From: Opitutia bacterium
GTDB lineage: Bacteria > Verrucomicrobiota > Verrucomicrobiia > Opitutales > T3Sed10-336
DNA: 34,505 nt
NCBI GenBank assembly: GCA_003558065.1
Contig: PWMU01000085.1
Span: forward strand, 1 to 34,505
Direction: 5' to 3'
Position numbers and translations under genes: made by a program. Of this stretch, positions 1 to 34,505 are shown piece by piece (position 1 is the stretch's first letter; each line of letters begins with the position of its first letter). A model generated the notes under the pieces. It saw only the letters and a program-made list of their open reading frames with translations, was not told the origin of the DNA and made no database searches.

Positions 1-540
1 CCCGCCACCGCTCGAGGAAACATTCGCCGCCAGGGTATCCATTGCCCGCTGAGTCTCGCGCGCCAACTCGTCGATCTGGCGGCTCACCTGGTCAATGATC
101 TCCCTGCGCTGGTCACGCCTGGCGCTGCGAAAGTTTTCGTTCATCTCCTCAAGCGCGCGGTTTACCTGGCTCATCGTGGCGTAATTGCCGCCGGCCTGGC
201 TGCGAACAGTGCGCAGGACGCCTTCCTGCTCGTTCATTTTCTGTTCCAGAGCACGGTTCCGGCGCTGGAGCTCTTCGATGACAAGATTCTGTTCGCGCAC
301 CATACTGGTCAACCCGCGAACATCCTCACGCAATGCGGCAATCTGTGCCTGGCTGCTGCCGGCAGGGTAGCGCCTCTCCCGTTCACCCGTGTCCGTCGAA
401 GACGGATTGGTAGCGGACGGGCCCTGGGGACGGCTCCGGTCCGCGGAGGCATCGCCGCGCTGGGCCGGCAGCGTTTCGGTAAACGCCACCATCGCCAACC
501 CGGCAAGGCCTACTAGTGGAAGCAGAAAAAATCTTCTCAT
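1..540 (-). CDS. Secreted coiled-coil protein, N-terminal part (runs off the window)
   Basis: The minus strand is open from an ATG at 538-540 to the window edge, giving 180 residues without a stop. The N-terminus (MRRFFLLPLVGLAGLAMVAF) is a clear signal peptide: two arginines, a hydrophobic core, then a likely cleavage site around TLPAQ. A Ser/Pro/Thr-rich linker follows. From about residue 60 the chain is rich in Glu, Gln, Arg and Leu, with heptad-like spacing (for example VIEELQRRNRALEQK), so a periplasmic coiled coil is likely. The C-terminal domain lies outside the window. A LysM or similar wall-binding domain would fit such a protein, but none is visible. The gene follows fmt on the same strand after 97 bases and may have its own promoter. 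Function not recognised. Confidence 0.75.
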   Translation of the reverse strand, partial: MRRFFLLPLVGLAGLAMVAFTETLPAQRGDASADRSRPQGPSATNPSSTDTGERERRYPAGSSQAQIAALREDVRGLTSMVREQNLVIEELQRRNRALEQKMNEQEGVLRTVRSQAGGNYATMSQVNRALEEMNENFRSARRDQRREIIDQVSRQIDELARETQRAMDTLAANVSSSGGG

Positions 541-546
541 AATTCT

Positions 547-574
547 TTTATATAAGCGTGTAACCTCAAGGCAA
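547..574 (-). promoter_or_regulatory. Candidate promoter of the secreted coiled-coil gene
   Basis: On the minus strand, TTGCCT (569-574) and TATAAA (547-552) are separated by 16 bases, in an AT-rich patch of an otherwise GC-rich region. The -10 hexamer ends only six bases before the ATG at 540, so transcription would start at or next to the start codon. There is no Shine-Dalgarno sequence. Found by eye only. Confidence 0.35.
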
Positions 575-637
575 GAAAGGAATCGAAAAGCAAGTCAAAA
601 GTGAACCCGAGCGCAACCCGCGCCAATACCCGGTGAA

Positions 638-1648
638 TTAACTTTTCCGATTGGCCCGCGACCCTTCGCTGACGACAAGTTCCGGCATGGGACGCGAGGG
701 CAACCGGGTGCCGGCGGGAACCGGAAAGCCCAGGAGAAAGGTTTTCGCCGGCAGCATTCTTCCCCCCGGCCGTTGCAGCTCCAAGAGCCTGAGCGTGCCT
801 TCGCCGGTCGCCACCTGGAGGCCCTCCCCGCCGGTATCGATCACCGTTCCCGGTTCCGCCCCCGATGACGCCTCGGTGAAATCGGCCAGTCCGATTTTGA
901 TGGGCACCTCCCCTACCGGGACAACCGCACCGGGCCACGGGTACAAGGCGTTGATACGCCGGGCCAGAGATGAAGCGGCCCGGGAAAAGTCGAGCGCCCC
1001 GTCTTCCCTGGTCAGTTTGCGCGTGGTGCTCGCCCGCGATTCATCCTGCTCCCGCAGCCCGACGCGCCCCGACAGCAGCGCGTCCAGATTCCGCCGCAAC
1101 AGGGGAACGCAAGAGCAGGCCAGCTTCCCTTCCAGCGTCTGCGCCGTCTCCCGCGGCTCAATGGCCACTTTTTCCCAATCGACAATCGGCCCCGCATCCA
1201 TTCTGGGCACCATCTTCATCAGCGTCACCCCGGTCTCCCTCTCGCCCGCGGCGACGGCGCCCTGAATCGGCGACGCGCCGCGGAAAGCCGGCAACAACGA
1301 AGTGTGGAAGTTGAACGTTCCCAGGCGAGGCGCTTCCAGCAGGGCGCGTCTCAGCAGATGCCCGTACGCCATCACCAGTACGATATCGACCCGCAACTCC
1401 TGAAACAGGGCGACTTCCTCGCCGCCCGGCTTTTCGGGTTGCCAGACCGGCAGCTCCCGCTCGAGCGCCCATCGCTTCACAGCATTCGCCTTGTACTGCC
1501 TGCCCCGGCCCGCCCGACGATCGGGTTGCGTCATCAGGCCCGTCAACTCGACCCGATCGCTCCCTTCACCAGCGATAAAATCCAGCAACGGCAGAGCAAT
1601 CGGGTCCGACCCCATGAAGATCATTCGTGCGCGTTCCCTCTGGTTCAT
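638..1648 (-). CDS. fmt: Methionyl-tRNA formyltransferase
   Basis: Transfers a formyl group from 10-formyl-tetrahydrofolate to the methionine of initiator tRNA in the cytoplasm. The product is 336 residues, normal for the family. The N-terminal Rossmann-like transferase domain carries the catalytic set: Asn113 and His115 in NFHTSLLP, and Asp151 in MDAGPIV. The substrate-loop segment QPDRRAGRGR is near residue 41. The C-terminal tRNA-binding domain contains the usual NALYPWPGA. The open frame extends upstream to 1768, but those residues do not look like Fmt. I chose the ATG at 1648. An ATG at 1624, eight codons on and preceded by AGAGGGAA, is a real alternative. No def gene lies beside it. Confidence 0.95.
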   Translation of the reverse strand: MNQRERARMIFMGSDPIALPLLDFIAGEGSDRVELTGLMTQPDRRAGRGRQYKANAVKRWALERELPVWQPEKPGGEEVALFQELRVDIVLVMAYGHLLRRALLEAPRLGTFNFHTSLLPAFRGASPIQGAVAAGERETGVTLMKMVPRMDAGPIVDWEKVAIEPRETAQTLEGKLACSCVPLLRRNLDALLSGRVGLREQDESRASTTRKLTREDGALDFSRAASSLARRINALYPWPGAVVPVGEVPIKIGLADFTEASSGAEPGTVIDTGGEGLQVATGEGTLRLLELQRPGGRMLPAKTFLLGFPVPAGTRLPSRPMPELVVSEGSRANRKS

Positions 1649-1748
1649 GAGCGGTTCAACTGGATCCTGGTCGATGATAGCGGTGGTTGCGGTTAAAGGC
1701 TTCGGAATCCAACATTCCTTGAATTCCAGGGACGGGACAACGTGTATT

Positions 1749-2681
1749 TCACGGCGATGGCCGAGCACCCACTTCCTCGAGCCACTCCCGAACGGCCGGA
1801 AGAAACCTCTCGCGGCAAACCTCCTGCGAGTCCGGTCGCGGAAGGTCCGGAAGCAGGCCCCACAGTTCCTCGTGCTCGACGCTCGCCTCGGGCTCCAGGC
1901 GGGACAGCGGACTCAACGTCTCCAGTTCGATCATTGCCTCGTTGCAGAATACCTCGACACAACATCCATGGTCCGGATACGTCGCCCCGGCCCACACCGG
2001 GGCGCACTTGACAAAAGTCCTTCCCTCAATCCAGTACGCGCTCCAGCCGGGGTACCGCGTCAGGCCGAGTTTCTGCGGCGCCGTCGCCTCCCGCGTGTCG
2101 ATCTCGAGAAAGTCCCGGTGAAACCGCCAGCACGCGGCGCTCAAATCGGTATAAGCCCAGGGCACCACGCCGTAATCCGGCAGCAGGTCCCGGGGATGCT
2201 CCCCTTTCCGGGGAAACGGCAAAGCGGCCGTTCCTCCGCGCCTCAACATTGTCAACGGCCAAACCGCACACTCAACCGCCCAGAGCCCGACATGCGTCAG
2301 CCGGTGGGAAACCCTCAGGGATCGGTCACCCAACAGAGTGACCTCGATGGATTTCCTTAGGCCGGTCCTCTCTTCCGTCCTCCCTGTCAGGCGAAAACCA
2401 TTGCCTCCCCCGACAGTCTCGAATTCCACCGGGTCGTTATCAGGCTGATAGGTCCGCTCCGGGTGTTCGGGAGAATGCCACAATCGATGCCCGCCCCGCA
2501 GGCAAAAGTGAGTTTCACCCTTCCCCCCCCGTTCCTCCGGAAACTCATAGAACAGGTTCTCACTCTCCCCATGACGCAAGGAAAGAAGCCGCGGCCCCAC
2601 ATCGAGAGGAGCGATTACTTCGAGATTTCCGTTGGACAGCACCGCTGCATTCCAGCCGTTGTAATTCCGTTCCTTGATCAT
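1749..2681 (-). CDS. Galactose-mutarotase-fold (DUF4380-like) protein
   Basis: A 310-residue cytoplasmic protein with no signal peptide. The opening segment, an aromatic YNGW followed by a short strand, LSNGNLEVI and then DVGPRLLSLR, resembles the start of DUF4380 and aldose-1-epimerase-like beta-sandwich proteins, which begin with a similar run of strands and a GPRI-like turn. Further on come strand-rich segments with scattered Trp and His, for example HRLWHSPEHPER and GLTRYPGWSAYWIEG. I see no clear epimerase catalytic His/Glu set, so the activity is unknown; a sugar-binding role is inferred from fold resemblance only. The frame is open to 2711, but the ATG at 2681 gives the better N-terminus (MIKERNYNGW). 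It follows der on the same strand after 159 bases. Confidence 0.7.
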   Translation of the reverse strand: MIKERNYNGWNAAVLSNGNLEVIAPLDVGPRLLSLRHGESENLFYEFPEERGGKGETHFCLRGGHRLWHSPEHPERTYQPDNDPVEFETVGGGNGFRLTGRTEERTGLRKSIEVTLLGDRSLRVSHRLTHVGLWAVECAVWPLTMLRRGGTAALPFPRKGEHPRDLLPDYGVVPWAYTDLSAACWRFHRDFLEIDTREATAPQKLGLTRYPGWSAYWIEGRTFVKCAPVWAGATYPDHGCCVEVFCNEAMIELETLSPLSRLEPEASVEHEELWGLLPDLPRPDSQEVCRERFLPAVREWLEEVGARPSP

Positions 2682-2751
2682 TTTACACCAACCCGGCCCA
2701 GCCGGCACCACGAGTTTAAAGGACGCCCGCCGCCCGGCGGCCTCCGCAGCT

Positions 2752-2787
2752 CCTCAGAGCGATGAGGGGAGCGACCTCACCATGAGG
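2752..2787. other. Two tandem small hairpins between der and the DUF4380-like gene
   Basis: CCTCA (2752-2756) pairs with TGAGG (2763-2767), and CCTCA (2775-2779) pairs with TGAGG (2783-2787). The loops are six and three bases. No T-run follows on either strand, so a simple intrinsic terminator is unlikely. Five-base stems are short and could be chance. Confidence 0.3.
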
Positions 2788-2840
2788 GCCACCGATTAAC
2801 GAGTTCCACCCATTTGCGCGAGATTTCAAAAACAGGAAGG

Positions 2841-4229
2841 CTAATCCCTGCCGGGCTTCCCTACGAGCTCAAACCGGATCGGGCACCCCTCCAGGCCGAA
2901 CTCCCGGGACACGCCGCCTTCAAGGTAGCGCCGGTACGGATCGTCGAGCTTTTCCGCGCGGTTGCAGAACAACCGCAAGGTGATCGGATTGGTTCCGGTC
3001 TGCACCGTGTAGTAGACCCGGAACCGCGTTCCTTTCTTCGCCGACGCCGGGCGTTTCTCCGCCAGGGAGATCATGAGCCGGTTGAGCTGAGCCGTCGGCA
3101 GGCGGCGGTGCAGGTTGTGATGCACCTTGCGCGCGGACTTGAGCATCCGTTCGATTTCCAGTCCCTCGAGCGCGGATACAAAAAGCACCGGCGAATCCGG
3201 ATTGAAAAAGAGCTCCTTCCGCACCGACGCCGCGTAGGACTCGCGGAATTCGCGCTCGCTCTCGTACCCTTCGAGGGCTCCGGTTTTCAATGCCTTGAGG
3301 GCCAGGTCCCACTTGTTGACCAGAACGATCAGCGCCCGGTAGGACTGCACGATGCTGCCGGCCAGGTTCTTGTCCTGCTTCGTCACGCCCTCCATCGCGT
3401 CGAGCACGAGGAATACGACGTCCGAATGCTTGATCGCATACTCCGTTCGCACCGTCGAAAAATATTCCACCGGCGAATTCAACTTCGAACTCTTCCGCAT
3501 GCCGGCGGTGTCATAGAGCCGGAACGGCCAAACCCGCCCTTCCCTTGAGCGATAGTCCAGGTCGAGCTCGACGGCGTCCCGGGTCGTTCCCGGCGTATCC
3601 GTTACAATAAGGCGATCGGACCGGAAAAGGCGGTTTCCCAGCGAGGATTTCCCGACGTTCGGCCGGCCCGTGAAACAGATCTTGATGCGCTCACCTTCCG
3701 CTCCCGGCTCAAGGTCGGACTCCGGTTTCGGTCCGAGTTTCCCGGCAATCAGTTCGCGGAGCTCGCCTTCCCCGCGACCGTGCTCGGCGGAAAAAACGAG
3801 GGGATCGCCGAACCCGAGGCGAACGAACTCGCCCGCGTTCGCCTCTTCGCGGTCATTGTCTATTTTATTGACCAGCACCACCACGGACTTTCCCGAACGG
3901 CGCAACAGTTGCGCCACGGTTTCATCCTGGCCGGTAAGCCCTGATTTCCCGTCCACCACGAACACGATCAATGACGCGGCCCGCACCGCAAGGTTCACCT
4001 GCGCCTCAACCGCCTCGGAGATTTCCCGCTGGCTGGTCGCGTGGTCCAGCCCGAGACCCCCCGTGTCCAGCAGGGTGTAATCCCCGTCCACCTCCGCGGA
4101 GAGGACGTCGCGGGTCACCCCGGGCTGATCGTGCACGATGGAGACGCGCTTGCGCACCAGCCGGTTGAAAATGCGGCTCTTACCCACATTGGGACGCCCT
4201 ACCAGGGCTACGGATCGATGGACGGTCAC
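2841..4229 (-). CDS. der: Ribosome-associated GTPase Der (EngA)
   Basis: Der is an essential GTPase with two G domains that acts in 50S subunit assembly. The product is 462 residues, as expected. G domain 1 starts at residue 5, with P-loop GRPNVGKS (11-18), DTGG as G3 and NKID as G4. G domain 2 has a second GRPNVGKS, DTPGTTRD, DTAGM and NKWD. The C-terminal KH-like domain ends in the basic/aromatic stretch usual for Der. The start is a GTG at 4229 whose bases overlap the stop of the upstream aminotransferase (GTGA). An ATG-initiated extension to 4604 would lie wholly inside the aminotransferase gene and has no Der-like residues. The overlap implies translational coupling. Confidence 0.96.
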   Translation of the reverse strand: MTVHRSVALVGRPNVGKSRIFNRLVRKRVSIVHDQPGVTRDVLSAEVDGDYTLLDTGGLGLDHATSQREISEAVEAQVNLAVRAASLIVFVVDGKSGLTGQDETVAQLLRRSGKSVVVLVNKIDNDREEANAGEFVRLGFGDPLVFSAEHGRGEGELRELIAGKLGPKPESDLEPGAEGERIKICFTGRPNVGKSSLGNRLFRSDRLIVTDTPGTTRDAVELDLDYRSREGRVWPFRLYDTAGMRKSSKLNSPVEYFSTVRTEYAIKHSDVVFLVLDAMEGVTKQDKNLAGSIVQSYRALIVLVNKWDLALKALKTGALEGYESEREFRESYAASVRKELFFNPDSPVLFVSALEGLEIERMLKSARKVHHNLHRRLPTAQLNRLMISLAEKRPASAKKGTRFRVYYTVQTGTNPITLRLFCNRAEKLDDPYRRYLEGGVSREFGLEGCPIRFELVGKPGRD

Positions 4230-5410
4230 GGGTTGCCTTTCTTGATTTTTTCGAGGTACCGCTCCATCCGGTTGCCCGCTTCGAGCAGCAGTTCGTAGCT
4301 TGTGGCGAAGCAACAACGCACGAACCCTTTCCCGTGAGCCCCGAACGCGGTTCCCGGAACAACGGCAACCTCTTCCTCCTTGAGCAGCCCGACGGCGAAC
4401 TCCTGTTCGGTCATCCCCGTGCCTTCGACCGAGGGAAAACAGTAAAAGGTTCCCTTGGGCAAATGACACGACAGCCCCAGTTCGTTGAGACGGCGCGCGA
4501 TGAAATCGCGCCGCCTTTGATACTGCTCCTTCATCCGCAGCACGCTGTCCTTTCCGTGAAGGAGCGCTTCGCAGGCGGCTTCCTGGCTGAGTATGGGCGC
4601 GCACAACATGCTGTACTGGTGCACACGCATCATGCTCTCGACAAGCGGCGGCGGCCCGCAGGCATACCCGATCCGAAAGCCGGTCATGGCGAAGGCCTTC
4701 GAAAAGCCGTGAAGAAAAACGGTCCGCTCACGCATTCCCGGCAGACTCGCGATACTGACATGCCCCCCCTCGAAAGTCAGCTCCGAATAGATTTCATCGC
4801 TCAACACGACCAGGTCCTTTTCGACCGCGAACGCCGCCAGTCGCTCCAGCCGCTCGCGATCGAGCACTCCGCCCGTCGGGTTCGTCGGAAAGTTCAGCAC
4901 CAGGATCTTGCATCCCGGCGACCACGCCGCTTCAAGCGCTTCCGGTTCGAGCGCGAACCCGTTCTCCGCCGACGTCGCCACCGGTACGGGCTCCCCGTGG
5001 GCGAGCACCACCGAGGGGTGATACGAAACGTAGCACGGCTCATGATACATCACTTTGTCTCCCGGGTCGATCAACGCCCGCAAGGCGATATCCAGCGCCT
5101 CCGAAACCCCCACCGTCACCAGCACCTCATTCTCCGGATGGTAACTGATCCCGAATTCGTTTTCCACGTACCCCGAAATCGCCCGGCATAACCGCGGCGT
5201 GCCGCGGTTCGAGGTGTAGCTGGTCCTTCCGCGCTCCAGCGCGTAAATCGCCGCCTCCCTGATGTTCCAGGGCGTCACGAAGTCCGGCTCCCCGATGCTC
5301 AGGGAGATGACCTGGTCCATTGACGACACCAATTCAAAAAAGTCGCGTATCCCCGACCTCGGCAAACCGGCGACGTGTTTCGCCACAAAACGTTGTGAAA
5401 TTTCAGTCAT
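4226..5410 (-). CDS. PLP-dependent class I/II aminotransferase (AspAT Ib / AlaT-like)
   Basis: Transfers an amino group between an amino acid and a 2-oxo acid using pyridoxal phosphate, in the cytoplasm. The 394 residues match the family. Visible marks are ISLSIGEPDF near the N-terminus, TSNRGTPRL, the cofactor-contact segment LNFPTNPTGG, SDEIYSELTF, and the PLP-lysine motif HGFSKAFAMTGFRIGYA. C-terminal RCCFATS supplies the carboxylate-binding arginine. The substrate cannot be read from sequence; alanine, aspartate or aromatic amino acids are possible. The gene lies 128 bases downstream of an Lrp/AsnC regulator on the same strand, as in the B. subtilis alaR-alaT pair, which favours alanine metabolism (inference). 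It overlaps der by four bases. Confidence 0.9.
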   Translation of the reverse strand: MTEISQRFVAKHVAGLPRSGIRDFFELVSSMDQVISLSIGEPDFVTPWNIREAAIYALERGRTSYTSNRGTPRLCRAISGYVENEFGISYHPENEVLVTVGVSEALDIALRALIDPGDKVMYHEPCYVSYHPSVVLAHGEPVPVATSAENGFALEPEALEAAWSPGCKILVLNFPTNPTGGVLDRERLERLAAFAVEKDLVVLSDEIYSELTFEGGHVSIASLPGMRERTVFLHGFSKAFAMTGFRIGYACGPPPLVESMMRVHQYSMLCAPILSQEAACEALLHGKDSVLRMKEQYQRRRDFIARRLNELGLSCHLPKGTFYCFPSVEGTGMTEQEFAVGLLKEEEVAVVPGTAFGAHGKGFVRCCFATSYELLLEAGNRMERYLEKIKKGNP

Positions 5411-5538
5411 TAATTAGTGTTTCGATCATGCGCCCGCCGGATAACCTTAATCCCGCGAATTCGCACGCCGAAAGGGATCCCGATCCCCAAAGGCTGCCTC
5501 CCGCGGAAACCGCCCCTGCGCCTCGGGCGGAATCGGGA

Positions 5539-6021
5539 TCAGGGAGTGACCCTCGGTTTCACCGGATCGGAGTTTCGCTCCGCCAACAGGAATCCCTGCT
5601 CTTTATACGAGCGCAGGAGAAAATGAGTCGAGGTCGAAAGGACGCCCCCCATCGTCGCCAGGCGCTCCGACACGAATGCCGCCACATCATGGAGGTTGGA
5701 GCCGCGGACAAAAACCAGCAAATCGTACCCCCCCGACATCAGGTAGCACGACTCGACCTCGTCAAAGCCGCTGATGCGCTCCGCCAGACGGTTGAACCCC
5801 CCTTCGCGCTCAGGCGTAATCTTCACCTCGATCACCGCCCGAACGTTTTCATCCCCGTTCGCCTCCGGATGCAGCACCGGACGCCAGCCGAGCAGGATCT
5901 TTTTCTGCTTCAGCTCCTCCAACTCGCGCTCGACCTCCTCGTCGGTCATATTGAGGATGCGCCCCAATTGCCCGGTCGACAAGGACTCCCCCTCTTTCAA
6001 AAGTTTTAATACGGAACTCAT
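5539..6021 (-). CDS. Lrp/AsnC family transcriptional regulator
   Basis: A 160-residue DNA-binding regulator. Residues 1-50 form a winged helix (VLKLLKEGESLSTGQLGRIL, then MTDEEVERELEEL as the recognition region). Residues 60-145 form the RAM/AsnC effector domain: NVRAVIEVKITPE, the small-molecule segment YLMSGGYDLLVFV, and a final strand near STSTHFLLRSY. The ATG at 6021 was chosen over the longer frame (to 6075) because GAAGG stands six bases upstream and the N-terminus then fits the family. Lrp-type proteins usually bind an amino acid and often control neighbours, so the aminotransferase just downstream is the likely target (inference). It is divergent from ffh across 372 bases. Confidence 0.9.
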   Translation of the reverse strand: MSSVLKLLKEGESLSTGQLGRILNMTDEEVERELEELKQKKILLGWRPVLHPEANGDENVRAVIEVKITPEREGGFNRLAERISGFDEVESCYLMSGGYDLLVFVRGSNLHDVAAFVSERLATMGGVLSTSTHFLLRSYKEQGFLLAERNSDPVKPRVTP

Positions 6022-6393
6022 TCTGCGCCTTCTTTCTAAAACCGGGGTTATAAGGCATTCCCCCCGCCGCTGCACGAAAATTCTTGGTGGCGGCCCAACG
6101 GCGCCTGATTCGCGGCACGGCGCGGAAGAGAATCATCGGATTGACACCGTGGCGAACCGGGACGTATCACCGCCTCCCGCACGGATTTCCCCGGGGTCGC
6201 CAAAAGTCGCCAACGGCCGGATTGACGAGAAGGCCCGGTGTCCCTTTGATGAGAAAAAGGAAGACCAGGTTTCTCAGCGGGCCAAAACGCGTCGTCACGG
6301 TCGCCGACCGAGCCTGTTGAACCTCCGGCAGCCGCATTCACACCGTATTTCCAGGGCCGATCCGCCCGGACCATTCAATTTACAAAAACTCCC
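6022..6393. other. 372-base divergent intergenic region (Lrp-type regulator / ffh)
   Basis: No convincing coding sequence; the open frames here are short and have no family resemblance. It must hold the divergent promoters of the regulator gene and of ffh. TACAAA at 6381-6386 ends seven bases before the ffh ATG and could be a -10 element. I looked for a 4.5S/SRP RNA beside ffh, but the conserved tetraloop and internal-loop sequence is absent. The one clear structure is a nested inverted repeat at 6232-6283. Confidence 0.5.
6232..6283. other. Nested inverted repeat upstream of ffh
   Basis: The outer stem GGCCCG (6232-6237) pairs with CGGGCC (6278-6283). The inner stem TGAGAAA (6250-6256) pairs perfectly with TTTCTCA (6270-6276). 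The inner loop is 13 bases and the right-hand join between stems is a single base. There is no T-run. It could be a leader RNA of ffh, whose ATG is 110 bases away, or of the divergent regulator, or an operator. Confidence 0.4.
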
Positions 6394-7755
6394 ATGTTCG
6401 AATCCTTAACCGACAAACTCAGCAAAACGCTCCGGAATCTCCGCGGCACCGGCCGTCTGACCGAGGACAACATGGCGGAGGCCCTCAAGGAGGTCCGCGC
6501 CGCCCTCCTCTCCGCAGACGTCCATTTCAAGGTCGCCCGGGAATTCATCGATCGCGTCAAGGCGGAGTGCTCGGGTCAGGAGGTTCTCAAGTCGGTCTCG
6601 CCCGGGCAGCAGGTCGTTAAAATCATCAACGACGAACTCGTCAGCCTTCTCGGGGAAGGCACGAACGAACTCTCCGACAAACGCCCGCTCAAGATCATGC
6701 TGGTCGGCCTCCACGGCTCCGGGAAAACCACCTCGACCGCCAAGCTGGGGCGCTTCCTCGCCAAAAAGAACTACAAGCCGCTGCTCGTCGGTTGCGACGT
6801 CTACCGCCCCGCCGCCATCGATCAGCTCGAAACGCTCGCCAAACAGGAATCGCTCGGCTTCTACGGCGACCGCACGACCCAGGATGTTTCCCGGGTCGGC
6901 CGCGACGCCCTCAAACACGCCAAAAGCGAGGGCGCCGACGCTATCCTGTTCGACACCGCCGGCCGCCTCCAGATCGACGAAAACCTGATCGAGGAAATCA
7001 AACAGCTCCGCAAGAAGGTCGAGCCCGACGAGGTCCTGCTCGTCGCCGACAGCGCGCTCGGACAGGAGGCGGTCAATGTCGCCCGCCACTTTCATGACGC
7101 CGTCCGGCTCACCGGCATCGTCATGACCAAGCTCGACGGTGACGCCCGAGGCGGCGCCGCACTCTCCATGAAGGCCATCACCGGCGTGCCGATCAGGTTC
7201 GCCGGCACCGGTGAAAAGCCCGGGGATTTCGAAACGTTTCATCCGGACCGGATGGCGTCGCGGATCCTCGGGATGGGCGACGTCGTGTCCCTCGTCGAAA
7301 AGGCGCAGGAATCCATCGACGCCGACGAGGCGGAAAAGATGGCCGAGAAGATGCGCAAGGCCGACTTCAACCTTGAGGATTTCCTCGGCCAGCTCAGGCA
7401 GATCAAGAAACTGGGATCGATGGAATCCATCATGGGGATGCTCCCCGGCATGAGCGGGGTCCAGGTCGGCGATAAGGAAAAACAGCAATTCTCCCGAACC
7501 GAGGCGATCATCCTCGCCATGACCCCCCGGGAACGCCACCACCCGAACATCCTCAACGGCAGCCGGCGCATGCGCATCGCCAAGGGCTCCGGCACGAAGG
7601 TCAGCGACGTCAACCAGCTCCTCAAGCAGTACACTCAGATGCGCAAAATGATGAAATCCATGAAGGGGAAGAAGGGGAAGAAAATGATGCGCAACCTTCA
7701 GTCCCAAATGGGCGGCGGCAATATCCCGAATATCCCCAATATGCCGAAAACGTGA
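6394..7755 (+). CDS. ffh: Signal recognition particle GTPase Ffh (SRP54)
   Basis: Protein subunit of the signal recognition particle. It binds signal peptides of nascent membrane and secreted proteins and docks with FtsY. The 453 residues equal the E. coli length. The N domain (about 1-90) is helical. The G domain carries P-loop LHGSGKTTS, the DVYRPAA motif, DTAGRLQID and [10 protein letters not shown]. The M domain (from about 300) has the methionine-rich finger loop (GMLPGM) and [10 protein letters not shown], which contacts SRP RNA, and a basic Lys/Met-rich C-terminus. The ATG at 6394 has no Shine-Dalgarno sequence; it is preceded by ACTCCC. The gene converges on pheA with a 17-base gap. 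Confidence 0.97.
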
Positions 7756-7772
7756 GGCGCACGGGGTCCCGC

Positions 7773-8840
7773 TTACGGCGAATTCGGATAACTCCCGAGC
7801 CACTTCACGAAGGGACAACCGCCTTCAAGCTCCCGAATGGCCTCGTGCACCGGTGCGTCTTCATAATGACCGATCACGTCGATGAAGAAGTAGTAGTCCC
7901 ACGGCTTGCGGCGGCTGGGCCGTGACTCGATCTTGCACAAATTGATGCCCCGCGAACTGAATGGAGCGATGGATTTCTGCAGCGCTCCCACGTCGTCCCG
8001 AATGGAAACCACCAGGCTGGTCTTGTTTTCGCCGTGCTCCACAGGGCCCGACCCCTGCTTCCCGATAACGAGAAACCGGGTTATGTTGTCGCTCTTGTCC
8101 TGAATGTTTTCCGCCAGGGTCGGAACGTCGTACAGTTCGCCGGCCAAAGCACCGGCTATCGCCGCCCCCCCCGGTTCCTCCTTGATTTGCCGGACAGCCG
8201 CGGCCGTGCTCGAGAACTCCTTTAATTCGGCCCCCGGCAGATGGGTCTGGAGCCACCGCCGGCACTGGCCAAGCGCCTGGTGATGGGAATAGACACGGGT
8301 GATTTCCTCCAGGGGGGATCGCGAAAAGAGGTTCTGGGTGATCTCCAGGTAAACCTGCGCCACAATCTTCAGGTCCGACTCCACCAGCATGTCCAGCGAG
8401 TGAAACACCGCCCCTTCGGTCGAATTCTCGATTGGGACCACGCCGTAGTCGGCCTCGCCCCGTTCCACCGCGTTGAAGATGTCCGAAATATTGACGTAGG
8501 GACGGTACCCCAGGCTCGCCCCGAACTTTTTCATCGCCGCCTGGTGGGTGAAGGTGGCCTCGGGACCCAGGTAAGCGATGCAGGTTTCCTTTTCCAGCCC
8601 GATGGCCGCCGACATGATTTCCCGGTAAACGGCGCGAAGCGCCTTTTCCTCAAGCGGCCCCGGATTGAATTCGACCAGCTTCCGCAACACTTCTTCTTCG
8701 CGCTTGGGTACGTAAACCGAGGCGCCGTTCTCCTGCTTCAGGCGTCCGATCTCGGAAGCGAGCGACAGGCGCTTGTTGATCAGCGTCACGATTTCCCGGT
8801 CCAGGGAATCGATTTTCTTGCGTATCGAGTCGAGGTCCAT
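7773..8840 (-). CDS. pheA: Bifunctional chorismate mutase / prephenate dehydratase (P-protein)
   Basis: Converts chorismate to prephenate and then to phenylpyruvate in phenylalanine synthesis. The 355 residues show three domains: an N-terminal chorismate mutase helix bundle (1-85, MDLDSIRKKIDSLDREI onward), prephenate dehydratase (about 88-265, AYLGPEATFTHQAA, IENSTEGAV and the catalytic TRFLVIG), and a C-terminal ACT domain (about 275-350) with the ESRPS motif that binds phenylalanine in feedback inhibition. The order matches the E. coli P-protein. It starts five bases after the scpB stop, so the two are probably co-transcribed. Confidence 0.96.
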   Translation of the reverse strand: MDLDSIRKKIDSLDREIVTLINKRLSLASEIGRLKQENGASVYVPKREEEVLRKLVEFNPGPLEEKALRAVYREIMSAAIGLEKETCIAYLGPEATFTHQAAMKKFGASLGYRPYVNISDIFNAVERGEADYGVVPIENSTEGAVFHSLDMLVESDLKIVAQVYLEITQNLFSRSPLEEITRVYSHHQALGQCRRWLQTHLPGAELKEFSSTAAAVRQIKEEPGGAAIAGALAGELYDVPTLAENIQDKSDNITRFLVIGKQGSGPVEHGENKTSLVVSIRDDVGALQKSIAPFSSRGINLCKIESRPSRRKPWDYYFFIDVIGHYEDAPVHEAIRELEGGCPFVKWLGSYPNSP

Positions 8841-8845
8841 AGCGG

Positions 8846-9670
8846 TCAGGGTTGGTTGGGATCTTTCGCGGGCTCATCCTCAGGAACGCTTCCGTTCCCG
8901 CCGGGGGCCGCCTCGTCGTCCCCGGCCTCTGCCGGCGGGCCCTCCCCCTCTTCATCTTCATCTTCTTCGCCCGGCTCCACGGGCAAGCCGACATCCCGGT
9001 CACCGGGATGATGAGGCGTCGCCGCTTCCCGCAGCCAATCGTCGATCTGCCGCTGGGACAGAACATCCGAAGCCGGAAGCTCCTCCAGCGAGCGAATGCC
9101 GACAAACTCCAGGAACTTTTCCGAGGTTCCGTACTGGATCGGACGCCCGGGAAGATCCGCCCGTCCGACCACCACCACCAACTCCCGCTCAACGAGGCGG
9201 TTGACCGCCCCGTCCACCGATACCCCGCGAATGCTCTCCATCTCCGCACGGGTCACCGGCTGCCGGTAGGCGACAATGGCCAGCGTCTCCAAAGCCGCCT
9301 GGCTCAACTTCATCTGCCTGGGATCCTCGCGCAGCAGACGAACCCAGATCCCGTACTCCGGGCGGGTCACGAACCGGTAACCGTCGTGCCCCTCGATTAC
9401 CTGGCACACATCACCCCGCTCCTCGAGTTCGCGATTGATCTCGTCGACGGCTTCGCGGATCTGGGTGGCGGTCACGAGCGAGGGGACATCCTCCGGACGG
9501 AGCTCACGGGTATCCTCTCCGGATTCCGCATCCTCCACCTCCTCTTCCTCCCCGCTCCCGTTGTTTTGCTGATGATAACGCGCGAAAACCGCCTGAACGT
9601 TTTTTACCGATAGCGGGCTGGAGGTCGAAAACAGCAGGGTCTTGATAACCGATTTTAAATCAAATGTCAT
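8846..9670 (-). CDS. scpB: Segregation and condensation protein B
   Basis: ScpB is the kleisin-interacting subunit of the SMC-ScpAB condensin that organises the chromosome. The 274-residue product has two winged-helix domains: MTFDLKSVIKTLLFSTSSPL through GDVCQVIEGHDGYRFVTRPEY, then LSQAALETLAIVAYRQPVTR with VDGAVNRLVERELV and IQYGTSEKFLEFVGI. Two additions are unusual: an acidic insert after helix 2 (about 41-60) and a long acidic, Pro/Gly-rich tail (about 228-274). The ATG at 9670 was chosen because upstream codons, although open to 10474, run through ilvD antisense. No scpA or smc is in the window. pheA follows after five bases. Confidence 0.93.
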   Translation of the reverse strand: MTFDLKSVIKTLLFSTSSPLSVKNVQAVFARYHQQNNGSGEEEEVEDAESGEDTRELRPEDVPSLVTATQIREAVDEINRELEERGDVCQVIEGHDGYRFVTRPEYGIWVRLLREDPRQMKLSQAALETLAIVAYRQPVTRAEMESIRGVSVDGAVNRLVERELVVVVGRADLPGRPIQYGTSEKFLEFVGIRSLEELPASDVLSQRQIDDWLREAATPHHPGDRDVGLPVEPGEEDEDEEGEGPPAEAGDDEAAPGGNGSVPEDEPAKDPNQP

Positions 9671-9714
9671 GCGGCGCGGAAATAGTTGAACATTCAGGTT
9701 CCTTCCCTTCGGCT

Positions 9715-9731
9715 GCCGGCGTTCGGCCGGC
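9715..9731. other. GC-rich hairpin in the scpB leader
   Basis: GCCGGC (9715-9720) and GCCGGC (9726-9731) form a six-base stem with a five-base GTTCG loop, about 45 bases before the scpB start codon. It may be a leader structure. It is short enough to be chance in GC-rich DNA. Confidence 0.25.
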
Positions 9732-9801
9732 GGTCTTCCCGGAAAAAACCCGCTCTTCACCAGTAAAGGGATTTTGAACTGGGAAAAACAGGAAAATTTT
9801 C

Positions 9802-9828
9802 TTTGCCAAAAGAAACAGGCGTGGCAAA
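9802..9828. promoter_or_regulatory. Inverted repeat TTTGCCA-N13-TGGCAAA, candidate operator
   Basis: A perfect 7-base inverted repeat (9802-9808 and 9822-9828) sits in the AT-rich part of the scpB-ilvD divergent spacer. Its right arm touches TAAAAT (9829-9834), a possible -10 for ilvD, and its left arm contains TTGCCA, which resembles a -35 although 20 bases is a long spacing. This is where a dimeric regulator could act. No regulator is identified. Confidence 0.4.
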
Positions 9829-9937
9829 TAAAATAGGTTCCGACCGCCAACACGCAAACAATTGAAGCCGGTCGGGCTAACTTCCTGCAATTTCCCGTAC
9901 CGTTCGCCCGCAGAATCCACCTCCAACCCGGCCAGCC

Positions 9938-11641
9938 TTGAACCCAGATCAGAAACCAACCGATCCTTCCCGTACCTATTCCTCTCAGGTGGTCGACGGC
10001 CCCGATCGCGCCCCCAACCGTTCCATGCTGCGCGCCGTCGGGTTCAACGACGAGGATTTCACCAAACCGATCATCGGAATCGCCTCCTCCTGGGCGATGG
10101 TCACCCCCTGCAACATGCATATCGACCAATTGGCGCGCGACACCGGCGAGGGAGTCGATACCAGCGGGGGCAAATCGATCATTTTCGGGACCATCACCGT
10201 CTCCGACGGCATTTCCATGGGCACCAAAGGCATGCGCTACTCCCTGGTGTCCCGCGAGGTCATCGCCGATTCGATCGAAACCGTCTCGGGCGCGGAGGGG
10301 TTTGACGGCATCGTGGCCATCGGCGGCTGTGACAAGAATATGCCCGGATGCTTGATCTCCATGGCGCGCCTGAACCGGCCGGCCATCTTCGTCTACGGCG
10401 GCAGCATCCTGCCGGGAATCCACCACGAGAAACCGGTCGACATCGTCTCGGTCTTCGAAGCGGTCGGCCAGCACGCGAACAAGAAGCTCGACGAAAGCGG
10501 CCTTAAGGAAATCGAATCCTGCGCCATCCCGGGCGCGGGTTCGTGCGGCGGCATGTACACCGCCAACACCATGGCTTCCGCTATCGAAGCCATGGGAATG
10601 TCCCTGCCCAACAGTTCCGCCCAGCTCGCCATCTCCAAGGAAAAGAAAAAGGACTGCCAGAACGCCGGAGCCGCCGTGCTCAAGCTGCTGGAAAAGAACA
10701 TCCGGCCAAAGGACATCATGACCCGCAAGGCGTTTGAAAACGCCATCACCTTGGTCATCGCCCTCGGCGGCTCAACCAACGCGGTTCTCCATCTCCTCGC
10801 CATGGCCCACGCCGCCGACGTACCGCTCACCCTCGATGATTTCACCGAGATCGGCAAGCGGGTTCCCGTTCTCTGCGATCTCAAACCCAGCGGCAAATAT
10901 CACATGGCCCACCTCTCCAGGATCGGAGGGCTTACTCCTCTCATGAAAATGCTCCTGGACCAGAGGCTCCTGCACGGCGATTGCATGACCGTTACCGGCA
11001 AAACCGTCGCGGAAAATCTCGAGGGAGTGAAACCGTACCCGGCCGACCAGGATGTCGTCGCTCCCTTTGACAAGCCTCAGCGCCCGACCAGCCACATTCG
11101 CATCCTCTACGGCAACCTCGCTCCCGAGGGCGCCGTGGCCAAGATCTCCGGCAAAGAAGGCTCATCCTTCAAGGGCGAAGCCATCGTCTTCGAGTCCGAA
11201 GAGGACGCTCTCCGTGCCATCCTCGAGGGTGAGGTGACCAAAGGACACGTTATCGTGATCCGCAACGAGGGCCCGCGCGGCGGCCCGGGCATGCGGGAAA
11301 TGCTCAGCCCCACCGCGGCCATCATGGGCAAAGGGCTCGGACAGGACGTCGCTTTGATCACCGACGGACGCTTTTCCGGCGGCAGTCACGGGTTTGTCGT
11401 CGGCCACATCACCCCGGAAGCCTTCAACGGCGGCCCCATCGCCGTATTGAAAAACGGCGATCCCATCACCATCGACGCCGAGTCGGACGAAATCAACCTG
11501 CAGATCCCCGACGAAGAGCTCAGGAAACGCCTCGACGCCTGGAAACAACCCGAACCCAGAGAACACCGGGGCACCCTCGCCAAATACGCGCGGCTCGTCT
11601 CGTCCGCCTCCCTCGGGGCCGTAACCGACCGCGACCTGTAA
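9938..11641 (+). CDS. ilvD: Dihydroxy-acid dehydratase
   Basis: Dehydrates 2,3-dihydroxy-isovalerate and -3-methylvalerate to the 2-oxo acids, the third common step of valine and isoleucine synthesis. The 567-residue product has the three cysteines of the [2Fe-2S] class: Cys58 in TPCNMH, Cys131 in GGCDKNMPG (with Lys133 nearby) and Cys203 in [10 protein letters not shown]. Other family segments are [24 protein letters not shown] and ITDGRFSGG. No ATG lies upstream of the conserved region; the first is Met30. I therefore take the TTG at 9938 as start; a GTG a few codons on is possible. No other ilv gene is nearby. It is divergent from scpB across 267 bases that contain an inverted repeat. Confidence 0.95.
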
Positions 11642-11753
11642 CCCCGGAACCGGAAGCAAGGTCGAAGCCTGTCGGGATCCAGTCGCTCATAAACGGGCTG
11701 TTTATTTTCCCATTGCCTGGGTGTTGAATTTATACGAGCTTTCCCGGATGGCC

Positions 11754-13337
11754 ATGTCCTGGGATCGATTCAAAGCACGCTGTTATTCCGACCAAGCTTC
11801 CGGCTTATGCCTCGATTACAGCCTCATGGATTACCCCGATGACTATTTTAAACGGATGCTTCCGGCGATTGAGAAAGCATTCGGGGATATGGAAGCTTTG
11901 GAAAAAGGGGCGATCGCGAATCCGGACGAAAACCGGATGGTGGGCCATTATTGGCTCCGGGCGCCCGAGCTTGCGCCGGAGGAGTCTATTCAGAATGCCG
12001 TCAAAGACGCTCTTGAAGCCATTGAAACGTTTGCGGAAGAAATACACTCGGGGAGCATTGAGGGCGGCTCGGGCCGTTTTCGGAACGTCCTGATCATCGG
12101 CATCGGAGGATCGGCGCTGGGGCCGCAGTTTGTTGAGCAAGCCCTGGGGCATCCTTCCCGGGACAAGCTGCGCCTTTTCTTTTTTGACAACACGGATCCG
12201 GACGGCATGGACCGGACACTCGAGCTCCTGAAAAACGAGCTCGCCCACACGATGGTGGTGGTGATTTCGAAATCGGGAGGAACCGCCGAAACCCGAAACG
12301 GCATGCTGGAGGCGAATGAGGCGTACCGGAAAGCAGGCTTGTCATTCCCGAAGCACGCTGTCGCGGTGACGGGAACCGACAGCAAGCTGGATCGCATCGC
12401 CCGCGACGAGGGATGGCTGCGCCGGTTCCCGATGTGGGACTGGGTGGGCGGCCGCACGAGCGAGCTCGCTTCGGTCGGGCTTCTTCCGGCCGCGTTGCAG
12501 GGAATCGACATTCGACGCCTTTTAAGCGGCGCCGCCCATATGGACACCCTCACGCGCGAGAAGGACCCAAAAGCAAATCCAGCCATCCTGCTGGCTCTGA
12601 TGTGGTTCCACGCGGGGAACGGCCGGGGAGATAAGGCCATGGTCCTGCTTCCCTACAAGGACCGGCTTCAGCTCTTTTCCCGTTACCTCCAGCAGTTGGT
12701 CATGGAATCGCTGGGAAAGGAATTCGACCTGGATGGAAACACCGTCAACCAGGGGCTCAGTGTTTACGGAAACAAGGGATCAACCGACCAGCACGCTTAC
12801 ATTCAGCAACTTCGGGAAGGGCCGAACAATTTTTCCGTCACTTTTATCGAGGTGCTCCGGGACCGTGAGGGCGAATCGATGGAGGTCGAGCCCGGGATCA
12901 CCTCCGGCGACTACTTGCAGGGGTTCCACCTCGGCACCCGTCGGGCCCTGTACGAAAAAGGGCGGGAATCGCTTACCCTTACCATTCCGGAGATCACGCC
13001 GGACACGGTAGGAATGCTGATCGCCCTCTACGAGCGGGCGGTTGGGTTCTACGCCTCGCTGGTCAACATCAACGCCTACCACCAACCCGGGGTGGAAGCC
13101 GGAAAGAAGGCGGCCACCGCCGTCCTGGATTTAAAAAAGCGCCTGCTCAAAGCACTCGCCTCGGCGGACAGTCCCCAAACGGTTGAAGAACTGGCCCGGG
13201 ATTTGGGGCAAGAAAAGGATTGCGAAACCCTGTTCAAGCTGCTGGAACATTTGTCGACGAACCCGGAGCGAAGGGTGATCAAAAAAGAGGGACCCGATGC
13301 TTTTTCCGCTGTCTATTATAGGAATACGAAGAACTAA
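11754..13337 (+). CDS. pgi: Glucose-6-phosphate isomerase
   Basis: Interconverts glucose 6-phosphate and fructose 6-phosphate in glycolysis and gluconeogenesis. Seen in the 527-residue product: [16 protein letters not shown], the phosphate-binding [24 protein letters not shown], the active-site stretch [21 protein letters not shown] and the C-terminal [12 protein letters not shown]. After this last motif the protein continues for about 70 residues (458-527) with helices and a strand pair that look like a small winged helix, absent from E. coli Pgi. The ATG at 11754 gives the familiar MSWDRFK start. In-frame GTG (11721) and ATG (11748) codons are alternatives. A terminator-like hairpin follows. 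Confidence 0.95.
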
Positions 13338-13354
13338 GTGCTATTTTTCCATTG

Positions 13355-13380
13355 AAGGACGGGTTGCCCGCCCTTTATAT
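13355..13380 (+). terminator. Possible intrinsic terminator after pgi
   Basis: AAGGACGGG (13355-13363) pairs with CCCGCCCTT (13367-13375), with one A-C mismatch and a 3-base loop, followed by TATATT. It begins 17 bases after the pgi stop. The U-tract is weak, so termination may be partial. Confidence 0.45.
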
Positions 13381-13406
13381 TCCAGTTCTCACATAAACCA
13401 GATCCC

Positions 13407-14192
13407 ATGAAAGCCATCTCAATCGTCATTCGCATCCTTGCCATCGCCGGAGCGGCGGCCGCCGTGTATTTCTATTTCGACCTTGGCGACCAGCTTGAAG
13501 AGACCCGTCAGGAGCTGCAAAGCACCGAGCGCACTCTTTCTCAAACGGAGTCGAACCTGAGAGATACGGAAGCCGAACGGGAAGAGCTGGAAGAGCGGGC
13601 GTCCGAACTCGAGGCGAACCTGGAAGAAGCCCGATCGCAGATTTCGATACAGGAAGCCCGCATGGAAGAGCTCGAAAGCGAACTTGAAAGCACGAACGAA
13701 GAACTTCAGGTGGCCCTGGCCGACGTCGAGGAATACAGTGCTGAAGCGAGTCGATACCGCGACGAGGTCATCGATCTCAGAGAAGGGATGAGAGAGCTGG
13801 AGCCCGGCGACGACGAAGATATCGTTCGCGCCCAGCAGCGCGACATCCGGCGTCTGCAGCGCGAGCTTGAAGAAGCCCAGGCACGGATCGACGAGCTGGC
13901 ACCCGATGACGCGGATGAGGACCCGGAAGCCAGGCGTGAACTCGCCACCATCCGGGGTAACGTCAAAGATATCGGGAGATACAGGGAATTTGTGGTCATC
14001 GATCTCGGCACGCAACACAACATGGATATTGGCGATGAAGTCATGATTCATCGTGAAGGCAACTACGTTGCGCGAGCGCGGGTTTCCCGGGTCGAGGATG
14101 TGGAAAGTGTCGCACAGATTCTCCCGGGTATGGCGGAGCGCCGTATACAAACCGGCGATGACGTACGGATCTCAAAACCCAAGGTTAATTGA
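13407..14192 (+). CDS. Membrane-anchored periplasmic coiled-coil protein with C-terminal beta domain
   Basis: A 261-residue protein not assigned to a named family. Residues 5-24 form one hydrophobic segment (signal anchor). From about 28 to 170 it is an almost unbroken coiled coil rich in Glu, Leu and Arg (ELEERASELEANLEEARSQ and similar). The last 70 residues are strand-rich: a valine-rich strand, DLGTQHNMDIGDEVMIHREG, RVSRVEDVESVAQILPG and a final DDVRI. This alternation with a GD-turn resembles the small beta-barrel domains at the end of MreC- or FlgT-like envelope proteins. A periplasmic scaffold role is inferred. The stop codon overlaps the ATG of a small lipoprotein gene, so the two probably work together. 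Confidence 0.8.
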   Translation: MKAISIVIRILAIAGAAAAVYFYFDLGDQLEETRQELQSTERTLSQTESNLRDTEAEREELEERASELEANLEEARSQISIQEARMEELESELESTNEELQVALADVEEYSAEASRYRDEVIDLREGMRELEPGDDEDIVRAQQRDIRRLQRELEEAQARIDELAPDDADEDPEARRELATIRGNVKDIGRYREFVVIDLGTQHNMDIGDEVMIHREGNYVARARVSRVEDVESVAQILPGMAERRIQTGDDVRISKPKVN

Positions 14193-14344
14193 TGGCTATC
14201 CGGATTCGCCATTGCCTCGCCGCCTTCCTTCTGCTGGCTGGCTTTGTTGTGGCGGGATGTGCCACCCATGACCCGGACGATTCCTCTATTCCATGGAACC
14301 GCCCGGCGCAGTGGGAAGACCAGCCGCCCGGCATGGGCTTCTAG
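14192..14344 (+). CDS. Small lipoprotein (50 residues)
   Basis: The ATG shares its A with the TGA stop of the preceding coiled-coil gene (TGATG), a classic coupling signal. The product starts MAIRIRHCLAAFLLLAGFVV, a lipoprotein signal peptide, followed by the lipobox VAGC at Cys23. Mature length is only 28 residues: a short acidic linker (THDPDDSS), then IPWNRPAQWEDQPPGMGF, unusually rich in Trp and Pro. No Asp stands at +2 (Ala instead), so an outer-membrane location is likely by Gram-negative sorting rules. Function unknown. The pairing suggests it anchors or partners the coiled-coil protein. A hairpin starts five bases after the stop, and a strong terminator follows at 14405. Confidence 0.8.
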   Translation: MAIRIRHCLAAFLLLAGFVVAGCATHDPDDSSIPWNRPAQWEDQPPGMGF

Positions 14345-14348
14345 CAGC

Positions 14349-14368
14349 CTGTCGGCGAAGCCCGACAG
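14349..14368 (+). other. Hairpin directly after the lipoprotein gene
   Basis: CTGTCGG (14349-14355) pairs perfectly with CCGACAG (14362-14368), with a six-base loop. No T-run follows, so it is not an intrinsic terminator alone. It may protect the 3' end of the message or be a REP-like unit. Confidence 0.4.
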
Positions 14369-14404
14369 CCTCTTGGGAAAATTTCAGGAAGTTCAAGCAA
14401 CAAG

Positions 14405-14439
14405 AAAACCAACCGTCACGGATCGCCGGTTGGTTTTTT
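14405..14439 (+). terminator. Strong rho-independent terminator
   Basis: AAACCAACCG (14406-14415) pairs perfectly with CGGTTGGTTT (14427-14436) across an 11-base loop, and the stem can extend by one A-T pair. The right arm runs into a six-T tract. It ends the unit of the coiled-coil protein and the small lipoprotein. Confidence 0.88.
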
Positions 14440-14548
14440 ATTGCGCCGGCAAACGGGACCCGCGGGATCTCCTTTTAGCGCCGGAGACCGCTGACCCATT
14501 TACCGGGTTATTCCGACGGAACACAGCGATTCGCGCCCTCGACCAGCA

Positions 14549-15283
14549 ATGAAACCTGTGCCAAAAGACGAAGCCAATACCGGGGGGCGGGAAGCCGGTG
14601 GTGCCCTTTACGTTGTCGCCACTCCGATCGGAAACCTGTCGGACTTCAGCCCGCGGGCGGCGGCCGTTTTGCATGAAGCCACCACCCTGCTTTGCGAAGA
14701 CACCCGCACGACGCGCAAGCTCCTGAACCGCTGGGAAATCCCCGGATCGTCCCTGTTCGCGTACCACGAGCACAACGAAAAGGAACAGGCTCCCCGGCTG
14801 GCCGACCGGATTGAAAGCGGAGAGACGCTCGCCCTGCTTTCCGATGCCGGAACACCGGGGGTGAGTGATCCGGGTTTTCGGATCGTCCGCGAATGCCGGC
14901 GGAGGGGGCTGCACGTCATTCCTATTCCCGGACCCAATGCGATCACCGCGGCTCTCTGTGCCAGCGGGCTGCCCACCAACGCCTTTTTCTTCGCCGGCTT
15001 CCTTCCTCCGAAAAAGGCCGCCCGACGGCGGTTTTTCGAAAACCATCGAGCATTTCCGCACACGGTCTGCCTGTACGAGTCGTGTCACCGGATCGAAAAA
15101 TGTGTGACCGACATCGTCGCCACCCTCGGCGAGGAGCGGACGATCGCCGTCTGCAAGGAATTGACGAAACTTCACGAGCGCTTCTTCATCGGCCCTGCCG
15201 GGAAGGTGCTGGAAGAGCTCCAGTCGGCCAGTCGCAAGGGAGAATTCGTCGTTCTCATCGCTCCCTCCGGCTACGATCTTTGA
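14549..15283 (+). CDS. rsmI: 16S rRNA (cytidine(1402)-2'-O)-methyltransferase
   Basis: Methylates the ribose of C1402 in the decoding centre of 16S rRNA using S-adenosylmethionine. The 244-residue protein is a tetrapyrrole-methylase fold: LYVVATPIGNLSDFSPRAA at the N-terminus, CEDTRTTRKLL, the SAM-loop LLSDAGTPGVSDPG, VIPIPGPNAITAALCASGLP, and the C-terminal CKELTKLHERFFIGP. It is somewhat short because the family's usual C-terminal helical extension is missing. The ATG at 14549 gives an extra N-terminal stretch of about 16 polar residues; no better start is seen. Confidence 0.95.
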   Translation: MKPVPKDEANTGGREAGGALYVVATPIGNLSDFSPRAAAVLHEATTLLCEDTRTTRKLLNRWEIPGSSLFAYHEHNEKEQAPRLADRIESGETLALLSDAGTPGVSDPGFRIVRECRRRGLHVIPIPGPNAITAALCASGLPTNAFFFAGFLPPKKAARRRFFENHRAFPHTVCLYESCHRIEKCVTDIVATLGEERTIAVCKELTKLHERFFIGPAGKVLEELQSASRKGEFVVLIAPSGYDL

Positions 15284-15387
15284 CTTTGGCCCTGAAAAAA
15301 GTATCCTCCCTGAGGCCGCCTTTCAAACACCTGCCCATCCGAGCGGAACGCCTGGCATCCGAATTCGATGACGAAGCCGAAAACCCG

Positions 15388-16317
15388 ATGAAAACCACTG
15401 AACGACCCGTCGCGGTAATCGACATCGGCAGCAACACCATCAAAATCCTGGTCGCGGCGCAGGCTCTATCGACCAACGGGGTTCACACCTTGTTCGAATC
15501 GACGATCGAGACCCGGCTGAGTCAAGGCCTGAACGGCAACGGCCGCGCTTTGAGCGGCGAAATTATTGAACAGGGCATCCAGGCGGTGGAATTGCTGTTG
15601 AAGGAAGCTGAAGCGTTTTCCCCGGCGGTTGTCAGGATTGTCGCCACCAGCGCCTTAAGGGAAGCGCGCAACCGGGACGTATTCGCACGAAGAGTACGCG
15701 AAGCCACCGGCCATGAACTTCGAATCCTCTCGGGCAACGAAGAAGCCCGGGCGATTGCCCGGGCGTTGGCGCTCGACCCGAACCTGGCAGCGTACCGGAG
15801 TTATTATGTTTTCGATCTTGGAGGCGGAAGCCTGGAAGGCCTGGTTGTCCGGGAACGGTCGGTTGAGAGCGCGATGAGTCTGCCGCTTGGAGCGGTACGG
15901 CTGATGGAAGACCGTGTCGCCGACCGGGAGGCACCCTTTTCGGGCACCGACCGAAACGGGGTGGAGACGAGGGTCGCGCAGACGCTGCGCGAGAGCGGTT
16001 TCCACTTTTCGATGGACGCGCCGGTGGTCGCGACCGGAGGCGCGCTGATGGTCGCCCGGGCCATCCTGGCGGTGAAGGCGGCTATTGCGGCGGAGGACCG
16101 CTCGCCGGTGATTCGGGTGGAGGAACTGGAATCCCTGCTCGATGAGATCGGCGACCTTCCTCTCGCGGACCGGGCCGCCGCGATACCGGAACTTCCGGCG
16201 CGCCGGGCCGACATCATGCCGGCCGCCCTCGCGATCTTCATCAAACTGGCCTCCCTGGCGGGAGTCGACGAGATCGTCGTATCACGTTTCAACCTTCGCT
16301 ACGGGTTTATCGACTGA
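15388..16317 (+). CDS. Ppx/GppA-family phosphatase
   Basis: A 309-residue member of the actin-like ATPase superfamily that hydrolyses polyphosphate or guanosine pentaphosphate. The phosphate-1 motif is IDIGSNTIKILVA near residue 11. RIVATSALREARNR and ILSGNEEARAIA are typical of the first domain, and DLGGGSLEGLVV is the phosphate-2 loop that follows. LPLGAVRLME and ATGGALMVARAIL complete the second domain. There is no C-terminal HD extension, so it is the short type; sequence alone cannot separate Ppx from GppA. The start at 15388 is chosen because codons upstream run through rsmI. It lies 104 bases after rsmI. Confidence 0.88.
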   Translation: MKTTERPVAVIDIGSNTIKILVAAQALSTNGVHTLFESTIETRLSQGLNGNGRALSGEIIEQGIQAVELLLKEAEAFSPAVVRIVATSALREARNRDVFARRVREATGHELRILSGNEEARAIARALALDPNLAAYRSYYVFDLGGGSLEGLVVRERSVESAMSLPLGAVRLMEDRVADREAPFSGTDRNGVETRVAQTLRESGFHFSMDAPVVATGGALMVARAILAVKAAIAAEDRSPVIRVEELESLLDEIGDLPLADRAAAIPELPARRADIMPAALAIFIKLASLAGVDEIVVSRFNLRYGFID

Positions 16318-16354
16318 TGGCAGAACTCGACGAGCCACGCTTCCGTCACCGGCT

Positions 16355-17587
16355 TCACAGAAACTTCAATCGTTCGAAAGCCCCGTCGAGAACCTCATCT
16401 GCCGGACAGCCGAACCATTTATCGAGGATGGTCGCATAGACCTGGCGAAAGTCGTAGCTGAAGGGAATCGGCTCGCGGGGGTCGAGGGAAAGGTCCGGGG
16501 GTTGTCCGAAAATCCCCGGGCGGCAATGTTTCCCCAGCACAAAAAGAGGAGCCGCAGTACCGTGATCAGTCCCCCGGCTTCCGTTTTCATCGGGCCGCCG
16601 GCCGAACTCGGAAAAGGTCATGGTCAGCACCTGGTCGTCGAGCCCGTGGGATTCCAGGTCTTGCTGGAAGGCGGCGAGACTTCGGGAAAGCACCCCCAGC
16701 AGATTGGCGTGGGTATTGAGTTGATTGCTGTGGGTGTCGAACCCCCGGAGCGTCACGAAATAAACCCGTGTCTCCAAGCCGCCCGCGATCAGCGAGGCGA
16801 TATTGCGTAAAGACTGCCCCAGTTGGTGGCCGGGGTACTCAGCCATCGGACGATAATTGTCGATCACGCGGCGGATGCGTTGATCCGTGGCGAGCGCGTT
16901 CATCATGGTATGCCGCAGAAACGCCCCATTGGTATCGCCGGAGTGCTCCGGATGTTCGAGCAGGCTTTCCAGCAAGTCAACGGTCTGTCCCCCGCGGCGG
17001 CGGTTTCGATAAGAACGCCCGATGCCATGTATCGCGTGCGATTTCCGGGCGAGAAAGGCCTGGGGCACTTCATTCCCGAAGTGAACGGCGGGCGGCCGAT
17101 CGCTCCCGCAACAATCGTTATCGAGAAATCGGCCGAGCCAGCCCGTATGCAGGTACCGGTCGCTGCCGCTGGCGGTTTCCCATATCTCCATGGACCGGAA
17201 GTGGCTGCGGTTCGGGTTCGGGTAGCCGACGTTCTGCAGCACGGCGAGTTTGCCCTCGTCGAGGAGGCGTCGCAGGGGGTCGCAGGACGGATGAAAGGCG
17301 TTGTCATCGTCCAGACGAATACACTCGTCTTCCGCCACCGAGAGCGTCGGGCGAAGCGCGTAGTAACGGGAATCGGTATAGGGAATTAACGTATTCAGCC
17401 CGTCATTTCCCCCTGCCAACTGAACCAGAACGAGAATTGAACGATCCTTTTCCGCTTCCGGCGCCCGCGCCAGGGTGGTCTTGGTGAGGAAAAGCGGCGC
17501 GTAGCCGGAAAACGCGAGCAGACCCAATCCGCGAGCGCCGGTCTGGAAAAATTCACGACGGGTATAGGGAACATTTCTCATCGGCAT
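16355..17587 (-). CDS. DUF1501 protein, Tat-exported
   Basis: A 410-residue protein of the DUF1501 family (alkaline-phosphatase-like fold). The N-terminus has a twin-arginine signal: TRREFFQTGARGLGLLAFSG, then a hydrophobic stretch ending at ALAR-like TTLARA, so it is probably folded in the cytoplasm and exported. Family segments are LVLVQLAGGNDGLNTLIPY, YALRPTLSV, VLQNVGYPNPNRSHFRSMEIW, RGFDTHSNQ, MTFSEFGRRPDENGSRGTDHG and FRQVYATIL. The conserved Asp and His residues (GFDTH, GTDHG) are likely metal ligands. Function is unknown in the family. It follows the DUF1800 gene after 34 bases on the same strand, as such pairs generally do. Confidence 0.9.
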   Translation of the reverse strand: MPMRNVPYTRREFFQTGARGLGLLAFSGYAPLFLTKTTLARAPEAEKDRSILVLVQLAGGNDGLNTLIPYTDSRYYALRPTLSVAEDECIRLDDDNAFHPSCDPLRRLLDEGKLAVLQNVGYPNPNRSHFRSMEIWETASGSDRYLHTGWLGRFLDNDCCGSDRPPAVHFGNEVPQAFLARKSHAIHGIGRSYRNRRRGGQTVDLLESLLEHPEHSGDTNGAFLRHTMMNALATDQRIRRVIDNYRPMAEYPGHQLGQSLRNIASLIAGGLETRVYFVTLRGFDTHSNQLNTHANLLGVLSRSLAAFQQDLESHGLDDQVLTMTFSEFGRRPDENGSRGTDHGTAAPLFVLGKHCRPGIFGQPPDLSLDPREPIPFSYDFRQVYATILDKWFGCPADEVLDGAFERLKFL

Positions 17588-17621
17588 CGATTTTGCGGTA
17601 AAGGATCGGGGCGGGAAGCGT

Positions 17622-19112
17622 TCAGCAAAGGTTGTATTGAGGAGATTGAAGCAGGGCCATCGCGACGGTACGAATCCGGTTGATACTCTGATCCCCGGAT
17701 CCGGAAAGATGCTCGACCAGTGTATCGCGGAACTCCGGAGAAGCCGCCCCGGGAAGAAAGTACCTGAGGAACCGGTCAACCACGTCTTCGGGAGGGCTGT
17801 TCGCGAGTTGCCGCAATCGAGCCCGGGAAACGCTGAGAACGACCGGACCCGTTTTCCGCGCTTCGCGCAGGGCGGCCAGGTCGTCGGCATTCAACCGCTC
17901 CTCGTTCACTTCGGAAAAGAACGCTTCGACCAGGCTGCGTCGCGCGCTCAACGTGTTGGAATTGATCCAGAGCCGGCCGCCCAACCAACCCCGCACATTG
18001 GGAGGACTGTACAACGCCTGGCCCATCTGCCGGAAAGGGGTGATAACCGGACGCGGATAAGGCGGCACATCCAGCCGCAGGTCACCGAGCAATCCGAGGT
18101 AATAACGGAACGGGCTCTTGATCAGGCCCCCCCGGAACTCAGGTTCGTAAAAGATTCGGCTGGTCAGGATCCGCCTGACCAGAAACCCGAGGTTGTATCC
18201 GGAATTCGCCCATAAACGTCCCAGTTCCTCCAGGTATTCGGACGGCAGCGGCGCATCGGAAAGGTAATGCCGGCACGCCTCGGCCGGAATATGGGTGCGG
18301 GCGGCGGGTTGCCTGATAGCGAGATCGATCACGCCGTCGCCGTCAAATCGACCGGTTTCCCCGAAAATGGTCTTTCGCCCGGAATCATGCAGATTCGCAC
18401 GGAGCCGGAACTCCCCGGAGATTTGACGGTAGCCGGTAAAGGCACGCGCGGCCTCGCGCACGTCTTCCTCGGTATAAGCCCCCTCCCCCAGCAGGAACAG
18501 CTCGAACAGCTCCCGTGCGAAATTTTCGTTGGGTCGTTCGGCGGAACTGCGATCGAGATCAAGGTAGCGAATCATCGCGGCCGATCGCGATACCGCCTTG
18601 CAAACCTCGGCGTAATCGTCGCGGGCGCGCTCATGCAGGAGTTCGTGATGCCGGAACACCAGGTGCGGCTGACGGATCTGATCGAATGACACCACAAACA
18701 CATTGAGCAGGAAAGCCACCCAATTGGCGTGGGGCGCGTTTTCGGAGCGGGAGGCGTACCGGAGCCAGCTGAGCGACATATCGCGGTAGGCCTCGTTTCT
18801 TCGCTCGTTGAGCTCCCGGTTGAGCCGTTGCCGCTCCTCCCGCGACTCGGCCGCCCGGATACGCTGGTAATGCCCGTCGATTTCCGCCTCGAGGGCCGTG
18901 ATCGATGGCGGGACCGGCAACGGGGGCGGATTAGCGAACATGTGTCCGACCGTTTCGTTCATACCGAGGCGGAGGGAGGTCCGCACCTCGGCACTGGAAA
19001 CGGAAAACCCCGCGCGGCGCAACAAGTGCCGGGCTCGACCCGCGTTCCAGCGCGTTCGCGAGAGCGGGTGCCAGGCCTCGCGGGGAGACACACGGGGAGT
19101 TACAGGAGTCAT
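17622..19112 (-). CDS. DUF1800 protein
   Basis: A 496-residue DUF1800 protein. Marks include ARHLLRRAGFSVSSAEV at the start, FLLNVFVVSFDQIRQPHL (the family's usual HFxV segment), HHELLHERA, YLDLDRSSAERPNENFARE, the diagnostic ELFELFLLGEGAYTEEDVREA and ARAFTGY, and NVRGWLGG near the C-terminus. Residues about 68-105 are charged and helical, probably a coiled coil. No signal peptide is visible at the N-terminus (MTPVTPRVSPREAW), although its partner DUF1501 has a Tat signal. Role unknown. It is first in a two-gene unit with DUF1501 and divergent from xth across 149 bases. Confidence 0.92.
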   Translation of the reverse strand: MTPVTPRVSPREAWHPLSRTRWNAGRARHLLRRAGFSVSSAEVRTSLRLGMNETVGHMFANPPPLPVPPSITALEAEIDGHYQRIRAAESREERQRLNRELNERRNEAYRDMSLSWLRYASRSENAPHANWVAFLLNVFVVSFDQIRQPHLVFRHHELLHERARDDYAEVCKAVSRSAAMIRYLDLDRSSAERPNENFARELFELFLLGEGAYTEEDVREAARAFTGYRQISGEFRLRANLHDSGRKTIFGETGRFDGDGVIDLAIRQPAARTHIPAEACRHYLSDAPLPSEYLEELGRLWANSGYNLGFLVRRILTSRIFYEPEFRGGLIKSPFRYYLGLLGDLRLDVPPYPRPVITPFRQMGQALYSPPNVRGWLGGRLWINSNTLSARRSLVEAFFSEVNEERLNADDLAALREARKTGPVVLSVSRARLRQLANSPPEDVVDRFLRYFLPGAASPEFRDTLVEHLSGSGDQSINRIRTVAMALLQSPQYNLC

Positions 19113-19261
19113 TGCGGTCAGGGATTCCGTGAAGAATAATTTATGGACTGTTTTTCCGCGCCCGGCAACTCCATTGGTCGAAAATCATTCCGGTTGCCAG
19201 TCACCGGATCCCCGCCAACTCTTCCTTGCGCGCCACGCGCGGCACTGCTCTACTTCCCCCC

Positions 19262-20014
19262 ATGAAGATCCTTTCATGGAACGTAAACGGGCTGCGGGCC
19301 GCCCTAAGAAAAGGATTCACGGAATTCGTCGCCGAGCAATCCCCGGATGTGCTCGCCCTGCAGGAGACCAAAACCGGAGCGGATCCGTTTCATGTGCCCG
19401 TGGACGGCTACCGGCTATTCTGGAACCCGGCCGAAAAGCCCGGCTATTCCGGGACGGCGCTGCTCACAAAGACGGAACCCGACAACGTCACCTGCGGCAT
19501 GGGAGTGACGGAGCACGATCGCGAGGGCCGGATCGTTACCGCCGAATTCCCCGGTTTTTTCCTCGTCAACGTCTACGTACCGAACGCCCAGCGGGGTCTG
19601 ACCCGGTTGGACTACCGGACACGGCGTTGGGATGTCGACTTCCGCAGGTTCCTGAAAGGGCTGGAAGAAACAAAGCCCGTTCTGGTAGGAGGCGACTTCA
19701 ACGTCGCCCATACCGAGATCGACCTGGCCAACCCGAAGAGCAACGTCAAAAACGCCGGATTCACGCCCGAGGAACGCGAAGGCTTCAGCCGCCTGCTGGA
19801 GAATGGATTTATCGATACGTTCCGTGAATTCGAGAAAAGCGGCGGACACTACACCTGGTGGACCTACCGCAGCAACGCGCGCGAGAGGAACATCGGGTGG
19901 CGGATCGATTACTTTCTCGCCTCCCCCGCTTTGCGTCCCAGGCTGAAGAACGCCTTTATCCTTCCCGAGGTCTACGGCTCGGACCACTGCCCGATCGGGA
20001 TAGAACTGAAGTAA
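19262..20014 (+). CDS. xth: Exodeoxyribonuclease III / AP endonuclease
   Basis: Cleaves DNA at abasic sites and removes 3' blocks in base-excision repair. The 250-residue product has the endonuclease/exonuclease/phosphatase fold: WNVNGLRAALRKG, metal-binding LALQETK, YSGTALLTK, FLVNVYVPNAQRG, active-site VGGDFNVAH, TWWTYRSNARERNIGWRIDY and the terminal GSDHCPIGI with the catalytic Asp-His. The ATG at 19262 starts the family sequence exactly. It has no Shine-Dalgarno sequence, only a C-run, and TCTACT seven bases before the ATG may be a -10 giving a leaderless message. folB follows after 25 bases. Confidence 0.96.
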   Translation: MKILSWNVNGLRAALRKGFTEFVAEQSPDVLALQETKTGADPFHVPVDGYRLFWNPAEKPGYSGTALLTKTEPDNVTCGMGVTEHDREGRIVTAEFPGFFLVNVYVPNAQRGLTRLDYRTRRWDVDFRRFLKGLEETKPVLVGGDFNVAHTEIDLANPKSNVKNAGFTPEEREGFSRLLENGFIDTFREFEKSGGHYTWWTYRSNARERNIGWRIDYFLASPALRPRLKNAFILPEVYGSDHCPIGIELK

Positions 20015-20039
20015 CCCCCGGCCCGGAGGAAGCGGCGTC

Positions 20040-20405
20040 ATGGACAGAATCAAATTAAAAGAACTCCGCTTTTTCGGGCGGCACGGCGTTCTCCCGGAAG
20101 AGAACCGGCTCGGGCAGCAATTCACCGTTTCTCTGACCCTGGAACTCGACCTGAGCGAGGCGGGAAGGAACGACAGCCTTGAGGGCAGCATCGATTACCG
20201 CGAATTGATACGGGTGGCAACGGAAGTGATGGAAGGCCCTCCGGTCAAACTGCTGGAAACGCTGGCCGAAACCCTCGCCCGGCAAACCCTGACGGCCTTC
20301 CCGCAGGTCGGCTCGGTCACCGTCGAAGTCGGCAAACCAAACCCGCCGATTCCGGTCGAATCCTCCGGCACCTTTGTCGAGATCACCCGGATTCGCCAGG
20401 AGTAG
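20040..20405 (+). CDS. folB: Dihydroneopterin aldolase
   Basis: Converts 7,8-dihydroneopterin to 6-hydroxymethyl-dihydropterin in folate synthesis. The 121 residues match the family: IKLKELRFFGRHGVLPEE (with the conserved FFGRHG), then QFTVSLTLELDL, SIDYRELI, LLETLAETLA with the active-site Glu, and VEVGKPNPPIP near the C-terminus. A good ribosome-binding site (CGGAGGAAG) precedes the ATG. It follows xth closely and precedes folK, the next pathway enzyme, after 202 bases. Confidence 0.93.
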   Translation: MDRIKLKELRFFGRHGVLPEENRLGQQFTVSLTLELDLSEAGRNDSLEGSIDYRELIRVATEVMEGPPVKLLETLAETLARQTLTAFPQVGSVTVEVGKPNPPIPVESSGTFVEITRIRQE

Positions 20406-20607
20406 CTGTTGAAGCCTATTGGGTGGACGGCTGTCCGGTGCGACGCTATTCCCAGCCGTCGACTTCCGCAGACGTTGGCAAGCCGGGATCATCGCGGCGC
20501 AAAGACATAAGCCGCTCCTGCCGATTGTTCCGGCCTGTCGCCTGTCGGGACCATCGTTTCGCTTTCGGCCTTCCACTCGAGGCGCAGGCAGTCATAATGA
20601 CCCGAGC

Positions 20608-21132
20608 ATGCCGACGATCCAGAAAGCGGATTCCCGCCAGCAGGTCCTGCTCGGCCTGGGCGCCAACGTGGGCGACCGATGGGCCAACCTGCGGCGCGCC
20701 ATTCAGGACCTTGCCGCGAGGCGGGAAATCACCGTTCTCACACGCTCGTCCGTCTACGAAAGCGAGCCGGCCGGTTATGCCGACCAGCCGCGCTTCCTTA
20801 ACCTGGTGGTCGGCGTTGAGACCGTGTTGGCACCGGAAGAACTCCTGGCGGCGACCCTGGAAATCGAACGCGGGCTTGGACGTGTGCGCAGCTTCGCGAA
20901 CGCTCCCCGAACGTTGGATATCGACATCCTTTTTTTCGGGAATCGCAGCGTGAATACGGAACGCCTGCAGGTTCCGCATCCGCACTTTGCCGAACGGCCG
21001 TTTGTCGTGGTGCCGATGGATGAAGTCCTCAGGCATCCGGCCTTTCAGGGCCCGCTCTGGGACCCCCTGCGGGCAACCCTGAAAACCGATCTTCCCCGAA
21101 GCGGCGTGTGGCTTTGGGAGGAGCAGGAATGA
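20608..21132 (+). CDS. folK: 2-amino-4-hydroxy-6-hydroxymethyldihydropteridine pyrophosphokinase
   Basis: Transfers pyrophosphate from ATP to 6-hydroxymethyl-dihydropterin, the step after FolB. The 174-residue HPPK shows VLLGLGANVGDRWANLRRAI, SSVYESEPAGYADQPRFLN, the catalytic-loop RTLDIDILFFG with its two metal-binding aspartates, and VPHPHFAERPFVVVP. The frame is open upstream to 20419 but those residues have no HPPK character, so I use the ATG at 20608. CATAAT (20593-20598) nine bases before it could be the -10 of its own promoter. No folP or folE is present. Confidence 0.94.
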   Translation: MPTIQKADSRQQVLLGLGANVGDRWANLRRAIQDLAARREITVLTRSSVYESEPAGYADQPRFLNLVVGVETVLAPEELLAATLEIERGLGRVRSFANAPRTLDIDILFFGNRSVNTERLQVPHPHFAERPFVVVPMDEVLRHPAFQGPLWDPLRATLKTDLPRSGVWLWEEQE

Positions 21133-21192
21133 CCCCGGGAACCCGCCCGGCCGCCTTGATAGATCCCCAGGGAGACGATGCCTGACAGACTC

Positions 21193-21654
21193 CTAGTCCA
21201 CCAGCTCCACCACCAGCTGAAGTTCCACGGCCGATTTTTTCGGGAGCCCGTTGACGGCGACCGCGGCCCGGGCGTGCCGCCCCTTTTCGCCGAAAAGCTC
21301 ACCCAACAGGTCGGAGGCTCCGTTGATCACCCGAGGGCTTTCGGCGAATCCATCCACCGCATACACATAGCCGTTGACAAATACGATGCGTTTGACGGCA
21401 TCGAAGCTGCCCGCGGCCGCTTTCAGATTGGCCAACGCGTTGAGCGTACAAATCTGCGCGGCCTCGTAAGCCGATTCCACGGTCTGCTTGTCACCCACCG
21501 GTCCTTCGTGACTGATTTCTCCGTCCTTCAAGGCAAGAACCCCGGACAGGTACAGCAGATTGCCGGTTCGGACCGCCGGGACGTAGTTGCCCGCGGGAGC
21601 GGGCGCGGCCGGGAGATCGAAACCTTTTTCCTTCAACTTCTTTTCAATGCTCAT
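21193..21654 (-). CDS. RidA (YjgF/YER057c/UK114) family protein, long subfamily
   Basis: Small cytoplasmic protein of the RidA fold, whose best-known members hydrolyse reactive enamine/imine intermediates from PLP enzymes. The 153 residues belong to the longer (about 150) subfamily: SIEKKLKEKGFDLP, YVPAVRTGNLLYLSGVL, AAQICTLNALANLKAAAG, KRIVFVNGYVYAVDGF, and GRHARAAVAVNGLPKKSAVELQLVVEL with an arginine near the RidA active-site position. Deaminase activity is not certain in this subgroup. The ATG at 21654 is preceded by a G-run (GGCTGGGGG). It converges on folK and is divergent from the TonB block. Confidence 0.9.
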   Translation of the reverse strand: MSIEKKLKEKGFDLPAAPAPAGNYVPAVRTGNLLYLSGVLALKDGEISHEGPVGDKQTVESAYEAAQICTLNALANLKAAAGSFDAVKRIVFVNGYVYAVDGFAESPRVINGASDLLGELFGEKGRHARAAVAVNGLPKKSAVELQLVVELVD

Positions 21655-21760
21655 AGGCCCCCAGCCTACTCGTTGAAACGGATTTGGAAATGCAAAACGC
21701 GCCGCCATCCGCCAACCGGAAATTTTCTTCTTGCGAATCCGCACCGACGCGCCTGTTTGT

Positions 21761-21792
21761 TGAGAATGGGTATCATTTCTGTGTTTTATACT
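21761..21792 (+). promoter_or_regulatory. Fur-box-like operator with downstream -10 element
   Basis: TGAGAATGGGTATCA (21761-21775) matches the 7-1-7 Fur core TGATAATNATTATCA at 11 of 14 defined positions. TATACT (21787-21792) follows 11 bases later and matches the -10 consensus at 5 of 6, so the box would cover the -35 and spacer, the usual place for repression. No strong -35 at standard spacing is seen. The downstream TonB block makes iron control plausible. By eye only. Confidence 0.4.
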
Positions 21793-21842
21793 TCCCTGCA
21801 TCAAGTTTTCGGATTCTCCTGCCGCCCGTCTTCTATTTCATT

Positions 21843-21904
21843 CCCCTCTTGAGAGGGGCGGGGACCAGCCGCAAGGCTGGTGGGGTGTGTTTTCCGAAAA
21901 CACA
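21843..21904. repeat. Run of three hairpins (REP-like element or structured leader)
   Basis: Three inverted repeats stand almost end to end. CCCCTC (21843-21848) pairs with GAGGGG (21853-21858). ACCAGCC (21864-21870) pairs with GGCTGGT (21875-21881) around GCAA, a GNRA-type tetraloop. TGTGTTTTC (21886-21894) pairs with GAAAACACA (21896-21904). All arms are perfect. Only short G-rich joins separate them. It is the only copy I can see in the window. Confidence 0.6.
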
Positions 21905-21915
21905 ATGACGTGCAG

Positions 21916-21921
21916 TATAAT
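21916..21921 (+). promoter_or_regulatory. Consensus -10 element TATAAT before the DUF3450 gene
   Basis: A perfect TATAAT, 76 bases before the DUF3450 ATG. The -35 region would fall in the third hairpin and matches poorly. It may be a second promoter of the TonB block. Confidence 0.3.
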
Positions 21922-21997
21922 TGAAAGCCTCTCTTTTTTCCGGCCATCCTACCAAAACCGATTCAGGAAATACGCCTGTTCATCAGGCAACCGAAGC

Positions 21998-22774
21998 ATG
22001 CTTATGATCGCGAAACGCCGTTACCAGATTTCACTTTTCCCCGTTCTCCTGCTGGCGTTGATGTCGCCTCTCAAGGGAAGTGACGCCGACGAAACCCGGT
22101 CGATTCTGGACCGCTGGGTGGAAACCCGGAAACTGATTTCGCAGGAAAGGAGCCAGTGGAAAGGCGAGAAAGAGCAGCTGGAGCGCACCGTTGAATTACT
22201 GGAAACGGAACGTGCCCGGCTCACGGAAGACATTGGCCGGATGAAAGCCGAAAGCGGGGCCGCCGACCTGGAGAAGAACCGTCTCGAGCAGGAGGACACG
22301 GAACTGAAGCGGACATTGGCCGGCGTCGAGACCCGCACGGCCGAGCTTGAACGGACCCTGCCCTCGCTTCTGGCAGAATTTCCGGGGCCTTTGCGCGAAC
22401 GGACCCCGGCCCTGCTTCCGCCCCCCGACGGCGATGACGCCTCGTCCCCTCCTCTGGCCCAACGCCTGCAGGCCGCCGTGGGATTTCTCGGCGAAGCCGA
22501 CCGCTTCCAGGAAAATCTTCACGTCATGCGCGAAGTCATCATCCCGGAGGGCGGTGATGAGACCGAAGTCCGGGTCCTTTACCTCGGGCTCGGGCAGGCC
22601 TACTACCTGGGTCCGCAAGGAGACAGGGCCGGGTTGGGAAAGCCCGGCGGCGACGGGTGGGAATGGACGCCCCGCAACGATCTGGCCCCCGGCATTCGCC
22701 GCGCGCTGGCCGTCTACGACAACGAGGCCCATCCCGAGTTCGTAGGGCTGCCGGTCACCATTCGCAATCCCTGA
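21998..22774 (+). CDS. DUF3450-type periplasmic coiled-coil protein of the TonB block
   Basis: A 258-residue secreted protein. The basic N-terminus (AKRRY) and hydrophobic core (ISLFPVLLLALMS) make a signal peptide with cleavage near GSDA. Residues about 30-125 are a coiled coil (ERSQWKGEKEQLERTVELLE and onward). The C-terminal half has the DUF3450 pattern: LAQRLQAAVGFLGEADRFQENL, VRVLYLGLGQAYYL and a Trp-containing segment near GWEWTPR. Such proteins regularly precede an extended ExbB in Vibrio and Shewanella TonB2-type loci. Met at 21998 is used; 22004 is an alternative. The next gene begins three bases after the stop. Confidence 0.82.
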   Translation: MLMIAKRRYQISLFPVLLLALMSPLKGSDADETRSILDRWVETRKLISQERSQWKGEKEQLERTVELLETERARLTEDIGRMKAESGAADLEKNRLEQEDTELKRTLAGVETRTAELERTLPSLLAEFPGPLRERTPALLPPPDGDDASSPPLAQRLQAAVGFLGEADRFQENLHVMREVIIPEGGDETEVRVLYLGLGQAYYLGPQGDRAGLGKPGGDGWEWTPRNDLAPGIRRALAVYDNEAHPEFVGLPVTIRNP

Positions 22775-22777
22775 ACC

Positions 22778-24190
22778 ATGATGCCTCGCCGCCGTCCCTC
22801 CTTGTTGCTGCTTGTGGTCATTTGCTGGTGCTCGTTGGGCGCCGGTTCCCTGCCGGGCGGCACCCTCGACGGCGTCGCCCAGGACGCCCGCTCGGACCTC
22901 GAACGGGCCCTCGAGGAACTCGCCGAACTCCGTGAACAAATCGAGGACGAAAAACTGCCGCTCGCCCGGAAAGTCGCCGAACTCGAAGAAAAGATCGCGG
23001 AAAAGCGCCGCGAAAGCGAACGCCTCAGACGCATTCGCGAGACCCGACAAAGCGAGCTCAATCGCCTGAGAAGCCAGGTCGACCGGCGCCGCGAAAACAT
23101 CGCCTACTTTCACAACCTGCTCGACGACTACCTCGAAGCCTTCGAGGCCCGGCTGCACATCGCGGAGCTTCCGAATTACCGAAACCGCCTGCGCGAGATC
23201 CGGGAAAGCGGTCCCGGCTCCGGTGACCTCCAGCGCTTCGAGGGGCAGTTCGACCTGTTGGACCTCGCGGTCCGGCGACTGGACGAAAATACCGGCGGCC
23301 GGGTGTTCGAGGGCCGCGCACTCCGGGCCGACGGCACCCTGAGCCCCGGAATGTTCGCCCTGGTCGGGCCGATCGGCGTCTTTCAAGGCGAAGAACCCAA
23401 CCATCAGGGACTCGTGACCCTGCGCACCGGCTCGCTGCAGCCTTCCATTTTCCCGCTCCCCCCCCGGTTTCAGGGCGGCGTCCGGGAACTCCTCGACACA
23501 GGAACCGGACGGCTTCCGGTCGATACCACCCAGGGGATGGCGGTAAAACGCGAAGAGACCCGGGCGAACCTGTGGGAACATATCCGGCAGGGAGGTCCCG
23601 TCATGGTCCCCATCCTGCTCCTCGCTCTGGTGGCGCTGGGGGTTGCCCTCTACAAGTGGCGGGAAATCGCCTCGATGCCGCCGCTTCCGCCGGGCGAGCT
23701 CCAGCGGATTTTGGAACCCTTCAACCGGGGCGAAAAGGAGGAGGCACGGCGGCGAGCCGACCAGGCCCCGGGTCCGGTGGGAGCTATGCTGGCGGACGCC
23801 ATTGCGCATGCGGAGGAAGGAAAGGAACTCATGGAAGAAGTGATGTATGAGAAAATGCTCCGCACGCAACCCAAGCTGGATCGCCTGATGCCATTGATCG
23901 CCCTCACCGCCGCAACCGCTCCCCTCCTGGGACTGCTCGGCACCGTCACCGGGATGATCCAGACCTTTCAGCTGATCACCCTGTTCGGAACCGGCGATGC
24001 CCAGACGCTCTCGGGCGGTATCTCGGAAGCGCTCATCACCACCCAGTTCGGATTGATGGTCGCCGTCCCGGCGCTTATCGTGCACGCGCTGCTCTCCCGA
24101 AAGTGCAAGGGCGTGCTTTCCAACATGGAACAAACCTCATTCGGCTTCATCAACGGATTGGAGGAACATCTGCGAAACAGCGATGATTGA
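22778..24190 (+). CDS. Extended ExbB-like protein (MotA/TolQ/ExbB, TtpC type)
   Basis: A 470-residue proton-channel family protein with a long periplasmic N-terminal part. There is a signal peptide (1-25), a coiled coil at about 36-110, then a strand-rich region to about 250. Membrane segments are at about 273-293, 371-395 (with PLLGLLGTVTGM, the family signature) and 418-440. This layout equals TtpC, the fourth inner-membrane component of the Vibrio TonB2 complex, thought to link the ExbB2/ExbD2/TonB2 complex to its task. The upstream DUF3450 partner is three bases away, and the downstream exbB start overlaps this gene by eight bases. Confidence 0.9.
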   Translation: MMPRRRPSLLLLVVICWCSLGAGSLPGGTLDGVAQDARSDLERALEELAELREQIEDEKLPLARKVAELEEKIAEKRRESERLRRIRETRQSELNRLRSQVDRRRENIAYFHNLLDDYLEAFEARLHIAELPNYRNRLREIRESGPGSGDLQRFEGQFDLLDLAVRRLDENTGGRVFEGRALRADGTLSPGMFALVGPIGVFQGEEPNHQGLVTLRTGSLQPSIFPLPPRFQGGVRELLDTGTGRLPVDTTQGMAVKREETRANLWEHIRQGGPVMVPILLLALVALGVALYKWREIASMPPLPPGELQRILEPFNRGEKEEARRRADQAPGPVGAMLADAIAHAEEGKELMEEVMYEKMLRTQPKLDRLMPLIALTAATAPLLGLLGTVTGMIQTFQLITLFGTGDAQTLSGGISEALITTQFGLMVAVPALIVHALLSRKCKGVLSNMEQTSFGFINGLEEHLRNSDD

Positions 24191-24797
24191 ACATTTTCTC
24201 CAGGAAACCGCGCGGATCTGGGGCGAAGGCGGATGGGTAATGATCCCGCTCGCGCTGCTTGCCTTTTTCCTGTACGCGTTCGCCGCGGACCTGTTTTTCA
24301 CATTCTCCCGCAGCGAGTACCGCCGCTTTGATGCGAGCGTGTGCAACCACTGGATACAGAACCCGGATACCGCCTCCGGTCCGGTCGGAGAGATCATTCG
24401 GTATTCGCAGGATGGGGTATCTTCGCTCGGGGACATCCAAAGCCGGTTTGAGGGAATACGGCTCGCGATGCTTCCGAGGATCGACCGGAGGCTCTTTTTC
24501 CTGGTGACACTGACCACGGCGGCGCCGCTTCTCGGCCTGCTCGGCACGGTACTGGGGATGGTGTCGACCTTCGACGCGATGGCCGCCGGGGGCGGCCGGG
24601 TCATCGACATGGTCGCTTCGGGAATCTCAACCGCGCTGATCACCACAAAAACCGGCCTGCTCATCGCCATCCCGGGCTACTTTATGGCCTCGACGATACG
24701 GCGGCGCCGCAATGAATACGCCGCGTTTCTTGCCGGTCTCGAAAGTCTCACGATGCAGCATTTCCGGAAACGCCGGGCAGGAACGGAGACCGTTTGA
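24183..24797 (+). CDS. exbB: ExbB proton-channel subunit
   Basis: Inner-membrane subunit of the motor that uses the proton motive force to energise TonB. The 204 residues have three membrane segments (about 17-38, 104-128, 150-171) and the family signature TTAAPLLGLLGTVLGM. Short ExbB2-type length; no N-terminal extension. It overlaps the TtpC-like gene by eight bases, and its stop overlaps the exbD start (TGATG), so the three are translationally coupled. Confidence 0.93.
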   Translation: MIEHFLQETARIWGEGGWVMIPLALLAFFLYAFAADLFFTFSRSEYRRFDASVCNHWIQNPDTASGPVGEIIRYSQDGVSSLGDIQSRFEGIRLAMLPRIDRRLFFLVTLTTAAPLLGLLGTVLGMVSTFDAMAAGGGRVIDMVASGISTALITTKTGLLIAIPGYFMASTIRRRRNEYAAFLAGLESLTMQHFRKRRAGTETV

Positions 24798-25201
24798 TGA
24801 GAAAGCACCGCACTCTGCCCGCAGAAGAGGAAAGCACCGAGATCAACATATCCCCGTTGATCGACATGGTTTTCATTCTGCTCATTTTCTTCATTGTAAC
24901 CACGGTCTTCGTCGAGGAAACCGGCGTGGACGTGCAGCGTCCCGAAGCGGCATCCGCCGCCGATCTCGAACGGCAGAGCATCCTGATTGCCATAACGGCC
25001 GCCGGCGAAGTGATCTACGGCGGCGAGGAAATCGGGGTGAGCGGGGTCCGCCCGATGACCCGTCGCCTGATCCAGGAAGAGCAGCTGCCGGTCATCCTTC
25101 AGGTCGATGAAGACGCGGGAGCCGGTCTGGTCGTGCGAGTCCTCGACCAGGCAAAGCTGGGGGGGGCGGAAAACATAAGTATTGCCGCGGAACGACCGTA
25201 A
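24797..25201 (+). CDS. exbD: ExbD energy-transduction subunit
   Basis: Partner of ExbB in the inner membrane; 134 residues with one N-terminal membrane helix and a periplasmic domain. NISPLIDMVFILLIFFIVTT contains Asp23, at the place of the essential ExbD transmembrane aspartate. The periplasmic part has ILIAITAAGEVIYGG and LPVILQVDEDAGAGLVVRVLDQAK, typical of ExbD/TolR. The ATG at 24797 shares one base with the exbB stop. A TTG one codon earlier is in frame but is not needed. Confidence 0.94.
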   Translation: MRKHRTLPAEEESTEINISPLIDMVFILLIFFIVTTVFVEETGVDVQRPEAASAADLERQSILIAITAAGEVIYGGEEIGVSGVRPMTRRLIQEEQLPVILQVDEDAGAGLVVRVLDQAKLGGAENISIAAERP

Positions 25202-25224
25202 AGCCAAAGCCGAACCCAACGTCC

Positions 25225-25896
25225 ATGCGCCGCGTCTACCAGCCACCCTCGACCGCCAGACACCGGGTCCTTGTGCTCGCATGCGCGATTGGCTTGACCC
25301 TCCTTGTCTTCCTGGCCCTGCCGCTCACCCAGATTTTTTCCGGCGATGAAGAGCCGGAAGAAACGGTGCCGGCTCGGGTGAACCTCGCCGAACCCCCGCC
25401 CCCGCCCCCGCCGGAGGAAGAACCGCCTCCTCCCGCCGAGGAATCGCCCGACACACTGGAAGACATACCCGCGGAACCGGAAGCCGAGCCCGAGCCGATC
25501 GAGTTCGATCAACTCGAGCTGGCGCTCGAACCGACCGCCGGTGACGCAATCGAGGGGGATTTCACGTTCGGTTTCAATCTCGGCGCTGACACGGCCGCCG
25601 CGTTCGAGGCCTTCGAGGTCTCGGAGCTGGATCGCGCTCCCCGGGCGATCAGCCGGCCCCCGCCGGTCTATCCGTATTCGATGCGCCGGGACCGCGTAAC
25701 CGGATCGGTGAGCGTCATTTTTGTGATCGACCAGAGCGGAGAGGTTCGGGAACCGCGAGTGGAAGAGTCCACTCACCGCGAGTTTGAACGCCCCGCTCTC
25801 GAGGCGGTCCGGCGATGGCGGTTTGAGCCCGGCGGGAAGGACGGTAAAGCCGTTCCCACCCTTGTACGGACCCCGATTGAATTCACTCTCGACTGA
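25225..25896 (+). CDS. tonB: TonB energy-transducing protein
   Basis: Spans the periplasm and pulls open outer-membrane receptors. The 223 residues show a basic start, one membrane anchor (about 17-38), a Pro/Glu-rich spacer (about 54-90, long PPPPPPPEEEPPPP-type run), a middle acidic region, and a C-terminal TonB domain from about 145: PPVYPYSMRRDRVTGSV, VIDQSGEVREPRV and ALEAVRRWRFEPGGKDGKAV. It starts 23 bases after exbD and ends 19 bases before the TPR gene. TonB2 proteins share this short spacer type. Confidence 0.94.
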   Translation: MRRVYQPPSTARHRVLVLACAIGLTLLVFLALPLTQIFSGDEEPEETVPARVNLAEPPPPPPPEEEPPPPAEESPDTLEDIPAEPEAEPEPIEFDQLELALEPTAGDAIEGDFTFGFNLGADTAAAFEAFEVSELDRAPRAISRPPPVYPYSMRRDRVTGSVSVIFVIDQSGEVREPRVEESTHREFERPALEAVRRWRFEPGGKDGKAVPTLVRTPIEFTLD

Positions 25897-25915
25897 ACCC
25901 GAGCCCGAACGACGA

Positions 25916-27370
25916 ATGACGATGCAACCAACGACCACACTCCATTTGAAAGCGGAAGCCCAACCTCCCCATGCCCGTTCCGGCCCCTTCCCTGCGCGGG
26001 CACGGCCGGCGTTCGCGCTCCTCGCGGCAGTCACCGCGGTCTTTATCCCGGCGACCCAGGCCGACGAAGGAACCGACTCGTTTCCGGGCCGCGAGTTCTG
26101 GTCCGACCCCGCCTTCGTCGACGGATTCATGGGCACCTATGGGTTCGCCACGGACATCGAGCCGAGCATCACCCGGTCGGAGCAGGAACTTCTCGGCGGG
26201 ATTGTCGAACTGATGGAAGATGATCCTCAGGCGGCGGCCGAGAAACTGGAAGGCGGGCTCACGGAAGGTTCCAGCGCGGCGCTGGACTTCGTACTGGGCA
26301 ACCTGCACTTCCAGTTGGACCAGCCCGATCGCGCCGCCGGTCATTATGAGAGAGCGCTTGAAAAGTTTCCCAATTTCATGCGGGCCCACAAGAACCTGGG
26401 CATGATCCGCGTGCGGCTGCGAGAGTTCGACCGGGCCGCGAGGGGCTTCACGAGGGCCATCGAACTCGGAGGGGGCGACGGAAACACGTACGGACTGCTG
26501 GGGCTCAGCCGCCTTAACGAGGAACGTTACCATTCCGCGGAAAGCGCCTACCGCATGGCGCTGCTGCACGACCCGGCGAACAGCCAGTGGAGACTGGGAA
26601 CCGCGCAGGTCCTGCTGGCCCAGGATCGCTACCGCGAAGCCAACAGTCTCTTGGAGGAATTGATCCGTGAGCATCCGGAACGGGCTGACTATTACCTCTA
26701 CCAGGCCAACGCCTACATCGGCATGGAGCAACCGCACCGGGCAGCGGCCAATTACGAACTCGTTCGCCGCCTGGGAGCCGCCACCCCGGAAAGTCTGGTG
26801 AACCTCGGCGACCTCTACCTGGAGGAAACTATCACCGACCTCGCTCTTGAAAGGTACCTGGAAGCGCTGGACCGCGATCCGCCCCTTCCGATCCGGCGCG
26901 CCCTCCGCACCGCCCGCATTCTGACCGAGCGCCATGCCTGGGACGAAGCCGCGGCTCTCGTCGAACGGATTGAAGGACGCAATGACGATGCGTCCAAAGG
27001 GGAAGCCGGACATGATTTGACCCGTCTAAGGGCCCGTATCCTGTTCGCAACCGGGGACGAAGAGGAGGCGGTCCGCAAGCTGGAACGAGTCGTGGAGAAA
27101 GACCCGTTCGACGGGCTCTCTCTGATCCTGCTCGCCCGTCATTACGGAGAGAAAGGGGAAAACGAACGGGCGGAACTCCTTTTCGAACGCGCGGCACGCG
27201 TGCCCGGCCACGAAGCCGAAGCCTACCTCCGCCACGCCGAATTGCTCGTTCGGGAGAAGCGACTGGAACGGGCGGCGGAACTTCTCCGGCGCTCTCAGCA
27301 ACTTCGCCCGCGGGACAGTGTTGCCCGGTACCTGGAACGAGTCGAAAGCGCCCTGCGTGCGGCGCGCTAA
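25916..27370 (+). CDS. TPR-repeat exported protein of the TonB block
   Basis: A 484-residue protein built mostly of tetratricopeptide repeats (about 95-480), for example LGNLHFQLDQPDRAAGHYERA and LLEELIREHPERADYYLYQA, followed by several more A/G/Y/A-spaced helix pairs. The N-terminus has a long n-region then a hydrophobic stretch (PAFALLAAVTAVFIPATQA), so it is probably exported. A TPR gene closes the comparable Vibrio/Shewanella loci, where it is proposed to aid TonB2 complex function. The frame opens at 25784 inside tonB; ATG 25916 is the first sensible start (25922 also possible). Confidence 0.85.
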   Translation: MTMQPTTTLHLKAEAQPPHARSGPFPARARPAFALLAAVTAVFIPATQADEGTDSFPGREFWSDPAFVDGFMGTYGFATDIEPSITRSEQELLGGIVELMEDDPQAAAEKLEGGLTEGSSAALDFVLGNLHFQLDQPDRAAGHYERALEKFPNFMRAHKNLGMIRVRLREFDRAARGFTRAIELGGGDGNTYGLLGLSRLNEERYHSAESAYRMALLHDPANSQWRLGTAQVLLAQDRYREANSLLEELIREHPERADYYLYQANAYIGMEQPHRAAANYELVRRLGAATPESLVNLGDLYLEETITDLALERYLEALDRDPPLPIRRALRTARILTERHAWDEAAALVERIEGRNDDASKGEAGHDLTRLRARILFATGDEEEAVRKLERVVEKDPFDGLSLILLARHYGEKGENERAELLFERAARVPGHEAEAYLRHAELLVREKRLERAAELLRRSQQLRPRDSVARYLERVESALRAAR

Positions 27371-27413
27371 CGGACACTGGACGTTTATAAATTCGCCTTT
27401 ATGTTCTTTTCCT

Positions 27414-27863
27414 ATGAAATGGAAAATTTACCTTGCCGGCGAAATCCACAGTTTCTGGCGGGAGGAGCTCAAGGAAGCCGCGACTGAAGCCGAGTTGCCG
27501 GTCGAGTTCTTCGCCCCGGTCACCGATCATGATGCGAGCGACCATTGCGGAACTCGAATTCTGGGCGAGGAGGACAAACCGTTTTGGCGGGATCACAAGG
27601 GTGCCAAACTCAACGCGATCCGCACCCGCCCTCTGCTCGAAAACGCCGACATCGTCGTGGTGCGCTTCGGTGACAAATACAAACAGTGGAACGCCGCCTT
27701 CGACGCCGGCTATGCAGCCGCGCTGGGTAAGCCGCTCATCGTCATCCACCCCGACGAACACACCCACGCCCTCAAGGAGATCGACGCCGCCGCGCTGGCG
27801 GTTGCCGAAAACGGACAACAGGTCGCGGAAATCCTGCGGTACGTAACGAGCAACACCTCATGA
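27414..27863 (+). CDS. ytoQ: YtoQ family protein
   Basis: A 149-residue cytoplasmic protein closely following the YtoQ family pattern: WKIYLAGEIHSFWREEL, FFAPVTDHDASDHCG, EEDKPFWRDHKGAKLNAIRTR, ADIVVVRFGDKYKQWNAAFD and AGYAAALGKPLIVIHPDEHTH. The Rossmann-like pattern recalls nucleoside 2-deoxyribosyltransferases and LOG-type nucleotide hydrolases, but activity is not established for YtoQ. The ATG at 27414 gives the family start; it follows TTTTCCT, no Shine-Dalgarno. The stop overlaps the ATP-grasp start by four bases (ATGA), so it heads a coupled trio. It is 43 bases after the TPR gene, with AT-rich sequence between that may contain a promoter. Confidence 0.92.
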   Translation: MKWKIYLAGEIHSFWREELKEAATEAELPVEFFAPVTDHDASDHCGTRILGEEDKPFWRDHKGAKLNAIRTRPLLENADIVVVRFGDKYKQWNAAFDAGYAAALGKPLIVIHPDEHTHALKEIDAAALAVAENGQQVAEILRYVTSNTS

Positions 27864-29224
27864 CGTCTCCCGAAAACGCCCTGAAGATCCGCCAACATCC
27901 CGGAATCCTTCCGGAATTCTGGGACAGGGAGGTTGTCTTTGTCGCCAATCTCCTGTCGTTGTTCTTCGGAAACGAACAGGAAACAGAACGGCTGCGGGAA
28001 GAAGTCGGCGCCCTGGAAAGCTACGGGGGCCGTCTGGTTCCCATCATCAACCTGCTCTTCGGCGGAAGCCGCAACCTCCTGGTGCTCGAACGGGACCCCG
28101 ATTACCGGTTATTGGCGTACTTCCGGAACAACCTCGGGTTGCGTCTGCCCGAAATCGAAATTCTGCCCCACGCGGAGTACAGCGGCAACAGGGAAACCGG
28201 GAGAACCCTCCGCTTCAAAACGGTTTTCGAGGCGATACGGAAACATCCCGCGGCCTGGATGGACGGTTTTGTGACCGAGGCACGGCTTGCCGAAAGCGCC
28301 CGTCTCACGGGCAAGCGGCTCATATCAACGGTTGAGGGGAGCAAGAACGGCAACAACAAGCTGTTGCTCCACCAACACCTCCGAGCCGCGGGACTCCCCT
28401 GTTTCGATGTACGGGTGGCGGAACGGCCCGGCGACATTCGCCGTTGCCTGCGCGATCTGAAGGACGCGGGCTATCGACAAGCGGTTGTCAAGGCGCAGAT
28501 CGGGGCTTCCGGAATAGGTATGAAGAAGGTGGATACCGAGTCGCCTGAAAGCATTCCGGAATACCTTTTCCATGAAGGCCCGTGTCTGGTCGAAGGATGG
28601 CTCGACGATTCGTTTGACGGCATAAAAGTACTGGGATCGCCGAGCGTTCAAATGTTCGTTCACGACGACTGCCTTCATCTTTACGACATCACCGCCCAAT
28701 TCCTGAATGCTGAAAGCGTTCACGAAGGCAACCAGGCGCCGCCCCCGTACTTGGAAACCTTGCCGGAGGTCCGTCACGAATTGCTCTCCCAGGCGACCGT
28801 TGGAGGACGCTGGTTGCATGGGCTCGGCTATCGGGGAACGGCGAGCGCGGATTTTCACTTGATCAAACGCGGGGAAAGCCCGGAAGTCCGTCTCTGCGAG
28901 ATCAATGCCCGCGTCACCGGAGCCACCTACCCCGCCATCCTGGCCCGGAATTTCGCCCCGGAGGGGGCCTGGATTATGCGAAACGTCCTGTTCACCGAAC
29001 CCCGGAAAAGCGACGAGGTCCTGCACGAATTCGAGCGGTCCGGAATGCTCTACCGCCCGGGAATAAACAAGGGAATTCTCCCTGTGAATTTCAATACCAG
29101 CGATGAAGGACTGGTCGTCAAAGCGCAACTGCTGGCCGTGGGAGGAAACCGACGCGAGGTGGAGTCGGTTTTCGACCTGATTCGCCGCCACCCCTCCATG
29201 ACCTGCGACTATGACCGGGATTGA
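27860..29224 (+). CDS. ATP-grasp ligase (PGM1-like), substrate unknown
   Basis: A 454-residue two-part enzyme. The N-terminal half (about 20-150) is a Rossmann-like pre-ATP-grasp region (REVVFVANLLSLFFGNEQE, NLLVLERDPDYRLLAYFRNN). The C-terminal ATP-grasp fold has Lys211 and the Gly-rich loop KAQIGASGIG, Glu245 in LVEGW, Asp331 in TASADFHLI, and the metal-binding CEINAR (Glu347, Asn349) near the end. These enzymes join a carboxylate to an amine using ATP through an acyl phosphate. The closest named type I can think of is the peptide ligase PGM1 of pheganomycin synthesis, on layout only. Coupled to ytoQ and overlapping the M20 gene by 14 bases. Confidence 0.85.
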   Translation: MTSPENALKIRQHPGILPEFWDREVVFVANLLSLFFGNEQETERLREEVGALESYGGRLVPIINLLFGGSRNLLVLERDPDYRLLAYFRNNLGLRLPEIEILPHAEYSGNRETGRTLRFKTVFEAIRKHPAAWMDGFVTEARLAESARLTGKRLISTVEGSKNGNNKLLLHQHLRAAGLPCFDVRVAERPGDIRRCLRDLKDAGYRQAVVKAQIGASGIGMKKVDTESPESIPEYLFHEGPCLVEGWLDDSFDGIKVLGSPSVQMFVHDDCLHLYDITAQFLNAESVHEGNQAPPPYLETLPEVRHELLSQATVGGRWLHGLGYRGTASADFHLIKRGESPEVRLCEINARVTGATYPAILARNFAPEGAWIMRNVLFTEPRKSDEVLHEFERSGMLYRPGINKGILPVNFNTSDEGLVVKAQLLAVGGNRREVESVFDLIRRHPSMTCDYDRD

Positions 29225-30347
29225 TTCCAGGGAGGACGAATCGCTGAAACAGCGTCTCATTTCATTGACGCGCGACCTGATGCTGATGCCGGGCAGCGCG
29301 TCGCGCCCGGAGGAGCGCGAACGCTGCTACGAATTCATCAAGAACCACTTCGACACCCTGAGAACCGTCGAGAGCCGCGAATACCGGGACAACGGCATCC
29401 CGTCGTTGGTGGCGCTGCCATCCGGGTTCGAAACCCCGGATGTCCTGTTGTGCGGCCACCTCGACGTCGTCGACCACGCAACGACGGATTCCTACCATTC
29501 CAGGCTCGAAAACGACCGCATCCACGGCCCGGGCGCCGGGGACATGAAGGGCCCGCTCGCTATCATGCTGGAACTGTTTCACCACATGCACACCCGGTAC
29601 GAAGGCGCGTCGCTTGGTATCGCAATCACCGCCGATGAAGAGACCGGCGGCATGCACGGAACCGGTTACCTTTTCGGGAGGGAAGGCCTGCGGTGCGGAT
29701 TGGCAATGATTCCCGACGGGGGATCGCTCAATCGCATCACTGTCGAAGAGAAGGGTATTCTGCACCTTGAGCTGCGATGCGGCGGCAACCCCGGACATGC
29801 AGCCCGCCCCTGGCTGGGAGTCAATCCGGTCGAATCGTTGGTCGCTCGTCTGGACAACCTCCGAAAAGCATTTTCATCACGGTGGCCAGCCGACGGCGGG
29901 GAACACTGGCACCCGACCTGCGCGACCACGCGGATCGGGACTCCGAATCAAACGATCAACGCGATCCCCTCAGAGGCCCATGCCACCCTTGACATACGTT
30001 TTCCGGCCCCGTACACGGTCGAGCAGCTACGCAGCTTCGTCGAGGAAACCCTGGGCCCGGACGTGGACGTTTCCACATTAATCAGCGCGGAACCCGTCCA
30101 CCTGGCACCGGAGGAAACCTACCGGCGGATCACCGAAGAAATCACCGGAAAGCCGGCCGAGTTTGTTCGCGGGCACGGCGGGAGCGACGCCCGCTTCATC
30201 TGTCATCTTGGCATACCGGTCATCATGTCGCGTCCCCTGATGGGCAACCTCCACGCCCCGGACGAGTGGATCGACGCCACGTCCATGGTCTCTTTTTACC
30301 GCATCTACGAGCGGTACCTGCACTGCAAACTGGGCCTGGACCAATAA
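29211..30347 (+). CDS. M20-family metallo-amidohydrolase / peptidase
   Basis: A 378-residue di-zinc hydrolase of the M20 (ArgE/DapE/CPG2) family, cytoplasmic by lack of a signal. Zinc and catalytic residues are all present: His83 and Asp85 in CGHLDVVD, Asp111 in GAGDMKGP, Glu143/Glu144 in ADEETGG, Asp169 in IPDGG, and His348 in NLHAPDEW. The lid domain has GHAARPWLGVNP and the usual GGSDARFI lies near the C-terminus. Such enzymes cut N-acyl amino acids, dipeptides or succinyl-diaminopimelate. The substrate is not readable here. It overlaps the ATP-grasp gene by 14 bases, so the ligase and hydrolase are made together. Confidence 0.93.
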   Translation: MTGIDSREDESLKQRLISLTRDLMLMPGSASRPEERERCYEFIKNHFDTLRTVESREYRDNGIPSLVALPSGFETPDVLLCGHLDVVDHATTDSYHSRLENDRIHGPGAGDMKGPLAIMLELFHHMHTRYEGASLGIAITADEETGGMHGTGYLFGREGLRCGLAMIPDGGSLNRITVEEKGILHLELRCGGNPGHAARPWLGVNPVESLVARLDNLRKAFSSRWPADGGEHWHPTCATTRIGTPNQTINAIPSEAHATLDIRFPAPYTVEQLRSFVEETLGPDVDVSTLISAEPVHLAPEETYRRITEEITGKPAEFVRGHGGSDARFICHLGIPVIMSRPLMGNLHAPDEWIDATSMVSFYRIYERYLHCKLGLDQ

Positions 30348-30351
30348 AGCC

Positions 30352-30543
30352 TCATGGGTGCACCTGCTCTCCATCGCGCACAATGACCGGCTCAGAATGG
30401 CGCGGCTGAAAATCAGTGGTTTCCGCAGCGTTATCCCGAGTGCTGAAGCTGAAGGTGCAACCCCCGGCATAGGCGGTCGTGACCATGGCGGCCGCCAGGA
30501 AATAGAACAACACCGTCTGGATTATTTTGATCAACCGCGTCAT
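30352..30543 (-). CDS. Small secreted protein (63 residues)
   Basis: The ATG at 30543 opens a 63-residue frame with a convincing signal peptide: basic TRLIK, hydrophobic IIQTVLFYFLAAAMVTT, and AYA|GG as a type I site, or AGGC as a weak lipobox. The mature part (GGCTFSFSTRDNAAETT and so on) is short and polar with a single Cys. There is no Shine-Dalgarno sequence. It ends four bases from the M20 gene (convergent) and is divergent from the DUF445 gene. No family is recognised; protein-like composition and the signal peptide support it. Confidence 0.5.
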   Translation of the reverse strand: MTRLIKIIQTVLFYFLAAAMVTTAYAGGCTFSFSTRDNAAETTDFQPRHSEPVIVRDGEQVHP

Positions 30544-30596
30544 TCTCTATTCGTTTGAGACAGCGAAAACCGCTCCGGGTTCACCCGCTCCTCACT

Positions 30597-30602
30597 TACA
30601 CT
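30597..30602 (+). promoter_or_regulatory. Candidate -10 TACACT of the DUF445 gene
   Basis: TACACT ends six bases before the DUF445 ATG, a TANNNT spacing known from leaderless genes of Deinococcus and actinobacteria. No -35 is seen. Confidence 0.3.
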
Positions 30603-30608
30603 TTTCCC

Positions 30609-31226
30609 ATGACCTGGATTTTTCTGCTCTCGCTTCCGCTTATGACCGCTTTCATCGGCTGGCTGACGAACCTGGTGGCCATCAAGATGCTGTTCCGCCC
30701 CAAGGAGGGGATCACGGTGTTGGGCTACACCTGGCAGGGGATCATTCCGAAAAGGCAGAAGGACCTTGCCGCGCGCACGGCCGTCATAATCGAAAAGGAA
30801 CTTTTGGGCAGTAAGCTTCTGGAGCAGCAGATCCGGAAAATCGACTTGAAACCCTACCTCCGCGATTACGCACGCAAACTCGTCCAGGAGGGACTGGGAG
30901 ACAAACTACGGCGCATCCCGGTTTTCGGCGGATTTGCGAATTCGTCGACTCTGATAAGGCTGGAAAGGATCCTGACCGAAGAGATGCAGAAACAGGCCAC
31001 TCCCCTGCTGCATCAGTTGTCCCGCGAAGTCGAACACCACATCCCGGTACGAAGCCTGGTGGAGGAAAAGATCGGGGACCTTGACGTGGAAAAGCTCGAG
31101 GAGATCGTCAACAAAGTCGCACAGAAAGAATTCAGATCCATCGAGCTACTCGGCGGAGTGCTCGGCTTCATTGTCGGACTGGCCCAGTTGCTGGTGCTGT
31201 TTCTGACCGGGAATCTGGATCTGTGA
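30609..31226 (+). CDS. DUF445 (YheB-like) membrane protein
   Basis: A 205-residue DUF445 protein. A membrane helix lies at about 3-25 (IFLLSLPLMTAFIGWLTNLV), followed by the family signature VAIKMLFRPKEG and a GWQGIIP-like turn (TWQGIIPKRQKDLA). A helical cytoplasmic or periplasmic region follows, then a second membrane helix near the C-terminus (LLGGVLGFIVGLAQLLVLFL). Members of this family are membrane proteins of unknown function, some with roles at the cell surface in Bacillus. The frame is open upstream, but the ATG at 30609 fits the family start. It converges on menB with a 187-base spacer. Confidence 0.88.
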   Translation: MTWIFLLSLPLMTAFIGWLTNLVAIKMLFRPKEGITVLGYTWQGIIPKRQKDLAARTAVIIEKELLGSKLLEQQIRKIDLKPYLRDYARKLVQEGLGDKLRRIPVFGGFANSSTLIRLERILTEEMQKQATPLLHQLSREVEHHIPVRSLVEEKIGDLDVEKLEEIVNKVAQKEFRSIELLGGVLGFIVGLAQLLVLFLTGNLDL

Positions 31227-31250
31227 CCAGGAGGACCTCTGGTGTCTTTT
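31226..31250 (+). terminator. Weak terminator-like hairpin after the DUF445 gene
   Basis: ACCAG (31226-31230) pairs with CTGGT (31239-31243), followed by GTCTTTT. The stem is only five bases, so this is weak. The rest of the 31227-31413 spacer shows nothing else I can name. Confidence 0.25.
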
Positions 31251-31413
31251 CATTAAACCTTCGCGTTCATGTCGATTGGCGGGGGATACAAACTCCGCGC
31301 GGCGCGCCGGAGAGTACGGCGCCTCGAAAGGAGGGCTCACCCCTTGTTTTTCCCGGGACCCATTCTCCGCGTCGCCCCGGCTCGCGTCAAACGACCGACG
31401 CGGCACCGTCGCC

Positions 31414-32247
31414 CTACGGCAGCCAGGGATACTTCCGGAAATCCGGTTTCCGTTTTTCGAGGAACGCCTTCTTACCCTCGGAGCCCTCTTCCGACATATA
31501 ATACAGCAAGGTCGCATTGCCGGCCAGTTCCTGCAGGCCGGCCTGGCCGTCGCAATCGGCGTTCAGGGCGGACTTGAGGCAACGAATGGCAATCGGGCTT
31601 TTCTCCAGGACCTCCTCGGCCCAGCGAAGGCCTTCGGCTTCCAGCTCGGCAACGGGCACGACTTTATTGACGAGCCCCATGGCCAGGGCTTCTTCAGAAT
31701 TGTATTGGCGGCACAAATACCAGATTTCCCGGGCTTTCTTCTGGCCGACAATTCGCGCCAGATAACTGGAGCCAAAGCCGCCGTCAAAACTGCCCACGCG
31801 GGGACCGGTCTGCCCGAAGACCGCGTTGTCGGCGGCGATGGTGAGGTCGCACATCACGTGAAGAACGTGCCCGCCGCCGATGGCATAGCCGGCGACGAGG
31901 GAGATGACGACCTTGGGGATCGATCGTATAAGCCGCTGCAATTCGAGAACATTCAGACGCGGCACGCCCCGCTCGTCGACGTACCCCGCGTCGCCCCGGA
32001 TACTCTGGTCGCCTCCCGAGCAAAACGCGTATTTCCCATCGGTATGCGGCCCGGCGCCGGTCAGCAGGATCACACCGATGCTCGCGTCCTCACGGGCGTC
32101 GACAAACGCCTCGATCATCTCGGAAACCGTCTTCGGGCGGAAGGCGTTGCGTTTTTCCGGACGGTTGATCGTGATCCGGGCAACCCCTCCGCTCTTTTCA
32201 TAGAGGATATCCTGGTACTTTCCGGCCTGTTTCCATTGGGTTTTCAT
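31414..32247 (-). CDS. menB: 1,4-dihydroxy-2-naphthoyl-CoA synthase
   Basis: Ring closure of O-succinylbenzoyl-CoA in menaquinone synthesis (crotonase fold). The 277 residues follow E. coli MenB closely: [27 protein letters not shown], the oxyanion/CoA stretch [50 protein letters not shown], and [19 protein letters not shown]. The ATG at 32247 has AGGAAA eight bases upstream; the frame is open further to 32487, but within menD. It follows menD by 109 bases on the same strand. Confidence 0.96.
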
Positions 32248-32356
32248 ATTCAATTTCCTGTTTTCTGATTGGTTGGCTTTGCCTTTTCGAATCATCGGCG
32301 GGATCGACCCGCTCCTGCAAAGATTCCTGGAACGCCCCGCAGTGTCGGGCCCGGTC

Positions 32357-34144
32357 TCAGGCGCCGCCTCTCCACGGATCACCGGACACCTCCAGTTCCC
32401 GAACAATCCCGGCGACCAGTTTGTCCCGAAAGGCGGTATCCGCTTTCCGGTCGGCGGGAATCTCAAGCAAACGTATCCCGTCGGCACAAAGATCGTCCAT
32501 GGCCGCGGTCACTTCCTTCCAGGAACCGATTTTCCGGTACTCCACTCCATAAGTCTCGGCCAGCTTCGCGAAATCCACCTGTTGCGGGGTGGCGAAGAAG
32601 TCTTCGAACGGGGGATCGAAGCCGGCGATCGGCAACTTCTCAAAAATCCCGCCGCCGCGGTTATTGATCAGAAAGACGGTCAGCCCTCCGCGGAAATGCG
32701 GCCGGCTGAGAAACCCGTTGCCATCGTGGAGCAAAGCCAGATCGCCCGTAATCAGGACTCCCGGCCGGTTGTCGTGACAGACGCCCAACGCGGTGGACAA
32801 CGTGCCGTCGATACCGTTGACGCCGCGATTGCAGTACGGGCGAACGTGCCGATTCCCTGGCTCCCAAAACGCCTCGACGTCGCGAACGGGCATGCTTGAA
32901 GCAATAAAGCACGGCGTGTCGCGGGGAAGGTGGCGGCTTGCCAGCCAGGCGAGCTTTCCCTCGAACAGGCGCTCCTCGTTCGCAATCACCTTCCCGGTAA
33001 GATCCAGCGCCCGCCGTTCGACATCCAGCCATCGCGCCAGATAAGCCGAAAACGGCTTGTCGGCTAACTCGATGCTTGCGACAAAATCCTCGATACGGGT
33101 CCGAAGGTACTGGGTCGCCCCGTGCAGCGGGTCGAGGTTCCGGTCGCCCGGATCAATGATAAAGGTATCCGCCGCGCAGTGACCGAGCCAGTCGCGCAGC
33201 GTTTTGCTGGTCGGCAGAGAGCCGAGTTGAATCACGTTCTGCGGCCGGAGGCTCTCGCGGCCGGATTTCGTCCTCAGGATAAAGTCGTACCGGGACACCA
33301 GGCCGGGAACGGATTCGTGAAAACTCCGCAGCGGTGACAGGCCGTCGCTCAGGACGGGCCATCCGAGCGTTTTTGCCAGCCGCCCCACCGCGCGGCAGTA
33401 ACCGTGGGCGTCGAAAGTTTGTGCCGGGCCCGCGACAATCAGGCCGTTTTCGGACTTCTTCCAATAGCTGAGAAAAGCGTAGCGCTCGTCACGCGAGAGC
33501 CAGCACCGGCCCGGCAAGACAGGCGGAACGCGCTTCAGTAGTGCGGCTATCTCCCCGGACCTCTCCCAGGTTTTCGCGCTTTCGTCCTCGGTCGGCGCAA
33601 GCGGTTCCCGAAACGGAATGTTCAGGTGGACCGGCCCCGGCGCCGGTCCCAGGCTGATCTCCCAGGCATAGGCCAGCGTTTGCCGCAGGTGCCGGAAGAT
33701 CGTTTTAGAGGCCTCAGGCAGCAGCAGTTCCGTTTGCCATCGCGGAAAGCGGCCGAACAACTTCTGTTGATCGGTCGTTTGCCCCGACTGGCAATCCCTC
33801 ATCTCCGGCGGCCGGTCCGCGGTAAAAAGCAGCACCGGCACCCCCGACTCGTAGGCTTCAATGACGGCCGGGAAGAAATGCGCGCCGGCGCTCCCGGAAG
33901 TGGCGATTACCGCCACCGGTGTACGCGTCCGGCGGGCGATCCCCAAAGCAAAAAACGCCGCTGAACGCTCGTCGAGCACCGGCGTCGCGGTCACCTTTGG
34001 ATTGTTCGCAAACGCCAAGGCCAACGGAGCGGAACGGGACCCGGGTGAAATCACCGCATAGCGCAACCCCAAACCCGCCAGAGTTTCCACCGTAAACGTG
34101 CTCCAAAGAGCGTTCAGATTGGCGTACGAAAGGGATTCCGGCAT
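32357..34144 (-). CDS. menD: 2-succinyl-5-enolpyruvyl-6-hydroxy-3-cyclohexene-1-carboxylate synthase
   Basis: Thiamine-diphosphate enzyme joining isochorismate and 2-oxoglutarate, the second step of the classical menaquinone pathway. The 595-residue product has the pyrimidine-binding start ([16 protein letters not shown] and [11 protein letters not shown] with the conserved Glu), a central domain, and the cofactor motif [15 protein letters not shown] ending in [34 protein letters not shown] is also typical. The ATG at 34144 ([14 protein letters not shown]) matches family starts; an upstream ATG at 34240 would overlap menF by 28 bases and adds 32 residues without family character. Confidence 0.95.
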
Positions 34145-34212
34145 GCAGACGAATGAAGGGCATTCAAACCCGGGCGGCAAATAAAAAGCCCCTGTACCGG
34201 GCGGCGGGGATG

Positions 34213-34505
34213 TCAATGAGTCGCCGGAGGCCTGACGCACTCCCGGAGCAGGACTTCCAGAAGGCTCCGGAACTTCAGTTCGGTCTCATTCCACTCCTTC
34301 CGCGGATCGGATCCCTCGACGATGCCGGCACCGGCAAAAACCCGGGCACGATCGCCGTCGACCAGGGCGGATCGAATCGCCACGGTAAACTCGCCCTCGC
34401 CGCGGGCGTTGATCCAGCCCATCGGACCGGCGTAGAGGCCGCGCTGAAAAGGTTCGAGCTGGGAAATCACCGGGCAGGCCTCCTCTCTCGGTGTTCCGCC
34501 CACGG
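34213..34505 (-). CDS. menF: Isochorismate synthase, C-terminal part (cut by window edge)
   Basis: About 97 codons ending at the stop near 34213; the gene begins beyond the window. The visible part is the end of the chorismate-binding fold: [50 protein letters not shown] and [18 protein letters not shown], matching MenF/EntC/DhbC isochorismate synthases. The position just before menD makes the menaquinone enzyme the natural reading, although sequence alone does not exclude a siderophore paralogue. The order menF-menD-menB is one transcription unit or nearly so. Confidence 0.9.

Follow-up and report, generated by a model that had tools for sequence, protein, structure and literature searches.

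An ATP-grasp gene and an M20 gene form a conserved bacterial pair that may make and break a small dipeptide

Why would a bacterium encode a likely amide-forming enzyme and a probable amide-breaking enzyme in overlapping genes, and does the gene in front of them take part? The question is raised by a 34,505-nucleotide stretch of an Opitutia genome (Verrucomicrobiota; contig PWMU01000085.1), called here the window, in which a YtoQ-family gene, an ATP-grasp gene and an M20 gene run in one direction. An earlier note on this DNA had proposed that the three act together, either in a cycle on a small amide or in synthesis followed by trimming. Analysis of the sequence reproduced all three genes on the + strand at the stated coordinates, with overlaps of 4 bases (YtoQ/ATP-grasp) and 14 bases (ATP-grasp/M20) (Table 1). 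The YtoQ protein scores above the cut-off of its family model and has a nucleoside 2-deoxyribosyltransferase fold. The flanks of the locus encode a TPR protein upstream and a DUF445 protein, followed by menB and menD, downstream. No RNA elements were found in the window, consensus promoter and terminator scans of positions 26900-31400 gave nothing useful, and a PADLOC search for anti-phage defence returned no match.

Table 1. Coordinates of the features discussed, as positions in the window
Feature	Positions	Strand	Basis and remarks
YtoQ-family protein, 149 aa	27414-27863	+	TIGR03646 (220.7 bits, cut-off 155.35), PF11071 (1.2e-65), PDB 8of6 (3.5e-38); neighbour in the window genome, outside the conserved unit
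ATP-grasp protein, 454 aa, putative ligase of PGM1/BesA/L-amino-acid-ligase type	27860-29224	+	First gene of the pair; fold, invariant residues
M20 di-zinc hydrolase, 378 aa, predicted dipeptidase	29211-30347	+	Second gene of the pair; PF01546 (85.1 bits, cut-off 24.6), PF07687 (50.4 bits, cut-off 21)
14-base overlap	29211-29224	+	Encodes YDRD-stop at the end of the ligase and MTGI at the start of the M20 protein
DUF445 protein, short	30609-31226		205 aa against a 368-position model; directly downstream of the M20 gene

Conservation of the pair across phyla

In a survey of the phylum, the ATP-grasp protein was present in 5 of 241 genomes, the window's own included, and in all eight loci obtained from this and a family survey, again counting the window, an M20 gene lies directly behind the ATP-grasp gene. 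A contig scan with the single ATP-grasp sequence yielded nothing; the alignment-based scan found the loci. Profile scanning of one genome per species gave 74 ATP-grasp loci, from Verrucomicrobiota, Kiritimatiellota, Lentisphaerota, Planctomycetota (Scalindua, Rhodopirellula and others), Omnitrophota, Hydrogenedentota, Binatota and similar bins, and Nitrospirota, and 72 full or partial loci were analysed. Weak profile matches in Planctomycetota, Nitrospirota and the phylum of genome G288, with E values between 1e-4 and 1e-9, were taken as generic ATP-grasp proteins, because a gap from about 1e-166 to 1e-9 separates them from the rest.

Two of the 72 loci end at a contig edge downstream of the ATP-grasp gene. 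In every one of the 70 loci with room downstream, from at least seven phyla, the next gene encodes the M20 protein. The two genes lie within 110 bases of each other in 62 of these 70 pairs and overlap by exactly 14 bases in 22, among them pairs from Nitrospirota, Planctomycetota, Omnitrophota and Binatota; the recurrence of one length in several phyla, together with the generally short distance, argues that the overlap is not due to chance. In all 22 pairs the ligase ends in YDRD-stop and the M20 protein begins with M-T, and since they include a deep Nitrospirota branch the overlap may be old. Arg-Asp, the final two residues of the ligase, is nearly invariant also in pairs without an overlap, so this C-terminus may have a function of its own, beyond being a by-product of the overlap.

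The two proteins also vary together: distances among 64 ligases correlate with those among their 64 partner M20 proteins (r = 0.85, Mantel p <= 0.001), and in Planctomycetota the two families independently match the same 2 of 246 genomes. No third conserved neighbour was found among ORFs of at least 80 aa, the largest real clusters comprising four loci and being lineage-specific. An apparent neighbour cluster in 20 loci was discarded, as it consisted of minus-strand ORFs overlapping the pair itself. Judged by eye, four related Planctomycetota genomes, Rhodopirellula and relatives (L064, L067, L071 and L081), and only those four, have a 2-phosphosulfolactate phosphatase-like gene immediately upstream of the pair. 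The ligase tree mixes phyla, with 8 label changes for Verrucomicrobiota and 5 for Planctomycetota; this fits transfer of the pair as a block, within the limits set by uneven sampling and misbinned contigs. Searches for carriage of the pair on plasmids and phages gave no match. The functional unit is thus the two-gene pair at 27860-30347, with YtoQ excluded; of the linkage first proposed for this locus, the part joining ligase and hydrolase is strongly supported by adjacency, co-occurrence, correlated distances and the pocket change described below, and the part adding YtoQ as a third member is not.

Folds and conserved residues of the two proteins

Scored by itself, the ATP-grasp protein stays below every curated Pfam and NCBIfam cut-off. 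The pre-ATP-grasp domain PF18604 scores 14.7 bits, below its cut-off of 27.5, and is matched by 46 of 66 homologues (best 1.6e-7); PGM1_C is matched by three of the 66, and the best PDB sequence match of the protein is PGM1, at an E value of 0.012. The earlier note had suggested comparing both proteins by structure prediction. The AlphaFold2 model of the ligase (mean pLDDT 93) ranks PGM1 first (VIA Z 32.5 over 385 residues), followed by the Streptomyces peptide ligase 8ynd (30.7), BesA (28.8 over 391 residues) and SAOUHSC_02373 (27.7), after which the score drops to about 23 (PurK). The fold of the model is clearly ATP-grasp, and in its combination of pre-ATP-grasp and ATP-grasp domains it lies closest to PGM1 and BesA. 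All four leading neighbours join amino acids or peptides, according to their records or to NCBIfam (NF047900, NF042917). Residues K167, G215-G218, D331, E347, N349 and R351 are invariant in the 66 homologues; from general knowledge of ATP-grasp enzymes, we assume that they bind ATP and metal. Given amide-forming structural neighbours and invariant catalytic residues, the protein likely performs ATP-dependent amide formation.

The M20 protein carries both Pfam domains of its family above cut-off and passes no curated equivalog model. Its five metal ligands and catalytic glutamate (H83, D111, E143, E144, D169, H348) are present in all 67 paired copies, where D85 is likewise kept among the metal and catalytic residues. 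The best structural match of its model (mean pLDDT 94.9) is 2rb7, followed by DapE enzymes, with carnosinases (including carnosinase-2), PepT and LysK lower; overall sequence and the Foldseek ranking likewise put it nearer DapE deacylases than carnosinases. The second zinc-site ligand, position 169, is Asp in 67 of 67 paired copies, as in M20 enzymes of the dipeptidase and aminopeptidase type (carnosinase, PepV). According to the review PMC6271292, which cites Lindner et al., this ligand is Asp in all homologues with proven aminopeptidase or dipeptidase activity and Glu in aminoacylases and carboxypeptidases, and carnosinase has D228 at the position equivalent to Asp169 (PMC4723063). Asp169 thus favours a dipeptide substrate whose amino end is free, the kind of product expected of such a ligase. 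Mainly from this one metal-ligand residue, we consider that the M20 protein is probably a dipeptidase.

A survey that begins with the M20 protein avoids selecting for the ligase. Such a survey of the phylum found relatives in five genomes, with two copies lacking a ligase (that of G066 and a second copy in G188), and a further one, begun from an unpaired copy and covering 142 genomes of the order, found 24 copies, of which 22 adjoin a ligase; the exceptions were the same two. Both unpaired copies (loci L101:5935-9042 and L102:7297-10331) lie in divergent orientation beside two transglutaminase-like genes with a Transglut_core domain, one of which also has Bact_transglu_N; these M20 paralogues may belong to another amide-handling system, acting on a different substrate.

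The unpaired copies keep H83, D85, D111, E143, E144, D169 and H348, and in both of them R199 is replaced by Ala, R328 by Leu and R341 by Ser. Among paired copies, R199 and R328 are found in 67 of 67 and R341 in 66 of 67, and in the order survey every paired copy that covers the sites has all three. In an alignment with DapE these arginines fall next to the oxyanion histidine stretch, within the SDxRF stretch and immediately ahead of the last metal histidine, which places them around the substrate pocket. Since they are lost where the ligase is absent, the M20 pocket goes with the ligase and, on this residue pattern, appears fitted to the ligase product, which would probably be acidic, with negative charge beyond one carboxylate. 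The contrast comes from two unpaired copies of one family that are related to each other, and the link between the arginines and the ligase product is a lead, not proof. The three arginines offer a testable specificity code for M20 enzymes.

A proposed cycle and its alternatives

We consider it rather probable that the pair is a self-contained make-and-break cycle acting on a small, probably acidic dipeptide. The ATP-grasp enzyme would spend ATP to activate one amino acid or small acid at its carboxylate as an acyl phosphate, which would be joined to the amino group of a second amino acid to give the dipeptide, and the co-translated M20 di-zinc enzyme would hydrolyse the same amide. One transcript would then set both production and removal, and the level of the dipeptide would depend on ATP, on the supply of amino acids and on how active each enzyme is relative to the other. 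YtoQ, placed in front of the pair in the window lineage only, would not be needed. We infer both that the product is a dipeptide and that the M20 enzyme acts on the ligase's own product. Several observations weigh against the cycle: the ATP-grasp protein falls short of the cut-off of every curated family, the M20 protein is nearer to DapE deacylases than to carnosinases overall, and the arginine argument derives from two related copies; a conserved pair is also compatible with a two-step route, the hydrolase cleaving a different bond either ahead of the ligase step or following it.

A wider reading, to which we give about even chances, is that of a mobile two-gene cassette, found throughout the Planctomycetota-Verrucomicrobiota group and also in Binatota and Nitrospirota, which would run a metabolite cycle not described before and make and degrade an anionic dipeptide serving as osmolyte, reserve or signal. 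Many source records seem to us to be saline or alkaline (soda-lake sediment, seawater, marine anammox), and others are from soil; that the dipeptide acts as an osmolyte is a guess. Should the product be a solute or reserve, it would represent a new compound class for poorly known, abundant marine and sediment bacteria. As this is a strict ligase-hydrolase pair with no other conserved gene, two proteins should give the whole metabolite pathway, and since cultured carriers exist (Rhodopirellula rubra, Rubripirellula obstinata, Aporhodopirellula aestuarii and Luteolibacter marinus) the product can be sought directly.

The other possibility raised in the earlier note, synthesis followed by trimming, appears unlikely next to the cycle. 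Here the ligase would make a longer or protected conjugate, from which the M20 enzyme would remove one group to give the final product. ATP-grasp plus M20 is indeed the combination of LysX and LysK, in which LysK releases lysine from LysW after loading by LysX; rimK/LysX-type models give weak matches in the ATP-grasp family (the LysX model in 9 of 66 members, best 3.8e-4), and LysK is among the structural matches of the M20 protein. Against this, the M20 protein scores 50.1 bits with the [LysW]-lysine hydrolase model NF003367, whose cut-off is 363, Asp169 points to a substrate with a free amino terminus and not to a deacylase, and no further biosynthetic gene is conserved near the pair among ORFs of at least 80 aa, a size limit that smaller carriers encoded elsewhere, such as a LysW of 54 aa, would escape.

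More doubtful still is a housekeeping role, in which the ligase would properly make a secondary metabolite and the M20 enzyme would clear away or edit its incorrect or surplus products. The nearest solved ligases, PGM1 and BesA, do come from natural-product pathways, but the surroundings of the pair show no conserved biosynthetic cluster, transporter or precursor peptide, and the M20 gene is kept as strictly as the ligase gene.

That all three genes form one functional unit, with YtoQ as supplier or user of a nucleoside or ribosyl group, is very improbable. The 4-base overlap and common direction in the window speak for it, but this overlap was seen in the window genome only, and among the eight loci of the phylum and family surveys YtoQ precedes the pair in the window alone. 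YtoQ adjoins the pair in none of the 72 homologous loci, 62 of which extend at least 1.5 kb upstream, and is found anywhere in the genome in 3 of 35 pair-bearing genomes. The earlier note would have the cluster be an accident of this genome if the three families were rarely adjacent elsewhere, and for YtoQ this is the case. A sister species of the same genus that has both carries YtoQ on another contig, beside unrelated genes. This relative (L014) shares with the window the downstream order of DUF445, menB and menD but not the upstream order, suggesting a local arrangement of YtoQ and the TPR gene in the window lineage; at L014:780-1600, upstream of its ligase and on the opposite strand, a gamma-glutamyltransferase-like gene was recognised by eye. 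YtoQ is a neighbour in the window genome and not part of the conserved unit: the trio is refuted as a general rule, and a lineage-specific role in the window species is possible. Least credible is that the M20 protein is a standard DapE or ArgE from the lysine or arginine pathway, with an incidental ligase next to it, since, although 66 of 66 M20 copies match DapE/ArgE models at E values below 1e-20, the scores lie far under the curated cut-offs (101.9 against 361.8 for TIGR01246, dapE_proteo; 153.1 against 381 for NF006399), the family occurs in about 2% of the genomes of the phylum survey, and it is nearly always paired with the ligase.

Comparison with known systems

In a literature search of incomplete coverage we found no described ATP-grasp/M20 pair, in agreement with the earlier note, which knew of no pathway with this gene set. 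The N-acetylglutaminylglutamine amide osmolyte system, which has an asparagine-synthase-like partner and an M42-family peptidase, was considered and rejected, as the hydrolase here is M20 by Pfam and there is no conserved third gene. LysX-LysW-LysK brings an ATP-grasp ligase and an M20 hydrolase into one system; it requires the LysW carrier protein, whereas the proteins of the pair reach neither the LysX nor the LysK models.

For the single proteins, the closest solved M20 structure is 2rb7, a metallopeptidase of Desulfovibrio G20 (30% identity, TM 0.85), which has the ligand Asp and two of the arginines in common with the M20 protein and does not conserve the third. PGM1, the pheganomycin peptide ligase, and BesA, a propargylglycine-glutamate ligase, have the fold and domain order of the ligase model, and the EHNGRATGST stretch of PGM1 aligns with EINARVTGAT of the ligase; identity is 16-20%, and in place of a natural-product cluster there is here an M20 partner. 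The Staphylococcus aureus protein SAOUHSC_02373 (7r8q) is a stand-alone amino-acid ligase of the same fold, at 12-13% identity to the ligase. We take it to be LdmS, the L-aspartate-L-methionine ligase of NF047900, a model matched weakly by 2 of 66 members of the ATP-grasp family.

Both protein superfamilies are known, as are ligase/hydrolase cycles in animals; what is new, as far as the searchable literature goes, is the bicistronic bacterial pair. The best known parallel, by analogy, would be carnosine synthase and carnosinase of vertebrates (CARNS1/ATPGD1 and CNDP1/2). CARNS1 is an ATP-grasp enzyme. The vertebrate genes are unlinked and separately expressed, whereas those of the bacterial pair overlap, and the two bacterial proteins are not closely related to their vertebrate counterparts. 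As would be the case in the proposed cycle, an ATP-dependent ligase makes a dipeptide that an M20 di-zinc enzyme breaks, and carnosinase has Asp at the same zinc-ligand position as the M20 protein described here.
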